Positions 1 to 64,000 of a stretch of DNA of 64,000 nt are shown here, one piece after another. Each line of letters starts with the position of its first letter. Position 1 is the stretch's first letter. The position numbers were made by a program, and so were the translations under genes. A model generated the notes under the pieces. It saw nothing but the letters and a program-made list of their open reading frames with translations. It did not search any database and was not told the origin of the DNA. This DNA comes from Candidatus Jettenia caeni (GTDB lineage Bacteria > Planctomycetota > Brocadiia > Brocadiales > Brocadiaceae): contig BAFH01000003.1 of assembly GCA_000296795.1 (NCBI GenBank), positions 1,178,401 through 1,242,400 on the forward strand, given 5' to 3'.

Positions 1-1016
1 ATAAGGGTTTGCCACTGTTAACGTATTGGTGGATGGGGTTAAGCGGCGCTTTAGGTTTTTTTGCCTCGATTATTTTCCATGAATTCTGGCACTCCTTTGT
101 CGCACGGAGATATGGATTGCCGATGAAAGGGATTACCCTGTTTATTTTTGGCGGTGTAGCGGAAATGGGAGATGAGCCTCCCAACGCAAAAACTGAGTTC
201 CTGATGGCAATTGCCGGTCCTCTTTCAAGTATTTTCCTTGGATTTGGATTCTTTGGGATAAATCTGCTCATTCCCAGGAGTGATCCATTACTGCCAATGA
301 AAGGTGTAATCGGTTATCTTGCGTATATTAATCTCATTCTGGCAGCATTCAATCTGTTGCCTGCTTTTCCTCTTGATGGGGGACGTATCCTCCGGTCAGC
401 CATTTGGAAATGGACTGACAATATTCGTTGGGCAACGAGGGTAGCATCATGGACCGGCTCTTTTTTCGGTATAGCGCTTATGATTTTAGGGATTCTTAGT
501 ATTTTCCAGGGAAATTTTATTGGCGGAATATGGTTCTTTGTGATAGGTATGTTTGTGAAAAATGCGGCTCAAATATCGTATCAGCAAGTGCTGCTCCGTA
601 ATGTGCTCGCAGGTAAAAGGGTAGGCTATTTTACGAAATTAGATCCTGTTTTTGTGCCGCCTTCAATATCGATAGAGCAGTTTGTGGAAGAGTATTTCTA
701 CAAATACCACTTCAAAATGTTTCCTGTCGTGGAGGATACAAACATCGTAGGGTGTATCAACATTGCTCAGGTGAAAAATATTCCCCGGAATGAATGGAAC
801 CAGCATACGGTTAGAGAACTTGCAAAAAAATGTTTGCCTGAAAATACCATTTCTCCGGAAGCCGACACGCTGAAAGCCCTTTCTTTAATGAAACAGAATG
901 GCAATACTAAGCTTATGGTTGTTGAAGATCGCAAGTTAATCGGTATTATTACTCTCAAAGATATTTTACAGTATTTTTCCGCCAGAATGGATCTGGAAGA
1001 ATACTCGGGAAAATAA
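1..1016 (+). CDS. Site-2 protease (M50) with C-terminal CBS pair, 5' partial
   Basis: This is an intramembrane zinc metalloprotease of the site-2 protease family, expected to cleave membrane-bound proteins such as anti-sigma factors. The zinc motif HEFWH lies about 25 residues into the visible part, and the second motif (LLPAFPLDGGR) about 90 residues further on; several hydrophobic segments surround them. The last 130 residues fit two CBS domains, which usually sense adenine nucleotides. The frame is open to the left edge, and the TTG at position 9 is probably internal because family members have about 30-40 more residues before the first helix. The gene is therefore truncated by the window. 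Function is from family knowledge; the substrate is unknown. Confidence 0.88.
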   Translation, partial: KGLPLLTYWWMGLSGALGFFASIIFHEFWHSFVARRYGLPMKGITLFIFGGVAEMGDEPPNAKTEFLMAIAGPLSSIFLGFGFFGINLLIPRSDPLLPMKGVIGYLAYINLILAAFNLLPAFPLDGGRILRSAIWKWTDNIRWATRVASWTGSFFGIALMILGILSIFQGNFIGGIWFFVIGMFVKNAAQISYQQVLLRNVLAGKRVGYFTKLDPVFVPPSISIEQFVEEYFYKYHFKMFPVVEDTNIVGCINIAQVKNIPRNEWNQHTVRELAKKCLPENTISPEADTLKALSLMKQNGNTKLMVVEDRKLIGIITLKDILQYFSARMDLEEYSGK

Positions 1017-1189
1017 CATGCAATAGCACATGCTATCAATTTTATCAACGAAACACGGATGACAAAGAGTATTCGCCAATGGGGAAATGCTGATAGTATT
1101 TTACCCTGTGTTTACCGGTAATTACTTTAATTCGGATTGAAGATATTTTCTTTATCTCTTCCTTCCGGAATCTGAGAAAGAAGTTACCT

Positions 1190-2545
1190 ATGAGAACAGT
1201 ACAATTACGATTTACTGATTTAATTATTGGAAAAATACTATCTTTCCGATGGAATCAAGGTGTAATGAAGATGCTCCCCGTGGCTTGCGTGTGCATACCC
1301 ATTTTGATTCATACCACATCTTCACCTATTTGTGCACAAAATCAGTACATGAAGGATATCTATATTCCATTTGCTATAGAGGCCAAATTGTTAGCTGATG
1401 AAATGACATCTCGCCATTTGATAAATATCCGGACAAAAGATGGTGTTGTTACCCTTTCAGGGTACGTGGATAATCCTCTCGATTGTGAACGAGCAATTAA
1501 GATGGTTGAAGCGATGAGTGATATCCAATCTGTTGTTAACAATATTTCTGTAACTCATATTGTCCGGCCTGATAATCAAATTATGTTCGGCAGGAAAAAG
1601 AATTCCAATTTAACTCATGCGCGGGATTTTCAAAAGATCGATATGGATTTCAAGAAAAGAATACTGCCTCTATCTTATGGTAACTTTATTGCCGGAGCTT
1701 TTCCTGTAGATCCTACAGCTCTTGAGATTAAAAGAAAAATGACTGATACACTACTGCACGAGGATGAACGTGGAAATACATCTGACGAGGAAATTAAAAG
1801 AGCCGTGAGAGATGCTATTTTTCATAATCCAAAGGTAGTTTCAATCAATATACAGGTAGAAGTAAAAGAAGGGGTAGTTATTTTGACCGGTGCAGTAGAT
1901 AACCCGGAAGCGAAAACTGCTGCCGGGGAAGAGGCGAAGAATACGACAGGTGTATTCATGGTTAAAAATTATTTGAGAATACGGCCCTGGATGTTACCCG
2001 GTTACTCTACAACTGCTGAGAGGGTTCGTGATATATTATCGAGAAATTCCCTAACAAGGCATCTGGATATTGATACTGAAGTCCAAAATGGCAATGTATA
2101 TCTTTACGGCACCGTTAGTACCCTTTTAGAGAAACAATATGCCGGAGAAATAGCATCACAGGTGACTGGTGCAGTAAGTGTTATTAATAAACTGACTATT
2201 AATTCCCGATGGTTGCCAAAAACTGATAAAGAGATTAAAGAAAAAGTTGAAACAGAACTTATTTTTAGCGTTTTTGTCCATAGCCCTGAGATTTCTGTAA
2301 ATGTGAAAAATGGTGTAGCATATCTTACCGGCTCAGTTCATACCCGGCAAGAGGCTCTTGCAGCTATAGAAAATGCATATGATGGAGGAGCAAGAGCCGT
2401 AAGAGACTTATTAGAGATCCGTGGAGAAGCAGATGGGGGACTAAAACAGTTAAGGACGAAAGATCCCTTTTACCTTGAAATAGATTATCCCGGTTATTTC
2501 GAAGATTTTTATTTTAAGCCCTATTACTATTATCTCTATCCGTAA
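1190..2545 (+). CDS. Exported protein with four BON domains
   Basis: BON domains are small envelope domains thought to bind membranes or ligands and are common in osmotic-stress proteins such as OsmY. Four units are visible at roughly residues 40-110, 200-265, 275-340 and 345-415, each with the typical (D/N)GxVxLxGxV core. A Sec-type signal sequence begins at an internal Met (residue 26, position 1265), with cleavage likely near the SPICAQ stretch, so 1265 may be the true start. The C-terminus is rich in Tyr, Phe and Pro. The next gene is a clear paralogue, so the two form a tandem duplication. The precise role is unknown. Confidence 0.8.
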   Translation: MRTVQLRFTDLIIGKILSFRWNQGVMKMLPVACVCIPILIHTTSSPICAQNQYMKDIYIPFAIEAKLLADEMTSRHLINIRTKDGVVTLSGYVDNPLDCERAIKMVEAMSDIQSVVNNISVTHIVRPDNQIMFGRKKNSNLTHARDFQKIDMDFKKRILPLSYGNFIAGAFPVDPTALEIKRKMTDTLLHEDERGNTSDEEIKRAVRDAIFHNPKVVSINIQVEVKEGVVILTGAVDNPEAKTAAGEEAKNTTGVFMVKNYLRIRPWMLPGYSTTAERVRDILSRNSLTRHLDIDTEVQNGNVYLYGTVSTLLEKQYAGEIASQVTGAVSVINKLTINSRWLPKTDKEIKEKVETELIFSVFVHSPEISVNVKNGVAYLTGSVHTRQEALAAIENAYDGGARAVRDLLEIRGEADGGLKQLRTKDPFYLEIDYPGYFEDFYFKPYYYYLYP

Positions 2546-2562
2546 GGTTGTTCCTTTGGAAA

Positions 2563-2665
2563 ATGATGATCAAAATATGTTTATTTCCATTTCTCGCCTT
2601 GTTTTGAACAATTACAGGATTCAGAGATAAAAGCAGATATCAAAGGGCGCCTCAGTTCAGACGTG
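2563..2665 (+). other. Frameshifted leader of the second BON gene
   Basis: ATG at 2563 opens a signal-peptide-like frame (MMIKICLFPFLALF) that stops at TGA 2605-2607. The BON reading frame directly after it (EQLQDSEIKADIKGRL) is open one base out of register. Removing one T from the run 2602-2605 joins the two into a normal exported BON protein. This is a real frameshift, a slippage site or a sequencing error; the sequence alone cannot tell. Confidence 0.6.
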
Positions 2666-3637
2666 TATATCGATGATACGTTACTGGATGTTGTGGTAAA
2701 AGATGGAAAGGTAACCTTACATGGAACGGTAGGAAGTGCAGCAGAAAAATCCAGGGCTTTCTATGATGCCTGGGTATCCGGGGTCACCGCAGTGGATAAC
2801 AGTGGATTAGAAGTTAAATGGTGGATGCGTGATGAGTTGCGCCGTGAGGTTAAGTATGTGGATAAATCTGATGAAGAGATCAGGAAGGCGGTTGAAGATA
2901 CCTTTCTTTACGACCCACGGGTAGCCTCTATCAATATACATATTGAAGTAAAAGATGGTGTAGTAACTCTGTCCGGTATGGTAGATGATCTTCATGCAAA
3001 AAGAGTGGCGGAACAAGATGCAAAGAATACGATTGGGGTGCGTGTAGTCAAGAATTTTCTGAAGGTACGTCCTGGAAAATTGCCCACTAACCTGACCGCT
3101 ATGAGAGACCCGGCTATTGTTGAGAACGTTCATGATGTATTATCAAGGAACCCGATAACTGATCGGCTTGATATCACGGTTGAATCACAAAACAAAAAGG
3201 TATATCTGTATGGCGGGGTTAATACCTTCTATGAGAAACGGCTTGCTGAGGATGTCGTATCCCGGGTACCAGGAGTAATAGATGTGGTGAATAAAATCGA
3301 GGTTAATTACCGATGGCCGTGGAAAAGCGATGAAGAAATTAAGCATGATATCGAAAGCCAGTGGTACTGGGATGTTTTTGTTAATAGTGATGATATTTCA
3401 GTAAAAGTACATAATGGCGTAGCCACTATTTACGGCATAGTTGATAATCAGAAAGAATCCCTTGCTGTGGTAAAAGATGCATTTGAGGGTGGAGCAAAAA
3501 TCGTACGAAGTTTCCTGGAGTTTCACGGGGATGAAAAAGATAAGCAGAAACATACAAAGGATAAAACGCCTTATTATTATCCCGAATATTTCTACGATTT
3601 TTACTCAAGTCCGTATTATATTATCCCACGGGTATAA
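2663..3637 (+). CDS. BON-domain protein, paralogue of the upstream gene
   Basis: The frame holds four BON units, the first cut by the formal GTG start at 2663; BON sequence clearly continues upstream to about 2606. It matches the preceding gene unit by unit (SDEEI, then a VxSINIxxEVKxGVV core, then KNxxGVxxVKN) and shares an aromatic C-terminus (YYYPEYFYDFYSSPYY), so it arose by tandem duplication. The signal peptide lies in another frame, so export depends on resolving the frameshift. The stop codon at 3635-3637 touches the terminal repeat of the following repeat element. The function is probably envelope maintenance or stress, by analogy. Confidence 0.72.
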   Translation: MYIDDTLLDVVVKDGKVTLHGTVGSAAEKSRAFYDAWVSGVTAVDNSGLEVKWWMRDELRREVKYVDKSDEEIRKAVEDTFLYDPRVASINIHIEVKDGVVTLSGMVDDLHAKRVAEQDAKNTIGVRVVKNFLKVRPGKLPTNLTAMRDPAIVENVHDVLSRNPITDRLDITVESQNKKVYLYGGVNTFYEKRLAEDVVSRVPGVIDVVNKIEVNYRWPWKSDEEIKHDIESQWYWDVFVNSDDISVKVHNGVATIYGIVDNQKESLAVVKDAFEGGAKIVRSFLEFHGDEKDKQKHTKDKTPYYYPEYFYDFYSSPYYIIPRV

Positions 3638-3759
3638 GAGACTGTCTGAAAAGTCCATATTTATGTCCGGTATCCAGGTGGTGGATTCAGCGCAAAAGAC
3701 ATCGCTTTAATCCACCCTACTTAATTATAGAATTACCGGTAGGGTAGATTCATAATATA

Positions 3760-4005
3760 CATCAAGCTAAGAATGGTGTTCCATAAAAAAGGGGGTATCT
3801 CCTTGTAAAAAGAACAACGTATGTCCATGTTCCCCTCTAATTCCCCCTAATCCCCCGAAAGGGGGAAAGAAGGATAAGTTTAGAAAAGAGGGAACAAGGG
3901 ATTTCCCCCTTTTGTAGGGGCAGGTTTGAAATCCGCCCCTACGGAGGATCAAGGGGGATTACGGGTGATTTGTTATTCTCCACCGTTTCCATATTTTAGC
4001 TTGAT
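3760..4005. repeat. Nested repeat with CATCAAGCTAA / TTAGCTTGAT ends
   Basis: A second, 296-bp copy lies at 9487-9782. Both begin CATCAAGCTAAGAAT, contain C-run/G-run palindromes and the shared string GAAAGAAGGATAAGTTTAGA, and end in TTTTAGCTTGAT. The ends are inverted repeats of about 10-11 bp. No coding capacity is seen. Confidence 0.6.
3914..3942. repeat. GTAG...CTAC palindrome (GTAGGGGCAGG type)
   Basis: This 29-bp near-palindrome has arms GTAGGGGCAGGTTT and AAATCCGCCCCTAC. A perfect copy occurs at 43821-43849 inside the prophage, so host and phage share this repeat. Confidence 0.7.
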
Positions 4006-4042
4006 TGTATAGGAATTTTCATTTTCTGTATGCGGTCTTTCG

Positions 4043-4071
4043 GTAGAGACAAGGCATTGCCTTGTCTCTAC
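4043..4071. repeat. GTAG...CTAC palindrome (GTAGAGACAAGG type)
   Basis: This is a perfect 14+1+14 palindrome with left arm GTAGAGACAAGGCA. It has the same terminal GTAG/CTAC as the other families but a different core. Confidence 0.7.
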
Positions 4072-4198
4072 TAAATCAATGTAAATCCTGTAAATCCTGT
4101 CTAAAAATAATTTAATGCATATGGGGTGGATTCATCGAAGCAAACCCACCATAGCATCTTTTCAAACAGTCTCTAAGATCTAAAAAGGAGGAATACAG

Positions 4199-4909
4199 AT
4201 GTTGATAAGTATAAAATCCCTGTATGGGTACAGAATTCATGCCGTAGATGATGATATTGGAGAGGTATATGAGTTTCTGTTCGATGATAAGGCATGGACT
4301 ATCAGATATCTTGTAATTGACACCAGTAGCTGGCTGCCCGGCAGGAAAGTTCTTATTTCTCCTGTCGTTTTTAAACAACCAGATTTGGCATCAGAAAAAT
4401 TTCCTGTGGCGCTTACCAGGGAAGAAGTAAAAAACAGTCCTGATATCGCAGCGGATAAACCAGTTTCCCTGCAGCATCAAATAGAATTATACAAGTATTA
4501 CGGACCTCTTAACAGGCCTGCTGAGGGCTATTATAATGTTCTCCCTTTTCCTCCGCCTGAGAAGGAAGGTGATCCGCACCTCAGGAGTACGAGAGAGGTG
4601 AGCGGCTATCGTACCCATGCCCTTGATGGCGATATTGGTCATGTGAGCGATTTTATTTTAGATATGGAAGATTGGGTTATCCGGCATATGGTGATAGATA
4701 CCGGGAATTGGTTGCCTGGCAAAAAAGTGTTGATTCCTCCTGACTGGATTACGAGGATAAGCTGGCGTAATGAAAAGGTCTATGTAGATATCCCCAAAGA
4801 TACCATTAAGGATAGTCCCGAGTATGATCCGTCTGCTCCGGTGAACCGGCAGTATGAGATTCGCCTCTACGATTATTATGGCCGTCCGAAGTATTGGAGT
4901 GGTGGTTAG
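4199..4909 (+). CDS. Double PRC-barrel domain protein
   Basis: PRC-barrel domains are small beta-barrels found in photosynthetic reaction centre H subunits, RimM and many stress-related proteins. Two copies are visible, at about residues 1-65 and 135-200; both contain the pattern GYRxHAxDxDIGxVxxF followed by a Trp, VIDTxxWLPGxKVLI. Each copy is followed by similar sequence ending in QxxIxLYxYYG, so the protein is an internal duplication. A strong ribosome site (AAAGGAGG) precedes the ATG. It sits just before GAPDH, possibly in the same transcript. It is not predicted to be secreted, and its exact role is unknown. Confidence 0.82.
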   Translation: MLISIKSLYGYRIHAVDDDIGEVYEFLFDDKAWTIRYLVIDTSSWLPGRKVLISPVVFKQPDLASEKFPVALTREEVKNSPDIAADKPVSLQHQIELYKYYGPLNRPAEGYYNVLPFPPPEKEGDPHLRSTREVSGYRTHALDGDIGHVSDFILDMEDWVIRHMVIDTGNWLPGKKVLIPPDWITRISWRNEKVYVDIPKDTIKDSPEYDPSAPVNRQYEIRLYDYYGRPKYWSGG

Positions 4910-4973
4910 CAGGTCTATTCTTATGCTTATCAGAAGAAAAGATTATGCGAGGGGTTGAGAAAGGAGTGAGATT

Positions 4974-5972
4974 ATGGCAAAGGTAGCAATTAACGGTATG
5001 GGGAGAATAGGAAGAGCGGCTTTTAAAATTATTCTTGATAGGCCGGAATTGAAGCTTGTAGCAATTAATGATTTAATTCCGCCAGATGGCCTTGCGTATT
5101 TACTACAGCATGATACCTGTTACGGGCGGTATGAGAAAAAAGTGGAAAGTGATGACAATGGTCTGGCCGTCGATGGTACCAAATATAAGGTTGTAAGCGA
5201 AAAAGACCCTACAAAACTTCCCTGGAGAGATTTAGGGGTTGATATTGTTTTTGAATGTACGGGTATCTTTACCAAAAAGGAGGATCTGGAGAAACACATC
5301 AGGGCAGGTGCAAAACACGTCATTTTATCAGCTCCATCAAAGAGTGCAGAAATCGTTACGGTTGTCTACGGTGTCAATAAACCGGAATCACCAGTCCAGG
5401 TCATATCCTGTGCCAGTTGTACTACAAACTGTATTACCCCTGTTGTTGAAGTTATGGGAAGGAGAATAGGAATAAAAAAAGCCATAATGACGACGGTGCA
5501 TGCTTATACTTCTACCCAAAGCCTTGTAGATGGGTTTAGCAAAGAGATACGAAGAGGAAGGTCCGGGGCAGTAAATTTAGTGCCAAGCTCAACAGGCGCG
5601 GCTATAGCAACTACCAAATCTCTCCCGCAGTATGATGGAAAATTTGATGGAGTAGCTATACGTGCCCCGCTTCCTGTAGGTTCCATTGCGGACATTGTTT
5701 TCCTTACCGAAAGAGAGACGACGGTAGAAGAAGTGAATCGTATATTTGTGGAGGAATCGAAAAGTGAGAGGTACAGAGATGTATTGGGGGTTGCAGAGGC
5801 GCCATTTGTTTCTTCAGATATCATAAAAGATCCTCGCGCTTCTGTCGTTGATCTGGAGCTTACGCAGGTGGTGGATAAAGATCTTGTTAAGGTTATGAGC
5901 TGGTATGATAACGAATGGGGTTATACGAACCAGATGATACGGGAAGGTGTACGGATAGCTAAGGGGGTGTAA
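4974..5972 (+). CDS. gap: Type I glyceraldehyde-3-phosphate dehydrogenase
   Basis: The enzyme oxidises and phosphorylates glyceraldehyde-3-phosphate with NAD(P)+ in glycolysis, and runs in reverse in gluconeogenesis. At 332 residues it has normal family length. The NAD-binding motif NGMGRIGR is at the N-terminus, the catalytic Cys lies in SCASCTTNCITP near residue 150, and the C-terminal WYDNEWGY signature is intact. An AAAGGAG ribosome site lies 5' of the ATG. PEP synthase follows on the same strand, which fits a gluconeogenic or triose-phosphate role. Confidence 0.96.
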   Translation: MAKVAINGMGRIGRAAFKIILDRPELKLVAINDLIPPDGLAYLLQHDTCYGRYEKKVESDDNGLAVDGTKYKVVSEKDPTKLPWRDLGVDIVFECTGIFTKKEDLEKHIRAGAKHVILSAPSKSAEIVTVVYGVNKPESPVQVISCASCTTNCITPVVEVMGRRIGIKKAIMTTVHAYTSTQSLVDGFSKEIRRGRSGAVNLVPSSTGAAIATTKSLPQYDGKFDGVAIRAPLPVGSIADIVFLTERETTVEEVNRIFVEESKSERYRDVLGVAEAPFVSSDIIKDPRASVVDLELTQVVDKDLVKVMSWYDNEWGYTNQMIREGVRIAKGV

Positions 5973-6202
5973 TTCTGCTGTGGGAAAGGTATTTTCTTAA
6001 TACAGAATCGATAAGAAATGCCGGTAAAGAACAGATTCAGAAGGTAAGAAACACAACTCCGTTAGCCCGCATTAAAAATTCCAGCAAAGGTAGTAAATTT
6101 CAACCCGTAATATACGTCCTTATTATGTAAATTCTTGTACGGGTATTGCAGGAGAGACTGCATATCTCTTCTGCAAATATTTTAGTATGGAGGATGCCTG
6201 TG

Positions 6203-8593
6203 ATGAACAACAAATACATTCGCTGGTTTGAGAATGTAAGTTCTCATGACGTACCACTCGTGGGAGGAAAAAATGCATCTTTGGGAGAAATGATCAGTAT
6301 GCTCAAAGATGAGGGAATTCGTGTTCCTGATGGATTTGCCACGACATCTGATGCTTATTGGGAATTTGTAAAGCAGAACAATTTGAGAGAAAAGATACAA
6401 GCCAATCTTGATGATTTTAAGCGGGGAAGTAAACAACTTGAGGATACGGGAAAATCGATACGCCGGTTCTTTTCTCATGGCACATTTCCCGATGATATTG
6501 CTCAGAATATTCGGGATGCCTACAGAGAACTCTGTAAGCGATACCGGATGGATGAGGTGGATGTTGCCGTAAGAAGCAGCGCAACAGCGGAGGATTTACC
6601 CAAGGCGAGTTTTGCAGGACAACAGGAGACGTTTTTGAATGTGACAGGTGAAGAAGAGCTTCTGGATGCTTGCCGGAAATGCTATGCCTCTCTCTTCACC
6701 GACCGGGCGATTGCGTATCGTGAAGAATGGGGATTTGAGCATACGAAGGTTGCTTTATCCATCGGAGTACAAAAGATGGTGCGTTCTGACAAGGCCGGTG
6801 CAGGAGTTATGTTCTCTGTTGATACCGAAACCGGATTTCAAAATGTTGTTATCATTAACGCTTCATGGGGATTGGGTGAAAACGTTGTTCAGGGCGCTGT
6901 GACACCGGATGAATATATGGTTTTTAAACCGTTACTCGGCCGTAAGAAACTGAAGCCAATACTGGAGAAGGAATTAGGCGCAAAAGAAAAAAAGATGATC
7001 TATGTGAAGGGGAGGAGTGGTAATACCAAGAATGTTAATACGGCGAGAGACGAGCGTTTATCTTTTGTCCTGAAAGATGATGAAATTCTGAAATTAGCCC
7101 GATGGGCCTGTGTTATTGAGAAACACTACGGCAGACCAATGGATATGGAATGGGCTAAGGATGGGGAAACCGGAGAGTTATTTATCGTACAGGCGCGCCC
7201 GGAAACGGTACAATCCCGAAGAATAGCCGCAGAGTTCAAGACATACAAGTTGAAAGAAAATGGCAAACGGCTGCTTGCCGGTCTTGCTATTGGCGAGGCC
7301 ATAGCCACCGGCAAAGCTTGTATAATCAAGAGCTCTGATGAGATAGGAGGATTCAGAGAAGGAACCATTTTAGTGACGGGAATGACTGACCCTGACTGGG
7401 TGCCGATTATGAAGAAGGCAAAGGGTATTATTACTGACTATGGTGGACGTACCTCCCATGCGGCTATTGTAAGCAGGGAATTAGGCGTTCCAGCTATCGT
7501 AGGCACAGGAGATGCGACAAGATCCTTAAAAGATGGCCAGGAGATAACCATCTCCTGCGCTGAGGGTGATCATGGTTATGTCTATGAGGGTGTCCTTCAG
7601 TTTGAAGAATCAGAGATAAGTTTGAAAGATATTCCTGATACGAAAACCCAAATCATGATGAATATTGCCAGTCCGGAAGCATCTTTCCGGTGGTGGCGCT
7701 TGCCCTGTAAAGGAATTGGACTGGCTCGTATGGAGTTTATTATCAATAATATTATCAAGATTCATCCTATGGCTCTTATTCATTTCAGTAAGGTAGAAGA
7801 TAGAATAGCCCGTGAACACATTGAGGAACTTACTCAAGGATATAAGGATAAAACAGAATATTTTGTGGAGATTTTAGCGCGGGGCATTGCAAAAATTGCT
7901 GCCCCCCAATATCCTCATGATGTGATTGTCCGGATGAGTGATTTTAAGACTAACGAGTATGCAAATCTTATCGGAGGCAGACAGTTCGAACCCCGAGAGG
8001 AGAACCCTATGCTTGGTTTTCGTGGAGCTTCGCGATATTACAATGCTCGTTATCGTGAAGGGTTTGCATTGGAATGCCGGGCAATTAAACAGGTTCGCGA
8101 GGAGATAGGCATGGCCAATGTCATTATCATGATACCGTTCTGCCGGACTCTTGAGGAAGCAGACCGGGTGCTTGATGTGCTGGCAGAGAACGGATTGAAA
8201 AGGCATGAGAACGGTCTTCAAATCTATGTTATGAGTGAGGTCCCGTCAAATGTGATATTAGCAGAAAGATTTGCAGAACGTTTTGATGGCTTTTCCATCG
8301 GGTCTAATGATCTTACCCAACTTGTTCTTGGGATAGACCGCGATTCAGCAGAGCTGGCGGAACTTTTTGATGAACGTAATGAGGCCGTTAAGCATATGAT
8401 ACAAAAACAGATTGAGAATGCGCATAAAACTCATACAAAGGTTGGCATCTGTGGACAAGCTCCGAGTGATTACCCTGATTTTGCCGAGTTTTTGATTAAG
8501 GCTGGCATCGACTCTCTATCTCTGAATCCTGACAGCGTAATCGAAACAAAACGACACGTTGCTGAAATTGAAAAAAGAAGAACCGGCAAATGA
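6203..8593 (+). CDS. ppsA: Phosphoenolpyruvate synthase
   Basis: The enzyme converts pyruvate and ATP to phosphoenolpyruvate, AMP and phosphate, a gluconeogenic step. Domain order is the normal one: N-terminal ATP-grasp domain (VGGKNASLGEM; VRSSATAEDLP), phosphohistidine domain with GGRTSHAAIVSRELG around residue 415, and C-terminal PEP-binding barrel ending with GICGQAPSDYPDFA. I chose the ATG at 6203 because GGAGG at 6189-6193 is well spaced from it; an upstream TTG at 6146 would add 19 residues with no family match. The 796-residue length matches PpsA rather than PPDK. Confidence 0.94.
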   Translation: MNNKYIRWFENVSSHDVPLVGGKNASLGEMISMLKDEGIRVPDGFATTSDAYWEFVKQNNLREKIQANLDDFKRGSKQLEDTGKSIRRFFSHGTFPDDIAQNIRDAYRELCKRYRMDEVDVAVRSSATAEDLPKASFAGQQETFLNVTGEEELLDACRKCYASLFTDRAIAYREEWGFEHTKVALSIGVQKMVRSDKAGAGVMFSVDTETGFQNVVIINASWGLGENVVQGAVTPDEYMVFKPLLGRKKLKPILEKELGAKEKKMIYVKGRSGNTKNVNTARDERLSFVLKDDEILKLARWACVIEKHYGRPMDMEWAKDGETGELFIVQARPETVQSRRIAAEFKTYKLKENGKRLLAGLAIGEAIATGKACIIKSSDEIGGFREGTILVTGMTDPDWVPIMKKAKGIITDYGGRTSHAAIVSRELGVPAIVGTGDATRSLKDGQEITISCAEGDHGYVYEGVLQFEESEISLKDIPDTKTQIMMNIASPEASFRWWRLPCKGIGLARMEFIINNIIKIHPMALIHFSKVEDRIAREHIEELTQGYKDKTEYFVEILARGIAKIAAPQYPHDVIVRMSDFKTNEYANLIGGRQFEPREENPMLGFRGASRYYNARYREGFALECRAIKQVREEIGMANVIIMIPFCRTLEEADRVLDVLAENGLKRHENGLQIYVMSEVPSNVILAERFAERFDGFSIGSNDLTQLVLGIDRDSAELAELFDERNEAVKHMIQKQIENAHKTHTKVGICGQAPSDYPDFAEFLIKAGIDSLSLNPDSVIETKRHVAEIEKRRTGK

Positions 8594-8633
8594 TTTTCCT
8601 GCTGCAAAACAAATAGTGTGGAGAATGGTATTG

Positions 8634-8804
8634 ATGAAGAGGATATTTCTTAATGGTTATATTGTAACCAATAATCATGTTGTAGAAAGATTGGAATCAA
8701 TACTGCAGCCCATCGAGAATGCAAGCGATTACAGATTCGCTATGGAGCAAGCGGAAAGAGGCAAACCTCTTCTTTTCCTGGTAAATAGAAGGGGATTTAT
8801 GTAA
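8634..8804 (+). pseudogene. HtrA/DegP-like protease remnant with internal deletion
   Basis: The short frame contains GYIVTNNHVVE, the motif around the catalytic His of HtrA serine proteases, and then jumps to a sequence typical of the end of an HtrA PDZ domain (ASDYRFAMEQAERGKPLLFLVNRRG). About 350 residues, including the catalytic Asp and Ser, are missing between them. It is best read as an internal-deletion relic. It begins 40 bp after ppsA and is followed by an intact DUF2267 gene. It cannot be an active protease. Confidence 0.66.
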
Positions 8805-8833
8805 CAATAAATATTTCATGAAAGGAGAATACT

Positions 8834-9205
8834 ATGAATTATGACGAGTTTACCGGACAAGTTCAAAGTCGCGCCCGGCTTGCCTCAACCGATGAAGCAA
8901 TAAGGGCAATTCGCGCTACTTTGGAGACGCTCGGAGAACGTTTATTCGGGAACGAGGCAGATGATCTTGCTTCCCAGCTCCCAACAGAGCTTAAGCCATA
9001 TCTTTTGCAAGCAAAAAGTAAAGAAAGTTTCGATCTGAATGAATTTTTCAAACGGGTCTGCCAGAAAGAAGGTGGAGGTATTGAGCTTCCAGATGCCGTT
9101 TATCATGCTCGTGCTGTTGTCTCAGTATTATGTAATGCTGTTTCACTGGGTGATCTGAATGATATTCTTGCACAACTTCCGTCAGATTACGATGATTCTT
9201 TTTGA
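8834..9205 (+). CDS. DUF2267 domain protein
   Basis: The 123-residue protein matches the DUF2267 pattern along its whole length: MNYDEFTGQV start, ALE/TLGERL near residue 35, ASQLPTELKPYL, a central FDLNEFFKRV and a C-terminal LNDILAQLPSDY. It is a small, all-helical, presumably cytoplasmic protein of unknown function, often found near stress or metabolism genes. AAAGGAG precedes the ATG at good spacing. The neighbours suggest a stress or carbon-storage context, but nothing in the sequence shows a reaction. Confidence 0.86.
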   Translation: MNYDEFTGQVQSRARLASTDEAIRAIRATLETLGERLFGNEADDLASQLPTELKPYLLQAKSKESFDLNEFFKRVCQKEGGGIELPDAVYHARAVVSVLCNAVSLGDLNDILAQLPSDYDDSF

Positions 9206-9341
9206 AGCAGGCAGTGAAGGAACTATGCAGAGACGAAGAGACAGATAAGACGCAGAAAGGACAAGGGCAAGGATCCACCTTGTAACTATAGTAATTCAAA
9301 AATGAAACCGAACACAATAAGTCAGGGTTTGATTCCATGAA

Positions 9342-9392
9342 CATGGACAAACCATCCCTATTCAAGACATACAGGGACAAGGTTTGTCCGTG
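9342..9392. repeat. Hairpin repeat with GGACAAACC arms
   Basis: The outer arms CATGGACAAACC and GGTTTGTCCGTG form a hairpin, with inner text ATCCCTATTCAAGACATACAGGGAC. Related text occurs at 15190-15260 and 58240-58360, so this is a dispersed repeat. Confidence 0.55.
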
Positions 9393-9486
9393 TTGCCACT
9401 TGATGTATAGAAAATCCAAGGTTTTTCATGATGCCGTTAACATAGCCCTAACCCCAATTGCAGAGACGCAAAATGAACCCCATATG

Positions 9487-9782
9487 CATCAAGCTAAGAA
9501 TATTATTCCATGAAAAAGAGCAATGTGTGTTCATGTTTCCCTCTAATCCCCCCTAACCCCCCTTTAAAAAAGGGGGGGAAAGAAGGATAAGTTTAGAAAA
9601 GGAGGGAAAGAAGGAAGGATTTTCTCTTGAGAAAAGTTTGCCTGATCAACAATATCAAACTTTTCCCCCCCTTCTAAAGGGGAACTAAAGGGGATTATGC
9701 ATTTCCCCCTTTTTTAAAGGGGGATCAAGGGGGATTACGGGTGGTTTGTTATTCTTAGCCATTTACACATTTTAGCTTGATG
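9487..9782. repeat. MITE-like element, second copy with CATCAAGCTAA ends
   Basis: The ends CATCAAGCTAA (9487-9497) and TTAGCTTGATG (9772-9782) are perfect inverted repeats. The interior carries several C-run/G-run palindromes (about 9541-9575 and 9661-9735) and matches the copy at 3760-4005. No gene is seen from 9206 to 10027. Confidence 0.62.
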
Positions 9783-9795
9783 CGTATGGGAATGG

Positions 9796-9863
9796 ACCCA
9801 CCCCTAATCCCTCCCAAGAGGGGAATAAAAAAGTCCCCCTTGGGAGAGGATTGAGGGGTGGGT
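9796..9863. repeat. Long C/G-rich hairpin
   Basis: Arms of about 29 bp (starting ACCCACCCCTAATCC and ending GGATTGAGGGGTGGGT) face each other across an A-rich loop near 9825-9832. It may act as RNA structure or be another mobile palindrome. It has no T-run typical of a terminator. Confidence 0.55.
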
Positions 9864-10027
9864 AAAAAAGAACGGCCGTTGAGTTTTGCCTTTTAAAATC
9901 CAACCTCATTTAATAATGCCCTGTCTGGTTTCATCCTTTACATACTATAGCAAACGCTTTTTCTCTTCCGCTATTTTCCTTGATTGAAAGATACAAAAAC
10001 AAATGAAACCGAAAACAGGTGTTTCTT

Positions 10028-10603
10028 ATGAAGGTTATTGGCGCTGTTGGGCTTAACGGCTCCGGAAAGGATGAACTTGTCAATTATCTTTCCCGGAGAT
10101 ATGGTATTCCCGTGCTGTCAGCAGGAGATGTTGTCAGAGATATTGCGCAGGAGGAAGGTATCGCTCCAACAAGGGATAATCTGCATGATATATCCAGGCG
10201 ATACCATGCCCAATGGGGAAATGATATCTTTATGAGAAAATTGATCGGAAAGATTGAGGAGTGTCAATGGAAGGTTGTTGGGATTACCGGGATCAGAACA
10301 TCGGCAGATGCAGCAACCCTCCGGAACCATTTTGGCCAAAATTTCATTCTTGTCCATGTTGAAGTATCTCAACCATCTATACGCTATGAGCGCACGAGGA
10401 AACGTGGTGAGGCAAGAGATCCTCAAACCCTTGAAGAGTTTTTAATACAGGATAAGGCAGAAGAAGAGATCTTCAAAATAAGTGAGACGATTCATTCTGC
10501 GGATGTAACGATTAATAACGATGGTACTCGCAAGGACTTTTATAAAAAAATAGAAGAGTTTTTAGTGCAACGAAAGATATGTGATGAGGTGCAGACACTA
10601 TAA
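10028..10603 (+). CDS. P-loop nucleotide kinase-like protein (dephospho-CoA kinase / UPF0200 type)
   Basis: The N-terminus MKVIGAVGLNGSGKDELV is a P-loop (GLNGSGKD) of the dephospho-CoA kinase and adenylate kinase-like fold. The GIRTSADA stretch near residue 100 and the RYERTRKRGEARDP lid-like region fit small-molecule kinases. It most resembles archaeal-type UPF0200 proteins; the substrate is not predictable. I chose ATG 10028 over an in-frame GTG at 10019 because AGG at 10017-10019 is then correctly spaced. The ATPase gene starts 19 bp downstream, so they may be cotranscribed. Confidence 0.75.
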   Translation: MKVIGAVGLNGSGKDELVNYLSRRYGIPVLSAGDVVRDIAQEEGIAPTRDNLHDISRRYHAQWGNDIFMRKLIGKIEECQWKVVGITGIRTSADAATLRNHFGQNFILVHVEVSQPSIRYERTRKRGEARDPQTLEEFLIQDKAEEEIFKISETIHSADVTINNDGTRKDFYKKIEEFLVQRKICDEVQTL

Positions 10604-10622
10604 ACAGGCTAAGGAGTAATGC

Positions 10623-13316
10623 ATGGTAGAATTGCCAATTGCACCATGGACACTTCCATGGCAAGACGTCATTCAGGATCTTCATGTTTCCCCGAACCGG
10701 GGACTCGATACTGTGGAAGTGAAAAAAAGGTATAAGAAATTTGGTTCAAACCGCCTTCAGGAAGTAAAAAAGAAGAGTGCCTGGATAATTCTTATTAATC
10801 AGCTAAAAAGCCTTATTATTTTACTTCTCGGAGTTACCACTATAGTATCATTCGCATTTGGAGAATGGGTTGAAGGCATGGCGATAGGAGTTGTTATTGT
10901 TATTAATACCGCCATTGGCTTTTTTACGGAGTTGAAAGCGGTTCGTTCAATGGAGGCCTTGCGTAAGCTGGGGAGTGTAACAACTAAGGTTATTCGCAAC
11001 AGCCAACTCAGAGAGATACCTGCCGATGAACTTGTTCCCGGAGATATTGTAGTGTTCGAGGGTGGCGATGTCGTTCCTGCGGATCTTCGTCTCTTAGAGG
11101 CGTCAAAGCTCCAGGCTGATGAGTCTGCCCTGACGGGAGAATCTACTCCTGTTAGCAAAGGGGTAGAGCATCTTGAGGAAGACACATCGCTTGCCGAACG
11201 GACAAATATGCTGTTTAAAGGAACATCGGTTACCCGCGGGTCGGCCAAAGGTGTTACTGTGGCTACCGGGATGAAGACAGAACTGGGGAAAATCTCTTCT
11301 CTTGTTGAAAGCGCCAAAGAGGAAATAACTCCATTGGAGAAGCGGCTTAATAAACTGGGCAATAAGCTCATCTGGGTAACTTTAGCCGTTACGCCGGCGA
11401 TAGCAACGGCCGGCATTATCACGGGTGAAGATATACTTCTTATGATTAAGATATCAATAGCCCTTGCTGTGGCAACCATACCGGAAGGGTTGCCAATTGT
11501 AGCTACCCTTGCGCTGGCGAGGGGAATGTGGCGCATGGCAAAACGGAATGCCTTAATCAACCGTCTCTCCTCGGTTGAAACCCTTGGCGCAACAAGTATT
11601 ATTTGTACCGATAAGACAGGTACACTGACTGAAAATAAGATGACAGTTACCCGAATTATCCTTGATTCAGGCGAAATAAAGATTAGCGGGGAAGGGCTTA
11701 ATACAGAAGGTGAATTCAGGAAAAAAGGAGAACCTCTTGATCCTTTACGTGAAAAAACCCTGCAGGAGCTGTTACATGCAGGTGTACTCTGTAATAATGC
11801 ATCTGTAGAACCGGAAGAAAAGGATGCCAGGAAAAAGGCTGTTGGCGATCCTATGGAAGTTGCGCTCCTGGTTGCCGCTATAAAAGCGGGAATTGACCGT
11901 AATAAACTTCTTGCAAAGATGCCTGAAGTGCGTGAAGAAGCCTTCGATTCTGAAGTAAAAATGATGGCAACTTTTCATGCGGATAATAACCAATATCTCG
12001 TTGCTGTAAAAGGCGCTGCAGAAGCGCTCCTGAAGGTTTGTTCTCATCGTATGACTGAAGAAGGTAAAAAGGAGATGAGAAGTGAAGATCGTAAATGGTG
12101 GTTGGAAAGGGGCAACCATATGGCCAGAGATGGCCTTCGTGTTCTTGCTGTTGCTGAAAAAACAGTTACCGCAAGCAACTCTAATCCGTATGGACAATTG
12201 ACATTTCTTGGCATAGTCGGATTTCTTGACCCACCGCGCAGTGATGTTGCCCCTGCACTCGCCTTATGCCGGGATGCCGGTATAAAGGTAGTCATGGTTA
12301 CGGGAGACCAGCCCGTTACTGCGCGGAATATTGCATTAGCTGTTGGATTGATTCATGAGGGTGAAACAGAAGTGATCCACGGTAAAGATTTAAAAAAGCC
12401 TGAAGAATTATCAGAAGAAGACCTTCAGCGTATCTTGCGGGTGTCTGTCTTTGCAAGGGTCGATCCAAAACAGAAGCTTGATTTAACTGCTATATATCAA
12501 AAGAATGGGGCTGTTGTTGCAATGACAGGTGATGGAGTAAACGATGCGCCTGCATTGAAAAAAGCCGATATCGGAATTGCTATGGGTCAATGCGGTACTC
12601 AGGTTGCGCGTGAAGCGGCTGATATGATTCTTAAGGATGATAATTTCTCCACAATTGTTGCTGCTATTGAACAAGGTCGTGTTATTTTTAATAATATCCG
12701 GAAGTTCGCTCTCTATCTTCTCTCCTGTAATATCAGTGAAATTATGGTAATTGTTCTCTATTCGTTCATTGATGTACCAATGCCAATTCTTCCGCTCCAG
12801 ATCCTGTTCCTTAATCTTGTTACGGACGTATTTCCAGCGCTTGCTCTTGGCGTGGGCGAAGGAGATCCTCATAGTATGAAGTATCCGCCACGCAATAGTA
12901 AGGAACCTATTTTAACCTGGTATCATTTGCTTGCTATTGGTATATACGGTATGGTAATAACTGTATCAGTCTTTGGGGCTTATGAGCTGGCATTGAAATG
13001 GGAAGGGATTGATAAGAGACAGGCTGTATCTATTCCGTTTATTACCCTTGCATTTGCTCAACTCTGGCATGTTTTTAATATGCGCGATAGCAACTCATCT
13101 TTTTTCCGGAATGAAATAACCCGTAATCCTTTCATCTGGGGGGCGCTTGCACTCTGTACAGGACTTCTTATGATTGCCATCTATGTGCCCGGCCTTGCTG
13201 CTGTATTAAAGATCGTGAATCCGGGAACTCATGGTTTAATCCTGGCACTGGTGATGAGTATAATACCGTGGATAACAGGGCAGATAGTAAAAATATTCAG
13301 GACTACATTTTTATAA
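10623..13316 (+). CDS. P-type cation-transporting ATPase (type II, Ca2+-like)
   Basis: This is an ATP-driven membrane cation pump. Actuator motif LTGES is near residue 170, the IPEGLP ion-binding helix near 287, the phosphorylation site DKTGTLT at about 330, nucleotide-binding KGAAE near 460, and hinge TGDGVNDAP near 635. Four C-terminal hydrophobic segments follow, ending in a normal type II layout of 897 residues. The PEGLP motif and N-terminal domain (cation_ATPase_N, GLDTVEVKKRYKKFG) favour Ca2+ or a related cation rather than heavy metals. Na+ or H+ transport cannot be excluded. AAGGAG precedes the ATG. Confidence 0.9.
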   Translation: MVELPIAPWTLPWQDVIQDLHVSPNRGLDTVEVKKRYKKFGSNRLQEVKKKSAWIILINQLKSLIILLLGVTTIVSFAFGEWVEGMAIGVVIVINTAIGFFTELKAVRSMEALRKLGSVTTKVIRNSQLREIPADELVPGDIVVFEGGDVVPADLRLLEASKLQADESALTGESTPVSKGVEHLEEDTSLAERTNMLFKGTSVTRGSAKGVTVATGMKTELGKISSLVESAKEEITPLEKRLNKLGNKLIWVTLAVTPAIATAGIITGEDILLMIKISIALAVATIPEGLPIVATLALARGMWRMAKRNALINRLSSVETLGATSIICTDKTGTLTENKMTVTRIILDSGEIKISGEGLNTEGEFRKKGEPLDPLREKTLQELLHAGVLCNNASVEPEEKDARKKAVGDPMEVALLVAAIKAGIDRNKLLAKMPEVREEAFDSEVKMMATFHADNNQYLVAVKGAAEALLKVCSHRMTEEGKKEMRSEDRKWWLERGNHMARDGLRVLAVAEKTVTASNSNPYGQLTFLGIVGFLDPPRSDVAPALALCRDAGIKVVMVTGDQPVTARNIALAVGLIHEGETEVIHGKDLKKPEELSEEDLQRILRVSVFARVDPKQKLDLTAIYQKNGAVVAMTGDGVNDAPALKKADIGIAMGQCGTQVAREAADMILKDDNFSTIVAAIEQGRVIFNNIRKFALYLLSCNISEIMVIVLYSFIDVPMPILPLQILFLNLVTDVFPALALGVGEGDPHSMKYPPRNSKEPILTWYHLLAIGIYGMVITVSVFGAYELALKWEGIDKRQAVSIPFITLAFAQLWHVFNMRDSNSSFFRNEITRNPFIWGALALCTGLLMIAIYVPGLAAVLKIVNPGTHGLILALVMSIIPWITGQIVKIFRTTFL

Positions 13317-13332
13317 GATGAGGTAGTTGTTC

Positions 13333-14331
13333 ATGAATGAGAGCGAAATACGCCAAAATAAGATAACAAAACAATGGGTTATCTATGCGCCCGCAAGAAG
13401 AAAAAGACCGAAGGATTTTGAAAAGCCAGAGCATGAAAAAGTACCCGTACCTCTTTATGATAAAGAATGTCCTTTCTGTCCGGGTAATGATCATATGATT
13501 ACCTCGATCATTACGGAGATAAAAGAAGGCGAAGACTCCTGGAAGATTCGGGTGATACCCAATAAATTTCCTGCTGTAATTCCCAAAAACAACATCCGTC
13601 GATACAATAAGGGAATTTATCTGGCTATGGGAGGATATGGTCATCATGAAGTTGTTATTGAAACCCCGTATCATAATCAGGAGATTGCCCAGATGTCCTT
13701 AAAAGAAGTAGAACTTATTATAGAAGTTTATCACAAACGCTACAGAGAACTTATTAAGGAGGATGGGAACATGATGGTTATCATATTTCGCAATCATGGA
13801 TTACGGGCAGGCACCTCCCTGATTCATCCTCATTCACAAATTATATCAACCGGTATGGTTCCAGGCTATATACGGTGGCGTGAGGAGATGGCGCTACACT
13901 ATTTTGATGAGTGGGGGCGCTGTGTATATTGTGAGGTTCTGGCGTATGAAATAAAAGACAAAAGACGTGTTATTTACGAAAATGATTTATTTGTTGCGTT
14001 TGTTCCATTTGCAGCCGAAGTTCCCTTCGAAATCCTCATTATGCCCAAGATGCACAAAGCAAATTTCGGTGATATATCAGATAATGAGAAATCAAGTTTT
14101 GCCCTTGCATTGAAAAATATTTTAGAACGATTAAGAAGGAAGTTGAACGATCCGGACTACAATTATACTATTAATACCTCGGTGCGATATAGGGCGGAAG
14201 AGCCGCAGTTGCATTGGCATTTGCTTATAAGACCCCGGCTTACGACCCAGGCTGGTTTTGAAATTGGCTCAGGCATACATATCAATCCTTCGATACCTGA
14301 AGAGGATGCCAGGTTTTTAAAACATGAATAA
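13333..14331 (+). CDS. galT: Galactose-1-phosphate uridylyltransferase-like protein (GalT/HIT superfamily)
   Basis: The protein carries the GalT-type HIT fold: CPFCPGN zinc-type motif near residue 50, GTSLIHPHSQIISTGMVP with the catalytic HPH near 165, a second CVYC pair near 200 and a C-terminal HWHLLIRPRLT. Classical GalT exchanges UMP between UDP-glucose and galactose-1-phosphate; homologues without the Leloir pathway can be nucleotidyltransferases of other sugars. No galK or galE is adjacent. ATG 13333 is chosen over TTG 13327 because GAGG at 13320-13323 is well placed. It lies 16 bp after the ATPase gene. Confidence 0.8.
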   Translation: MNESEIRQNKITKQWVIYAPARRKRPKDFEKPEHEKVPVPLYDKECPFCPGNDHMITSIITEIKEGEDSWKIRVIPNKFPAVIPKNNIRRYNKGIYLAMGGYGHHEVVIETPYHNQEIAQMSLKEVELIIEVYHKRYRELIKEDGNMMVIIFRNHGLRAGTSLIHPHSQIISTGMVPGYIRWREEMALHYFDEWGRCVYCEVLAYEIKDKRRVIYENDLFVAFVPFAAEVPFEILIMPKMHKANFGDISDNEKSSFALALKNILERLRRKLNDPDYNYTINTSVRYRAEEPQLHWHLLIRPRLTTQAGFEIGSGIHINPSIPEEDARFLKHE

Positions 14332-14374
14332 AAGAGCTTAACCGAGAACAAAAATCCTTATAGATGAACAAAAA

Positions 14375-14402
14375 CCCCAATATCTTTTTACTGATATTGG
14401 GG
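14375..14402. terminator. Bidirectional intrinsic terminator between galT and the csp gene
   Basis: Arms CCCCAATATC and GATATTGGGG form a 10-bp stem with an 8-nt loop. On the minus strand it is followed by TTTTTG, so it is strongest for the csp transcript; on the plus strand it follows galT with a weak TCTT tail. Confidence 0.75.
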
Positions 14403-14527
14403 TCTTCATGTATCGTAATTATACCGTAAAATTTATACGTGATTACTCCATATTTATAATTTATATAACATCAGATCTATTGAAACTAATTATGTATTAA
14501 AATATAAGAGCACGCTTTTCAATAAAG

Positions 14528-14728
14528 TTATAATTTGACGACATTTGAGGCCTTGTAGCCCTTGTTGTCTTTTACGATTTCAAATTCGACCTTATCTCCT
14601 TCGGCCAGGGTTCTAAACCCTTCGGTCTGAATCGATGTTTGATGTACAAAAACATCCTGTCCATTTTCCTGTGAAATAAAACCAAATCCCTTTTGGTCAT
14701 TAAACCACTTTACTGTTCCAGTTGCCAT
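14528..14728 (-). CDS. csp: Cold-shock domain protein (CspA family)
   Basis: The 66-residue protein is a single cold-shock domain, an OB fold that binds single-stranded RNA or DNA and melts RNA structure. RNP1 (KGFGFI) and RNP2 (VFVHQ) are intact, and the start [10 protein letters not shown] is typical. ATG 14728 is preferred to an in-frame TTG at 14734 because GGGGGTGA lies at the right distance. A terminator lies downstream and a terminator-like hairpin lies about 40 nt upstream of the start codon. Confidence 0.93.
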
Positions 14729-14769
14729 TCTCAATCACCCCCTTTCATAGGCAATTTAAAGTTAAAAAA

Positions 14770-14800
14770 AAAGCTACAAGGTTGTAACCCTTGTAGCTTT
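14770..14800 (-). terminator. Terminator-like hairpin in the csp leader
   Basis: On the minus strand, perfect 12-bp arms (AAAGCTACAAGG / CCTTGTAGCTTT) with a 7-nt loop are followed by a run of T residues. It sits between any upstream promoter and the csp start codon and no gene ends just before it, so it could be an attenuator of csp rather than an ordinary terminator. From 14801 to about 15140 I see nothing convincing. Confidence 0.62.
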
Positions 14801-15140
14801 AATATTATCACAATACATAATACTATTTACAATACAACAACCGAACAACACATAAAGAATAATACCAAAAGGTATGCATGAAAGCAAGAAAAAATATACA
14901 ATAAATTTTCATCACGTCCTCACGAGAGAATTTTACGAATACCAAATAAAGAGGATAGATGGTACATGCAACTTGTCAACAGTTTATCAATCGAATGCGT
15001 ATACAATCCCCTCCCCGGAACGATTATTTTCTGGCAATCGATGCTTCTTTCATTTCAAAAAAATGAAGGTTTTTCCTCGCTTCTCTGAAGCGATCTTATA
15101 CCAACGAATTACTGCTCAATTTATTTCTATCAAAGTGAGA

Positions 15141-15260
15141 ACTTGATTGTAGAGGAATTTTCATTGTATGTAAGCGGTTTTCGGGGTGGTACAGACAAAC
15201 GATCCTTACAGGGACATGCCCCCGTTCAAGGCGTACGGGGACATGGTTTGTCCGTGTTGT
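15141..15260. repeat. Dispersed repeat beginning CTTGATTGTAGAGGAATT
   Basis: The text CTTGATTGTAGAGGAATT, then CATTGTATGTAAGCGG and GGGTGG, followed by GACAAACGATCC-type text, recurs at 58199-58370 on the same strand. A shorter match is at 4000-4020. The two main copies flank the whole IS-plus-prophage block. Confidence 0.55.
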
Positions 15261-15269
15261 GTTTAACGT

Positions 15270-15350
15270 GTCATTGCGAGGGTAGTGTCCGAAGCAATCT
15301 CTTGCATAGTTGAGAAAAGATTGCTTCGGGAAAAAACCCTTCGCAATGAC
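15270..15350. repeat. REP-like palindrome GTCATTGCGAGG...GCAATGAC
   Basis: The 81-bp element has outer arms GTCATTGCGAGG / CCTTCGCAATGAC and inner arms CGAAGCAATCTC / AGATTGCTTCGG. It belongs to a widespread REP-like repeat type; another copy lies at 58003-58083. Confidence 0.72.
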
Positions 15351-15396
15351 AAATACAAGAGAGTCTATTATGATAAATTAAGTTGACAGTGTACTA

Positions 15397-16270
15397 GAGC
15401 GTGTTATGCACTTTTGTGGGTAAAATTGTTATAATTTGGGTATGGAAACCAATAAACACAAAAGAAAACCGTACCCAAGTGATGTTACTGATGCTGAATG
15501 GGCATTTGTCGCTCCTTATTTGGCCTTGATGAAAGAAGATGCTCCCCAAAGAGATCATTCTTTGAGAGAAGTCTTCAATGGGCTGAGATGGATGGTCAGA
15601 GGGGGAACCACCTGGAGGATGATCCCTCATGATCTTCCCCCCTGGTATACCGTTTACCAGCAGGCTATGAGATGGATAAGAGCCGGAGTCTTTGATGCTA
15701 TTGTTGATGATCTTCGAAAGATCCTGAGATTGGCTGAAGGGAGAAAAAAGGAGCCTTCTAGAGCGATTATCGATAGTCAGACTATTCAGTCTACCCCTGA
15801 GAGTGGGGGAAGAGCCGGATATGATGGGCACAAGAAGAAGAAAGGAAGCAAGATCCATATGGCTGTCGATACTCTCGGACATCTTCTGGCTTTGCAGGTA
15901 ACTCCTGCCAATGAGCAGGAACGAGCTCAGGTGAAGAAGCTTTGTCAAGAGATTCAGGAAGTAACGGGAGAATCTGTTGAGATAGCTTTTGTAGATCAAG
16001 GCTACACAGGTGATCAGGCAAAAGAGGATGCCAAAGAGCATGGAATAGAGCTTCAGGTGGTGAAGCTCCCTCAAGCAAAGAGAGGATTTGTACTTCTCCC
16101 CAAACGATGGGTCGTTGAGAGATCGTTTGCCTGGAAGAGCAGGCTCAGAAGACTCGTAAGGGATTATGAGCGTCTACCTGAGGTATTAGCTGGTCTTCAT
16201 TTCCTTGCTTTTGCCATACTCATGCTCAGAAGATTTGTTGAGGTGATATTCCAAAGTGCATAACACGCTC
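15397..16270. mobile_element. Complete IS5-family insertion sequence, 874 bp
   Basis: Perfect 18-bp inverted ends GAGCGTGTTATGCACTTT (15397-15414) and its complement (16253-16270) bound a single transposase gene. A TA dinucleotide flanks both ends (15395-15396 and 16271-16272) as the probable target duplication. The intact ends and open transposase suggest a recent insertion. Confidence 0.88.
15442..16263 (+). CDS. IS5-family transposase
   Basis: The DDE transposase begins with the usual N-terminal domain (PSDVTDAEWAFVAPYL) and has catalytic candidates D in IIDSQTIQS, D in FVDQGYTGD and E in WVVERSFAWKSRLRRL. Length (273 residues from ATG 15442) is normal for a single-frame IS5-type enzyme. 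The stop codon lies inside the right terminal repeat. A TATAAT box at about 15429 sits inside the element. It looks functional. Confidence 0.92.
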   Translation: METNKHKRKPYPSDVTDAEWAFVAPYLALMKEDAPQRDHSLREVFNGLRWMVRGGTTWRMIPHDLPPWYTVYQQAMRWIRAGVFDAIVDDLRKILRLAEGRKKEPSRAIIDSQTIQSTPESGGRAGYDGHKKKKGSKIHMAVDTLGHLLALQVTPANEQERAQVKKLCQEIQEVTGESVEIAFVDQGYTGDQAKEDAKEHGIELQVVKLPQAKRGFVLLPKRWVVERSFAWKSRLRRLVRDYERLPEVLAGLHFLAFAILMLRRFVEVIFQSA

Positions 16271-16402
16271 TAGTAAGTATCAAATATTAATATTTTTGAA
16301 AACTCAAGAATATACTACAGCTATGCAATTTGTTAATTAAAACTGAAATGTAAAGTTGATCTATTAGACGTAATATGGGGAATAAACAAAAGGAGAAAGA
16401 TC

Positions 16403-17470
16403 ATGGAGAAGATGCTTGCAACTGAAGAAGAAATCGCTTTACGGGCATACAACAGACAGTACCTATGCGCAGAAATGGGGGGCGGAAGAGAAGTAGTAGC
16501 CAACAGAAATGAAGCTCATGAATGGGAGACTTTTCGACTGATTGGATTGGGTAATGGAAGTGTAGCGCTTAAAGCCCATAATGGACAGTATGTATGCGCG
16601 GAAATGGGAGGCGGAAGAGAGCTAGTTGCTAACAGAAATGAAATTCACGAGTGGGAGACTTTTGAATTAATAGGATTAGGAAATGGAAAAGTAGCATTTA
16701 AAGCCTACAATGGACAGTATGTATGTGCGGAAATGGGAGGTGGAAGAGAAGTAGTAGCCAACAGAAATGAAATTCATGAATGGGAGACTTTTGAATTGAT
16801 TGAATTAGAGGAGGTTAAAATACCTGATCAACCTGGTCTACCTAAGAAAGGCAAACTTCCTGATATAGGAACAAGAATTTGCGTAGACCAAAAAGAGAAA
16901 AAGGCAAATATCCGGATAACTGCCCATATTTTCACTAATAATTATAAGGTTTATGATGACATAGGAGCAAGTACCAGGTTAGAATTGGAGAAAAAGCGAC
17001 CTATTTCGCAAAAAGCATGGTGGTGGAATATTGATGGCCATAATAGTGTGAGAGCTTTCTTCACTATAAATGATGATTTGGGCCAAAGTATAGTATGTCA
17101 TGAAGCCCACAATTATCAATTTGATAATTATGTTTCTGCAAGAGCTATACGTTTTGGAATCCAGATTGGCGGAGAGATAGGAAAGATACTTGATCCTACG
17201 CAATATAATTTTAAAATGGATGGTTTTAATTTAGATCTTAGATTCTGGGAAAAAGATTGGAAAGGTATTCTAGCTGATAATAAGTTTAAATTTCCGATAG
17301 AAATAAATTTCCCTAAAGATAAGGCCAGACAATTTGATGGAGTTATTGCCTTTCATGCGGCTTCCAGCAAGGGACAGGAATTCCGTATAGTAACCAGTTG
17401 GAATGTGACTAATAAAATAGTAGTTCCTGAGCAATTTAGAAATGTATTTGATTATTATATTAAGTGGTAA
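16403..17470 (+). CDS. Protein with three fascin-like (beta-trefoil) repeats and an unknown C-terminal domain
   Basis: Residues about 10-135 are three nearly identical 42-residue repeats with the pattern YNxQYxCAEMGGGRExVANR, then EWETFELI. Three such repeats make one complete beta-trefoil of the fascin-like or actin-crosslinking type, a fold that often binds carbohydrate or protein. After a Pro-rich linker, about 210 residues form a second domain that I do not recognise; it contains a WWWNIDG stretch. There is no signal peptide. AAAGGAGAAAG precedes the ATG. The gene sits alone between two insertion sequences, so it may be transferred cargo. A decayed similar motif lies near 61740-61930. A lectin or toxin-like role is speculation. 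Confidence 0.62.
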   Translation: MEKMLATEEEIALRAYNRQYLCAEMGGGREVVANRNEAHEWETFRLIGLGNGSVALKAHNGQYVCAEMGGGRELVANRNEIHEWETFELIGLGNGKVAFKAYNGQYVCAEMGGGREVVANRNEIHEWETFELIELEEVKIPDQPGLPKKGKLPDIGTRICVDQKEKKANIRITAHIFTNNYKVYDDIGASTRLELEKKRPISQKAWWWNIDGHNSVRAFFTINDDLGQSIVCHEAHNYQFDNYVSARAIRFGIQIGGEIGKILDPTQYNFKMDGFNLDLRFWEKDWKGILADNKFKFPIEINFPKDKARQFDGVIAFHAASSKGQEFRIVTSWNVTNKIVVPEQFRNVFDYYIKW

Positions 17471-17511
17471 GATATTAATATACCATCTAGTTAGATTTTA
17501 TTCTCAATAGG

Positions 17512-17538
17512 TTGACATCTGTTTTTGGAAGTTATAAT
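17512..17538 (+). promoter_or_regulatory. Candidate promoter at the left edge of the IS903-type element
   Basis: TTGACA (17512-17517) and TATAAT (17533-17538) are perfect sigma-70 hexamers but are only 15 bp apart. The -10 box ends exactly where the IS palindrome begins, so the transposase may be driven by sequence at the insertion junction. Confidence 0.5.
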
Positions 17539-18641
17539 GGCTTTGTTGCACAAAGCCGGATAAATATCTGATATACTAAGAGAATAAGGGAAAGAGTACC
17601 ATAAATTATTTTGTAGGATAAGTATATCAGTATGAAGCAACAGAAACGGGACGTAAAGAAACTAGCAGGAACAGATAAAAGGCCGCTCCAAGAACAGAAA
17701 AAGAAGAAATCAAAGAAGGACTACCGGGTAAGAAACTGGTCAGAGTATACAGAGGCATTAAGACAAAGAGGGTCTCTTGATGTATGGATAGATGAGGGGG
17801 TACAAGAGAAATGGAATGCAGAGCCAACGGGCCAAAGAGGGTCTCCCCCTACGTATAGTGATCTGGCCATAACATCAACGCTTCAGTTGGGTATCGTATT
17901 TCATCAAAGACTTCGTCAAACAGAAGGATTAGTCAAATCACTGTTTCGGCTCATGAATATCCCTCTGAAGGTTCCTGATTATTCAACCCTGTCTCGAAGA
18001 GGTGAAACAGTGGGAATTTCTTTAGCGAAAGAGAAGAAAGAGAATCTGGTATTAGTCCTTGATAGCAGTGGGTTAAAGGTCTATGGGGAAGGGGAATGGA
18101 AGGTAAGACAGCATGGATATACCAAGAGAAGAACATGGAGAAAGATTCATTTGTCCATTACTCCTGATGGAGAGATAAGAGCACAAGAGCTTACCGAGAA
18201 TAGTACTGGTGATTCAGAGGTAGTAGATAAGCTTCTAAGCCAGGAAGAGTCAAGGATTGATACCTTTGCCGGTGATGGCTCCTATGATAAGAGGAAGGTC
18301 TATGAGAGTTGTAAGAGAAGAGGGATTCTCAGAATACTTATTCCTCCGAGGAAGGATGCAAAGATATGGCAGCATGGCAACTGCAGTACAGAGCCACATG
18401 TCCGAGATGAGACGATAAGGCATATCAGAAGAACTTCCCTAAGACAGTGGAAAGAGCGTGTTGGTTACCACGTCCGCTCTCTGGTTGAGAATGCGATATT
18501 TCGATTCAAAACCATCTTTGGCGATAGGCTTTATGCCAGAAATCTTGCTCAACAAAGAACAGAAGTAGGTATCAAGGCATCTGTTTTAAACCGTATTATG
18601 GCGAGGCAAAACAAACACTGTGGGAAATTGCAATAACTGGC
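17539..18641. mobile_element. IS903-type element (IS5 superfamily), right end degenerate
   Basis: The left end GGCTTTGTTGCACAAAGCC is both a typical terminal sequence and an 8+3+8 hairpin. At the right, TTGCAATAACTGGC (about 18628-18641) only partly matches its complement and overlaps the transposase stop. I see no clear target duplication, so the right boundary is approximate. Confidence 0.6.
17632..18636 (+). CDS. IS5-family transposase, IS903 group
   Basis: The N-terminal motif NWSEYTEALRQRGSLDVWID is characteristic of the IS903 group. Catalytic residues fit D in LVLDSSGLKVYGEGEW, D in FAGDGSYDKRKVY and E in RSLVENAIFRFKTIFG. At 334 residues it is full length and uninterrupted. It borders the late end of the prophage, whose last recognisable tail gene ends 163 bp away in the opposite orientation. 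Confidence 0.9.
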   Translation: MKQQKRDVKKLAGTDKRPLQEQKKKKSKKDYRVRNWSEYTEALRQRGSLDVWIDEGVQEKWNAEPTGQRGSPPTYSDLAITSTLQLGIVFHQRLRQTEGLVKSLFRLMNIPLKVPDYSTLSRRGETVGISLAKEKKENLVLVLDSSGLKVYGEGEWKVRQHGYTKRRTWRKIHLSITPDGEIRAQELTENSTGDSEVVDKLLSQEESRIDTFAGDGSYDKRKVYESCKRRGILRILIPPRKDAKIWQHGNCSTEPHVRDETIRHIRRTSLRQWKERVGYHVRSLVENAIFRFKTIFGDRLYARNLAQQRTEVGIKASVLNRIMARQNKHCGKLQ

Positions 18642-18652
18642 TTCGTTTTGCG

Positions 18653-18689
18653 GTTTGACTGTACCAACCATTGTTTGATACAGTCAAAC
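18653..18689. terminator. Inverted repeat at the late end of the prophage
   Basis: Arms GTTTGACTGTA and TACAGTCAAAC (11 bp, perfect) enclose a 15-nt loop. It may be a terminator of the tail operon or part of a transposon end; there is no strong T-run. The rest of 18690-18798 holds only a G-rich tract. Confidence 0.4.
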
Positions 18690-18798
18690 AGGATTTTGGG
18701 GGAAGTATTAAATTGGGGGCGGGGGGATGGTAAGGGGTTTGAATTGGCACTTGTATTGCTGTAGCTCAAATGAATGTATTACACAACAAGGAAAGTTG

Positions 18799-19185
18799 CT
18801 ACTCAATCAATAGTTCTATCGTCAGTGATTCCCTTTCGGTCATCACCGGGGCCGACTGGATATCATCACTGTTAATGATGCGAGCTGTGTATGTGGAGCC
18901 GTCTGTGTCGGTGAAGGTAAAATTATACTTTGATCCTATCACAATTCCCAGGAAGGTTAAGAAGTTCGTGTAGTCTGTTTTTGGTATGTTGCGGAAGTGG
19001 AGGGTAATAGTTGTCTTTGCTGCAATGCCTTTGTCGTATATATACACATCTCCGGCATCACTATAATCTTTCGGTTGTAAGTATTTCCTGGAACGGCTAT
19101 AATCGCCCACACCACTTGCAGGATTCCGGCTAAACTCCACGGAACCCGTTGGGGCCGATATTCGCTCAAATTTTATTTTTGCCAT
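18799..19185 (-). CDS. Distal tail protein, putative
   Basis: This 128-residue beta-rich protein is the last recognisable gene of the tail operon. Its start MAKIKFERISAPTGSVEF and a C-terminal stretch about ligand-free strands resemble small tail or tail-tip proteins by position only. The ATG (19185) lies 2 nt before the stop of the 36-residue gene, with GGAGG inside that gene's 3' end, so translation is coupled. Further tail genes expected in such phages are absent downstream. Confidence 0.5.
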   Translation of the reverse strand: MAKIKFERISAPTGSVEFSRNPASGVGDYSRSRKYLQPKDYSDAGDVYIYDKGIAAKTTITLHFRNIPKTDYTNFLTFLGIVIGSKYNFTFTDTDGSTYTARIINSDDIQSAPVMTERESLTIELLIE

Positions 19186-19187
19186 AC

Positions 19188-19298
19188 CTAACCTCCATAT
19201 TTCTTATAGAAATCCATAGCATTCCTGAAGTCACTGCGCACCATAAATGCAACCAAATCTATACCACTGTTTTTAAGGGTATTCAGATAATCATACAT
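19188..19298 (-). CDS. Small tail-operon protein, 36 residues
   Basis: The frame MYDYLNTLKNSGIDLVAF... ends in YKKYGG and uses codons like its neighbours. Its ATG follows the upstream TAA after 2 nt (TAACTATG), and its own end carries the ribosome site of the next gene. This tight packing supports a real gene. The function is unknown. Confidence 0.5.
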   Translation of the reverse strand: MYDYLNTLKNSGIDLVAFMVRSDFRNAMDFYKKYGG

Positions 19299-19300
19299 AG

Positions 19301-21625
19301 TTAATATGCTTTGGCTATGATGGTTATACGATCATTCCTTATATCCCTGCCGCTACCGGGATAGAAATTAACCTTCTGAACCTCAGTAAGTAAACTACTT
19401 TGTGGGACGATGGTTAGATCATCAGCAAACTCTACCTCGGCATTGTCCAGGAATACTTCCATCTCCAGCACCTTCTTGCGATCCTTGTAGCGGGTCAGGT
19501 AGAAATCCCGCACATGATCGGCCATGGCCTCAAGCGTAACGAAGTCAAAATAAAAGAGGTCTGGTCGTTCTTTTTCCCCATAGCGGGTAATACTAGTGCT
19601 GTTCGATGTGCCCGATACTGCTTTATAAGCATCTGTACCGGATTTAAGCCAGTCTCTCTGGTAATAGAGTCTGATTTTGTTGATCAGTTCCTCAACAGGC
19701 GATCTCCTTACTCTAAGCGTGGTCTTTGCATCGTCCTGCATGCGTATCATATTCGCTGTGATGCTTTTCTGTGACGAGAGGCTGTCTGGCCGAAGGGTAA
19801 GGACGGCCTTGCCTGCTGAAAATCGGAAATAACACCGGCACTGCCAGGCCATTAAAGCCAGCCATTCCTTTGCCCGTTTCCGCTCATTAATCAAGATTGA
19901 AAACTCATAACTATTCGTGGAGAAAAACGAGCCAACATCGGTTGAAAAGTCCGCATTTGCTATACCCAGATAGGTGTTGAGGAAATGCTTGAATATATGG
20001 TTCGGCCTCTTGATGAGCGAGTTAGCGGTTCCCGTGAATGTCCCGCTTGCATCGTCCTGATACCCGTCCACGTTAACGGTAACTACCTGGCCTATAACAG
20101 TATCAGCTGATGAATTCGAAGAGCTGGCCAGCCCAACCCCCGTAGCCGCAGAGGAGCCTGTTGAAGTTGTGTGTATCTCAAGCCACACCTCAAATACCTC
20201 ACACGTAAGCCCGTTATCGCCGTTTGCAAACATATTTACCGTGCTGCTTGAAGGCACAGAGGCGCCGATGTTAAATTTCTGGGTAACCGTAACGCCAGAG
20301 GTATTGATGTTCGTCCCGTGAAATTGTACATATGCAGGGGCATTTACTACGGTCTTGTGGGTAATACAAGCATACACGACCGAAGGCGTAGGGCCTGTAT
20401 AGCTCGGGTAGTATGCATTTATGGAACCTGTCCCGGAATTGCCATTGCTTGCCTGTTTGTATGAAGTTACATCAGACTGGTCGCGGATATTACTGATTGA
20501 TCCGGTTTCTACCCAGCCAGACGGCAGGCTATCAGTAGAATTGTTCGGGTAATAATTCTTTGTGGTGCTTGCTGTATGGCTATGGCTTCCTGTATCGATG
20601 TCGATATTTACCTGTTTTTTGATAACTGCCTTTGCCGAAAAAGCCACTACCGCCTTGCCTGGATAGCTTGCATGCTCGTCTCCCGACTGTCCCGTGTATG
20701 CAGTAAATCCGCTCGTTTGCCGTACCTCATCCACGTAAACACTACCAAGTGTTTTTACCGGATGATCGGCAATTAAATAGACGTATTCCGTGAGCACCTG
20801 AAAGCACGATGCCCCTTTATTGTGAGCCATCGCCGTTGTACTGTTATAGCCTCTTGCCCCTGAAGCGGCAAGGGTGAGGGAATTCCCCGATCTCGATGCT
20901 ATCCTTATCTGCTCATCATCAATCTGCACCGTAAACGCCCCGGAGGAAGGAAATTCTGAGGCGTCAGATAAATTCAATGTTCCCCCGTTTCCCGGGCTTG
21001 ATGCGGTAATATTAGCTACCATGCTGTCAACTGCCCCTGCCTTGACAGCATGGCATCTCACCCTCTTTGTCGGCCCGTATGCGATATTGCCGATCTTCCC
21101 AACTTCATCGGGATCTGCGTTCGGATAGCTACTGGCATCTATTACCGTGCCAATATACTTATCAAGCCGTACCGACTGATCAACAAACCTCACACTATAG
21201 ATAAGCTCATCAACTTTTTCAAAGTCTACAATATTCCCCATCCATACTTTTTGAGGCGCATCAGTTGAATCATCAAGACCCTTGAACCATAAATACAGCT
21301 CACAATCCGTTGTTTCGATATTATTTGCCGCAGTCCAGAGGATGGTGTCCATGTTCGGGCTGGCGTTAGGGTCATTTATCAGGTCTAGCGCAAAGTCGGA
21401 CACCTGTGAGATTGCCAGCTCGTTCGATATGCTTTCGTCAATTGCCCCCCAGCTTTTTACCCATGCAAGGGTCGTTATTCCTCCGTTCCAGGCAGGCAAG
21501 GAAAAGGCCTGATCTGACAGGTATTTTGTGCCTGAAGACGGGAACGGGCATTTCAATATCCACACGGGGCTGGCCCCGGTTTTTTTGTTTTTTTCAGTAG
21601 TAAAATTTGTGGGAAATGTCTTCAT
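19301..21625 (-). CDS. Large tail protein, probable tail hub or tip
   Basis: The 774-residue protein follows the tape measure directly; its ATG overlaps the tape-measure stop by one base (TAATG). The N-terminal 170 residues, including VWMGNIVDFEKVDEL and VRFVDQSVRLDKYIG, resemble the first domain of tail hub or distal tail proteins. A beta-rich central insert (about residues 180-480, rich in Ser, Thr and Gly) looks like added immunoglobulin-like or adhesive modules. The C-terminal part (about 530-774, RAKEWLALMAWQCRCYFRF) fits a hub. The role is inferred from position and composition. Confidence 0.65.
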   Translation of the reverse strand: MKTFPTNFTTEKNKKTGASPVWILKCPFPSSGTKYLSDQAFSLPAWNGGITTLAWVKSWGAIDESISNELAISQVSDFALDLINDPNASPNMDTILWTAANNIETTDCELYLWFKGLDDSTDAPQKVWMGNIVDFEKVDELIYSVRFVDQSVRLDKYIGTVIDASSYPNADPDEVGKIGNIAYGPTKRVRCHAVKAGAVDSMVANITASSPGNGGTLNLSDASEFPSSGAFTVQIDDEQIRIASRSGNSLTLAASGARGYNSTTAMAHNKGASCFQVLTEYVYLIADHPVKTLGSVYVDEVRQTSGFTAYTGQSGDEHASYPGKAVVAFSAKAVIKKQVNIDIDTGSHSHTASTTKNYYPNNSTDSLPSGWVETGSISNIRDQSDVTSYKQASNGNSGTGSINAYYPSYTGPTPSVVYACITHKTVVNAPAYVQFHGTNINTSGVTVTQKFNIGASVPSSSTVNMFANGDNGLTCEVFEVWLEIHTTSTGSSAATGVGLASSSNSSADTVIGQVVTVNVDGYQDDASGTFTGTANSLIKRPNHIFKHFLNTYLGIANADFSTDVGSFFSTNSYEFSILINERKRAKEWLALMAWQCRCYFRFSAGKAVLTLRPDSLSSQKSITANMIRMQDDAKTTLRVRRSPVEELINKIRLYYQRDWLKSGTDAYKAVSGTSNSTSITRYGEKERPDLFYFDFVTLEAMADHVRDFYLTRYKDRKKVLEMEVFLDNAEVEFADDLTIVPQSSLLTEVQKVNFYPGSGRDIRNDRITIIAKAY

Positions 21626-24600
21626 TATTGGAGATTTTTTAGCCTTCTGAGTTCTTCCTGGAGCGGTTTTACAATCTTTCTTGCAAGCATTGCCGGGCTG
21701 TCGGTTTCCCGCGCGGTGATTTCGATTTTTGGGATGTTGATGGTGATGTTTCTACCCGGCACAGATACAGGGTTTTGGGGCTGTGCCTGGGGTAGAGACG
21801 CACGGCCGTGCGTCTCTACGTTCTGGATGCGGTTGGGCCGGATTGGCTCTGTACGGACAACGGTATCGGGTCTGTAGAGGTTTTCTACGCGATACTGCAC
21901 GCTCTGGCTCGTTTCGTTTACCATATTGTTTTTATGAACATTTTCAGTATTGATAGCCCTGGTTTGCGATATATTTTCTGTGTTTTTAACGATGTTTTTT
22001 GTATTCTCAAAGATGTGGTTTTGATAGATGTTCTGTCTGCTCACCTCGGCAGGAGGAGGTGCAGGATTTTGTATTTCTACCTGACTATTCCCAGGATTTC
22101 CGACATTATTTTCCCTATCCCTAAAGGTGTTCTGGACGATATTCTTTACCTCCTCGAAGGTATGATTCTGGTAGATATTGTACCTGGCAGGTACCACGGC
22201 CTCGCCTTTGTGCAGCTCTGCTATCCTATCATCATCTATATACCGTGATCCTACGAAATACGATGGCAAGGCGCTTGTCCCTGAAAACGGCTGAAAACCA
22301 TTTCCTCCCGGTGCAGCTCCGGTCTGTACTGTCTGTATGAGAATGGTCTTACGCGTGACATCAGGTATGGAATTCATGAGCGATTTCACATCGTTCAGGG
22401 CTGTTAGTGCCTGCGATACGTCGATTATCAACACTAGTGATCGCAGGATATTTTGCAGATTCTCAGCGTCGGTCTTTATCATGCTGAGCTGGTTGAGCAC
22501 CTGAGAGGCATCCGCGCTGAGCCTCATGGTCTGCATGGCAGCGCCGAGCGAGAGTATTTCGCTTCTTACGAGCGATGCTGTAGAGGCTATCTGCATCAGG
22601 GACGCATTCAAGGAAGAGACAATCTCTTGCGACTGTCTGAGCTTTGATGTACCGATGTCGAATTGCGGCTTTGAGAGTTGGAACGGCTCTAGTTTGAAGT
22701 CTGGTAATTGAAAATTTGAGAACATGGACTGCATGTCCTGTGTGACGCTGGATTTCATCTGCGATATTTGTTCGGACAAGGGCGTGAAATTGGCCACAAT
22801 ATTTGGCCTTTCATCGCCGATAGAACCTATCATTTCCCTGATATCCTGTACCTTCTCCGAAATAGGCTTGATTTCAGAGCCTTCCCCATAGAACCTTACC
22901 ACCAAGGGCGTCTCAATCTCCCGCTTAATCGCCTGTATTGCCCCCATTGCCTGTGTGGTATCGATGGTAAGTTTCAGAGACGTCATCCTATCGCCAAGGT
23001 CTATAATCTCTGCCTTGTAGGATCCCAGCACCGCTTTTGCCTCAGCAATAGCATCTCGCAGGGTGGCTGCCCACGTCTGTGTTTGCTCGATCTCCTGCTG
23101 TTTTGCGGCTATCATTTTTTCTTGCTCCGTCACGATTTCCGACTGTGCAAGTTTGACCTGATCCAAGGCAGTCCGTGATGCATTTTGCAGGCTGATGTAT
23201 TCTTTGCCGTCCTCTACCACGGCATTGGCCGCACTCGCAGCGGCTTGCTGGTATTTCGCAAGGGCATCGATACGCGCCTGGCCGTTCAGAAGTAGGGCAG
23301 ACTGGTATTGTCCCTCTAGCGATCTTTGTGTGTCATAATATTTTTGCACCTCGGACTTGTTTTGATTGAATATCTTATCCTTGAGAGATTTTTCCAGGTC
23401 GGCATACCCCTGCCTTTGCTGGGATATCTGCGTCTCAAGGGCTAAAAGCTCCTGCGTCTTCCGCTTCTGCTCATCGATAGCGCTGGTATGGAGCGCGGTA
23501 AGGGTGTCGTAGTATTGCTGCCAGGCATCCAGTCTCGTGGATATCTGTGTTTTCTCTGCCGTAAGGACCGCTATTGCCTGGTTTTTCATATCTTCGGGAG
23601 ATGCGCCGGTGGCTTTCATCTGCTCGAAGATCGCCCGCTGGGCATTGGCTTGCTTTTTGTAGACCTCATCAACCGTTTCAAGGTACCCAGTTAGTACGGT
23701 TTTCAGGTTTGCTATCGTATTTTTCTGTGCCTCTTCGTACTGCCTTACGGCGATACGGTTCTTTTCCCATACTCCTGAGAAGTCAAATCCCTCTTTATCC
23801 CCTGCACCCTGCATTATGCCCTGTATCTCTTCCATGGATTTTTTCATCTCGTCCAGGTCCCGTGCGGGTATTTTCAAGTTCAGGGCAAACTCCGTCCCGG
23901 CAAATTTCAGGACGTCAATGCCAACCGATTCCACAACCTTGGAGTATTCTTGTAGTAATTTCACATTCTTTTCAATCGCCTTCCCCTTTTCCGCCTCGGC
24001 TTGCGCTGCCCTATCCGTGGCGCTTACAGCGTTTGTCTGCGCGGCCATCAATTCTTCCGAGCTTGCCGTTATGGCAGACATATTTTCCCAGGCTTGCTTG
24101 CCAAGGTCTTTCGTTGCCTCCCATGTCGTCATCATGGCCATTTTGAGTTCGTCGTATGCGCCGCTCGTGATGTGTACTGCATCGGTGACCCAGGTGAGCG
24201 CCATACCTATCCCCATAAACCCTGTCCCCACAAGCGCAATTGCACTGGCAAGTCCCTGGAAGAGTCCGTACAAGGCCAAGCCGCCCTTTACGATGAACGC
24301 CCCTACTTCTAGTCTGAGGTTGGCTACCGATGCGGTGAGTTGCTCCATCCGCTCTTTTGCCGTGAGCACGGAAAGATCATGCCGCTCCAGAGATTCCCTT
24401 CCCGCCTCAATCGTTGCATTGAGGACTGCCATTTTTTGTTCTTGTGAGGTTAGCTCGCTTGCAGATTTTCCCAGGCTCTGCGCCATCTTCCCATTTGCTT
24501 CTTCAAGCTTAATCACAATTCCCAGATTGTCCAGGAATAGAGGGCTTGCCCTGCCTATCCCAAGGGCAATACTATCAAACGCATCCTTAGCCGTTATCCC

Positions 24601-25086
24601 CATATCCCTGCTCTTTGCCCTGGCAATTGCCATGAGATCGCCCAGTTTTTCCACGGGAATGCCGAGCGAAATAGCCCGGTTTGTAGCCTCCACCAGGCTT
24701 TTGTTGTCAATAATCCCCCCGGAGAGTTCTTTTATACGGCTAAAGACCTGCTCCGCATCGTGCCCCATAGAGTTAACCATGGAGCGGAATGCGCTCATGG
24801 ATTGCTGGAATGATGCCGTTTGCTGGGCCATATCCCACGCCTTTGATATAGCAAGCCATGCCCCGGTGATAGCGGCTGATACGGATAGCCAGTGGGTTTT
24901 AATGAAGTTAAAGCCGGAGGTGATGTTTGTTTTCAGGGTATCAAATGCGGATGCTACAGCACTGCCGGTGCTTTTTCCTGAGTTTGCTATACCGCTGAAC
25001 GCCGATTTCGCCGATTCCTGGACGGCGCTGAATGCCTGTTTTGTGGCGTCCACGGCGGTTATCAGTAATTTGACTTCTGTTGCCAT
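21625..25086 (-). CDS. Tail tape measure protein
   Basis: At 1153 residues this is the longest phage gene and lies directly after the tail chaperone, the standard position. It is rich in Ala, Gln, Lys and Glu with long coiled-coil stretches (about residues 360-720) and hydrophobic segments near 45-65 and 270-310. If fully extended, 1153 residues would predict a tail of about 170 nm. Residues about 1090-1099 (VETHGRASL) are encoded by an in-frame copy of a dispersed palindrome. The ribosome site appears to come from a C-rich repeat inserted just upstream. Confidence 0.88.
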   Translation of the reverse strand: MATEVKLLITAVDATKQAFSAVQESAKSAFSGIANSGKSTGSAVASAFDTLKTNITSGFNFIKTHWLSVSAAITGAWLAISKAWDMAQQTASFQQSMSAFRSMVNSMGHDAEQVFSRIKELSGGIIDNKSLVEATNRAISLGIPVEKLGDLMAIARAKSRDMGITAKDAFDSIALGIGRASPLFLDNLGIVIKLEEANGKMAQSLGKSASELTSQEQKMAVLNATIEAGRESLERHDLSVLTAKERMEQLTASVANLRLEVGAFIVKGGLALYGLFQGLASAIALVGTGFMGIGMALTWVTDAVHITSGAYDELKMAMMTTWEATKDLGKQAWENMSAITASSEELMAAQTNAVSATDRAAQAEAEKGKAIEKNVKLLQEYSKVVESVGIDVLKFAGTEFALNLKIPARDLDEMKKSMEEIQGIMQGAGDKEGFDFSGVWEKNRIAVRQYEEAQKNTIANLKTVLTGYLETVDEVYKKQANAQRAIFEQMKATGASPEDMKNQAIAVLTAEKTQISTRLDAWQQYYDTLTALHTSAIDEQKRKTQELLALETQISQQRQGYADLEKSLKDKIFNQNKSEVQKYYDTQRSLEGQYQSALLLNGQARIDALAKYQQAAASAANAVVEDGKEYISLQNASRTALDQVKLAQSEIVTEQEKMIAAKQQEIEQTQTWAATLRDAIAEAKAVLGSYKAEIIDLGDRMTSLKLTIDTTQAMGAIQAIKREIETPLVVRFYGEGSEIKPISEKVQDIREMIGSIGDERPNIVANFTPLSEQISQMKSSVTQDMQSMFSNFQLPDFKLEPFQLSKPQFDIGTSKLRQSQEIVSSLNASLMQIASTASLVRSEILSLGAAMQTMRLSADASQVLNQLSMIKTDAENLQNILRSLVLIIDVSQALTALNDVKSLMNSIPDVTRKTILIQTVQTGAAPGGNGFQPFSGTSALPSYFVGSRYIDDDRIAELHKGEAVVPARYNIYQNHTFEEVKNIVQNTFRDRENNVGNPGNSQVEIQNPAPPPAEVSRQNIYQNHIFENTKNIVKNTENISQTRAINTENVHKNNMVNETSQSVQYRVENLYRPDTVVRTEPIRPNRIQNVETHGRASLPQAQPQNPVSVPGRNITINIPKIEITARETDSPAMLARKIVKPLQEELRRLKNLQ
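21792..21819. repeat. GTAGAGACGCACGG palindrome inside the tape measure gene
   Basis: This is a perfect 28-bp palindrome (14+14). It is read in frame as VETHGRASL within the tape measure C-terminus. Other copies lie at 27286, 33334 and 43174. Confidence 0.85.
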
Positions 25087-25087
25087 C

Positions 25088-25130
25088 TTTTGGTAATCCC
25101 CCTTGGCCCCCCTTTGGAAAAGGGGGAAAT
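25088..25130. repeat. C-run/G-run palindrome before the tape measure gene
   Basis: On the plus strand TAATCCCCCTTGGCCCCCC is followed by an A/T core and AAAGGGGG. It belongs to a family found throughout the prophage gaps and in host gaps (3840, 9541). Confidence 0.7.
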
Positions 25131-25142
25131 AATGAGGTTCGT

Positions 25143-25813
25143 CTAATTTTCATTCTTTGGTTGATTTTTTCTTACTTCAGCTTCAACGATAGCAAGGTAT
25201 TCAATGTCTTCTTTCTGTGCCTCACACATGCTGAGTATGGTGCCGGGATCTACCAGATCATGCAAGGATTTCAGCAGGGTGTGCATTTCCATAACCTTCT
25301 GACCTCGTTGGGTCAGTGCAGGTATCAGGCATCCTTTGCCTTCTACCTCGCAGTCCGGGGTGGCATCGTCCACCGTCTGCATGTCCCGGCATGCCTCGCA
25401 ACTCACACCAGGGTAGTCTAGCTTTGCCCTGATGTGGTCGAGGAGTTTTTTGCGGTCTTCTCCTTTTCTTGCTGCATGAGGGTTTCGAGGTCTACACATG
25501 CTTCGTTGACGAACCGGCTGAAGGCGTTCCATTTAGTCATCATAAGGTCAATGTTTTCCGGGGTGCAGGGGAACGGCTGCCCGTCCATGGTGAAGCCTTT
25601 CCAGTCCTTCACCGCTGCACGGCCTAGTAGTTTGTCGGCCTCTACGGAATCGAATTCCTCAGCTTTTTGATGGTTCTTGTAGGTGATTCTTTTGGCTTTT
25701 GTGTATATTTTTTGCAGCTCTTCTCTGCTGATATACTGAATGAGTACTTCGGTATCTTCGCTGAATGGTACCCAGACTTGTAATGCATCTTTTTTTAGTG
25801 CGCTGATATCCAT
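25143..25813 (-). CDS. Tail assembly chaperone, long form by -1 frameshift
   Basis: Two overlapping frames just upstream of the tape measure gene behave like lambda G and GT. The short product (131 residues, 25418-25813) is read in frame 0. A slippery heptamer at 25445-25451 would allow a -1 shift after codon 123, giving a 223-residue fusion that continues LLDHIRAKLDYPG and ends NQPKNEN. The extension has a Cys cluster (SCEAC, then DCEVEGKGC). Such fusions help the tape measure and tail tube assemble and are absent from the virion. AAGGAG precedes the ATG at 25813. Confidence 0.8.
25418..25813 (-). CDS. Tail assembly chaperone, short form
   Basis: The 131-residue frame-0 product starts MDISALKKDALQVWVPF and stops 30 nt after the slippery heptamer. 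It is predicted to be the abundant partner of the frameshifted long form. Family identity is inferred from position between tail tube and tape measure and from the frameshift arrangement. Confidence 0.78.
   Translation of the reverse strand: MDISALKKDALQVWVPFSEDTEVLIQYISREELQKIYTKAKRITYKNHQKAEEFDSVEADKLLGRAAVKDWKGFTMDGQPFPCTPENIDLMMTKWNAFSRFVNEACVDLETLMQQEKEKTAKNSSTTSGQS
25445..25451 (-). promoter_or_regulatory. Slippery heptamer A AAA AAC for -1 frameshifting
   Basis: On the minus strand, codons GCA AAA AAC place the heptamer exactly in the X XXY YYZ register. The -1 frame downstream is open for 100 codons. Confidence 0.82.
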
Positions 25814-25844
25814 GATTTCTCCTTATCGTATTTGCTATTTTTAA

Positions 25845-25920
25845 TCCCCCCTGCCCCCTTTAGAAAAGGGGGAGATTCATCGCAGGGACACGGTACTCCG
25901 TGTCCCTGCAAGGGGGTTTA
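25845..25920. repeat. C-run palindrome plus GGGACACGG palindrome
   Basis: AATCCCCCCTGCCCCC pairs with AAAAGGGGGAGATT, followed by CGCAGGGACACGG ... CCGTGTCCCTGC. Two repeat families are adjacent in the gap before the chaperone gene. Confidence 0.65.
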
Positions 25921-25931
25921 TCACATTCCTG

Positions 25932-27218
25932 CTAAACCAAAGGATCGGTGTTTCTGCGATTCGTTCCACTGATCCAGAATGGATCGGTAATTCCCATCCC
26001 CAATGGCGTATCAGATGTTGCTTGCACCAGGAATTCAAGCGGTTCTTTAATAATGCCTGGCTCTTCTGTGATATTATCGTTCTTTAGTTGGAGGTGAGGG
26101 AACTGCAGCTTGAATGAACGGTATGAAGCCCCCTCTATCAAGGCCCCCGTAAATGTAATATCCATCTTTTTACGTGTGTCGTTGATCAGTGTTGTTAAGT
26201 AAGTTGTACTTGTGTGGCGGGGGAATGTGAGAGTCAGAGACACTTCCGGCATACCTGCGTTTTGTGGTTCGTCAATCAATTCCTGTTTCGCCGTACCGGT
26301 TTGATCTAAATATTGCCCGGTGTACACGCCTTCCAGCTTCCGCATAACTTTTAATTCGAATGCGGAGGGGTAAACCTTATCCCCAGCCGCAAACCCCGCG
26401 CCAGATTTATCGTTTATCCGAAATACACCTTCAGAGAAGCGGACCCGGTTCGATTTCTCAACATACGTAACATTATTAAACGTAGTAGTGGTATTAACAA
26501 TACTGGCGTATTCCTTATTATTAGCTATGACATGGAAGATGATCTGTAACGGGTTACCTACGTCTCCTTTTAGCGTGAAGCCGACGACTTTTACCGATAC
26601 TGCCTCCTCTATGTAATCCTTCATGTTTAAGCAAAAAGTACAGAACAACCCATCGATGATCTTATTCCACTTATAGATGTAATTGTACGCCGGGACACCC
26701 GTAGTCGTTTTCCTGCACACAATGGTACCGGTGGCTGGAGTTGTCGGTGAGCCGGTGACGGTGTAAGTAAAGGAGTTAGTGTCGATTACTGTGATCGTAA
26801 AGGTGCCGTTGTATTGCGATTGCGTAGCGCCTGCGATGGTAACAACGTCACCTGTGGTGTATCCATGGGATGATACCGTTGCCGTTGCAGTAGTACTAGT
26901 ACGGGTTATGCTGGTTACACTCTTCGTTGTACCGTCCAGGGTAGGCACACCGGCAATGCCCATGAATAGGGCAAGAAGCAGCCCTGTGTTCCCGTCATAC
27001 CGCAAGTAACACGGTATATCGCCAGACACTTTTACGGCGCCCGGTGTGCCGTCTTCGGTGAAGAAATTGCCCAGTGAGTCGTCAAGATCAATCTCTGCTT
27101 CGCGTTTCAGAGTGGTCGGCAAGAGTAAGATGCCGTCGTTTGCGCCACAGGTAACGGCAGTATTCCAAGTAGCAGCTTTTTTCACCGCGCCTTTTACTTC
27201 GACGCCTGCTAAACCCAT
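25932..27218 (-). CDS. Major tail tube protein, putative
   Basis: The 428-residue protein lies between gp37-type gene and the tail chaperone, where the tail tube gene is expected. The N-terminal part (MGLAGVEVKGAVKKAATWNT) and the beta-rich C-terminal half fit a tail tube. Residues about 95-170 form a Thr/Ser-rich inserted module (HGYTTGDVVTIAGATQSQYN, later NSFTYTVTGSPTTPATG) of a type common in phage and adhesive proteins, perhaps displayed on the tail surface. TTGGAGG precedes the ATG. No sheath gene is found near it. Confidence 0.62.
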   Translation of the reverse strand: MGLAGVEVKGAVKKAATWNTAVTCGANDGILLLPTTLKREAEIDLDDSLGNFFTEDGTPGAVKVSGDIPCYLRYDGNTGLLLALFMGIAGVPTLDGTTKSVTSITRTSTTATATVSSHGYTTGDVVTIAGATQSQYNGTFTITVIDTNSFTYTVTGSPTTPATGTIVCRKTTTGVPAYNYIYKWNKIIDGLFCTFCLNMKDYIEEAVSVKVVGFTLKGDVGNPLQIIFHVIANNKEYASIVNTTTTFNNVTYVEKSNRVRFSEGVFRINDKSGAGFAAGDKVYPSAFELKVMRKLEGVYTGQYLDQTGTAKQELIDEPQNAGMPEVSLTLTFPRHTSTTYLTTLINDTRKKMDITFTGALIEGASYRSFKLQFPHLQLKNDNITEEPGIIKEPLEFLVQATSDTPLGMGITDPFWISGTNRRNTDPLV

Positions 27219-27285
27219 TGTTTATTTCCTCCAAAAAAATTCTTTTATTAGGTTAGATATAGAGCAAACTCTTTGGGGTTGCCTG

Positions 27286-27315
27286 GTAGAGAGACGCACA
27301 GCCGTGCGTCTCTAC
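27286..27315. repeat. GTAGAGACGCAC palindrome supplying a stop codon
   Basis: A copy of the 28-bp palindrome with a 2-bp insertion. On the minus strand its terminal GTAG contains the TAG stop of the 52-residue gene. Confidence 0.78.
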
Positions 27316-27470
27316 GGTTCGCCGCCGCCAGGTGGCGGTGGTTCAGGTACCAAATCGAATAGCTGATCGCCGAATTTGGTTTCATCGATTTCATATTCCC
27401 GACCAACAACCAACAGGCCCAGATCGGGGTGATAGGTGTTACCGATTTTTGCTATGACTTTTATTCTCAC
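27312..27470 (-). CDS. Small protein of the head-tail region, 52 residues
   Basis: The frame starts with GTG at 27470 after a strong AGGAGGG site and reads MRIKVIAKIGNTYHPDLGLL..., ending EPPPPGGGEP. Small acidic/proline-tailed proteins occur at this place in several Mu-like phages, but I do not recognise a family. Its TAG stop is formed by the end of a dispersed palindrome, so the original C-terminus may have been different. Confidence 0.6.
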   Translation of the reverse strand: MRIKVIAKIGNTYHPDLGLLVVGREYEIDETKFGDQLFDLVPEPPPPGGGEP

Positions 27471-27516
27471 AAAAACCCTCCTTTTCTTGCTAAAGTTTTT
27501 TTAATCCCCCTGCCCC

Positions 27517-27580
27517 CGTAGGGACACGGCGCACCGTGTCCATAAAAAGGACACGGCGCACCGTGTCCCTACAAAAGGGG
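27517..27580. repeat. Two tandem GGGACACGG palindromes
   Basis: Two copies of GGACACGGCGCACCGTGTCC lie side by side, the outer ends being GTAGGG and CCCTAC. They are flanked by a C-run palindrome and sit between the gp37-like gene and the 52-residue gene. Confidence 0.72.
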
Positions 27581-27584
27581 GAAA

Positions 27585-28022
27585 TTACGTGTATACGGTA
27601 TCAAAATTTGTCTGGAATCCGATCCCGTAGACGGTGATCGTCTGCGAGGTAAATACGAACTGCACTTCAGTGAGTTGCATACGTTCTATATCAAGCCCGA
27701 AGTTCTGGTTTGTGATATACTTTGTTACGTCCTTTATCAGCTTATAGACTCCACCCGCCCCGTCCTTCCGTACGGCCTCCTGGCCTTTCAGGTTCTTGTT
27801 TGCGGCAAGGATGTTGAAGACGGCTACCTCGTTGTAGTTTGCTTCGTTGTCGATCCAGTCGAATTGAGATCCCGCATAGGTGACGTAGAGCGCAGGATAC
27901 TGGATGGGCAGCTCCTCGATTTTCGCCTCGAGCTGGCCGGCGTAGGTTTCTACAGTACGGGCGTAGGTGATTCTTGTTTTGAGCTCTGTGATGATCTTGT
28001 CTTCTATTTGTTCGAAATCCAT
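27585..28022 (-). CDS. Mu gp37-like protein (DUF1834 type)
   Basis: The 145-residue protein starts MDFEQIEDKIITELKTRI and has the TYAGQLEAK and IQYPALYVTYAGSQF features of gp37-type proteins, thought to act at the head-tail joining stage. It follows the gp36-like gene as in Mu-like phages. The sequence directly before the ATG is a C-run/G-run repeat whose GGGGGG serves as the likely ribosome site. Assignment is from order and pattern. Confidence 0.7.
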   Translation of the reverse strand: MDFEQIEDKIITELKTRITYARTVETYAGQLEAKIEELPIQYPALYVTYAGSQFDWIDNEANYNEVAVFNILAANKNLKGQEAVRKDGAGGVYKLIKDVTKYITNQNFGLDIERMQLTEVQFVFTSQTITVYGIGFQTNFDTVYT

Positions 28023-28056
28023 AATCCCCCCTGCCCCCCTTTAAAAAAGGGGGATG
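28023..28056. repeat. C-run/G-run palindrome upstream of the gp37-like gene
   Basis: TAATCCCCCCTGCCCCCC and AAAAAGGGGGATGATG form a hairpin that ends at the start codon of the gp37-like gene. Confidence 0.7.
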
Positions 28057-28059
28057 ATG

Positions 28060-28491
28060 TTAGAACCCTGACATTGATTTTGAGGTAAATATTCTGTCGT
28101 CCAGTGTCTTTGTTGATTGTACGCCGCCTTCGCCTGGCGAGGCAGGTTCGGGTTGTTCGCCGATTGAGATTTTGCCTTCAGCAATTTTTGTAAGCAGGGC
28201 GATGGCGTCCTTGTAGCGGTCGCGCCGCGTTTCCGGCATTTGTTCTACTCTGCGGGAGTAAAGGTTGTAGATTGCTATATCTACCGATGCCTTTTTCACG
28301 ATGTCCGGGACGGTTGTAAAGGGCACGGTAAAAACCTGTCCGCAGTAGGTGTCGATCTCGGCATCGGCTTGCGCAATTGCCTCGTCAACCCTTGTCTGGT
28401 TTACGGCTCCTGTATTCTCGTCATCGGTCAGTTGTGTGACCGATGCCTCAGAGATGAGCTTTTTTATGTCGTTCAGTGTTGAATATGCCAT
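28060..28491 (-). CDS. Mu gp36-like protein (DUF1320)
   Basis: The 143-residue protein matches the DUF1320 pattern: MAYSTLNDIKKLISEASVTQL start, ARVDEAIAQADAEIDTYCG-type middle and a YNLYSRRVEQMPETRRDRYK helix. Members are head-tail connector proteins of Mu-like phages. It is followed by the gp37-like gene. Confidence is good for family and moderate for role. Confidence 0.8.
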   Translation of the reverse strand: MAYSTLNDIKKLISEASVTQLTDDENTGAVNQTRVDEAIAQADAEIDTYCGQVFTVPFTTVPDIVKKASVDIAIYNLYSRRVEQMPETRRDRYKDAIALLTKIAEGKISIGEQPEPASPGEGGVQSTKTLDDRIFTSKSMSGF

Positions 28492-28502
28492 ATCATTTAC
28501 CG

Positions 28503-28709
28503 TTATTTATTTTCAAAGGGTTTCTGCAAGACCTTAAATCCCATCGCGCCAAGGAAGAGGATAATGAGCTGTATGTCCGGCTTCCAGGCGCCTGCGGTGA
28601 ACACGGCATGCATCCAGTCTGTTGCCATGCAGCACATGATTACGAACGGGAATAGCCTCGATGCGCTGAGGCCGCCGTCATTTTCCTGGAGAAATTCCAA
28701 GAGTTTCAT
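28503..28709 (-). CDS. Small membrane protein, holin-like candidate
   Basis: The 68-residue protein has two hydrophobic segments (about 17-34 and 42-60) separated by a short loop and ends in a charged tail (KPFENK). Its length and layout suit a class II holin or a superinfection protein, but no lysis enzyme is adjacent and the place within the head-tail cluster is unusual. AAAGGAC precedes the ATG. Its function is uncertain. Confidence 0.5.
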   Translation of the reverse strand: MKLLEFLQENDGGLSASRLFPFVIMCCMATDWMHAVFTAGAWKPDIQLIILFLGAMGFKVLQKPFENK

Positions 28710-28729
28710 TTTTTTGTCCTTTCTTTAAT

Positions 28730-28838
28730 CCCCCCTAGCCCCCCTTTAGAAAAGGGGGGAAATTCACCCCTAGCCCCATTTAAAAAAGGGGGATAGACTG
28801 TTTCCCCCTTTTCTAAAGGGGGACTAAGGGGGATTATT
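28730..28838. repeat. Three C-run/G-run repeat units
   Basis: Two C-then-G units (28730-28768 and 28769-28795) and one further CCCCC...GGGGG unit (28801-28836) stand in a row between the beta-helix gene and the small membrane protein gene. Confidence 0.68.
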
Positions 28839-28842
28839 CGTT

Positions 28843-29736
28843 CTATGGTTTTGTGTTGGTTGCGTTCCGGACATACACCGTATGTCCGAGCGTAAGCCCT
28901 GGCGCCGTTGTTAGCCCTACCGTGTTCCCCTTCAGCACATTGCCGTACAATAACACCGGTTCTTCCATGTGCGACCCCTGATAGTTCTCCCGGGTGTTGC
29001 CGTCAGCCATACAGCCAATGCCGGCCATGGCGTTATCGCTGATGTAATTTCCGCTTATTACGAACTCCCTGGGTGAGGCATCCGGGTAATCAATGAGCTG
29101 GATTCCATCCTCTTCACACCCGGCAATAACATTTTCTTTTATTGCGTACACCATAGCCTCTTGCGTGGGTTTTAACCGTATCTCTATGCCGTCATCACCG
29201 CACTGGAGAATTTTATTTTTCCGGATGGTGATGTTTCCTGTTTCGCTATCTATGTCTATCCCGTCATCGCCCGCATCTTGTATGATGCAGTACTCCACCG
29301 TTCCGGAACCTTCAGCCTCGAAGCTGATAACGTCGCTTTTATTATCATAAAACACGCACCGTTCTATCATGCCTTTCCCGTGCACGATGACCGGTTTTTG
29401 TGCATTCGTAATGTCCAGCCCGATAAGCCGCGCCGCGCCGGTGATGGTGAATACCGTCTTTTCGCTTCCGTCAATCGTCACCCGTGCGGCAGACTTTGTG
29501 CCGGTTTTTGAGCGAATGGCAATATCCTTGTCTACTACGATCCCGTTTTCCGTGTATGCGCCTGGCGCTATCTCTACCTCATCGCCGTCCTGCGCAAGGG
29601 CGATCGCATCCTTAATCGCGCCTGCATCGCCAGGAACGGTAATAATCCCGGCAGTAACAACAGGACACAGGGCAAATAAGAGCGCAGCGCATAACAACCC
29701 TGTACACTTCATAATCCATCTCATATCCATTTCCAT
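28843..29736 (-). CDS. Exported right-handed beta-helix protein
   Basis: The 297-residue protein starts with a Sec signal (hydrophobic stretch CTGLLCAALLFALCPVV) and continues with repeating beta-helix turns rich in Gly-Asp-Asp-Gly-Ile (AGDDGIDID, CGDDGIEIRL, CEEDGIQLI), like NosD-type or pectate-lyase-like folds. Such proteins bind or cut polysaccharide. It lies in the virion gene cluster beside a larger relative, so it may be a spike or depolymerase, yet the signal peptide is unusual for a virion part. AAAGGA precedes the ATG. Confidence 0.68.
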   Translation of the reverse strand: MEMDMRWIMKCTGLLCAALLFALCPVVTAGIITVPGDAGAIKDAIALAQDGDEVEIAPGAYTENGIVVDKDIAIRSKTGTKSAARVTIDGSEKTVFTITGAARLIGLDITNAQKPVIVHGKGMIERCVFYDNKSDVISFEAEGSGTVEYCIIQDAGDDGIDIDSETGNITIRKNKILQCGDDGIEIRLKPTQEAMVYAIKENVIAGCEEDGIQLIDYPDASPREFVISGNYISDNAMAGIGCMADGNTRENYQGSHMEEPVLLYGNVLKGNTVGLTTAPGLTLGHTVYVRNATNTKP

Positions 29737-29806
29737 GTTTCATTCCTTTCTTTTTCCTTGATCGCTAGTAAAAGGGGCAAGGCTAAAACCTCGCCCTACG
29801 TTGCAT

Positions 29807-31744
29807 CTATTTTGGCCTCAGGGCGCCGCGGTAAATACCGCCGTCCACGCCTGGCCAACCTTTCGGGGTGAGGTCAAGAGCGCCTTTCATTCCGAATGCA
29901 GTCGTTGGCCGGTAATTGCTATCCAGCCCCGGGTTGCCTTCAACGCCAGAGCTTTCCCATCCGGGCGCATAATAAGATTTCGTTGCGTTAAAATCTCCTG
30001 ATGCCAGGAAGCCATTCAAGGAGTTGGTGTCTGTGCTCGTTGCGCCATTTAATGTCCTGAATGCGTAATCCGTTCGTGTGCCAGGAAACGAATTGTAGTA
30101 GCAATTACCGTCATAGATAGACTCCGACACGGTGTTATTAATCTGCCACTCACGCATATACCGGTAATCGCATATTTGAACTATGATGTTGTTGTAGACC
30201 TCTTGATACACCCCTGCGGTAGTGGTTCCAAACCGGTACTCAAGTCCGGCGCCGTAGTTACTGAGTTCGCGGCCGAAAAGTATGGTATTGTTGTAGACCT
30301 TCCAGGGGCATTTCGTTGTCCCCTCCTCAGAACTGTGATCGCCAAATGGCCGCGCCCATACCATGCCATCGTAAACCGGGGGATTGCCGACCCCAGGCCC
30401 TGCATACTCATCGCCGAAGGTGTCGAAATCTAATTTATCCCCAAACCCCACGCCATCGTTGTTTTTTGCTCTGCCTCCCAGTTTTTTCTTCGTGCAATCG
30501 ATAATGTTATGGTGCACATAGATTTTTCCCAGATCTGCATCAGCAGCGTTCCCGGACCAATTCGTTGAGAATCCCTTCGAACAGGCAATTATCTTGTTGT
30601 TATACATAGTAAGATCATGGCATTCGGTGCCGATTTGCATACAATCATCCCGAACACCCATAAATGTATTGTCGTGAACCGACACGTTATAGGCAGCATC
30701 AATGGGGTTGACGCCGTCGAAAACATTTTCGAAATAGCAGTATGCTACTTCAATATCGTGGCAGATGCCGTCTAGCTGCGCGGCTGCGCCCTGGTAGTTT
30801 CCCGCGATCTGAGATTGATCAGATCTCTTACCCTTGATGTCTGTCCATGAGATCCAATCAGGCACTCTGCCAATAAACTTACAATTCTCAATGAGAATGT
30901 TATAAACGGTTGTTCTGATAAGCAGGGGAGTGCGCCCTCCGATTATTGTACAATTGCGTATATTAATGTCGTGTGCACCCTCTGTGAACTCAATGGCATT
31001 CAACTGATACCTGACTTCAATTCCCTCAAAATTAATGTACGATGCAGTTGCGCCAAACTTCACCGTTTCAGCGTCCCCAAAAATAAATAGAGACGTTTCC
31101 CGCGGGTCAGAACTCAACGGATAACGCAAATTCATAGTATCCGCTATATCGCTTACAACTAACCTGCAGTATATTTTGTCGGTACCCGTGTCGTAATAAA
31201 GACCCGGGCCGCAGTAAGTCCCGGTTGCTGTACCCATAGTGGCGTTCTGATTTTCCGACATCAGATCTACCATCCTGTCATACGCATTTAACGCATATCC
31301 GCCATTTTCTGGCCCAAGATACCCGTATGCGCTGCCTATGCCCGATGGATACGTGTTTGTGGTGACATAGGTACTCGTGCTCGTGCCGTACATTGTCCAA
31401 AGGGTGTTCGGCGCCTTTCTCAGCGCCTTACACTCACTACCCCCGTCAATAATGGGAGACTCCCCGGGGTATGATCGTATCGTGATGCGATTAGATGCGG
31501 CGCCACTTACGATGATGGTAAATCTTTCGTAGTAAATTCCACCCCTCAGGATGAGAATATCGCCAGGCAACAGGGTGTTAATTTTAGCTGCTAACGTTTT
31601 CCAGGGACTTGCCTTTGTGCCTGAATTTCCGTCATTACCCGTGTTTGGGTCGACATAATAGGTGGCCGGGTATACCTTGCTTGCAAGGGAAATGAACCAT
31701 AAAAATGCAGTAACTATACACCACACCCTAAATATTTTTTTCAT
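29807..31744 (-). CDS. Exported beta-helix protein with DUF1565-type N-terminus
   Basis: I take the ATG at 31744 as the start; it gives MKKIFRVWCIVTAFLWFISL, a clear signal peptide, 5 nt after the previous stop. The mature part begins ATYYVDPNTGNDGNSGTKASPWKTL-like text typical of DUF1565 beta-helices, and parallel-helix turns continue to the C-terminus with many Asn, Gly and Asp. About 645 residues. It could bind or degrade surface polysaccharide as a tail spike, or be a lysogenic surface protein. The signal peptide favours export through the host membrane. Confidence 0.68.
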   Translation of the reverse strand: MKKIFRVWCIVTAFLWFISLASKVYPATYYVDPNTGNDGNSGTKASPWKTLAAKINTLLPGDILILRGGIYYERFTIIVSGAASNRITIRSYPGESPIIDGGSECKALRKAPNTLWTMYGTSTSTYVTTNTYPSGIGSAYGYLGPENGGYALNAYDRMVDLMSENQNATMGTATGTYCGPGLYYDTGTDKIYCRLVVSDIADTMNLRYPLSSDPRETSLFIFGDAETVKFGATASYINFEGIEVRYQLNAIEFTEGAHDINIRNCTIIGGRTPLLIRTTVYNILIENCKFIGRVPDWISWTDIKGKRSDQSQIAGNYQGAAAQLDGICHDIEVAYCYFENVFDGVNPIDAAYNVSVHDNTFMGVRDDCMQIGTECHDLTMYNNKIIACSKGFSTNWSGNAADADLGKIYVHHNIIDCTKKKLGGRAKNNDGVGFGDKLDFDTFGDEYAGPGVGNPPVYDGMVWARPFGDHSSEEGTTKCPWKVYNNTILFGRELSNYGAGLEYRFGTTTAGVYQEVYNNIIVQICDYRYMREWQINNTVSESIYDGNCYYNSFPGTRTDYAFRTLNGATSTDTNSLNGFLASGDFNATKSYYAPGWESSGVEGNPGLDSNYRPTTAFGMKGALDLTPKGWPGVDGGIYRGALRPK

Positions 31745-31748
31745 GATA

Positions 31749-32912
31749 TTACAGCGCCTCCACGGCCGCGCCGCGCAGATATGCGGTATCCGAACCGTTC
31801 GCAAGGGTAATCTGAAATTCCAGCGCTAAATCGGTATCGGTATTTACCGCTCCATTTACCGCCGTTGACGTAGAACCGCTTGCCCATGAACCCTGGCCTA
31901 CCGATTGCCCTGTTGCCCATTGCGCTGTGGTGGTACCTATGTTCAGCACGTCTAATTGATGTTTTCTGGTAAGAGAAGAGCTATCGCTGAAATTCATAAA
32001 GGAGCTACCCCCTAACCGTATCCTTACTGTCTTAGAATCAGTCGCGTCACTAAACTCCCAGTATGTTACGATACGAAGGATCCCATTTGCACCCATCGTG
32101 CCGCCTGGCAGTGTCCACGATAAAACCGTTGTTTCGTTTGTGTCCCCTGTATGGCTCGCAGTTCCCGCCGTGTACTTGTAAACAATCCTTTGTATCGCTA
32201 CCGTTGCCGTGCCCTGGTTCAGCACGCTGCCGCCCGTTACCCATGCGTCAACTTTACCGTTAGCGTCCAGAGGGGCAAGGCCATTTGCGGCGCCTTTACT
32301 CGATATAAAGGCATCAACCTGAACAGGGGTATTAATTCCAATATCTTGCAGATCGTTATAACTTCTGTTCGCTATCTGTGTTATATTTGTTATTCCACCA
32401 GGCGTTACCCATCCATCCAGCTTCCCATTTACATCTGCAATTGGGATCTTACTCGCTGTTGGAGTTGCCGTTGCGTTTACAGGATTCTGAACTACCAGGC
32501 TTGATGCGTTGAGGGATGCGTACCCGCTTGCGGCGCCTTTGTTTGCTGCGTTTTCCGGGGTAAAACCAAGCGCGCTCTGTTTGGTATTGAAGGTTGTCCA
32601 ATCTGTGCTACTCAGGTAACCGCTTTGTGTGCCGGTTGATTGGGTAATAGATAACGTCCTGTCTACGCTCAGGTCTCCGCCGCCGGCGAGCGGGGCTGTG
32701 GTGCTGATAGTGCGGTTTGTCGGCACTCCGCCGCCGCCTCCGCCTGTGCTGGCGGTGGTCTGGCTGGTGCCATCGGCGAAGCGGATGTATTTCCAGTCGC
32801 CGTTATCCGTAAGGCTTTTCTTGAGCGCCTCATTGATCTTTGTGCTAAAGGCGTTTGCTCCCAGGATCGCTACTGCGATGATTGAGAGTATTACCATTGA
32901 ATATTTTTTCAT
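31749..32912 (-). CDS. Exported tail-fibre-like protein
   Basis: Residues 1-21 (MKKYSMVILSIIAVAILGA...) form a signal peptide. The next part (DGTSQTTASTGGGGGG, then SGYLSSTDWTTFNTKQ and ALGFTPENAANKGAASGYA) is typical of phage tail fibre and short-repeat receptor proteins. A C-terminal domain of about 150 residues is beta-rich. The ATG follows the upstream stop after 3 nt. The combination of fibre text and signal peptide is odd; the protein may be a displayed fibre or an adhesin. Confidence 0.62.
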   Translation of the reverse strand: MKKYSMVILSIIAVAILGANAFSTKINEALKKSLTDNGDWKYIRFADGTSQTTASTGGGGGGVPTNRTISTTAPLAGGGDLSVDRTLSITQSTGTQSGYLSSTDWTTFNTKQSALGFTPENAANKGAASGYASLNASSLVVQNPVNATATPTASKIPIADVNGKLDGWVTPGGITNITQIANRSYNDLQDIGINTPVQVDAFISSKGAANGLAPLDANGKVDAWVTGGSVLNQGTATVAIQRIVYKYTAGTASHTGDTNETTVLSWTLPGGTMGANGILRIVTYWEFSDATDSKTVRIRLGGSSFMNFSDSSSLTRKHQLDVLNIGTTTAQWATGQSVGQGSWASGSTSTAVNGAVNTDTDLALEFQITLANGSDTAYLRGAAVEAL

Positions 32913-32915
32913 GCC

Positions 32916-33416
32916 TTAATTCCTCAGTTCTGCAAGGCCGTACAGGTAGATCACGCTTGCGTTCGTGGTCGAATAGTTCAACCCCACGCGGATCTTCCTG
33001 ACCTGCTCGGAGATCATGATAATTTCATCGATTGTCGTTGCGGCTGTGTAGACTTTTGATACGATCTCGCACGGCCGGGTGTCTTTCCCTGTGATGCCTT
33101 CCACCCTCACAGTGTACGTGCCGGGCGACATGCTATCGATTCCAACCTGCAGGCTTATTGCCACCGCGTCAGGGATTGATACCCATCCATCGTTGATGCC
33201 GTTCAGGTTAGGCGCATCGTAGACGTACCCGGTCGTGGTGCCGTATGACGCCCCGATATTGTAGTTTTCGAAGAACGTCATTTTGCGAAGATAATGCAAC
33301 CCGGTCCGTTCGTCTGTGTAGGTTGCGGCGTGGAGAGACGCACGGCTGTGCGTCTCTACGGTGGCGCACCATGCTGCTAACAGCATAAGGACGATTGATA
33401 GATATCTGTTTTTCAT
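32916..33416 (-). CDS. Exported phage-cluster protein with in-frame palindrome
   Basis: ATG 33416 follows AAAGGAATTGGTA and starts a signal peptide (MKNRYLSIVLMLLAAWCA). The following residues TVETHSRASLH are encoded by a copy of the dispersed palindrome, placed near the expected cleavage site. The mature part, about 130 residues, starts ATYTDERTGLHYLRKMTFF and looks beta-rich. It may be a small fibre-associated or chaperone-like partner of the next gene. I do not recognise a family. Confidence 0.58.
   Translation of the reverse strand: MKNRYLSIVLMLLAAWCATVETHSRASLHAATYTDERTGLHYLRKMTFFENYNIGASYGTTTGYVYDAPNLNGINDGWVSIPDAVAISLQVGIDSMSPGTYTVRVEGITGKDTRPCEIVSKVYTAATTIDEIIMISEQVRKIRVGLNYSTTNASVIYLYGLAELRN
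33334..33359. repeat. GAGACGCACGG palindrome inside a signal-peptide gene
   Basis: A near-perfect copy of the GTAGAGACGCACGG family; one end has GTGG instead of GTAG. It is translated as VETHSRASL in the exported protein gene. Confidence 0.8.
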
Positions 33417-33437
33417 TACCAATTCCTTTTTTGTTTT

Positions 33438-33542
33438 TAATCCCCCTTGATCCCCCTTTAGAAAAGGGGGAAATTCATTCCTCCCCCTTCTAAATTGAGA
33501 AAAATCATCTCCCCCTTTTTTAAAGGGGGGCAGGGGGGATTA
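33438..33542. repeat. C-run/G-run repeat cluster between capsid and exported genes
   Basis: Units TAATCCCCCTTGATCCCCC...AAAAGGGGGAAATTCA and CTCCCCC...AAAGGGGGGCAGGGGGG flank an A-rich link. The block fills the whole gap. Confidence 0.7.
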
Positions 33543-33544
33543 TG

Positions 33545-34528
33545 TTAGGTTAATAAGGTATCTACCCATAAAAAGCCCAGGTCAGCCCCGGTTACCACAA
33601 TATCGCACTCCTCTGCCACCTCGTACACGTCCTGATGCTCTGCATTTTCCCTCCACGTTGTGGTCCTGCGCGGCTGGCCGTTTTCGTAGTTTACCCGCGC
33701 CTGGTAGCCGGCGCTGGGGGTTTTCAGACCTGGAGCGGACGGACGGTGGAAGAGGAACCCGGCGCCTTTCCCCGCATTCTTTTCCCAGATATTTGATGCG
33801 GTAAAGTCTGTGCCGTCCTTCTTTTCCTTCGCCGTTGAGTAGATCGCCTCGCCGATAATGACTTCATCAAGCTCTAAAATAGCGGCAAGCAGCTCTTTTG
33901 TCAGCACGCCGCGCTCGGTGTACTTGATCTTATCGAGCACCGTGGCCTCTTCTTTCAGCGAATTGTACGTGCCAAAGTCCATCATAAGCACGTTCGGTTT
34001 CAGGCCGGTGTTGCTGCGTATCGTTTCCACCCGTGCGCGCACATCGGCCAGGAAGGTATTGCCTGAGCCTGCAGCCCATAATCCGCCGGCATCCTCGCCG
34101 CCGGAAACGCCAGACCATGTGGTGGTTAATATTTTACTTGCGATAATGCGCTCTTTTTTCAGATCGATTTTTTCCGAACAGAATTCTATAGCGTCCTGGT
34201 CGGGCTTGAGAGGCGGCTCTCCCATCGCCGGGTTGCCGGAGAACCTGCGGTCCTCATCGGTCACCTCCTTCGCAAACGCATACTCAACGGTTGATATCGA
34301 GAGGTAATCAACCGGATATCCGCCCCGTCCGGCGCGTGAACCAGGCCCGCGTATCACGGCCTCATCACGGAACCAGGCGCCCTTCTGGTATCGCGCAATC
34401 TTTGCTTTAGGCGATACGTTCGGTATGACAGGAAACACCCTGTCCCCGATATAACTTTTGTTCCGGTACGCAATACTGACGTTTGCCAGTGGTCCGGCAA
34501 CGATTAATTCTCTTACATTTGGTGGCAT
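33545..34528 (-). CDS. Major capsid protein
   Basis: The 327-residue protein follows the decoration protein and protease/scaffold genes, the standard place for the capsid gene. The N-terminus (RELIVAGPLANVSIAYRNKSYIGDRVFP) and later EYAFAKEVTDEDRR and ANPNVLMMDFGTYN-like text resemble HK97-fold capsid proteins of the type found in Mu-like siphophages. ATAGGAGA precedes the ATG. Length fits a capsid processed little or not at all. Confidence 0.78.
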   Translation of the reverse strand: MPPNVRELIVAGPLANVSIAYRNKSYIGDRVFPVIPNVSPKAKIARYQKGAWFRDEAVIRGPGSRAGRGGYPVDYLSISTVEYAFAKEVTDEDRRFSGNPAMGEPPLKPDQDAIEFCSEKIDLKKERIIASKILTTTWSGVSGGEDAGGLWAAGSGNTFLADVRARVETIRSNTGLKPNVLMMDFGTYNSLKEEATVLDKIKYTERGVLTKELLAAILELDEVIIGEAIYSTAKEKKDGTDFTASNIWEKNAGKGAGFLFHRPSAPGLKTPSAGYQARVNYENGQPRRTTTWRENAEHQDVYEVAEECDIVVTGADLGFLWVDTLLT

Positions 34529-34570
34529 GGCTATCTCCTATAAAAAAACCTGTTGTCAGATTAACGTTGA

Positions 34571-34650
34571 AATGGTGAATGGTGAATGGTAAATGGTGAA
34601 TGGTGACTCACAACTCACCATTCACAACTCACCATTCACCATTCACAACT
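34571..34650. repeat. Inverted tandem microrepeat (GGTGAAT)n / (ATTCACC)n
   Basis: Several GGTGAATG units are followed by several CATTCACC and CAACTCACC units, so the whole tract folds back on itself. A second tract of the same kind lies at 41981-42051. Confidence 0.7.
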
Positions 34651-34660
34651 TTCAACTTAT

Positions 34661-35056
34661 TTATGACGCTGCGTTTACCTGATGAACTGCCCCGCTCAGG
34701 AGCACCTCTCCCAGCTCGTCCTCAGCTCCTCCAACGAGGCATCTGCCGATGGCGAGGTCAAGGGCGCCGTCTGCGTCCATCCCTTTGCCCGCATCCGCCG
34801 CGCTTACATACTCAAGTTTTACCCATTCGTTCTCAGCCACGGTTTCACCGAGCTGGATTTTACTCACCCCTATCAGCCTTACTACCGCAGCTTCGCCTGC
34901 GGCAGGGGCATTCTGAAGCACCCCAAGGGGGATGTCGGTCGATGCGTCCGGCCTGCGCACCTTGCCGGATGCAAGGACAACGATGCGGTACTGATCGTTG
35001 CTGAGGTCCTCGGCTGCCTCATATGATAGATCTAAGATTTTGTTTTCTAGCGCCAT
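34661..35056 (-). CDS. Head decoration/stabilisation protein, putative
   Basis: The 131-residue protein begins MALENKILDLSYEAAEDLSN and has the patterns of capsid decoration proteins (QYRIVVLASGKVRRPD, IPLGVLQNAPAAGEAAVVRL). In this phage type it lies between protease/scaffold and capsid. TAAAGGAGGTT precedes the ATG at 35056. Role is inferred from position and length. Confidence 0.7.
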   Translation of the reverse strand: MALENKILDLSYEAAEDLSNDQYRIVVLASGKVRRPDASTDIPLGVLQNAPAAGEAAVVRLIGVSKIQLGETVAENEWVKLEYVSAADAGKGMDADGALDLAIGRCLVGGAEDELGEVLLSGAVHQVNAAS

Positions 35057-35085
35057 GTTTTCCTTAAACCTCCTTTGTTAAAAAA

Positions 35086-35127
35086 GAAAATTTCCCCCCT
35101 TTTCTAAAGGGGGGCAGGGGGGATTAC
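35086..35127. repeat. C-run/G-run palindrome after the protease/scaffold gene
   Basis: TTCCCCCCTTTTC and AAAGGGGGGCAGGGGGG form a hairpin just beyond the stop of the protease/scaffold gene. Confidence 0.68.
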
Positions 35128-35128
35128 G

Positions 35129-35767
35129 TTACCCGCCAATTTCCAACGCATATTCCCGCGCCAGCGCCGGGTTTTCAACCTGCGCCTCAGAAAACGCCTG
35201 GCTGTAGGAAAGGTTTTTATTGTCCTTCATCTTTTGCTGTGTCAGGGTTGCAAGCTTTTCGCCAGCATTTCCGCCTGCCGTGATATCCTTATCGCTCCCG
35301 GCCACTTCGCTAAACTCGATCTGCTTTTTGAAGCTGGAGAGGAACGAACGGAAGTATTCAAGCGGCGTTTGTTTTACCTTCTTGTCGCCTTCCGCGAACT
35401 CAATCGTATCCTGGACGGTCGATATCTTCTCCATAAAGGTCTGTATACCCATGCCGTATTTCATCTGTGCCGGGGTAAGCTTGCCTTCCTTCAACAGGCC
35501 TTCACAGAATGAGGATATGTGCCGTTTCTGTGCCTCTGCCTCCTGTGCTTTCAGGGCGTCTTCGCGTGACTTGAGCTCGGCATCCTTCTTTTTCTGCGCC
35601 TCAGAAAACTCCTGCTCTTTTGCCTGTACCCGTTTCTGGACCTCGGTCTCAATCTCCAATTTCCGCAGGTCTGCATCACTGAATGACGGTGATGGATTTT
35701 GCGGGATATCCTCAATCTCCACGCCTTCGTCTTTTGCCTTCTTTTTCATCCATTCGAAAAATTTCAT
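35129..35767 (-). CDS. Nested scaffold protein, internal start
   Basis: ATG 35767 (MKFFEWMKKKAKDEGVEIED) lies 8 nt after a strong AAAGGAGG, in frame with the protease. It would give a 212-residue coiled-coil scaffold, parallel to Mu gene Z inside gene I. The match of ribosome site and domain boundary supports real internal initiation. Confidence 0.68.
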   Translation of the reverse strand: MKFFEWMKKKAKDEGVEIEDIPQNPSPSFSDADLRKLEIETEVQKRVQAKEQEFSEAQKKKDAELKSREDALKAQEAEAQKRHISSFCEGLLKEGKLTPAQMKYGMGIQTFMEKISTVQDTIEFAEGDKKVKQTPLEYFRSFLSSFKKQIEFSEVAGSDKDITAGGNAGEKLATLTQQKMKDNKNLSYSQAFSEAQVENPALAREYALEIGG

Positions 35768-36292
35768 ACTTCGTGCCTCCTTTCTGTTTTGATCAATTCC
35801 CCCCTTTTCTCTCTGATCAATTCCCCCCTTTTCCAAAGGGGGGCAGGGGGGATTACCTTCCTCAAATTCGATTGTCACTCCTTCCTTTTCTTTCTCCTGA
35901 AATGCAACATTCGCCAGCCCTCTTACGGCCGGTGGGTTAGCGCCCAGCCAACCAATATGTACGAGAGACAGGTCTGGATTCAACTTAATTGACCGCTTTC
36001 TGAATAGCCCCTTACGTACCATTTCTACGAATTCAGGGACAAAGTCCTTGCTCTGTGCGTACAATACCTGCCCTTCCCGTTTCAGCGCTTCCACCCAGCC
36101 CCATGCCGGGGAATCATGCTCAGGGTGGCCAATCACGTGTGGGGCTTCATACTCGGCAGGATTATACTTTGCAACAATCGTATCAAGGTCCTTCTCCGTC
36201 CATTCCCTCGTGACGCCCGATGCTGAGGTATGGGTGCCGGTTTTAAAAATTGGTATCCATGGTATAGTATTCGTCATGATAGTATTCGTCAT
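35129..36292 (-). CDS. Mu I-like prohead protease with scaffold domain
   Basis: Residues 1-145 resemble the Mu gpI-type prohead protease (IFKTGTHTSASGVTREW, VIGHPEHDSPAWGWVEAL, IGWLGANPPAVRGL), which cleaves scaffold during head maturation. Residues 176-387 are highly charged with a long coiled coil, as expected for scaffold. Between them, residues about 146-170 (NPPCPPLEKGGID and a partial second copy) are the in-frame translation of a dispersed repeat. The ATG at 36292 follows AAAGGAG. A second start inside the gene probably makes scaffold alone. Confidence 0.76.
   Translation of the reverse strand: MTNTIMTNTIPWIPIFKTGTHTSASGVTREWTEKDLDTIVAKYNPAEYEAPHVIGHPEHDSPAWGWVEALKREGQVLYAQSKDFVPEFVEMVRKGLFRKRSIKLNPDLSLVHIGWLGANPPAVRGLANVAFQEKEKEGVTIEFEEGNPPCPPLEKGGIDQREKGGIDQNRKEARSMKFFEWMKKKAKDEGVEIEDIPQNPSPSFSDADLRKLEIETEVQKRVQAKEQEFSEAQKKKDAELKSREDALKAQEAEAQKRHISSFCEGLLKEGKLTPAQMKYGMGIQTFMEKISTVQDTIEFAEGDKKVKQTPLEYFRSFLSSFKKQIEFSEVAGSDKDITAGGNAGEKLATLTQQKMKDNKNLSYSQAFSEAQVENPALAREYALEIGG
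35790..35857. repeat. C-run/G-run repeat in frame inside the protease/scaffold gene
   Basis: Plus strand: TTGATCAATTCCCCCCTTTT occurs in two near copies, followed by CCAAAGGGGGGCAGGGGGGA. It is translated without a stop as NPPCPPLEKGGIDQ-type peptide. Confidence 0.8.
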
Positions 36293-36320
36293 GTATGTAA
36301 CTCCTTTTATTCGCTACAGT

Positions 36321-36395
36321 AATCCCCCTTAGTCCCCCTTTAGAAAAGGGGGAAAATTATCTCCCCCTTTTCTAAAGGGGGGCAGGGGGGATTCA
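36321..36395. repeat. C-run/G-run repeats upstream of the protease/scaffold gene
   Basis: Two units, AATCCCCCTTAGTCCCCC...AAAGGGGGAAAATTAT and CTCCCCC...AAAGGGGGGCAGGGGGG, fill the gap between the morphogenesis protein stop and the protease start. Confidence 0.7.
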
Positions 36396-36887
36396 TGTAT
36401 TCCCCTTCGTGATATACTTCTCGATCGCCCTGTGCATCTTTCCCCAGTCCTCGTCCTGTACCATGAGGAATGGCCGTGGCGGCAAACCGGGATGGTTTAC
36501 TTTTTTTATCGGATGCCGTGCTCCCTTCCAAAACAGGGCTTTTTTATGTCTTGGTACAATGGTATAGGGTTTAGTGCCAAACTGATGATAAGCTGCATAC
36601 TTTACGTTCGTCCCCACCTCCACGCGGTCAGGGTATCCCTTTACCGTAAACAATCCCCGCAACCTTCCGGTGTCAGAGAGCGTCTGGCCGCCTTTTTCTT
36701 TTACTCGCTTCGATTCCTTCCACGCCTCTGGCCTGCCGGGTGGTTTTGCCGCAAAATTTTGCTCGATAGATCGCCTTACGATTTCTCCGATATTCCGCAT
36801 CACCGGGCTGAGGTCTTGCATCCTTGCCCGGAGTTGCGCAAAAAGGTCTCTTACCGGGGCAACGTCGACATTGATCGTAATGAGCAT
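36393..36887 (-). CDS. Mu gpG-like virion morphogenesis protein
   Basis: The 164-residue protein matches the phage virion morphogenesis family: a FAAKPPGRPEAWKESKRVKE-type central segment, then DTGRLRGLFTV and VGTNVKYAAYHQFGTK, and a C-terminal PARPFLMV-like (PPRPFLMVQDEDW) end. Members are needed for tail or head completion. It follows the MuF gene as in Mu. The stop codon is near the repeat at 36395. Confidence 0.85.
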   Translation of the reverse strand: MLITINVDVAPVRDLFAQLRARMQDLSPVMRNIGEIVRRSIEQNFAAKPPGRPEAWKESKRVKEKGGQTLSDTGRLRGLFTVKGYPDRVEVGTNVKYAAYHQFGTKPYTIVPRHKKALFWKGARHPIKKVNHPGLPPRPFLMVQDEDWGKMHRAIEKYITKGNT

Positions 36888-36997
36888 CTTGCAATATCCT
36901 TTTTTTGTGATACAATTACGCTAGGAGATGTATGGTGCGGCGGGGCTACCCAGTCTAAGCGGCCATACATGGATGCGATGTAGACCGTCCCATCCAT
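36851..36997 (-). CDS. Possible 48-residue protein before gpG
   Basis: An open frame (MDGTVYIASMYGRLDWVAPP...) starts at ATG 36997 after AAAGGAGTA and overlaps the first 37 nt of the gpG gene. The ribosome site is closer than normal. I do not recognise it; it could be a chance frame in a 124-bp gap. Confidence 0.28.
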   Translation of the reverse strand: MDGTVYIASMYGRLDWVAPPHHTSPSVIVSQKKDIARCSLRSMSTLPR

Positions 36998-37011
36998 TAC
37001 TCCTTTATCCC

Positions 37012-38244
37012 CTATGTGTCCTTAAAAATAAGGACCCCATTTCTTAGTTTATTTGCATATTCAAAATCGTCCGGCTGAAAAGCAGTTACACCCGTCCACC
37101 CATCACTACCATATTCAAAAGCTGTAAACCCTGTCATTTTGTTATCAGGCCCGGTAGAAAATCCCCTGATATATCGTCTTCTTAATACAATACGCCCGGA
37201 CTTGTTTTCCATCATTGGCACGAGCCAAATTTCATACGGGTTTTGTATTGTACGCGCTAAGAGTTTCACATATTGTTCGCGCCCCTTTTTTTTGATCTTT
37301 AACTTACCGCGAATATCGGTAAATAAATCCAGGGAGATAACAAGAGTCTCGCCTGCCTTATCATGATAGATACCCTGTTTTACTGTTTCCGGGCTGAATT
37401 CACTGATAAATTTCTTGTAGTAGTCCATCTCTGCTAATCCTTGCGGCACAATATCCTCGTTGCCGTACCTGAAATAATCCTTTTTTCGCAAATTTTCCAT
37501 TTTGCGCTGTCCATAGTCGGTATAGGTGTTTATTCCTTTATCAGTAAAACCACTCTTGCTTTCTTTAGGAACTATTCCACCCCATATTGATTTGCCCGGA
37601 TTATGATCAAATCCCTGGTCCGGGACAAGCGACCTTGCTGGTAGTTTATTGCCCGTTACAGGATCTATGGGTTCTACTAAACCACCCGTAGGGTCTTCGG
37701 TCTCTACCGGTAAGTTTTCACTATCAATATCATCTTGCGACAGGGTTACCACACCGCACCGGCAATTGAACCCATTTGGCGGATACCAGGTATTCCAGAA
37801 AGGGTGGCCATAGGGGAATATCTTCCCGTTCATTTCCCAGTGTGTTGGTCGTGTGCGGCTGTCATTAACCGCGCTGTACTGCCAATAGGGTCTATCTTTC
37901 GCAACGGCCATCATCTCTTTATATCTGCCGACCGAGTATGCCGTCTGGACATTTGTCCTGAAAATAGTTTCTAGCCTCCATGCTGCCTTACCCGTCCAGC
38001 CCCTGCGTTCGAATACTGCCCTTGCATCCCTCTTAAAATCTTCAAAGGTGGTTCCCTTTTCGAGCGCTCGTTGCAGTGCATTAAAAACGGTTTCCAGTTC
38101 CTCTCCCTTTGCAATTCCCGATACGGCAAACGCCCTGATCTTTGCCTCATCGGAAAGCTGCGCATACTCGCCTGGCGAAAGCAGATACTTATCCAGCCAG
38201 AATTGTATTGCGCTTTCCATCGGGAGTGGTTCGAGGTTAATCAC
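37012..38244 (-). CDS. MuF head protein with C-terminal PBECR-type nuclease-like domain
   Basis: Residues about 80-170 are the MuF (SPP1 gp7) minor head domain (WRLETIFRTNVQTAYSVGR, then PPNGFNCRCGVV). Residues about 290-410 match the phage Barnase/EndoU/colicin E5-D/RelE-like (PBECR) domain pattern: HDKAGETLVISLDLF, NPYEIWLVPMMENKSGRI, RRRYIRGF. In other phages such fused domains are proposed toxins carried in the virion and injected with DNA. The GTG start follows GGGAG and overlaps the portal stop. Head role is well supported; nuclease activity is inference. Confidence 0.78.
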   Translation of the reverse strand: MINLEPLPMESAIQFWLDKYLLSPGEYAQLSDEAKIRAFAVSGIAKGEELETVFNALQRALEKGTTFEDFKRDARAVFERRGWTGKAAWRLETIFRTNVQTAYSVGRYKEMMAVAKDRPYWQYSAVNDSRTRPTHWEMNGKIFPYGHPFWNTWYPPNGFNCRCGVVTLSQDDIDSENLPVETEDPTGGLVEPIDPVTGNKLPARSLVPDQGFDHNPGKSIWGGIVPKESKSGFTDKGINTYTDYGQRKMENLRKKDYFRYGNEDIVPQGLAEMDYYKKFISEFSPETVKQGIYHDKAGETLVISLDLFTDIRGKLKIKKKGREQYVKLLARTIQNPYEIWLVPMMENKSGRIVLRRRYIRGFSTGPDNKMTGFTAFEYGSDGWTGVTAFQPDDFEYANKLRNGVLIFKDT

Positions 38245-39772
38245 GTTCGTTCTCCCTTACGGTATACCTTCCGAAAACATCGGCTTGAAAAATCGATCGC
38301 TCAAGGAATTCTCTGAGTTTCCCGGTATCTATCTCCGGATAGAGTTCTAACAACCTGGCCATTGCCTCCTCATAACTTGAAGAAGAGAGCACAGCATCCA
38401 ATATCTTCTTTTCATTCCCTTCTAATGCTTTTGATGCCTCCGGTATAGTTTTACTTACGAGCGATTCAATCGCCCTTTGTTCCGGCGTAAATTCTTCTGC
38501 ATCGGCAAAGCAGTGTTGGCACCGTTTCGCATATTCAGCAAACTTCATGTTCTCCCCCTGTTGTCCCCCGCTGGCGGGGGTAGGGGGTGGAAAAACAGCA
38601 GATGAGGGAATCTCTACAAGTTCATCGCCTTCCTCGGGTTGCGGGATCCCGTACGTTTCATAGAAATATTTCTTGCTGACTGGCAACCCGATTTCCCTCA
38701 CAAGGATCCTGTCGCGCTCGGCAAGCGGCTTCAGGTCCTGTTCCTGTTCTGTACGGATCCATACCTTCGGATATACCGTCACGCCAGGAAAATTATAGTC
38801 CACAATCCACCGGATCAGGCTGTTGTTCTGACATTCGCAGAGTGCGTCCGCATCGGCCTTGATGTACTCCTGCCGAACATCATTATGCGTTTCTGATGCG
38901 GCATACGACCCCTTATCTCCAACCTCTGTTGTCAGCGTCTGACCGAGAATAATTTTACTGATCTCGCTGTTAAGATGCTTGTAAAGTGACTCATACGTAT
39001 TAATCGTCCCCGACCTCTCTGCCTCTAAAAATTCAACCATCATCGTGTCAGGTATCGTAACACAAGACTCTTGCTGAATCGTTTCCAGGGTTTCAAGGAG
39101 TTTTGTCTGCTTGTCGCCCGGTGTGCCGCCAGGGTATTTCCCTATGGCCGTTGGTGATCCGAACTTTTCAGCAAATATCAACCAGAACTTTACGGCGTTC
39201 TTCTTAAACCACACAGGCCAGTAAAGCGAAGAGCCAAGCCCATCGCCGTAGTAACTCCCGTTTGCCGACACGTTCCTGAAGACAACAAACTTCCGCTCCG
39301 GCACCGCCTCGCCTTCGATCATATTCTGAAGTGTCAGTAGCCTGAGCTTGCCATCCAGGTCAAACACAAACCGCCGTGGCGCCTTCCCGATAATATCCTT
39401 AACCCAGACGTCACCCTCTGAATATTCCCACATAACCTCAGCAGGCTTATAACCCAGCACGATACCGGACAGCAGTGCATGGCGGGCAGCATCGTAGTTG
39501 AAACCCAGGAGTACCTCTTTTACGAACTCTGCAATCTTTATATCCTGTGCATTGTCTGATGCAGGAATAATCTCCCATTCCCTGCCGATTACAGCCAACT
39601 TCCTCGTCTGTAAGGTTGAACGCACCTGGGGATCGCGCAGCAGGTCATCATACAGCTCGATCCCTTTTCCTCCTGATTCAGACTTCAGTACCTTATCAGG
39701 GTTCAGAACGACATTTCCTATATAGTCGTAGAAGATATCGTTTCTGACCGATGCAATCTCGTCCGTCACCAA
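38237..39772 (-). CDS. Mu gp29-like portal protein (DUF935)
   Basis: The 511-residue protein matches DUF935 portal proteins of Mu-like phages: YDDLLRDPQVRSTLQTRKLA, a central GDGLGSSLYWPVWFKKNAVKFW and ILGQTLTTEVGDKGSYAASE with ETHNDVRQEY. The portal is the ring through which DNA enters and leaves the head. Start is TTG 39772 or, more likely, GTG 39769 after ACAGG. It overlaps the MuF start by 8 nt. From 39773 to 40000 I see nothing but unremarkable sequence. Confidence 0.9.
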   Translation of the reverse strand: MVTDEIASVRNDIFYDYIGNVVLNPDKVLKSESGGKGIELYDDLLRDPQVRSTLQTRKLAVIGREWEIIPASDNAQDIKIAEFVKEVLLGFNYDAARHALLSGIVLGYKPAEVMWEYSEGDVWVKDIIGKAPRRFVFDLDGKLRLLTLQNMIEGEAVPERKFVVFRNVSANGSYYGDGLGSSLYWPVWFKKNAVKFWLIFAEKFGSPTAIGKYPGGTPGDKQTKLLETLETIQQESCVTIPDTMMVEFLEAERSGTINTYESLYKHLNSEISKIILGQTLTTEVGDKGSYAASETHNDVRQEYIKADADALCECQNNSLIRWIVDYNFPGVTVYPKVWIRTEQEQDLKPLAERDRILVREIGLPVSKKYFYETYGIPQPEEGDELVEIPSSAVFPPPTPASGGQQGENMKFAEYAKRCQHCFADAEEFTPEQRAIESLVSKTIPEASKALEGNEKKILDAVLSSSSYEEAMARLLELYPEIDTGKLREFLERSIFQADVFGRYTVRENERD

Positions 39773-40000
39773 AACCTGTTTTTTATTGTCTTTGTCATAG
39801 ATTACGAATTCTTTCTATAAGCCCTTTTAAGCCCTTCCAACTTTCAGACGTCCCTAACTACGTCCCAGCGTGCCAGTCACATGCCTTGCTGTTTATAAAC
39901 ACATAGGATTTAAATACAGCCGTTCAGTCGTTATTCAATGCAAATGCAAAATTTTTTTCTCCGCGTCCTTTGCGATCTCTGCGGTGAAGTTTTTATCTGT

Positions 40001-41527
40001 TTAATTCTGCATATACCGCCTTATCGCCCCGCCTGTCGATTCCCTCTTAATACCAGTTGACTGGTATTCGATAATTCCCGATCCTTTCTCAGCCATGTCG
40101 ACTGCACCCTCGAGTGCATCCGGCCCGTCATCGTTCATAGTAGAAGAGGGGAAATAGATGAGTTGTTCTACTAATACATCCTGATCTGAGTGTCCCTTGC
40201 GAAAGCGGAGTATCCCGCGTTCCACGTGCGGAGATATACGGCCAATCCTTGCCTCTTTTGCTACGCTGTGTTTTACGCCGCTCATGGGCAAGATGTACCC
40301 CTTATCCCGCGCCACAAGCTGAAAAGGGCTCTGGGCAAACTCGCCCAGGGCATTTTCTTCCATGCTCATCGCCAGAGGGTGAAACTCCTCGTACCGGATA
40401 TAAGCTACTTTAGCCATCTCGTTAGGAGATACCCGCCTGATGAAGGCATCCAGTACGTAGATGATGCCGTCCGTATCGATCCCTATGGTTACAATTGCCT
40501 TATAGTCGTTACTTGCCCCGGATTCGCTTGAGGGGTCAATAAACGTATATACCCGCAATACCTTCCTTAAAATCTCTTCAGGATAGTAATACCTGATCCA
40601 CTCTTCTCTGAATAACCCTTCATCGTCCCGTGGGTCATTCATCATCTCCTGATTAAACCGCACGCTCCCCATTTGTGCCTTGCGCTTCCTGAGCCGTTCC
40701 ATACTCCACGCCTCCGGCCACAAGGGAAGGTTAAACTCAGTAATAGCCTTATAAATCTTCGAGAAATAACGGGGCTTTTCAGGGTCATCCTCTGCCTTCA
40801 TGTTCATCATCTCCGCCAAAACACTCTTTCTCGAAAGCAGCGTCCCGATCATCAGAAACGAGTAATCTTCAGCAAGACTTCCCAGCACAGCAGTAAGCAG
40901 CCAATCGATTGTCTCTTTCACCAGGCGCGGGTTTCGCACGTTCTTATCGTTTTCCAGGTCGTCAATAATAACCCTGTCGGGCCGATATTGCCGGTTCCGC
41001 AAACCCCTGATCCTTTGCCCCCTTCCCCTTGCCTTTATCCGCGCGCCATTTTTTGTAATAAAATCCTCTGCTTTCCAGAAACCCTGTTTTACGAGGTCGC
41101 CAAAATCTCCTCTTAGCCGCTCATTGCTCTCCAGCTCCATCTGTATGAATTGACAGAAGTCGGATGCCAGGTCTTCGGTGTCGGATACAATGATGATGAA
41201 GCGTTTTTTCTCAAACAGGATATCATAGAGCGGTATTGCCAGCGTGCAGAGGGTGGACTTTGCGTGCTCCCTGGGCGCCGCTATCAATATCGGCTCCCCC
41301 CCGATATCAGCAAAATCAACCAACTCTTTATGAAAATCCGCAGGCGGTTTCGTGAAATAGTGGGGGAGATAGGTCTGAAAGAAGTAAAACCTGTCGGCCT
41401 TCGCCCGTGTGATCCGTTTTGCCTTTTCTTCCTCAGAGTCCTCAAACGGCCTGGCATCGGCGCTCATCCGTTCAAGGATTTCCTGCGCCCGCTTTTCAAA
41501 TTTTTTGTCTGAAAATTTCTTTTTCAT
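40001..41527 (-). CDS. Terminase large subunit (Mu gp28 type)
   Basis: The terminase packages DNA into the prohead. Walker A (AAPREHAKST) is at about residues 83-92, Walker B (VIIDDLE) at about 186-192, and the RNase H-like nuclease begins at TFIDPSSES near 315. ATG 41527 (MKKKFSDKKFEKR) is the natural start, 4 nt after the stop of the gp27-like gene; the frame is open further upstream but that part overlaps the gp27-like gene. At 508 residues it has normal length. Confidence 0.92.
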   Translation of the reverse strand: MKKKFSDKKFEKRAQEILERMSADARPFEDSEEEKAKRITRAKADRFYFFQTYLPHYFTKPPADFHKELVDFADIGGEPILIAAPREHAKSTLCTLAIPLYDILFEKKRFIIIVSDTEDLASDFCQFIQMELESNERLRGDFGDLVKQGFWKAEDFITKNGARIKARGRGQRIRGLRNRQYRPDRVIIDDLENDKNVRNPRLVKETIDWLLTAVLGSLAEDYSFLMIGTLLSRKSVLAEMMNMKAEDDPEKPRYFSKIYKAITEFNLPLWPEAWSMERLRKRKAQMGSVRFNQEMMNDPRDDEGLFREEWIRYYYPEEILRKVLRVYTFIDPSSESGASNDYKAIVTIGIDTDGIIYVLDAFIRRVSPNEMAKVAYIRYEEFHPLAMSMEENALGEFAQSPFQLVARDKGYILPMSGVKHSVAKEARIGRISPHVERGILRFRKGHSDQDVLVEQLIYFPSSTMNDDGPDALEGAVDMAEKGSGIIEYQSTGIKRESTGGAIRRYMQN

Positions 41528-41531
41528 TTTT

Positions 41532-41963
41532 TTATAAGTTCTTGATTTCCTCAAAGAAGGCATGGGTATGCTTCTTGAGCCGCTCGATAAATTCCTGATC
41601 CGGTTCCTTCTGACGAATAAACGTGGCAAAGCGGTCCATTACGTCAATTACCGCGCCTTTAACGTCGTAACCTTCCATCTTCTCGATCAGAAGCTTGATC
41701 TTATACATCTCGTCCGTTTTCTTTGCATCGATGTCGTCAGTGTCTTCTAAAAGTTTTGCAAACCGCATCTTGAGCTTTTCAACTGGCCCGGTTCTTGTAG
41801 AGACAAGGTATTCTTTCCGCTTCCTCACCCAATCTCCTTTTACCGACCAGAGCGAAACTGTCTTCTCGGAAATACCAAGAAGCTCAGAGATTTCCCTTTG
41901 AGTTTTCCCCTCTTTGACGTATAGCCGTTCGGCCTCGTCATAATATGCCTCGAATTTGCTCAT
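41532..41963 (-). CDS. Mu gp27-like protein, terminase small-subunit candidate (DUF1804)
   Basis: The 143-residue protein has an N-terminal helix-turn-helix (YVKEGKTQREISELLGISEKT-type) followed by a helical region, matching DUF1804 proteins next to Mu terminase genes. It probably binds DNA during packaging start. ACAGAGGG precedes the ATG. It is directly followed by the terminase large subunit. Confidence 0.82.
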   Translation of the reverse strand: MSKFEAYYDEAERLYVKEGKTQREISELLGISEKTVSLWSVKGDWVRKRKEYLVSTRTGPVEKLKMRFAKLLEDTDDIDAKKTDEMYKIKLLIEKMEGYDVKGAVIDVMDRFATFIRQKEPDQEFIERLKKHTHAFFEEIKNL

Positions 41964-41980
41964 GGTTTACCCTCTGTTAG

Positions 41981-42051
41981 TTGTGAATGGTGAATGGTGA
42001 ATTGAAACTTTCAACTCACAACTCACAATTTACCATTCACCATTCACAACT
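41981..42051. repeat. Inverted tandem microrepeat, second copy
   Basis: GTGAATGGTGAATGGTGAA units face ACCATTCACCATTCACAACTC units. On the minus strand its TTGTGAATGG supplies the TGA stop of the gene at 42044-42286. Confidence 0.7.
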
Positions 42052-42286
42052 CATTTTCAATCCTCTTAATCTCTTCCGTAACCCTCTTGTATTCCTCAAC
42101 CACCTGCGTTAATTCCTCAAACGCCTGTTTTGCATGCTCAAACTCCATACCTTTGATACCGTCTGAGGAAAAGAGGTAGATGTTTACGTCTTTCCTGCAG
42201 CGGTCGGCCTGGATTTCTAGCTTGCTCATTGACTGCTTTTTTTCTGCAAGGAGTCCTTGCTTGATGTACCTTGTGTTCTTATCCAC
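42044..42286 (-). CDS. Phage protein before gp27, helical
   Basis: GTG 42286 follows GGGAGGG and overlaps the previous stop by 8 nt, giving 80 residues (VDKNTRYIKQGLLAEKKQSM..., ending EEIKRIENEL). It is helical and charged, and holds the place of Mu gp26-type proteins. Its stop codon lies in an inverted tandem repeat, so the C-terminus may have been altered by that insertion. Confidence 0.6.
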   Translation of the reverse strand: MDKNTRYIKQGLLAEKKQSMSKLEIQADRCRKDVNIYLFSSDGIKGMEFEHAKQAFEELTQVVEEYKRVTEEIKRIENEL

Positions 42287-42566
42287 CGTGCCCTCCCAGT
42301 ACTCGTGTGATAAATGCGGTAACTGCCGCTGTGATTGCCGATACGCCTCCGGATGCATACCAGACTTTTTTTTCTACTGCCGCGATACGCGCATCCTGCT
42401 TCTCCAGTATTTTTTCATACCTGTCGCAGAAGGCTTCCTGCTGCGCCTTGAGCGACTTCATAATCTCTGTTCCTGAGCTCAATTGACTCTTGATGTCGCC
42501 GTGTATCTCTTCAAGTTTCAGGGCGACCTCGCAATATTTCGGGCTTGGGCAGATGTTTTCTGACAT
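42279..42566 (-). CDS. Coiled-coil protein with C-terminal membrane segment
   Basis: The 95-residue protein has a helical coiled-coil part (residues about 15-70) and a C-terminal hydrophobic segment (VWYASGGVSAITAAVTAFITRV). It lies between Mor and the terminase genes, where Mu-like phages keep lysis and small head genes, so a spanin-like or holin-associated role is possible. CGGAG precedes the ATG. No catalytic domain is present. Confidence 0.6.
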   Translation of the reverse strand: MSENICPSPKYCEVALKLEEIHGDIKSQLSSGTEIMKSLKAQQEAFCDRYEKILEKQDARIAAVEKKVWYASGGVSAITAAVTAFITRVLGGHGG

Positions 42567-42589
42567 TCTTTTTCTCCGTTACTCCCTCT

Positions 42590-42662
42590 TAATCCCCCTT
42601 GATCCCCCTTTAGGAAAGGGGGAGATGATTTCCCCCCTTTTCTAAAGGGGGGCTAGGGGGGA
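42590..42662. repeat. C-run/G-run repeats between two small phage genes
   Basis: Two units (TAATCCCCCTTGATCCCCC...GGGGGAGATGATT and CCCCCC...GGGGGGCTAGGGGGG). The terminal TAATCC provides the stop codon of the lipoprotein gene on the minus strand. Confidence 0.7.
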
Positions 42663-43157
42663 TTACATTTTGGATACTACCTTCTGCACCTGCTTGTCCA
42701 GGAATGTTGCATTGCCGAACAGTTTTGAGACATCTTCAATTACTTCTTTTACTGAGTTAAACTGTTCAAACTTCGCCTTGATGACATCCTGTATGTTTTG
42801 CTGACCTTCGAATACTTTCATGATCGCCTCTTTCACGGCGTCATATTCCGCCGCGCCGATCTCTACGCCCTTAATCACCGTATTGAGTGCGCTCTTGTTT
42901 TTCCGTGATACGACGACGCTCGTGATGCTGTGCCCCACAAGGCCCAGGAGTGCGGCGATCCCGGCGCCGATGGCGCCGTAGCCGGGCACGAAGCCGGCGG
43001 TATCTTTAACAATATCGCCTGCCACATCCAAGGTTTTTTCAATTTTCGTGTGAGGTTTGCCGTCTTTGCCGAAGACGAGGTCTAATGCATCGCATCCGCA
43101 GACGGAGAGGAAAAGAAGGATAATGCCTATACTGTAGTACTGTGTGCCGTGTTTCAT
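42663..43157 (-). CDS. Putative lipoprotein of the lysis region
   Basis: Residues 1-23 (MKHGTQYYSIGIILLFLSVCGC) form a signal with a lipobox-like LSVC, so the mature protein would be a lipoprotein anchored at Cys 20 or 22. A hydrophobic segment (YGAIGAGIAALLGLVGHSI) follows near residue 60-80, then a helical C-terminal half. It may be a lysis or superinfection-exclusion protein. AAGGAG precedes the ATG. I see no enzyme motif. Confidence 0.6.
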   Translation of the reverse strand: MKHGTQYYSIGIILLFLSVCGCDALDLVFGKDGKPHTKIEKTLDVAGDIVKDTAGFVPGYGAIGAGIAALLGLVGHSITSVVVSRKNKSALNTVIKGVEIGAAEYDAVKEAIMKVFEGQQNIQDVIKAKFEQFNSVKEVIEDVSKLFGNATFLDKQVQKVVSKM

Positions 43158-43173
43158 TCTATAATCTCCTTAC

Positions 43174-43201
43174 GTAGAGACGCACAGCCGTGCGTCCGTA
43201 C
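43174..43201. repeat. GTAGAGACGCAC palindrome upstream of the lipoprotein gene
   Basis: An imperfect 28-bp copy (GTAGAGACGCACAGCCG... GTCCGTAC) ends 5 nt before the AAGGAG ribosome site of the lipoprotein gene. The gap 43202-43386 holds no clear gene. Confidence 0.75.
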
Positions 43202-43386
43202 AGAAAAAGGTTTTCGCGCGGGCGCTTGAATGATGCGCCCGCGCAAGGGATGAATGATGAATGATGCTAGGGAGATTATACAGAATGAATGGGGAGGTGT
43301 TCTCGTGAACGGGTTTAAGACTTTCTTGATCCCTTGTGTCCCCTGTGGGGGCGGGTTTTGTACGGGGGATTATGATGGGGGGTAGA

Positions 43387-43412
43387 TAGGGACACGGCGC
43401 GCCGTGTCCCTA
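43387..43412. repeat. TAGGGACACGGCGC palindrome supplying the mor stop codon
   Basis: Perfect 13+13 palindrome (left arm TAGGGACACGGCG). On the minus strand its first three bases, TAG, are the stop codon of the Mor gene. Confidence 0.82.
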
Positions 43413-43712
43413 CTGGAATAGTAATTTCTGGTTGACCTTGTTGAGCGCTTTTTGGTCTCTGAGGATCTCGTATACCCATGCGAGGCTGTAACCCGTGACG
43501 CGGGCTAGCTCGTGGTGGTTATTGCCGGTGAAGTTTTTTATGATGTATTGCTTTTTTTTCTCACGAATGAAGCCGTCCAGGCTAATGAAGTAGAACGGCA
43601 TCTTGCCGAAATGCTCGATGAGCTTGATGGTGTTCTCTATGCCTATAAGGCGCACCATCTCCTGATAATGGCGTGGTAGTTCGCTGACGTCAATTTCATC
43701 TAACCACTTCAT
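43410..43712 (-). CDS. mor: Mor-family transcription activator
   Basis: The 100-residue protein matches the Mor/C activator family of Mu-like phages (ELPRHYQEMVRLIGIENTIK start, then a C-terminal helix-turn-helix NHHELARVTGYSLAWVYEIL). Mor turns on middle or late transcription by binding DNA and RNA polymerase. GGAGG precedes the ATG. Head and tail genes lie downstream, as expected. The stop codon is formed by a palindromic repeat, so a few C-terminal residues may be lost. Confidence 0.85.
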   Translation of the reverse strand: MKWLDEIDVSELPRHYQEMVRLIGIENTIKLIEHFGKMPFYFISLDGFIREKKKQYIIKNFTGNNHHELARVTGYSLAWVYEILRDQKALNKVNQKLLFQ

Positions 43713-43820
43713 ACGTTCCTCCTATTGGGTTGTTGCGAGAAAGAGACAGGATAAACAGGGTAAGGATACACCATGATGTGGGGTTTGTCAATGTTTGTGG
43801 TAGTGCGCCGTGTTCCCGCC

Positions 43821-43849
43821 GTAGGGGCAGGTTTGAAACCTGCCCCTAC
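43821..43849. repeat. Perfect GTAGGGGCAGG palindrome
   Basis: 14+1+14 palindrome with left arm GTAGGGGCAGGTTT, located between mor and the ORF6N gene and matching the host copy at 3914-3942. Confidence 0.8.
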
Positions 43850-43865
43850 AAACGGGCGTTTTGCC

Positions 43866-44501
43866 TTAGTTTAACCGATTCTTGAAATGTTCTGCATATC
43901 CCTGTAACTTTGGCAGATCCTTTGGCGGCATAAGCAACCCGCATGATTCCATCCTGCGGACATGTTTCCTCACCGTAGATTTTTCCAGATGGACAAGCAG
44001 GGCAATTTCCCTGTTGTTCAGCCCAATATCCTTATACCTGAGTATCTTCCTCCAGAGGGGCGACCTATCAAGCAATTCGCTCCGCATGTTATTGAACATC
44101 CACTCCTGTCTGTCCTGTTTCAGGTTTGGCTTCACCGTGATCCTGCCTGCCTTGATCTCTTCCATGAGAAACGAGTATGCGCAAAATCCTTCCACCACTG
44201 CTATGGCATGCTCTATCGCCTCATCCGTGCTCAGGATTGTGGAAAACATATAGGCACCTCTTTTGGTGTAGGCATAAGGCGAATGACCACCTTTCCAGTC
44301 GATATCACAAATTGTGATATCATCTTTAGTGAGTTGAAAGTAATCTACACCTTCCATAAACTTTTTAGGATTCCTTACCCGTGCCTGATTTAACTCCATC
44401 GTCTCAACCCCATAAACCCTCGCCAGATCTCTATCGAGCATGCAGGGCGGTTTCCCTGGCAATTCAATTACCCTGTCTTCAATCCTCATTACCTGTTCCA
44501 T
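43866..44501 (-). CDS. ORF6N-domain DNA-binding protein
   Basis: Residues about 10-100 match the ORF6N domain of phage antirepressor-type proteins (MLDRDLARVYGVETMELNQA, then NPKKFMEGVDYFQL and KRGAYMFSTILST). The C-terminal part has a winged helix-like segment (NNREIALLVHLEKSTVRKHV). ATG 44501 is preferred because GGAGGG then has normal spacing. It may control the lytic switch. Such genes are common in phages but not typical of Mu itself. Confidence 0.76.
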   Translation of the reverse strand: MEQVMRIEDRVIELPGKPPCMLDRDLARVYGVETMELNQARVRNPKKFMEGVDYFQLTKDDITICDIDWKGGHSPYAYTKRGAYMFSTILSTDEAIEHAIAVVEGFCAYSFLMEEIKAGRITVKPNLKQDRQEWMFNNMRSELLDRSPLWRKILRYKDIGLNNREIALLVHLEKSTVRKHVRRMESCGLLMPPKDLPKLQGYAEHFKNRLN

Positions 44502-44555
44502 AATCATTCATCCCTCCAATAAAAAAGTTATAAAAATTTACTCAAACCCCCGGGT

Positions 44556-44807
44556 TTAAAATTCCATCTCACCCTCCAAAAGAGCCAATGTCTTTTCAAG
44601 AAGTGCGATGTATTTATTCTGTAATTCATGATCATTATCAATAATAACAGCGTTTTTGTCTTTCACGATTTCATCACAAATGAGCCGATATGCATTCATT
44701 GCATAATTTGAGTTGCTTTTGAAGGCAACTCCCATAAGGCTAAATGCATGGAAATTAAATACAGCTTCTTTTCCTTCCCATAGTACAGAATATAATTTTT
44801 CGCTCAT
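44556..44807 (-). CDS. Hypothetical phage protein, 83 residues
   Basis: The frame MSEKLYSVLWEGKEAVFNFH... has a good ribosome site (GGGAGATGAG) and ends LLEGEMEF. It is mixed alpha/beta in composition and lacks a known motif. It lies between gemA and the ORF6N gene in the early-middle operon. Confidence 0.55.
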   Translation of the reverse strand: MSEKLYSVLWEGKEAVFNFHAFSLMGVAFKSNSNYAMNAYRLICDEIVKDKNAVIIDNDHELQNKYIALLEKTLALLEGEMEF

Positions 44808-44862
44808 CTCTCATCTCCCATTAAGAATTTTTGTGAATACAAGACATGTCAGGGTACCCTGT

Positions 44863-45336
44863 TTACTCTATCTGTGTAATCGGTGAAATCTGTGGTTTCA
44901 AAGGATCTTCTTTTTGTAATTCGATAAGCCTTTTTTTCAATTCCTTCAAGCCCGCTATGCGCATCTTCCGGTACCCATCGCTTTCGCCGAACCGGGCGCA
45001 GAGGTTGTTGAGCGGGACGATAAAGTCGGCGCCGTACCGGGCACGGGCAAGGTCGGCGATTTCTTCGAGGAGGCCGGTGCGGCTGGATTCGTAACGTTTT
45101 CTAATCTCCCTTTGCCCCCTTGTAGGGACACGGAGCGCCGTGTCCCTACTTGCGTCTCTACAATCGGTGATGTGGGTGATGACCCGGAATACCTCTTTCG
45201 ATGTGGCTTCGCTGAGCCGTTTGCCTCCAAGGATTTCCGGGGCGATGTACTCGCGGAGGGTTTCGGCCGACAGGCCGACTTTTTTGGCCTCGGCAAAGAG
45301 GACGGCAAGGAGTTTGTGTTTGCCGTTTTTATTCAT
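44863..45336 (-). CDS. gemA: GemA/gp16-type regulatory protein with in-frame palindrome
   Basis: The N-terminus (KHKLLAVLFAEAKKVGLSAE, LREYIAPEILGGKRLSEATS) and a C-terminal region rich in Arg and Lys match the DUF1018 / GemA family, a Mu early protein that affects host DNA supercoiling genes. Residues about 59-75 (CRDASRDTALRVPTRGQ) are the translation of a palindrome plus flanking text and look foreign to the family. The frame stays open, so the protein may still work. AGAGG precedes the ATG. Confidence 0.75.
   Translation of the reverse strand: MNKNGKHKLLAVLFAEAKKVGLSAETLREYIAPEILGGKRLSEATSKEVFRVITHITDCRDASRDTALRVPTRGQREIRKRYESSRTGLLEEIADLARARYGADFIVPLNNLCARFGESDGYRKMRIAGLKELKKRLIELQKEDPLKPQISPITQIE
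45122..45149. repeat. GTAGGGACACGG palindrome inside gemA
   Basis: Arms GTAGGGACACGG / CCGTGTCCCTAC around AGCG, joined to a half copy of the GCGTCTCTAC family (45152-45161). All are read in frame within gemA. Confidence 0.82.
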
Positions 45337-45421
45337 CGAAATGGCCTCTTGCTATGGAAAAGAAAGCTAAAATTAATGCGGTGATGAACATGCCTGCTAC
45401 GATTCCGATTATGAGTTGCAT
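45329..45421 (-). CDS. Tiny single-pass membrane protein, 30 residues
   Basis: ATG 45421 follows GGAGGAGG and encodes MQLIIGIVAGMFITALILAF plus a charged tail (ARGHFDE). The stop overlaps the gemA start region by 8 nt. The open frame continues upstream only because a GAGFKPAP-type palindrome there is also open. Small membrane proteins are common in phage early regions; function unknown. Confidence 0.58.
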   Translation of the reverse strand: MQLIIGIVAGMFITALILAFFSIARGHFDE

Positions 45422-45464
45422 AGGTTTTGCCTCCTCCTTTTTTTGTGTGAAAGAAATGTGCCCG

Positions 45465-45493
45465 GCGGGGGCGGGTTTGAAACCCGCCCCTAC
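45465..45493. repeat. GGGGGCGGGTTT palindrome
   Basis: GGGGGCGGGTTT, G, AAACCCGCCCC forms a palindrome of the GTAGGGGCAGG type in the gap between the tiny membrane gene and the next upstream gene. In one frame it reads GAGFKPAP. Confidence 0.72.
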
Positions 45494-45500
45494 GTTAACG

Positions 45501-45821
45501 TTATTCTGCATCAACGCCATATGCGTCATTATTCATATCGTCATCATCCTCGTGACCGCATGGCGGTAGTTCATACCTCGTTACGGGTGAAGGGCTGTGG
45601 CTTGCGGCAAATTGCATGGCGAGTTCACGGGTCGTTGGGGTCATGCAATAGACCGCTTCGGGGTTGTAGAACTGCGTTGCTATACAGTTGCCATGCTTGT
45701 CCGGTACATCGATCCTGATAAATGATGCAGAACCGATTGTCTGTTCTTTTACCAATCCCGCCATTTTCCTGTGCCCCATAAGCTCCAGGATCGCCCACTC
45801 TTCGAATGATTTGTTTTCCAT
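45501..45821 (-). CDS. Hypothetical phage protein, 106 residues
   Basis: The protein starts MENKSFEEWAILELMGHRKM and contains SASFIRIDVPDKHGNCIATQ, YNPEAVYCMTPTTRELA and an acidic C-terminus. This pattern (FEEWAILELMGHRKMAG) recurs in many phage hypothetical proteins in my memory, but no function is known. AGGAGG precedes the ATG. Confidence 0.66.
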   Translation of the reverse strand: MENKSFEEWAILELMGHRKMAGLVKEQTIGSASFIRIDVPDKHGNCIATQFYNPEAVYCMTPTTRELAMQFAASHSPSPVTRYELPPCGHEDDDDMNNDAYGVDAE

Positions 45822-45832
45822 GTTTCCTCCTC

Positions 45833-46006
45833 TTATTTAATGATAGATAACAGCCGTACTTCATGTGCGTATTTCGCCAAAAGCGCATTGAGCTTAGCGC
45901 TGTTGTTTTTCCGCTCTAGCTCAATATCCTGCGGTGTTGCGCGGATGTACCAACTGATGAAGTTTATGCGTTCCAGGTTTGGTTCTGTTTCGTGAGATAG
46001 TCTCAT
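45833..46006 (-). CDS. Hypothetical phage protein, 57 residues
   Basis: The frame MRLSHETEPNLERINFISWY... ends VRLLSIIK. Its ATG overlaps the TGA of the upstream gene (ATGA), which supports coupled translation. It is helical; function unknown. Confidence 0.55.
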   Translation of the reverse strand: MRLSHETEPNLERINFISWYIRATPQDIELERKNNSAKLNALLAKYAHEVRLLSIIK

Positions 46007-46185
46007 GGTGTTTTATTTCCCCCGGCATCTCTCCGCTGAAGCCATTCGAGTATTTGTGCCTGATACGCTGCGTCAAGCTCCCGGTATGCGCATAAGAAAT
46101 ATACGAATATTACAACGCCCGCAAAGAACCCGCCCACGGCTAGCCCTGCGAGAAAAGACGCCGCGCTTATTTCTATTCCGAACAT
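46003..46185 (-). CDS. Small single-pass membrane protein, 60 residues
   Basis: An N-terminal hydrophobic stretch (ASFLAGLAVGGFFAGVVIFV and a few more residues) is followed by a charged helix. AAGGAGG precedes the ATG; the upstream DUF3310 stop overlaps its start. It is probably an inner-membrane protein of the early operon with unknown role. Confidence 0.6.
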   Translation of the reverse strand: MFGIEISAASFLAGLAVGGFFAGVVIFVYFLCAYRELDAAYQAQILEWLQRRDAGGNKTP

Positions 46186-46391
46186 TATTCACCCCTCCTT
46201 TCTAAATAACGGTTTAAATACCAGACGGCCTTTTTAATATCCTCGGCCGGGTCTGCCGTCTTTCTGCCAGCCCGGAGGATGTACTTCACAGCGTTGCCCA
46301 GGTGGAACCCAAGACCGAAGGCTTCTATAACTTCTACAACTTCCATACTTCCTGCTTTATAGTGTGCCGGGTGGTTTACATTGTCTGCCAT
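46185..46391 (-). CDS. DUF3310 (SaV-like) protein
   Basis: The 68-residue protein from ATG 46391 reads MADNVNHPAHYKAGSMEVVE and contains FHLGNAVKYILRAGRKT and AVWYLNRYLERR, the DUF3310 pattern. These small proteins are widespread in phages, perhaps nucleotide binding, with no proven function. GAGG is 6 nt from the start. Confidence 0.86.
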   Translation of the reverse strand: MADNVNHPAHYKAGSMEVVEVIEAFGLGFHLGNAVKYILRAGRKTADPAEDIKKAVWYLNRYLERRGE

Positions 46392-46420
46392 ACGTTCCCT
46401 CAAATTATTTTTTTACGGGG

Positions 46421-46476
46421 ATAATCCCCCCTGCCCCCCTTTAGAAAAGGGGGGAATTAACGAAAGGGGGGATGAT
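46421..46476. repeat. C-run/G-run repeats after gam
   Basis: AATCCCCCCTGCCCCCC, then AAAAGGGGGGAATTAACG and a GGGGGGATGATTCA end fill the gap between gam and the DUF3310 gene. Confidence 0.68.
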
Positions 46477-47037
46477 TCACGCTACCTTGAGTTTCTTTGC
46501 CGCCTCGTCAAGGTCTTTTGAGGCTGCGGTTTCTAGCCAGAACTCGTCTTTTTGCTCAACGGACAGGCCACATTGGGAGAGTATGTTCTTATCCAGTGTG
46601 CCCTGGCTTTCAGCCGCGATGACCTTCTCTTTGTCGATTTCGTACGATTTGCGCACAAAGTCTGGCAGGTACAACATCGCAAGCTCTGCGGCATCTTTAA
46701 AGTTTTTTGCTACCCGCTTGAGGAGTGTGACGGCCGGTGTGGATACCCGGAAACCGAGGCGCCCGAACGGTGTTTCCAGGGTGCGCTTTCCCCACGTCGC
46801 CGATGCCTCTTCGGCCCATGCCTCAAGCTCTTTGATAAGCAGGGCTTTCTCCGCCTCAAGCCCTGTGCGACCGGCCTTTTTCTGGTTTTTGTCGTGTTCC
46901 TCACGGACGAGCGCTATATCGTGCGCCTCTTCCAGGGTCCACTGCGCAAGCCGGGTGTCGATCTGGTTGAGCCGGGACATGGCCGCCTCCATGTCGCTCA
47001 CCGTTCTAATGCTGTTTTTTGGCTTTACCCTTGCCAT
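46477..47037 (-). CDS. gam: Mu Gam-like DNA-end protector
   Basis: Mu Gam binds double-strand DNA ends and blocks host nucleases. The 186-residue protein has the right length and pattern: a long N-terminal coiled coil (VSDMEAAMSRLNQIDTRLAQ, LEAEKALLIKELEAWAE), then GKRTLETPFGRLGFRVSTPA and a C-terminal helix (CGLSVEQKDEFWLE). GGAGG precedes the ATG, which overlaps the upstream gene by 32 nt. Confidence 0.86.
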   Translation of the reverse strand: MARVKPKNSIRTVSDMEAAMSRLNQIDTRLAQWTLEEAHDIALVREEHDKNQKKAGRTGLEAEKALLIKELEAWAEEASATWGKRTLETPFGRLGFRVSTPAVTLLKRVAKNFKDAAELAMLYLPDFVRKSYEIDKEKVIAAESQGTLDKNILSQCGLSVEQKDEFWLETAASKDLDEAAKKLKVA

Positions 47038-47239
47038 ACTTCCTCCTTATTGCCTGAACCTGATTATCCAGTCTTCTCAATGCTTTTACGTATTCGCCAT
47101 ATCTCTTGTCGCTGATCTCCTTTCTGCTGAAGGTGAAACTGTCTAATATGGTCGGGGGTGTGTAGATTCTTGCCCCATAGGCGCTCGCCCACCGCTTTTC
47201 ATCGTTACGGTTTTTTTGTTTTAGTTGAAGTGGTCTCAT
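47006..47239 (-). CDS. Hypothetical phage protein, 77 residues
   Basis: The basic protein (MRPLQLKQKNRNDEKRWASA..., ending KYGKGKAKKQH) overlaps gam. Its Lys/Arg content suggests nucleic-acid contact. I do not recognise a family. Confidence 0.55.
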   Translation of the reverse strand: MRPLQLKQKNRNDEKRWASAYGARIYTPPTILDSFTFSRKEISDKRYGEYVKALRRLDNQVQAIRRKYGKGKAKKQH

Positions 47240-47259
47240 AATGCTCCTGTTTATTATTT

Positions 47260-47312
47260 TCTGTAGGGCGACCCTTTAGGGTTGCCCGGCAAGGCTGAAG
47301 CCTTGCCCTGCA
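47260..47312. repeat. Two adjacent hairpins (GGGCGACCCT and GGCAAGGCTGAAG types)
   Basis: GGGCGACCCTTTAGGGTTGCCC is followed by GGCAAGGCTGAAGCCTTGCC, bounded by GTAGG and CCTGC. A related GGCAAGGCT unit lies near 29773-29800. Confidence 0.6.
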
Positions 47313-47319
47313 TTTCTTT

Positions 47320-47391
47320 TCATTGCCAAAGCAACAACTTGAACTTGTTATAATCCTTTGTTTTTCCATATTTTTCAGTCATTTCATCCAT
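47320..47391 (-). CDS. Possible 23-residue peptide
   Basis: A tiny frame (MDEMTEKYGKTKDYNKFKLL..., ending WQ) has AAGGAG at good distance from ATG 47391. It lies between the MuB-type gene and the 77-residue gene. Its size makes it uncertain. Confidence 0.33.
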   Translation of the reverse strand: MDEMTEKYGKTKDYNKFKLLLWQ

Positions 47392-47441
47392 TTTATCTAT
47401 CTCCTTATTATGCCCTGTTAAGCCGTCTCCACGGTGAACCA

Positions 47442-48416
47442 TTACGCCCCGGCAACCTGCCTGAGCGCGCCTGCCTTGCCTTCCATTTTTTTCCGTATCA
47501 CCTCGGCAATGGCCTCTCTGGTTTTCGAAGCGGTGTCGTCGGTGAGCTTGTCCATCCGGTCGTTTGCTACAAGCGAAAGGGTGGCTTTGGAGATGCCCGT
47601 CTCGTCGGCGATTTCCGAAAGGGAGATATCCGTTAATTTAATAAGCTCTTTCAGTCCGCCGCCGTAGAGGTCAAAGACCTCAAACGCCGTGACCTTCTTG
47701 TGCCCGCAGGCAAGGGCGCGCTCCATAAGGGCGATGAGCATTTCCTGAAGCTCGAGAAAGTTGCGCGCCGTGCGGAGCCGGGAGAGGGCCTCGATGGCGT
47801 CTTCCTCAAAACATTTCTCGACCGTTGCGCGGGTGTAGTCCTTGACCTCGTTTTGCGTAAGCCCCTTCATATATACCGTGTCCGTCCGCAGCCGCACCTC
47901 ATCCACGCCAGGCTTGCGCATGGGGTCGTACTGGCCCAGCATGATCACGGTGAAGAGCGGGCTTTGCCCCATCCATTCCATTTCCCGCAAGGTTTTTAAC
48001 GACCTGAGGGTTTGGCCGTGCAGCCGGTGGGCCTCTTCGAGGATGAGGACGATTTCCTGCCGGCGTGACGCCTCGCCCATGATTCTCCTGAGCTGCCGGG
48101 CGCGTATCTCGCGGGTTCGCTTGATCTCTTCCTGCGAGAGGTCGGCGATGAGGGCGCGCTCGATATCGCCCACAAGGACCTTTTCCTTATCTGAGGTGAA
48201 AAGGCTTATCACTTTGACGTCCATGTCCCTGAGCGTGCTATCCACAGCGCGGCTCTTGCCGTTGCCGCGTTCGGCAATAATAGAGACCATTGCCCGTGAT
48301 TCTACCGCCATGCCGATAATTCTCTTTACCCGCGTGATATCTGCCGTTTCCAGGTGCATGCCCCGGAACGGGTCCTTCCGGTAACCGTATTCTGCCAGTA
48401 CTGCCAATCTGCTCAT
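47442..48416 (-). CDS. MuB-type AAA+ ATPase, transposition activator
   Basis: The protein lies directly after the transposase gene, as Mu B does. Walker A is AERGNGKS near residue 48-55 and Walker B VLILEEAH near 122. The DPFRGMHLE start resembles ExeA/MuB-like ATPases. Near residue 245-290 there is a helix-turn-helix (LSEIADETGISKATLSLVAN), which in Mu B stands at the N-terminus. It should deliver target DNA to the transposase. AAGGAGGGG precedes the ATG. Confidence 0.86.
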   Translation of the reverse strand: MSRLAVLAEYGYRKDPFRGMHLETADITRVKRIIGMAVESRAMVSIIAERGNGKSRAVDSTLRDMDVKVISLFTSDKEKVLVGDIERALIADLSQEEIKRTREIRARQLRRIMGEASRRQEIVLILEEAHRLHGQTLRSLKTLREMEWMGQSPLFTVIMLGQYDPMRKPGVDEVRLRTDTVYMKGLTQNEVKDYTRATVEKCFEEDAIEALSRLRTARNFLELQEMLIALMERALACGHKKVTAFEVFDLYGGGLKELIKLTDISLSEIADETGISKATLSLVANDRMDKLTDDTASKTREAIAEVIRKKMEGKAGALRQVAGA

Positions 48417-48440
48417 CTTTCATCCCCTCCTTTATAAATT

Positions 48441-48486
48441 GTTAATCCCCCTTGCTCCCCCTTTAGAAAAGGGGGAGATGATTCCC
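48441..48486. repeat. C-run/G-run palindrome before the MuB-type gene
   Basis: TTAATCCCCCTTGCTCCCCC and AAAAGGGGGAGATGATT form a hairpin between the 73-residue gene and the ATPase gene. Confidence 0.66.
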
Positions 48487-48488
48487 TA

Positions 48489-48710
48489 TTATGAGGGGGT
48501 TATTCCCTTGAATGCCGTGCAAACCGGCTTTCCTGCCGCATCGTACGTCCATTCTGCGGGATATTCTGCTTCGTCAACATCATAGAACAGTGTCCTTACA
48601 TTGATATCGCAGCAGGAATCTGCGTAATCGCCCTTCTCGCATACATCACAAAAATTTACCTCAAACAGAATGCCCTCTGCGCCGTTTGCCGGCCGGTATT
48701 TTTCTGCCAT
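48489..48710 (-). CDS. Hypothetical phage protein, 73 residues, Cys-containing
   Basis: The protein (MAEKYRPANGAEGILFEVNF...) contains CDVCEKGDYADSCCDI, a possible metal site. GGAGAGG precedes the ATG. It separates the transposase and ATPase genes. Function unknown. Confidence 0.58.
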   Translation of the reverse strand: MAEKYRPANGAEGILFEVNFCDVCEKGDYADSCCDINVRTLFYDVDEAEYPAEWTYDAAGKPVCTAFKGITPS

Positions 48711-48739
48711 ACGTTTCCTCTCCTTCCCTTATAAATTGT

Positions 48740-48925
48740 TAATCCCCCTTGATCCCCCTTTACAAAAGGGGGAAAAATCATCTCTTTCTTTCCTTGGTAA
48801 GTTGTTAGTGTCAGTGTCAGTGTCAGTGTTTTCACTCACACTCACACTCACACTCACACTCATGCTCTCCCCCTTTTTCTACTTACAGCTCTCCCCCTTT
48901 TTTAAAGGGGGGCAGGGGGGATTAG
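48740..48925. repeat. Repeat cluster between transposase and small Cys gene
   Basis: A C-run/G-run unit (48740-48773), an inverted microrepeat of GTGTCA and CTCACA units (48807-48862), and a second C-run/G-run unit (48865-48924) stand in a row. No gene is seen in 48711-48928. Confidence 0.7.
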
Positions 48926-48928
48926 GAA

Positions 48929-50566
48929 TTATCCTGCTGCCGTTGCCTTCTTGCAGCTTGCCTTGTGTAGCTCAAGCGCAAGGTCTGTCACATACTGCTT
49001 CCTGAGTCCATTCTCTTGTATGAGTCCCTCGATTGCCTCCCTCTGTGATGGCTCGATGTATACCCCAACGATTTCACAGAATTCCCGCATCGCCTCCTGA
49101 AGAGAGGGGTGCGTGTCGATATCGAACACATCGAACACCTCCCGCGTCTCTTTTGTCTGAGCGGGCAGGGGAACGACCTTTGTCTCTTCCCTCCTTTCGT
49201 AAATGCCCCGGAATTCACCGGGCTTCATCTGCTTTTTTAACTCCTGTGCCTCTTCCCTGATCTTTACGCCTTCAAGCTTCTTGTCAGCCCGGATGGCATC
49301 CAGGGCGGGCATTTCAAACGGGGTAGCCTCGTACCGTTGATGTGTTATAACGTCTTCCACCACGATTGATTTTTCCAGCAGACCACGGTATACCCACACC
49401 CAGGCATCCAGCAGCCCCTTCACAAAATACCGCTCGTTCTCAAGCCGCATGATGCCATCTTTGCCCACCAGCCTTTTGAGCCGCGTGAATGCGCGGCCGA
49501 AGGCGCTTTCATCGATGTCGATTACCCCGCCGTGCTGCATCACGGCCATCCATGCCTGTGTGCGGGTGCACATGAGGTTTGGGTGCTTTTTGTTATTCAC
49601 CTCTACCGTGTAATTCATAAGCCGGTCTTTCAATTCCGAAAGCCGGTATTCCCGCTTCTCCCAGTGCGGGTCCATGAGGAACTCGGCTGCCTCGAAGCCG
49701 CTCCAGAGGTGACGCCATCGGATCTCTATCTTTCCCGTGTCAGACGGGCTTTCCGGCTCATGGGTCTTGATCTCCACGCCAAGCTGCCGCTCGAAAAAGT
49801 TCCGGGTGGCTTCGGCCTTTGCCAGGGGGCCGTTATCCATGTAGACCCTGCCGGGCAGGCCGCGGAAGACGATCCGCTCGTCCTGCTTGCGCGCAAAGGC
49901 CCATTTGCAGAATTTCACGGCGTCCACGGACGATTCGCCGGGCGCCACAAACGGCATGGCAAGCCAGTACCGGGAGTGATCATCAACCATACCGTGGTAC
50001 CAGACCCGCAGGTTTTCGAAGCGGTCCTTGTTCTTGTACGCCTTCGATGCCCGCACACGGAGGACAGGCTCGCCGTTATCGATGCCGACCACGTACAGAT
50101 ACTCACTGCCCGACACATCGTATTGCACCTGCTCCATAGGCCGTGCGGCCTCGAACCTGAGCACCCGGCCCTCCGTGTCCAGGAATCCCTTTTCCCTGAG
50201 CACGCGGGCAAAGGTGCTCACGGAGATATCTTTTGCGCTTTCGGGCAGCATGCTGTTCTCTATAGCCTTCCGTATTGCAATCTCCAGCGATGGCCGCCTG
50301 CCCGCGCGGGCGGGGATGAAGGCGTAGAGCCGGGCGATCTGCTTTGCCATGTCATGGAGGCCCGGTATTTTGGACTGCCCCTTCGTGACCTTCGGCCGCT
50401 TTTGGAGCAACTGGAAGCCCATCGCCTTGAATTTGCGATGCAGGGTGCCGTAGGAGATGCCGAGGGCGCTGGCGTGTTTCCGGACGATGTAGCTTTTAGA
50501 ACCATTCACCGCCATGCGCCATTCCTGGAAGGCCACGGAGAGTACTGCTATGTCGATCTCTTTCAT
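48929..50566 (-). CDS. Mu-type DDE transposase (MuA family)
   Basis: The 545-residue transposase has an N-terminal helix-turn-helix (HASALGISYGTLHRKFKAMG), an integrase core and a C-terminal part that should contact the ATPase. Catalytic candidates are D150 in VQYDVSG, D244 in VYMDNGP and E281 in GKIEIRWR, a D-D-36-E spacing. It carries out replicative transposition of the phage. AAAGGA precedes the ATG. The C-terminal tail (about 450-545) is less conserved. Confidence 0.92.
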   Translation of the reverse strand: MKEIDIAVLSVAFQEWRMAVNGSKSYIVRKHASALGISYGTLHRKFKAMGFQLLQKRPKVTKGQSKIPGLHDMAKQIARLYAFIPARAGRRPSLEIAIRKAIENSMLPESAKDISVSTFARVLREKGFLDTEGRVLRFEAARPMEQVQYDVSGSEYLYVVGIDNGEPVLRVRASKAYKNKDRFENLRVWYHGMVDDHSRYWLAMPFVAPGESSVDAVKFCKWAFARKQDERIVFRGLPGRVYMDNGPLAKAEATRNFFERQLGVEIKTHEPESPSDTGKIEIRWRHLWSGFEAAEFLMDPHWEKREYRLSELKDRLMNYTVEVNNKKHPNLMCTRTQAWMAVMQHGGVIDIDESAFGRAFTRLKRLVGKDGIMRLENERYFVKGLLDAWVWVYRGLLEKSIVVEDVITHQRYEATPFEMPALDAIRADKKLEGVKIREEAQELKKQMKPGEFRGIYERREETKVVPLPAQTKETREVFDVFDIDTHPSLQEAMREFCEIVGVYIEPSQREAIEGLIQENGLRKQYVTDLALELHKASCKKATAAG

Positions 50567-50596
50567 CTGTTTTTCCTTTAAAAGCGCCGTCGGGTT

Positions 50597-51445
50597 TTAC
50601 ATCCGACCAGGTAGTTTTGCCCCGATTGCATTCTCAAGCACGTTAATGCAATGGTTAAAGCAGTTCAAGACCGTCTCAAGCCGCTTCATGTAGAGGGCTT
50701 TTACGGGGCCTTCGTCCTCTGCCCCCCCAAATGTCTCGTCAAAGTGAAGCTTGCTGGCTATGGTAACGATCTCATCCGTATAGCGCTCGACAGCCATAAT
50801 AAACTCATTAAACCCCTCCGGGAGTTTCGGGTCTGCGAGTTTTGCCTTGAGGAATTCTAGCTCATTCTTGTACGCCTGGAGTTCCTTACTATGTTCCTTA
50901 TTGAGGCCTTCGACTTTTTTTTCTGAGGCCCTCTCTTTCTTTTCTGACAAATCCCTTGCCTCTTTGAGAAGCGCGACTGCTGCCTTTATCTCGTCGATAT
51001 GTTCTTCATCGATGGGAATTTGTTTATCACCAAAAGGAATTACATTCTTCTCCCGTACGGCCTTCTTTGTCTCCTCCTCCAGGGTACTCACGAGCATCTT
51101 AATATCCCGCCACTTGAGTCCTGCGGCAGCCACAACCCTTACCGCATGTGCCCCAAGCTCCTGACACGCCTTAATCATCCGATCAACCGTATCGACACTC
51201 TTGCCGAGTTCTTCCTCACAGTATTCCTCCCAGCTTTCATACCCAAGCTCGAGGTATTGCTTACTCGACTTAATGGTACTCAAGCTATGTATCCAAGCCG
51301 CATCGATGAGCCGTGCCGCAAAATTTAACCCTGCGATAAAACCGCCCTGCCGTCCTTTTCTTCCCATATTCCCCCCCCTGTTCTTAGAACCCATACTCCG
51401 CACCGGTGCGGAGTATGCTTTTATAAGTTGTTGATTATCAATCAC
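50597..51445 (-). CDS. Early phage protein with helical, coiled-coil structure
   Basis: The protein is probably started at ATG 51367 (MGRKGRQGGFIAGLNFAARL; AGGGGGGGG upstream) rather than 51445, because a 26-bp palindrome lies in the first codons of the longer form. It has a segment like ELGYESWEEYCEEELGKSVD and VDRMIKACQELG, similar to phage DUF3102-like proteins, then a long charged coiled coil. It precedes the transposase gene. Function unknown; possibly DNA binding. Confidence 0.6.
   Translation of the reverse strand: MIDNQQLIKAYSAPVRSMGSKNRGGNMGRKGRQGGFIAGLNFAARLIDAAWIHSLSTIKSSKQYLELGYESWEEYCEEELGKSVDTVDRMIKACQELGAHAVRVVAAAGLKWRDIKMLVSTLEEETKKAVREKNVIPFGDKQIPIDEEHIDEIKAAVALLKEARDLSEKKERASEKKVEGLNKEHSKELQAYKNELEFLKAKLADPKLPEGFNEFIMAVERYTDEIVTIASKLHFDETFGGAEDEGPVKALYMKRLETVLNCFNHCINVLENAIGAKLPGRM
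51392..51417. repeat. Perfect 26-bp palindrome CATACTCCGCACC
   Basis: Perfect 13+13 palindrome upstream of the likely ATG 51367. It shares ACTCCGCA/TGCGGAGT with the palindrome 39 bp away at 51456-51477. Operator or RNA hairpin are both possible. Confidence 0.72.
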
Positions 51446-51734
51446 TTAATTTTTGAGACTCCGCATTTGCGGAGTCTGGCGCTTTTCCATTGCCATTATT
51501 GGTTACCTCCTTATTTTCAATCATTTCAATCACCATTTTTATCTCTTTAAAAGCGCTTTCACATATTTTTATATTTCGCTCAAATATTTCTTTCATACCC
51601 GATAGAGGTTCTAACCCCTGAGGTTTCCTCTCAATCAACACATCATTAAACAAAGCAGCCATCTTCATGAAACTTTTATGGTACTCGTTCATAATTTCTT
51701 TTTTTAACCCTTCTATCTTTTCTATTCCGAACAT
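51438..51734 (-). CDS. Hypothetical phage protein, 98 residues
   Basis: The helical protein (MFGIEKIEGLKKEIMNEYHK...) ends PDSANAESQKLSD. AGGAGACAAGA precedes the ATG. Its 3' end contains a palindrome. No family is recognised. Confidence 0.52.
   Translation of the reverse strand: MFGIEKIEGLKKEIMNEYHKSFMKMAALFNDVLIERKPQGLEPLSGMKEIFERNIKICESAFKEIKMVIEMIENKEVTNNGNGKAPDSANAESQKLSD
51456..51477. repeat. Palindrome AGACTCCGCA TT TGCGGAGTCT
   Basis: Perfect 10+2+10 palindrome at the 3' end of the 98-residue gene; related in core to 51392-51417. Confidence 0.7.
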
Positions 51735-51776
51735 TCTTGTCTCCTATGGAAAATTTCCCGAAAATACGGTTATGTT

Positions 51777-52070
51777 TTATTCCAGATACTTTTGCATTAC
51801 GTCTTTCAGTGTGCTCCTGACAGAGTCGGCTATCTTTACCAGTTCGGGCGATAGCCGCCAGCCGGTTGACACCTGTTCGGCCCAGCCGCCCAGTTTCAGG
51901 TTGTGAAGCGTCCAGGTCGCCTTACTCTTCGAGAGTCCCAGCGCGTCTATAATCTCTTGCGGCGTCACCGGACGGAAGACATCCTTTGCCAGATACTTCA
52001 CTATTTTAATGAGGTTTTGCTGACTCTCATTTTTATAATCCGTCTTACCATCCCTTTCCCCTTGTTTCAT
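51777..52070 (-). CDS. Winged-helix DNA-binding protein
   Basis: The 97-residue protein has a clear winged-helix segment (PVTPQEIIDALGLSKSKATW, then TLHNLKLGGWAEQVSTGWRL), like IclR-type or replication-associated domains. Its ATG overlaps the stop of the upstream gene as ATGA. It may regulate early transcription or replication. Confidence 0.68.
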   Translation of the reverse strand: MKQGERDGKTDYKNESQQNLIKIVKYLAKDVFRPVTPQEIIDALGLSKSKATWTLHNLKLGGWAEQVSTGWRLSPELVKIADSVRSTLKDVMQKYLE

Positions 52071-52303
52071 GCTTCTTCCTCCAAGATAAATTGCTCACAA
52101 AGCGTCGTTCCCGGACGATTAATCCGTACGTATTCTGCCCTGATAAACTTCTCCCAGGCTGTATTACTCATATACCCAAGGTTTGCTGAATCTCGCAATC
52201 CATATTTATTTTGAATAGTACGCATGAGAAGTACACGGTCATGCTCTGCGTCCGGTACCAAATACAAGCTGGTAATCTCCCGATAAGGAACATGTTTTGA
52301 CAT
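52067..52303 (-). CDS. Hypothetical phage protein, 78 residues
   Basis: The ATG at 52303 follows GAGGGATGAGTG; the protein (MSKHVPYREITSLYLVPDAE...) ends CEQFILEEEA. I see no known motif. It is cotranslated with the winged-helix gene. Confidence 0.53.
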   Translation of the reverse strand: MSKHVPYREITSLYLVPDAEHDRVLLMRTIQNKYGLRDSANLGYMSNTAWEKFIRAEYVRINRPGTTLCEQFILEEEA

Positions 52304-52306
52304 CAC

Positions 52307-52570
52307 TCATCCCTCAGTTTTCATCTCTACAGTGCCAATTGACATAATAATATATCCACGTTGCAAACCATCCGCGACATCTAGTATGTATTCTACTCCC
52401 ACACAAGTACTACGCCCGGTATACCGCTCTGCCTTTATGTCGTATTCCTGTAGTACAAGGATGTCACCTACCTTGTAATCACGATCGTTACGACGTAAAT
52501 CAAAGGTTTTTTTCCTCTCCAGGATCGCCTGGAAATACTCCGGCCAGCATTTCAAATAATGTGTTATCAT
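52307..52570 (-). CDS. DUF3850 (ASCH-like) protein
   Basis: The 87-residue protein matches DUF3850: HYLKCWPEYFQAILERKKTF, then DLRRNDRDYKVGDILVLQEY and YTGR. The ASCH/PUA-like fold probably binds RNA. Members are common in phages. Its stop is followed after 3 nt by the next start. Confidence 0.83.
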   Translation of the reverse strand: MITHYLKCWPEYFQAILERKKTFDLRRNDRDYKVGDILVLQEYDIKAERYTGRSTCVGVEYILDVADGLQRGYIIMSIGTVEMKTEG

Positions 52571-52687
52571 GCCTTATATCCTTTCTGAATACAGAAATTC
52601 CCCCTTAAAAAAGGGGGATAAAGGGGGTTGTTTGTGCTCAAATAATCCTTAACTGAATGACATTGGTTTGTAACCTGAACCCATTGT

Positions 52688-52765
52688 TTAAACTATTTTC
52701 CCGGCGCCTGAATTGCCACTACTGACCTTTATTACACATCCTTTATCATCTAAATATTCCGTCAT
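52688..52765 (-). CDS. Possible 25-residue peptide coupled to the Cys-rich gene
   Basis: ATG 52765 overlaps the TGA of the Cys-rich gene (ATGA), with GGAGGG at good distance. The peptide is MTEYLDDKGCVIKVSSGNSG plus five residues. A C-run/G-run repeat (about 52595-52628) and no other gene fill the gap to 52571. Confidence 0.4.
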   Translation of the reverse strand: MTEYLDDKGCVIKVSSGNSGAGKIV

Positions 52766-52962
52766 TTGTAACCCTCCAATCCCACACATACCTCATCATA
52801 CTCACAACCATCACACATCGCAGAGCCTGGTGAATAACTGCCCATTGAGCAACAACAAGGGCTTAGCCCAAACTGCAGATCTGTTCTTCCACATACCTCA
52901 CATGCATCGATCTCGCCATCACCCCCAAAATCATCCCATACATCAGCATCAATTTCTTTCAT
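52762..52962 (-). CDS. Cys-rich small protein, 66 residues
   Basis: ATG 52962 follows GGGAGG; the protein has two Cys pairs (CEVCGRTD..., CDGCEYDEVC) and a CCCS cluster, which suggests zinc binding. The frame is open upstream but lacks a good start there. Phage early genes often encode such treble-clef proteins. Role unknown. Confidence 0.6.
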   Translation of the reverse strand: MKEIDADVWDDFGGDGEIDACEVCGRTDLQFGLSPCCCSMGSYSPGSAMCDGCEYDEVCVGLEGYK

Positions 52963-53064
52963 CTCAATCCTCCCTCTTCCCTTTAAAAGGCTATCCCCTG
53001 GCAGAGGGTGGGATAGTCCACTCTGCCAGGAGTGGACGCTCAAGCGGCGTCCAATACAATCTTA

Positions 53065-53304
53065 TTATTCCTCATCACATTGCACATGGCGCCACGCCTG
53101 GTTTGGCACCGCATATTGGACCGGCATACGGTATGTGCTGTATCCGCATTTCTCTGCATTTATAATCTTTTCCTCACACGGCGCGCACCGCCGTATGTGC
53201 GGACCCGGCGAATGAAACTGCTCGCCGCACATGAGGCACCCGCGAAGCGCCGGCCGATTATTTTGTTTGATAATTGCCTCAGTTTCAGATAGTCCAAAGC
53301 CCAT
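53065..53304 (-). CDS. Putative zinc-ribbon protein, 79 residues
   Basis: ATG 53304 follows GGAGGG; the protein contains CLMCGEQFHSPGPHIRRCAPC, with two CxxC pairs as in a zinc finger or DksA-like ribbon. GLSETEAIIKQNN precedes it. It may touch DNA or RNA polymerase. The family is not certain. Confidence 0.62.
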   Translation of the reverse strand: MGFGLSETEAIIKQNNRPALRGCLMCGEQFHSPGPHIRRCAPCEEKIINAEKCGYSTYRMPVQYAVPNQAWRHVQCDEE

Positions 53305-53318
53305 CCCAGTCCCTCCTT

Positions 53319-53591
53319 TTATTCCCTGCAAACCCTTTCATTTACCCGCTTGTCCATCTCCCCATTTACCATCGCGAGGTACCGGTGCAGATTCCACCTC
53401 TGTGTCGTGATCGAGTGTATCTTCCCCAAAAATATTGCCCGTAGAGTCTTGAGCGCATCATCGGTGAAGAGATCAAAGCTGAATGAACACCCGTGCCCCT
53501 CAACCTCGAAACAAACTTCGCCGTCCTGAATGCTCACAAACTTCCACCCCTGCGGTATACTGCTGATCTTACCTGCCGTTTCTGATATCAT
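53319..53591 (-). CDS. Hypothetical phage protein, 90 residues
   Basis: The protein starts MISETAGKISSIPQGWKFVS and includes DGEVCFEVEGHGCSFSFDLF. AAGGGGTG precedes the ATG. It ends within 15 nt of the zinc-ribbon start. No family is recognised. Confidence 0.55.
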   Translation of the reverse strand: MISETAGKISSIPQGWKFVSIQDGEVCFEVEGHGCSFSFDLFTDDALKTLRAIFLGKIHSITTQRWNLHRYLAMVNGEMDKRVNERVCRE

Positions 53592-53594
53592 GAT

Positions 53595-54107
53595 TCACCC
53601 CTTCCTTTCCCTTGCGGGTTCAGGTTTGCAACCTGAACCATAATGTAATTGCTCTAATGTCTGCCTGATCAATTTCTCTTTCTTTGCCATTTCCTCCTTC
53701 TGTTTCTCGATCCGTCCAAGCTCTGTTAACAGTGCGTCCTCTCCCTTCAGCAGATAGCAACCGATCATTTCCACCGCCGCCCGGAATATATCCGTATTTC
53801 CCGTTGCCTCGCAGAACGCCGGCGCATAAGCAAACGGAAACCGGTGATTTTCCTTGGATTCTGCCGTCCAACTGTCTAGCTGCGATTTGGTGATTTCCAT
53901 ACCCATCAGTTCGCTCATCTTGCCGGCAACGACCTCGCGGGAGAGCGGGCACTTTTTCAGCGCATCCGAAAGCAGCGCCCGGATCTGCGCATCAACATTG
54001 AAAGAGCCGGCCTTTGAGGCCAGGTTCTTCTCCCCCTGTGAGATCCGTTTCACAATATCAAAAAGGCTCAATTGGCCTGGCTGTGCCGTGTGAGTTTTTT
54101 TGCCCAT
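53595..54107 (-). CDS. Conserved phage early protein, 170 residues
   Basis: The protein has a LSLFDIVKRI element, then ALLSDALKKCPLSREVVAGK, MGMEITKSQLDSWTAESK and FRAAVEMIGCYLLKGEDALL, a pattern I have seen in Mu-like phages between repressor and transposase. The TKSQLDSWT part looks like a helix-turn-helix. Function unknown. Confidence 0.6.
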   Translation of the reverse strand: MGKKTHTAQPGQLSLFDIVKRISQGEKNLASKAGSFNVDAQIRALLSDALKKCPLSREVVAGKMSELMGMEITKSQLDSWTAESKENHRFPFAYAPAFCEATGNTDIFRAAVEMIGCYLLKGEDALLTELGRIEKQKEEMAKKEKLIRQTLEQLHYGSGCKPEPARERKG

Positions 54108-54135
54108 AGGTCAAAATCTTTTTCAGAAATAGTCA

Positions 54136-54163
54136 TTGAAACGGTTTACGAATGTGGTAAAAT
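54136..54163 (+). promoter_or_regulatory. Candidate promoter for the plus-strand gene at 54219
   Basis: TTGAAA (54136-54141) and TAAAAT (54158-54163) with a 16-bp spacer precede the only plus-strand gene of the early region, about 55 nt before its ATG. Confidence 0.45.
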
Positions 54164-54218
54164 CAACCCAAGTTTGAAAATATCCATTCTCTTTTTACGG
54201 CAATGAAAGGATAAAGAT

Positions 54219-54791
54219 ATGAAAGCTATCTGGCTGAGCGGCAAACGCATGGGAGACCGCATCTTTAACATCTTCACCGACTTTGACATTGATATCACGC
54301 CAGAAAACTGCCCCGGGGAGACCCCGCAGCGCCGGGAAAAAGTCGGCGACCTTCTCATACTCATTGCCTCTGGTGACAGGAAAAGCTTTGCCGAATCCTG
54401 GAAGCAATCATCCGCAACAACAAGGGCGGCGCTTTCATATACCCTTACCGGCATCATACGCTTCCTCCGCAGCCTGCCTGATGAGAAGGAGTACCTTTAC
54501 CCCGAACCCTCTTCCAGTTGGCTGGATCTGCTGCGAACTCTCCAGATATCTCAATCACCTCTTTTTCCGCCGAGTTCCTGTAGGCTTCATACTCTTGTCT
54601 CCAGCGGGCAATTACGTCCTGAGGAGTTGCCCCTTCTGGAAAACATTCGGGAGACTGGCCTGTTAAAAAACATACCAGCAGAAAATGCCGCCTTTTTTTT
54701 GGAAGCGATGTTCCTGCCACCGGCGCAATCCTCCCGCCAGGCAAATACACAGAAACACACCTGCCGATATACTCGTGAGGCACAGCAATGA
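54219..54791 (+). CDS. Plus-strand phage gene, possible lysogeny-expressed protein
   Basis: The frame starts MKAIWLSGKRMGDRIFNIFT with AAAGGA at good distance and its own candidate promoter. The first 90 residues look like real protein; the last 100 overlap an opposite-strand gene (54454-54873) and are less convincing. Being opposite to the early operon, it may be expressed in the lysogen. No family is recognised, and the true 3' end is unclear. Confidence 0.42.
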   Translation: MKAIWLSGKRMGDRIFNIFTDFDIDITPENCPGETPQRREKVGDLLILIASGDRKSFAESWKQSSATTRAALSYTLTGIIRFLRSLPDEKEYLYPEPSSSWLDLLRTLQISQSPLFPPSSCRLHTLVSSGQLRPEELPLLENIRETGLLKNIPAENAAFFLEAMFLPPAQSSRQANTQKHTCRYTREAQQ

Positions 54792-54873
54792 TTTTGCCGT
54801 CAATACAGACCGATCCGGTATGGTCTACAAACCGCTCAACCCTTATAAACGGAGCCTTACTTTGATTATCCAT
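54454..54873 (-). CDS. Early phage protein, 139 residues, convergent overlap
   Basis: The protein (MDNQSKAPFIRVERFVDHTG...) has a small beta-barrel-like N-terminal part (GSVCIDGKIIAVPHEYIGRC) like those at the end of transposases, and a helical C-terminal part (DVIARWRQEYEAYRNSAEK). GGGGGTG precedes the ATG. It overlaps the plus-strand gene at 54219-54791; one or both frames may be partly spurious. Confidence 0.52.
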   Translation of the reverse strand: MDNQSKAPFIRVERFVDHTGSVCIDGKIIAVPHEYIGRCVSVYLPGGRIAPVAGTSLPKKRRHFLLVCFLTGQSPECFPEGATPQDVIARWRQEYEAYRNSAEKEVIEISGEFAADPANWKRVRGKGTPSHQAGCGGSV

Positions 54874-54972
54874 TATGTATTCACCCCCTTTTTTAGTTAC
54901 CGTTGTTTATGAGCCAAAATAAAACGAACCCAGCAATTGATACGACTGACAGAGACCGGAATACCCAAACGG

Positions 54973-55281
54973 CTAATTCCGCTCAGCCTCCATACTTTTT
55001 ATGGTGCCTTCTAAATCGGAAATATATGCTGCATAGCTGCCGATATACTCAATGGCAATATCCATTAGCTCTGTTAACAAGGAGAAATACTCTGTTGGAT
55101 TGTCCTCTTTCCCTTCCAGAAGGGCGTCTATTTTTACCGGATCTGCCAGATCACTGGGTGAATTATCCCGAACAACATCCTCCCAGAAATCTTCACCTAC
55201 GATCTTTTTCAACCGATAGTAAAGATCCTGGAGGCACTCTACCGTGAACTGCTTCTCATCTTCATTCAGAAACTTATACAT
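54973..55281 (-). CDS. Hypothetical phage protein, 102 residues
   Basis: The acidic helical protein (MYKFLNEDEKQFTVECLQDL...) ends SDLEGTIKSMEAERN. GGAAGGTGG precedes the ATG, which overlaps the stop region of the upstream gene by 8 nt. Function unknown. Confidence 0.55.
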   Translation of the reverse strand: MYKFLNEDEKQFTVECLQDLYYRLKKIVGEDFWEDVVRDNSPSDLADPVKIDALLEGKEDNPTEYFSLLTELMDIAIEYIGSYAAYISDLEGTIKSMEAERN

Positions 55282-56308
55282 ATTCCACCTTCCGTTTCCA
55301 TTGGTTAATCACCGATTCCGATACCTTAAGACTCAACTCCTTCTTGATGACCTTTGCCGTCAGTTTCTTAAACCGGTTCCCATGCTTTTTAACCTCTTCC
55401 CGGTGAGCCAGGCAAAAGGCAATCACCTTTTCTTCCTCCCCCGGATACTTCGTCTTCCCCTTATCAGAACGTGGCCTGCGCGGCTGGCCGGTCAACTTCG
55501 TGGCTTCGGGTGGTATACAACTGGACTTCTCTGCCACCTCCACCATGCGGTAAAACTTGCCTTTGCTCCATCCAAGCTCCCGGCAAGCCTGTTGTTGAAA
55601 CTTTCCACGCCCCTTGTATTCTTTCAGGGCAAGAAAGTCATACACCTGATGGGGGATACCGGCATCCTTCGGCACGTGGACCGGCCGGAGCTGCCCGCGG
55701 CGGATCATGCCAAGCATGATCATCACCCACTTTTGGAACTCAATTACACGCTCCCGCGTCTGCGGGTCCTTAATCCTGGAAGTATGCAGCTTGAAGGTAA
55801 GGCCGTCTACCATCTCCTGGGCCATGATGATCGTTTCCTGGATACGGCCCAGTGCATCGGGGATGGGTTCAACGCGGTAAAAGGATTTGAATGTATCCTT
55901 GGAAAGATTTATCATACGGCGAATATTATTTTCTGCTACCCCTATTGCCGTACAATAGTCAGGAAGTGGTATAGCTTGTGTCTCCATTACTACTTTTCTA
56001 CTCCAAGATTGGGTATCATTATGATACCCAATCTCCTGAGGGGATGGGGTCGTATTACACGATCCAGTCTCTTGATTATTACCCCGAGATTGGGAGTCAT
56101 TATGGCCCCTAATATCCATCTCGGATGGGGTATCATTATGATACCCCATCTCTGGATTTTTATCCTGAGATGAGGTGTCATCATGACACCTCATCTCTAT
56201 CTCAAACGTCATAGGAAAAAACCGAACCGGTTTACCCAAAAAATGCGTTACAATCGGAAAAATCCTTACTTCTTGTACGGCCGGAACTGCTTGAACGGCT
56301 TGAACCAC
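55274..56308 (-). CDS. First gene of the early operon; DNA-binding protein with palindrome-encoded N-terminal repeats
   Basis: GTG 56308 follows GGAGGGG and opens a 344-residue frame. Residues about 37-101 are five degenerate repeats (EMRCHDDTSS..., EMGYHNDTPS, DIRGHNDSQS..., ETGSCNTTPS, EIGYHNDTQS), each encoded by one palindrome. The remaining 237 residues, from a possible internal ATG 55987 (METQAIPLPDYCTAIGV), include an antirepressor-like N-terminal domain, LGWSKGKFYRMVEVAEKS and a C-terminal helix-turn-helix-like end. A regulatory or replication role is likely; if the internal ATG is used, the repeats are leader DNA instead. Confidence 0.55.
   Translation of the reverse strand: MVQAVQAVPAVQEVRIFPIVTHFLGKPVRFFPMTFEIEMRCHDDTSSQDKNPEMGYHNDTPSEMDIRGHNDSQSRGNNQETGSCNTTPSPQEIGYHNDTQSWSRKVVMETQAIPLPDYCTAIGVAENNIRRMINLSKDTFKSFYRVEPIPDALGRIQETIIMAQEMVDGLTFKLHTSRIKDPQTRERVIEFQKWVMIMLGMIRRGQLRPVHVPKDAGIPHQVYDFLALKEYKGRGKFQQQACRELGWSKGKFYRMVEVAEKSSCIPPEATKLTGQPRRPRSDKGKTKYPGEEEKVIAFCLAHREEVKKHGNRFKKLTAKVIKKELSLKVSESVINQWKRKVEYV
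56006..56197. repeat. Array of five related palindromes
   Basis: Centres lie at 56020, 56056, 56101, 56137 and 56182, alternating 36 and 45 bp. Units at 56006-56034 (arm AGATTGGGTATCAT), 56124-56150 (GATGGGGTATCAT) and 56167-56197 (GAGATGAGGTGTCAT) are perfect palindromes around one central base; the other two are degenerate. Arms differ between units but pair within each. Confidence 0.82.
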
Positions 56309-56331
56309 GTTTGTATTCCCCTCCTTTCCTT

Positions 56332-56547
56332 TTACTTTGCGGCCTTATATACGTTCTCCGGCCAGAGGTCCTCTACCCTCATGCCGATCGCATCGGCAAT
56401 AGCTTTACGGAGTCGCTTCGATTTTGTTTTACCCGTAATGACCTGGTATACAGCCACACGGCTAACACCCATCCGGCGGCCTATCTCGGCCCCGGATATG
56501 TTTCTCTTAATGAACTCTATTCTTATTTTTTGTTTTGTGGTTATCAT
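56332..56547 (-). CDS. Ner-like DNA-binding regulator
   Basis: From ATG 56547 the 71-residue protein reads MITTKQKIRIEFIKRNISGA and has a helix-turn-helix (AEIGRRMGVSRVAVYQVITG) ending with AIADAIGMRVEDLWPE, like Ner/Nlp-type proteins. In Mu, Ner represses the early and repressor promoters after induction. An upstream GTG at 56565 lies inside the operator palindrome and is less likely. It is divergent from the repressor. Confidence 0.8.
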   Translation of the reverse strand: MITTKQKIRIEFIKRNISGAEIGRRMGVSRVAVYQVITGKTKSKRLRKAIADAIGMRVEDLWPENVYKAAK

Positions 56548-56558
56548 GTGAAGAATTA

Positions 56559-56578
56559 TACGCACTCATATGTGCGTA
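56559..56578. promoter_or_regulatory. Operator candidate TACGCAC ... GTGCGTA
   Basis: TACGCAC (56559-56565) and GTGCGTA (56572-56578) are inverted with a 6-bp spacer between the divergent repressor and Ner-like genes. A third half site, GCGTGCGT (56602-56609), adjoins the repressor ATG. Confidence 0.6.
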
Positions 56579-56610
56579 GTCAAATAAAAATATGCATATA
56601 AGCGTGCGTT

Positions 56611-57198
56611 ATGGACAAAAAATATCCCTATCTTGATGTAGGGAAAAGACTTGAAAAATTAAGAAAAAATTTAACTCAGGGAGAATTTGCTAAGAAAATT
56701 GGGATTTCCCTTAGAACTTATCAATATTACGAATCTGGTGAGAGGTTACCGCCCGACCCAGTACTTGAGCGGATTGCGGAGGAATGTAACACCACAAAAG
56801 ATGAGATACTTGGCCGAGGTTTTGCATCCCTGGAAAGGTTGTTTGCCCAGGAGAAGGCCAAAATTGCGGCTGAAAAGGCAGAGCTCGAAGGGTTAGAGAA
56901 AAAGTTGAGAGATAAACTCCTGGAGTGGGGTATCCCGGTCCCGGAAAATACCCTTGCATTCCTTGAAGTGGTAACGTTTTACAACAAACACGGCATAAAC
57001 ATCGTAGAGTTAATAAAAGGCGCTAAAGAGCCTATTCACACCGGAGAAGAACAGGAGCTTATCGATATGCTGGTAGCCATCTTACGAGGAGAAAACGAGG
57101 ACAATAAAAAGGCCATCATCGAAAATGTCAAGGCATTTTATAAAACCCGTAACGTTAATATTCCCAATGAAATAAAAAAAGCGAACCATGCCGGATAA
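56611..57198 (+). CDS. Phage repressor, XRE/cI-type without S24 domain
   Basis: Residues about 8-65 form an XRE helix-turn-helix (LTQGEFAKKIGISLRTYQYY). A coiled coil follows (QEKAKIAAEKAELEGLEKKL), then a helical C-terminal domain (about 105-185). No LexA-type autocleavage peptidase is seen, so induction probably does not use RecA. It is divergent from the Ner-like gene with an operator between them, like Mu c. The start ATG at 56611 lies next to the GCGTGCGT half site. Confidence 0.82.
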   Translation: MDKKYPYLDVGKRLEKLRKNLTQGEFAKKIGISLRTYQYYESGERLPPDPVLERIAEECNTTKDEILGRGFASLERLFAQEKAKIAAEKAELEGLEKKLRDKLLEWGIPVPENTLAFLEVVTFYNKHGINIVELIKGAKEPIHTGEEQELIDMLVAILRGENEDNKKAIIENVKAFYKTRNVNIPNEIKKANHAG

Positions 57199-57251
57199 TC
57201 AAATTCGATTGTAAATTCCACAATTAAATATTTGAAGGGAGGGAATGAGAA

Positions 57252-57428
57252 ATGGATAAAAAAGAATTGATACTTACCGTAGCAAAAGACTTGCTGGTAA
57301 CTTATAAACTTATACTTAAGAATGATCTACCAGAAAATCAGATTAAAACAATAGGAAACTATTTAAAACTTATGGCAAAACAGGTTGAAGAATCATACAA
57401 TGCGATAATCGAATCTACACCTAATTAG
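57252..57428 (+). CDS. Small protein downstream of the repressor, 58 residues
   Basis: ATG 57252 follows GGGAGGG and the frame reads MDKKELILTVAKDLLVTYKL..., ending AIIESTPN. It is helical. It probably shares the repressor transcript. Its stop overlaps the stop of a convergent gene. Confidence 0.6.
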   Translation: MDKKELILTVAKDLLVTYKLILKNDLPENQIKTIGNYLKLMAKQVEESYNAIIESTPN

Positions 57429-57600
57429 ACCTTAAGTTTAAATCAGGATTATAAAGCTTGCAAGTAACATGTAAAATGAATTCCGTATAAAAGCCTGGAG
57501 ACTCTTTGTTTATTTCCCTGGCGGCATTTCTTATAAGCTCCAATGCCTGGCATGCGGTTTCCGCAATCTTCTTATCGATAATTTCGTCTGACAACTTCAT
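57421..57600 (-). CDS. Small convergent protein at the left end of the prophage, 59 residues
   Basis: ATG 57600 follows GGAGGG; the frame reads MKLSDEIIDKKIAETACQAL and ends YNPDLNLRSN. It converges with the 58-residue gene and the two coding regions overlap by 8 bp. It lies between the repressor and the presumed left end, outside the early operon, an accessory position in Mu-like phages. Confidence 0.58.
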   Translation of the reverse strand: MKLSDEIIDKKIAETACQALELIRNAAREINKESPGFYTEFILHVTCKLYNPDLNLRSN

Positions 57601-57720
57601 AAATTACCCTCCATTATGGGTTAAAAAGGAATTTGGGTGAAATATATCTGAATCAAAATAGTATATCAAGGAAAAACCCGAAAGATTTTTATTGAAATGC
57701 CTGGTGAGAAAAAGTATATT

Positions 57721-57751
57721 CATACCAGTGGGTATGGTCCCTAACCATACC
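57721..57751. repeat. Overlapping inverted repeats near the presumed phage end
   Basis: CATACC (57721-57726), GGTATGGT (57731-57738) and ACCATACC (57744-57751) can pair in two mutually exclusive ways. An AT palindrome follows at about 57768-57805. They may be transposase sites at the phage end; 57601-57960 holds no gene. Confidence 0.42.
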
Positions 57752-58002
57752 TGCAGAGGGTGGAAAATAAAAAAAATAAAATTTTTTTAAAATATTTTAT
57801 TTTCAACTCTCATTTGAAAATACATCGTTTTACCCACCCAAAATCCCCCCTTCCTCCGTTAAACTTTACCCGGTTATCACAATTTAACTATATATTTATA
57901 TCACCCCCTTATAGTGAGTTCTGTGGGTCTTCTGAAGGGATGTGACGTACCAGTTCTTCTCAATAAGACCAGGGAACGAGGTAAATAAGTTCTTATACCA
58001 AC

Positions 58003-58083
58003 GTCATTGTGAGGGCCTTTTCCAAAGCAATCTCTTCTGAAATATTCAAGAGATTGCTTCGGGAGAAAATCCCTCGCAATGAC
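58003..58083. repeat. REP-like palindrome GTCATTGTGAGG...GCAATGAC, second copy
   Basis: Same layout as 15270-15350, with inner arms AAGCAATCTCTT / AAGAGATTGCTT. Confidence 0.72.
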
Positions 58084-58198
58084 AAATATTATCAGATACT
58101 TCTTGATTCGAGAAACAAAGTTTCTCGTATACGCTTGTTCCCAAACAGAGTTTAGGAACAAGCCAACAAGCAAATAAACCGGTAAGCTACCAGGGCTT

Positions 58199-58370
58199 AG
58201 CTTGATTGTAGAGGAATTCTCATTGTATGTAAGCGGATTTCAGGGTGGCACGGACAAACGGAGTTTATCCATGCTTGCTTCAAATGCCAACGTGGATAGG
58301 GAATATACCACACTGACAAACGATCCCTGTTGAAGACATACAGGGACATGGTTTGTCAGTGCCACCCAGG
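58199..58370. repeat. Dispersed repeat, copy of 15141-15260
   Basis: Starts CTTGATTGTAGAGGAATT and contains CATTGTATGTAAGCGG, GGTGGCACGGACAAACGG and GGGACATGGTTTGTCAGTG. It lies in direct orientation to the copy left of the IS and prophage block. Confidence 0.55.
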
Positions 58371-58415
58371 AATAGGCTTAAGTAGAATAAAAATTTCTAT
58401 ACTCGGGGTGAATAA

Positions 58416-58607
58416 ATGCACTTACAAGGGAGGAATACCCAATACCGGGCAAGACGATGGGTGGTAGAGAGAACCCATTCCTGGACGAATCGATTTCTCC
58501 GCCTGTTGATTCGATGGAAAAAAAAGCTGAAAATTACCTGGTTTTCCTTGAACCGGCTTGTGCCTTTATCTCTTCTCGTGCTGCCCTGGTTTTCGGATAG
58601 GCTCTAA
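58416..58607 (+). pseudogene. IS5-type transposase C-terminal remnant with frameshift
   Basis: RRWVVERTHSWTNRFLRLLI is the region around the catalytic Glu of IS5-type transposases. After a run of eight A (about 58519-58526) the family sequence (ENYLVFLEPACAFI) continues in another frame; one missing A explains it. No upstream part of the gene is present. It is a dead fragment. Confidence 0.7.
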
Positions 58608-58671
58608 TACCCAAATAGCCACACAACTATTCATCACATGTGACATGTCTCATTTATTGTTGTTACATCTT

Positions 58672-58685
58672 TGTGACAAGTCACA
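58672..58685. promoter_or_regulatory. Palindrome TGTGACAAGTCACA upstream of the PKD protein gene
   Basis: Perfect 14-bp palindrome of CRP/FNR-like half sites, with a similar imperfect TGTGACATGTCTCA at about 58639-58652. It is about 280 bp before the ATG at 58962. Two direct copies of GTTAAT(C/T)ATCTTTATA lie closer to the gene (about 58884 and 58928). Confidence 0.4.
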
Positions 58686-58961
58686 CATTAATCTGTAACT
58701 ATCAATAAAACCTGTTTTAACGCTTAAATAGTTTTACGATCCAGAATAGAAAAATCAATTCCTTGTAATTCAACAGGTTATCCATTTCTTTCTCATTTTT
58801 CCACGCTATTCAAAATAAATCAAAAACAAGAAGGTCTTACCTGGTGGTATATTTTTTGTTATTCTCCCCCTATACAACACCTTGTTAATCATCTTTATAG
58901 CTTCGTGATACTTTAAGTAACAACTGTTAATTATCTTTATAACCTTTCAAAAGGAGCTTAC

Positions 58962-61604
58962 ATGTTACCGAAGATACTACCATCTGTTCTGACCATGCCG
59001 TTTGCTGTTGTTCTCGCTTCTTTGTTATTTATTGTGAACCTTGCCACTGCCGCCCTCCCAAGCTATGATTTGCAAATATACAAACAAGGCACATGGTACA
59101 CGGGTATAGCGATGGAGGATATTGACAACGATGGTGGTTTGGAAATTATCATTGGCAACCGAAACACGAGTTCCGCCGAGATCTGGAAATATAACGTAAG
59201 TACTCAGACGCTTAATCAAACGGCATCCATTAGTTTCCCCTATCACATACACGATATTGTTGCCGTTGATGTTGACCATGATGGACAAAAGGAGATCATC
59301 GTCGGAATACGATTTGAAGGCCTCTACATGGCGCGCTTTAGTGGTAGTGCATGGAATGTGACGCAAATTGCAGATGGCTACACATGGCAAGTGCTGGCGG
59401 CAGATTTTAATGGTGATGGTCATGTGGACATTTGCCAGGGGTTAGATCATGCCTATATTCGGATTTTTTACGGCAATGGTGTTGGCGGATTCACCCTCGG
59501 GTCTTCACCGCCTCTTGAAAGACAGCTCGGTAATGGATGGGGTATGAATGCCATCGATTTGAATTCTGACGGCAGACTCGACCTTATTGGTGTCGTTCCG
59601 CAGTGGCCTGACGGCATCGGGACTGGTTATTTTCTTCGTGCGCATCTGAACCTCGACGCTGGGGGTCAGGTGACATGGAACTCTGTTGGTCCAACCGCAC
59701 CCTTGAGCTATGATCAAAATCGGGCCCAAGCCTTTCTTAGTAATTCAGCCGCTGACATAGACGGAAATGGCTATATTGATCAGGCTGTATTCTTCGCTAA
59801 CGGGAGAGTATCGATCTATATGGGAAGCAGTTCTGGTGGACAGCTGGTGTGGACAGAGCAGCAGATAGCGCAACTTCCCACTACCGATTTTATCGATCAG
59901 CCTAGCATCGGCATTTCGGACGTGAATAACGACGGCTTTTTGGACGTACATGTCGATGGTGGCGCGGACTTCAACGGCATGGTTGTGTTTCTCGGCGATG
60001 GAACAGGGATGTATCAGCAAAAAACCTTGATTCTCGACCATGGTATTGGTGGGTTCTTGAATTCAACGAGATTCGGTGACATCAACGGCGATGGCTACAC
60101 CGATATCTGTGCCGTCCGGTTTATGGGAAACAGCTATGCAGGATTTGACGTTTTGTATCAAACCCCTCCATCGAACCTACCGCCCGTTGCGAATGCCGGA
60201 ACCGATCAATCGGTACATGTTGGGAATACGGTTATGCTGAACGGGAGTGGAAGTTCAGACCCAAATGGTGATTTGTTAACGTACAACTGGACATTTATCT
60301 CCAAACCCGGAGGAAGCTCTGCAACCCTGAGCGACCCGACTCTGGTGAATCCAACATTTACTGTAGATAAGGCCGGGACATATAAAGTAAAACTGGTAGT
60401 GAATGATGGTACGGTAGACAGTGTAGCTGATACCGTATTGATCAGTACCATTAATGTGAAACCCGTTGCCAATGCAGGGGATGACCAATCTGTATACGTG
60501 GGAAGCCTCGTTACCCTGGATGGAAGTGGTAGTTCAGACCCGGATGGGGATCAGGTGACATATAACTGGGCATTCCAGTCAAAACCACAGAACAGTTCAG
60601 CAACACTCAACAATCCCACATCGGCCAGCCCAACCTTTACCGTTGATAAAGCCGGCACCTATGTGGTGAAACTTATCGTAAATGATGGAGCACTCAATAG
60701 TGACCCGGATACGGTAACGATCAGCAATATTAATGTTGCCCCGGTAGCCGATGCCGGCATGGATCAGGCGATAACCACCATAGGGACTACCGTGCAGCTC
60801 GATGGTACCCAGAGTTATGATCCGGATGGTGATCCTATTACCTATCAGTGGGCATTTACTTCAATACCCGATGGAAGCACTGCATCCCTTGCAGATGCCG
60901 ATACTGCTACACCGACATTTACTGCCGATGTACACGGCGAATATGTAGTGCAGTTGGTAGTAAAAGACACTTCATTACTGAGTGCTCAGGATGCTGTAGT
61001 TATAAGCTTTACCAACATAAAACCGGTAGCGAATGCCGGAACGAGTCAGTCTGCTGTTGTTGGTGATACGGTAACGATAAACGGGAGTGGAAGCACGGAT
61101 GGGAATGGAGATAATCTGACCTACCAATGGTCATTTTCATCAGTTCCTGATGGAAGTAATGCCGAGATAGCCGGTCCAACGGCAATAACAACGACCTTTG
61201 TTCCTGATAAGGCAGGTACCTATGTTGTTCAGCTTGTGGTAAACGATGGTATTGTTGATAGTGATCCAAGCACGGTTCAGGTGCAGGTAATTGATGAACA
61301 GACAGCAGCAATACAGGCTATTCAGGATTGTGAGCAAGTGATTGCATCATTGAATTCCAATGTATTCAAAAATGCCAATATGCAGAACACCCTGATCAAT
61401 AAGCTCAATGCGGTGATTGCAAACATAGAGGCAGGTAACTATGAGGATGCCCTGGGACAGCTCAGGAACGATGTTCTTGGAAAGACAGACGGTTGTGCGG
61501 ATAGTGGTAGTCCGGACAAGAACGATTGGATTAAGGATTGCGCTGCACAGGGGTCAGTGTATCCATGCATCCAGCATGCTATTGTGGTAGTGGAAGGGCT
61601 GTAG
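58962..61604 (+). CDS. Secreted FG-GAP/VCBS and PKD-repeat protein
   Basis: A signal peptide (hydrophobic FAVVLASLLFIVNLATAALP) is followed by about seven FG-GAP/VCBS units with Ca2+-type motifs (DIDNDGG, DVDHDGQ, DFNGDGH, DLNSDGR, DIDGNGY, DVNNDGF, DINGDGY), a likely beta-propeller at residues 30-400. Four PKD/Ig-like repeats follow (each PVANAG..Q.V....V.LNGSGSSDP type), then a 100-residue C-terminal domain with TDGCADSG and DKNDWIKDCAAQ, probably with disulfides. It should be a cell-surface or extracellular adhesive protein. AAAAGGAG precedes the ATG. The 880-residue frame is intact. Confidence 0.86.
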   Translation: MLPKILPSVLTMPFAVVLASLLFIVNLATAALPSYDLQIYKQGTWYTGIAMEDIDNDGGLEIIIGNRNTSSAEIWKYNVSTQTLNQTASISFPYHIHDIVAVDVDHDGQKEIIVGIRFEGLYMARFSGSAWNVTQIADGYTWQVLAADFNGDGHVDICQGLDHAYIRIFYGNGVGGFTLGSSPPLERQLGNGWGMNAIDLNSDGRLDLIGVVPQWPDGIGTGYFLRAHLNLDAGGQVTWNSVGPTAPLSYDQNRAQAFLSNSAADIDGNGYIDQAVFFANGRVSIYMGSSSGGQLVWTEQQIAQLPTTDFIDQPSIGISDVNNDGFLDVHVDGGADFNGMVVFLGDGTGMYQQKTLILDHGIGGFLNSTRFGDINGDGYTDICAVRFMGNSYAGFDVLYQTPPSNLPPVANAGTDQSVHVGNTVMLNGSGSSDPNGDLLTYNWTFISKPGGSSATLSDPTLVNPTFTVDKAGTYKVKLVVNDGTVDSVADTVLISTINVKPVANAGDDQSVYVGSLVTLDGSGSSDPDGDQVTYNWAFQSKPQNSSATLNNPTSASPTFTVDKAGTYVVKLIVNDGALNSDPDTVTISNINVAPVADAGMDQAITTIGTTVQLDGTQSYDPDGDPITYQWAFTSIPDGSTASLADADTATPTFTADVHGEYVVQLVVKDTSLLSAQDAVVISFTNIKPVANAGTSQSAVVGDTVTINGSGSTDGNGDNLTYQWSFSSVPDGSNAEIAGPTAITTTFVPDKAGTYVVQLVVNDGIVDSDPSTVQVQVIDEQTAAIQAIQDCEQVIASLNSNVFKNANMQNTLINKLNAVIANIEAGNYEDALGQLRNDVLGKTDGCADSGSPDKNDWIKDCAAQGSVYPCIQHAIVVVEGL

Positions 61605-61669
61605 GAAGGTAATTGAGTGGAATAATGAACTTCAGATTATTTGTGCCTAGTGTATAGAAATCTCACATT

Positions 61670-61697
61670 GTAGGGGTTGAAGATCTTCAACCCCTAC
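61670..61697. repeat. GTAGGGGTTGAAGA palindrome
   Basis: Perfect 14+14 palindrome downstream of the secreted protein gene, sharing GTAGGG/CCCTAC ends with the other families; may also act as transcript end. Confidence 0.75.
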
Positions 61698-61730
61698 TTC
61701 AATAGCTCAATGTCGATCGACCGAGCCTCG

Positions 61731-61930
61731 GAACGTGGGAAACATTCAGATTGAGGCTGCTCGATGACAATAGGAGTATCGTTGGCGGGACTATACACAA
61801 TATGTCTAATATCGCCATCGAAACACTTGAGATTTTACCGTACTATGTGGATTGCCGAAGGTGGCAGCGGTGACACAGCCAGCGCCCGCAGCACCGCTAT
61901 TGGCAATTGGGAAGTATTCAAAATTCACTA
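61731..61930 (+). pseudogene. Decayed beta-trefoil (fascin-like) domain fragment
   Basis: Without a start codon, the frame GTWETFRLRLLDDNRSIVGG and, after a shift, AEGGSGDTASARSTAIGNWE (ending VFKIHY and stop) resemble the repeats of the gene at 16403 (AEMGGGRE...ANRN...EWETFEL). It is probably the end of a lost carbohydrate-binding-like domain. Confidence 0.42.
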
Positions 61931-61979
61931 CTGATATCTGGGGTATGAATTAGTTGTAAGTCATTATGTTGCACATAAA

Positions 61980-62063
61980 TGCCAGAGAAGGGAGTTGAAC
62001 CCTTACTCCCTTGCGGGAACCAGATTTTGAGTCTGGCGTGTCTGCCAATTCCACCACTCTGGC
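61980..62063 (-). tRNA. tRNA-Leu (anticodon CAA)
   Basis: Acceptor arms GCCAGAG / CTCTGGC, a D-loop with GGAATTGGCAGAC, anticodon stem CCAGA / TCTGG with loop CTCAAAA (anticodon CAA), a class II variable arm (TTCCCGCAAGGGAG) and the T-arm GGGTTCAACTCCC are all present in 84 nt. CCA is not encoded. The downstream bases are AT-rich. Confidence 0.95.
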
Positions 62064-62278
62064 ATATCGCTTATTTCTTGCTTAATCCTTTATTAATGCT
62101 TAGTTTGTGATTTGTTTTATGCTTATACACACCTATATTTAACTATATTAAAATATATAAAAATTATTGATTTTAGGGCACAGCTTAGGTACACATATGC
62201 TTCTCATGCTTTCTTTTCCCATATTCTATTGTTAAACGTATATAAATTACTACAAAATTATATAAAAATCAATATGTT

Positions 62279-62581
62279 TTAAAAAAGTATATTGAAGGGC
62301 GGAAATGGGTCTTTTCTGACTTGTTGATAATAATTGTCACGGCTGTTGCTGCATGACATCATTCCTTCGTAGTACTGTTTTTTTACCCGTAACTGCTTTG
62401 CAGTTTTACCTTCTATGCATTTGTTTATCGGATCTCTAGAATGGGATACTTTCGTAAGAATCGTGGGAAGTCCGTCCAGTTTTAACTCATACCACCGATG
62501 GTCAGAACTGTGGCTCTTTGCTGGTGTAAAACCGAATTTATGTTGAAGCAAACGCTCTAACTCTTTAGGTTTGATCGGCAT
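62279..62581 (-). CDS. HicA-like toxin candidate
   Basis: The 100-residue protein begins MPIKPKELERLLQHKFGFTP and has a His-containing stretch (SSDHRWYELKLDGLP) in the place where HicA has its catalytic His within a small dsRBD-like fold. It lies directly after a HicB-like gene in the same orientation. It is larger than classical HicA, with a C-terminal extension. Toxin function is inference. The region 62064-62278 is AT-rich and holds no gene. Confidence 0.55.
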   Translation of the reverse strand: MPIKPKELERLLQHKFGFTPAKSHSSDHRWYELKLDGLPTILTKVSHSRDPINKCIEGKTAKQLRVKKQYYEGMMSCSNSRDNYYQQVRKDPFPPFNILF

Positions 62582-62592
62582 GATACAATGAG

Positions 62593-62991
62593 CTATTTGG
62601 TGCTATGAGAGATGTATAATTTGAGATGATGGAATAAAGCTTGATTTTGATCGTCCTTATATGCTTGGATTTCAACGAGTTGGTAATAATCAAGTAATGA
62701 TATTCTATAATCCTCTAAAGCCTCACCTTCTGTATCTCCATCGCCATATACACCAAATATATCGTCACTAGCTATATAAAGATCGTCAGATTTCTCAATA
62801 GTTATTGGTAAAAATTGAGTACTATATAAATCATCAATAATTTTCCCAAACAAAAAAATCTTCCTTTCTGGTAGTGTAGCAGGTGATGAATTGGTATCTG
62901 CTTTAGTATTTATCCTTGTAGTACTCGCCGGAAAGATTTTAAGAGATAACGAAGTTATGTTTGCTGGTCTGATAGCTAATGTATTGGCCAT
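62593..62991 (-). CDS. HicB-like antitoxin candidate
   Basis: The C-terminal half (LPITIEKSDDLYIASDDIFG, then YGDGDTEGEALEDYRISLLD) resembles the HicB fold (partial RNase H-like). The N-terminal 45 residues look unrelated. AGGAG precedes the ATG, and the DUF3467 stop lies 4 nt upstream, so the three genes form one operon. No DNA-binding domain is clear. Confidence 0.55.
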   Translation of the reverse strand: MANTLAIRPANITSLSLKIFPASTTRINTKADTNSSPATLPERKIFLFGKIIDDLYSTQFLPITIEKSDDLYIASDDIFGVYGDGDTEGEALEDYRISLLDYYQLVEIQAYKDDQNQALFHHLKLYISHSTK

Positions 62992-62995
62992 CCAA

Positions 62996-63310
62996 TCACT
63001 CCTGTTGGCTTGATTTTGTCTTATATTTACTTAAATTATCCTGTAAGACTTTCACAAAATCTGACATTCTTTCAGAGGCTACAATAACACGAGCAACACA
63101 TTCAGCTTTAATAGATTTGAGTTGAGCTGCCTTTTCTTTCTGTTCTTCGTCAGGACCTAAAAATATAGGTGGTCTAACCTCAAAGAAGGATAATATGAAT
63201 TCATGTTCAGTATGTTGGACGACCATATTGGTAGCGTATCTAGTTGCAATACCTTCTGAATAATTCCAGTCAATTGGAATGTTAATTGATTGTTCATTAT
63301 TTTCTGACAC
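62996..63310 (-). CDS. DUF3467 protein
   Basis: The 104-residue protein matches DUF3467: IDWNYSEGIATRYATNMVVQ, then HEFILSFFEVRPPI and ARVIVASERMSDFVKVLQDN. It starts with GTG at 63310 after GAGG. It heads the HicB/HicA-like operon. Its function is unknown; the fold is probably small alpha/beta. Confidence 0.8.
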   Translation of the reverse strand: MSENNEQSINIPIDWNYSEGIATRYATNMVVQHTEHEFILSFFEVRPPIFLGPDEEQKEKAAQLKSIKAECVARVIVASERMSDFVKVLQDNLSKYKTKSSQQE

Positions 63311-63604
63311 GGCATCCTCTCTTTATTGAAAAATATTTTATAAAACACATAGTATACAAGTCTTCCCCGAAAAGCAATTGAGAAATGGAATTGCACAAGG
63401 TAATGCTTGCCCTACCAGTCTGAATTGGACAGATCGGGGCGCTTTTCGCTATCCTCTTTTTTGCTTTTTTTAAGAAATAATTCATTTAGTGAGTCAAACA
63501 TAAAGAGTATAGCTGAAAAAGCCTGAAAAATAGGGGTTGAGAATAGTTCCAAAGTATGGCATTCTTATGGAAGTATTCTAAAGTTTTCATAAGGAGAAGC
63601 CATC

Positions 63605-63784
63605 ATGGGAAAACCATTCTCAATCTCCTTGCTCTCACAAATTCTTTTTCACCATACTCCCAAATCTGTTCGGGAACTTAAACAGTATCTCCATTTTGGC
63701 TCGTATCATTTCAGAGATTTTGAATCCTATATGAACCATATTCTCCTGGTAATTCTGGCATATTTATACGCAACTTATGTGTAG
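63605..63784 (+). CDS. Short protein or transposase remnant, 59 residues
   Basis: The frame MGKPFSISLLSQILFHHTPK... ends LAYLYATYV, with AAGGAG at good distance from the ATG. HTPKSVRELKQYLHFGSYHF hints at a transposase fragment, but I cannot name a family. The 294-bp gap before it (63311-63604) holds no clear gene. Confidence 0.4.
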   Translation: MGKPFSISLLSQILFHHTPKSVRELKQYLHFGSYHFRDFESYMNHILLVILAYLYATYV

Positions 63785-63816
63785 AATAATCAAGAGTTTT
63801 TTACCTGTTTTGGAGT

Positions 63817-64000
63817 TTAATCAGCATTGCCTGAGATATTTATTGCCTTGAAGTAAAAGGGGGGCACTTTGGTTGAACCATGCCATTCTGCTGTATTACC
63901 TATTGCTACAATATTGTTAAATACTTCGAAGGCATTTCCTGCAAACATACAATCCTTTACCCTGCCTACAATTTCGCCGTTCTCAATTACATAACCAAGA
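63817..64000 (-). CDS. TldD/PmbA-family metalloprotease, C-terminal part
   Basis: The last 60 residues of the frame (LGYVIENGEIVGRVKDCMFA, then GNAFEVFNNIVAIGN and PPFYFKAINISG) match the C-terminal domain of TldD/PmbA proteins, which degrade or mature small peptides. The gene runs off the right edge. Sequence is too short to separate TldD from PmbA. Confidence 0.75.
   Translation of the reverse strand, partial: LGYVIENGEIVGRVKDCMFAGNAFEVFNNIVAIGNTAEWHGSTKVPPFYFKAINISGNAD

Follow-up and report, generated by a model that had tools for sequence, protein, structure and literature searches.

A palindrome array inside an antirepressor-like gene of a Mu-like prophage: candidate operators encoded together with their putative reader

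Intragenic operators, and arrays of sites placed in the gene of their own reader, are already known in principle: the replication origin of phage lambda lies inside gene O, and its iterons are read by the protein of that same gene. The palindrome array described here would share with lambda ori the tandem dyad-symmetric sites inside the reader's own gene, but lambda ori is the origin of a theta-replicating phage, whereas our array belongs to a Mu-like phage and to an antirepressor-like protein. In phage Mu, the internal activating sequence overlaps the repressor operators upstream of ner. Like our array, it comprises several sites close to an early promoter in a Mu-like phage; our array, however, is located inside a downstream gene and is unrelated in sequence. 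Palindromes in frame inside genes are also seen with the Rickettsia palindromic elements, but those are 100–150 bp long and dispersed over many genes, whereas our units are of 27 bp and are confined to one gene. Genes of the P22_AR_N family, such as P22 ant, have three features in common with the gene studied here: a winged-helix-type domain, a covarying palindrome (26–27 bp) within the gene, and an early or immunity regulatory context. They differ in that a single palindrome precedes the wing, in place of five in another loop, and our gene product scores below the Pfam cut-off of the family. ORF6N genes (PF10543) likewise have an in-gene palindrome just before the wing with a core that matches the recognition helix, but the helix and the core are different and the unit is single. 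In a literature search whose scope excluded most subscription journals and preprints, we found no in-gene operator described for Ant, Bro-N or ORF6N genes, and no operator in antirepressor genes matched to the helix and wing of its reader.

The window, by which we mean the whole stretch of 64,000 nucleotides that was analysed, is part of a Brocadiaceae (anammox) chromosome and carries a prophage with genes for a transposase, a MuB-like ATPase, Gam, terminase and portal; the prophage is classed as Mu-like because its transposase is of the Mu type (Table 1). The gene that holds the array, P0001, starts with GTG at 56308, and a Shine-Dalgarno-like AAAGGAGGGG lies ahead of the start. The earlier note had taken it for the first early gene, but it is the second, following a Ner-like HTH gene. 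An IMG/VR contig (IMGVR_UViG_2531839184_000003, L019) encodes a transposase 100% identical to that of the window and ends near the P0001 stop, and it is therefore probably the same prophage in another assembly. Just inside the start of the gene at 50597–51445 (−), upstream of the transposase, there is a perfect even palindrome of 26 bp (51392–51417, CATACTCCGCACCGGTGCGGAGTATG), which is conserved in that contig.

Table 1 Features of the prophage region, in coordinates of the window
Feature	Position	Strand	Description
ORF6N (PF10543) gene	43866..44507	−	second antirepressor-type gene, same prophage as P0001; Pfam E 5e-18
ORF6N in-gene palindrome	44298..44324		11/13 paired; encodes the pre-wing strand
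Mu-type transposase	48929..50566	−	phrog_310/2610
P0001, array host gene	55274..56308	−	344 aa; predicted antirepressor-N-like winged-helix (~residues 26–210) and C-terminal HTH-like regions
U1 palindrome	56006..56034		perfect, 14-bp arms; inner core GTATC
U2 palindrome	56043..56069		decayed, 9/13; TCGT core; equivalent in L004 has 12 bp deleted
U3 palindrome	56088..56114		decayed, 9/13
U4 palindrome	56124..56150		perfect; inner core GTATC
U5 palindrome	56167..56197		perfect, 15-bp arms; inner core GTGTC
Ner-like HTH regulator	56332..56565	−	first early gene; phrog_769
Repressor/Ner intergenic region	56566..56610		CGCAC...GTGCG dyads, unlike the array in sequence; found by eye
Prophage repressor	56611..57198	+	HTH_3

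Five odd-centred palindromes of 27–31 bp occupy 56006–56197, all in one frame. Their centres (56020, 56056, 56101, 56137 and 56182) are spaced by 36, 45, 36 and 45 bp, and the array amounts to about 2.5 repeats of an 81-bp module of two units. Over the 27-bp core, pairing is complete (13/13) in U1, U4 and U5 and has decayed to 9/13 in each of U2 and U3, and codon position 1 lies under every one of the five centres. These measurements agree with the earlier note, which had described five palindromes, three of them perfect, at these centre distances and in frame with spacings in multiples of nine. Its further claim of five consensus peptides held for the frame but not for every unit, as the peptide that is read fourth (ETGSCNTTPS, from U2) departs from the consensus. 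The spacings, multiples of three and nine, correspond to 3.4 and 4.3 helical turns at 10.5 bp per turn; helical phasing of the array was rejected on these values, the frame being kept and the helical face not. A first-order Markov null predicts 0.000 perfect palindromes with 13-bp arms per 64-kb window. When the array gene was recoded 20,000 times with synonymous codons, the summed palindrome score was 38.0 ± 3.4 (maximum 51) as compared with 57 for the actual gene, a value reached by 0/20,000 recodings. The symmetry of the array is selected beyond the peptide that it encodes.

Close relatives of P0001 were absent from IMG/VR, phages and plasmids, and a single ortholog was present in 392 genomes of the phylum, that of Candidatus Brocadia sapporoensis (L004/L016; 69% protein identity). 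In this ortholog two units are intact, each with 12/13 pairs, and a third survives as a scar: as aligned by eye, its centre has lost 12 bp in frame relative to the U2-type unit of the window. Paired changes between the two orthologs (G-C to C-G; A-T to G-C twice) preserve the symmetry while altering the peptide from HDDT to HYET and from HNDT to RYDT. In the seven units of the two orthologs that retain both arms, 12 double-change cells were counted versus 4.3 after shuffling (0/500 shuffles as high), and the covariation signal was abolished by sliding the partners. The dyad symmetry of the array is thus maintained by paired changes at the DNA level, as expected for an intragenic operator array. 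That the arms have changed together, as the earlier note proposed, is borne out; in this one relative the number of units also varies, and pairing is better conserved than the peptide, whereas a mere coding repeat had been expected to keep the peptide and lose the pairing.

The two phages have wholly different repressor-ner operators, CGCAC..GTGCG in the window and ACATCA..TGATGT in L004, whereas the array consensus, GATKRGG..TCAT, is common to both and is unlike the operator consensus in either of them. The prophage repressor and Ner are therefore unlikely to be the readers of the array. The same comparison bears on the idea that the array is a transposition enhancer bound by the transposase, like the internal activating sequence of Mu. 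The prophage is indeed Mu-like, and the array is at the start of the early region, with some 400 bp separating it from the repressor operators; yet its consensus differs from theirs, and it sits inside the gene after ner rather than between the repressor and ner. Moreover, a related Mu-like phage (L020), with a transposase 55% identical, has neither the gene nor the array, and P22, which is not a transposing phage, has a palindrome of the same kind in its P22_AR_N gene. An enhancer function is very improbable on these grounds.

The difference in unit number between the orthologs (five versus two and a scar) is also what one might see if a short palindromic element were spreading within genes as the Rickettsia elements do. 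The in-frame multiples of nine fit such an element as well, and so do intergenic copies with shared outer arms in the Pseudomonas phage UFJF_PfDIW6. However, no copy of the array exists outside P0001 in its own genome or in 32 genomes of the family, where a search with the array unit returned only the ortholog and two degenerate matches with three mismatches, and the palindrome of the P22_AR_N genes falls on conserved residues of the domain and is not an insertion. The array palindrome pattern likewise gave no match in IMG/VR. We consider a spreading element highly improbable.

P0001 appears to be a divergent relative of the P22_AR_N (P22 Ant-type) proteins; what we claim is resemblance and not membership. 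Its match to the Pfam profile of the family (PF10547; 15.4 bits, E 0.021) stays below the gathering cut-off of 30.7. In profile comparisons, residues 114–200 align, with E 2e-4 and a probability of 46%, to a Brocadiaceae AR_N family that itself exceeds the Pfam cut-off, and with the phage AR_N set the FQKW region alone aligns. The array is inserted at about residues 40–105 of the protein. The predicted model of P0001 is poor (pLDDT 43); the alignment and this low-confidence model would place the array between a strand at 34–41 and another at 103–109, that is, in the turn of the β1-β2 hairpin. At the place that is canonical for P22_AR_N genes, the segment before the wing, P0001 has no palindrome, and the array in the β1-β2 turn is found instead.

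Most P22_AR_N genes of the Brocadiaceae have a 27-bp palindrome at one and the same codon position, with sequences that differ from gene to gene, and 11–12 of the 13 pairs are formed in the intact genes. The palindrome in P22 ant is CAACTATGTCGATATCGACATGGTTG; it is one of only two palindromes with at least 11/13 pairs in the 41.7-kb P22 genome, the other being terminator-like. IMG/VR supplied a sample of 31 non-redundant P22_AR_N genes. Their palindrome has its centre at about codon 57–63 and is the best of the gene for most of the 31, and the set contains 85 double-change cells as against 30 after shuffling. Part of the symmetry comes from amino-acid constraint, which gives a null of ~8/13, and codon choice lifts it above the null in many genes. 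Among the mismatches outside the central pairs, A-C is at least as common as G-U, and because there is no wobble bias of the kind expected for mRNA, the selection appears to act on DNA.

This result weighs on the possibility that the palindromes work as RNA, as a series of hairpins in the mRNA (or an antisense RNA) that governs how the early transcript is translated or degraded. A perfect unit could fold into a stem of ~12 bp with a 3-nt loop, and by annotation P22 ant is regulated by the sar antisense RNA. However, besides the mismatches of the P22_AR_N genes, which do not favour G-U in the mRNA, wobble in the units of the array is commoner on the non-coding strand, and RNA hairpins leave the correspondence with helix residues described below unexplained. 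We regard this explanation as rather improbable.

For the AR_N domain the predicted model has better support than the P0001 model, with a pLDDT of 70–91 over most of the N-terminal domain; it has a helix (41–50) followed by strands at 58–63 and 69–76. The solved folds nearest to the model are Bro-N-like Orf22, Dachshund/Ski, Mbp1, DNA-bound PCG2 and DdrC, with modest Z scores of 6–8; these neighbours are mostly DNA-binding proteins of the winged-helix type. Foldseek alone gave weak matches, and the AR_N profile had no match among the sequences of solved structures.

The ORF6N gene in the same prophage provides a second family. A palindrome of at least 10/13 was found in 11/11 wing windows of this gene and its homologs, as compared with 10% of control windows; in one of the eleven genes (L210) the best palindrome is elsewhere in the scanned window. 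Helix residues NQA occur with TCACAA and NEQ with TCGCAA in the core.

In the P22_AR_N genes, the bases of the palindrome correspond to residues of the protein. When residue 46 is R the last inner base is C, once T (13/13), and when it is not R the base is G (14/14; Fisher 5e-8). Residue 42 goes with the inner trinucleotide: K with GGT, Q with CAC (one AAC), and A, G or P with TGT (one TTC). The outer bases go with a wing residue encoded downstream of the palindrome, Y with CAGT and R with CAAC; the lone exception for the wing, L096, proved to be a parsing artefact, and CAAC does follow there. The Brocadiaceae genes repeat the correspondence (K with TGGTC, E with TTGTC twice, Y with CAGT, R with CAAC), which is seen both in unrelated phages and in Brocadiaceae. 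The rows of this comparison were partly gathered by hand. Since helix and palindrome are ~50 bp apart and inherited together, linkage may inflate the correlations; on the other hand, residues 42 and 46 combine in a roughly 3×2 factorial, which argues against simple linkage.

The matching residues of the recognition helix and the wing are encoded outside the palindrome, and this matters for a purely mutational account, in which template-switch (quasipalindrome) correction, together with gene conversion among the units, makes the arms change together, and no binding function exists. The units within one gene are alike, and homogenisation of arms in coding DNA has been described (PMC8604942). Such a process predicts neither a match between the bases of the palindrome and residues encoded elsewhere nor the constancy of the palindrome's codon position in P22_AR_N and ORF6N genes. 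As the whole explanation it is unlikely; arm homogenisation could contribute to the symmetry without explaining the residue-base correspondence.

For P0001 itself, position 127 is the counterpart of residue 42 in the alignment. The window has N there, with inner cores GTATC twice and GTGTC, and L004 has E, with GTGTC and ACTC. E also accompanies TTGTC in two further genes of the Brocadiaceae; that this residue tracks the inner core of the array is suggestive only.

Near some P22_AR_N genes (L043, L044 and L033) there are intergenic palindromes with inner cores that mismatch the resident helix, so that not every such palindrome is cognate and other readers or roles exist. A cluster of about four palindromes occupies the intergenic DNA upstream of the P22_AR_N gene of phage WC36-2 (L044:717–895); two fit the class of the resident helix (TGGTC) and the others do not. 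In another planctomycete (L033:1260–1425), a diversified palindrome array with spacings of 36/51/51 stands just upstream of a P22_AR_N gene adjacent to an hsdR-like gene, and a similar palindrome (L033, 93–118) precedes a nearby toxin-antitoxin-like pair. In UFJF_PfDIW6 (L127, OM418631; palindromes at 21904, 21991 and 23457), two intergenic palindromes have the outer arms of the palindrome in the antirepressor gene and different inner cores.

Among the four roles that the earlier note offered for the array, that of operators is the best supported, though not as operators of the prophage repressor or Ner; RNA hairpins, a transposition enhancer and a spreading palindrome are all disfavoured by the evidence above. 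With moderate confidence, we interpret the array as DNA operators in a coding sequence. Their reader would be a dimeric winged-helix protein from the P22_AR_N / KilA-N superfamily, P0001 being the likeliest candidate. The binding of P0001 to its own array is what we infer from the sequences, and its effect would probably be autoregulation. Related antirepressor genes hold a single site of this kind within the coding sequence, and its bases are matched by the recognition helix and the wing. In the Mu-like prophage, this site may have multiplied by duplication of the 81-bp two-unit module within the β1-β2 turn of P0001, where extra codons would be tolerated; duplication in such a turn would account for an array that keeps the frame, in multiples of nine, and not the helical phase. 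Occupancy of the array might then block transcription through P0001 and the early operon, as a roadblock or autoregulatory device, and by doing so P0001 would limit its own expression.

We give about even chances to a more general proposal, that antirepressors of the KilA-N superfamily (P22_AR_N and ORF6N) have reader and target co-encoded, the DNA of the pre-wing strand serving as the protein's own operator, so that helix, site and wing recombine as one self-consistent block; the array of the window would be an amplified and displaced version. If this is true, many phage antirepressors, the textbook P22 Ant included, are sequence-specific DNA binders with an operator hidden in their own coding sequence, which adds a layer of control to ant genes and makes the residue-to-base correspondence directly testable. 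It would also account for the ability of phages to switch specificity while retaining self-recognition, and the sites of many uncharacterised ORF6N and AR_N proteins would become predictable from sequence.

Finally, the prophage region also contains REP-like palindromes of three families (TAGGGACACGGCGCGCCGTGTCCCTA, TAGGGGCAGGTTTGAAACCTGCCCCTA and TAGAGACGCACGGCCGTGCGTCTCTA), at 21806, 25896, 27302, 27532, 33346, 43400, 43835, 45136 and 45479, and palindromes similar to these families are present in L015 and L016.
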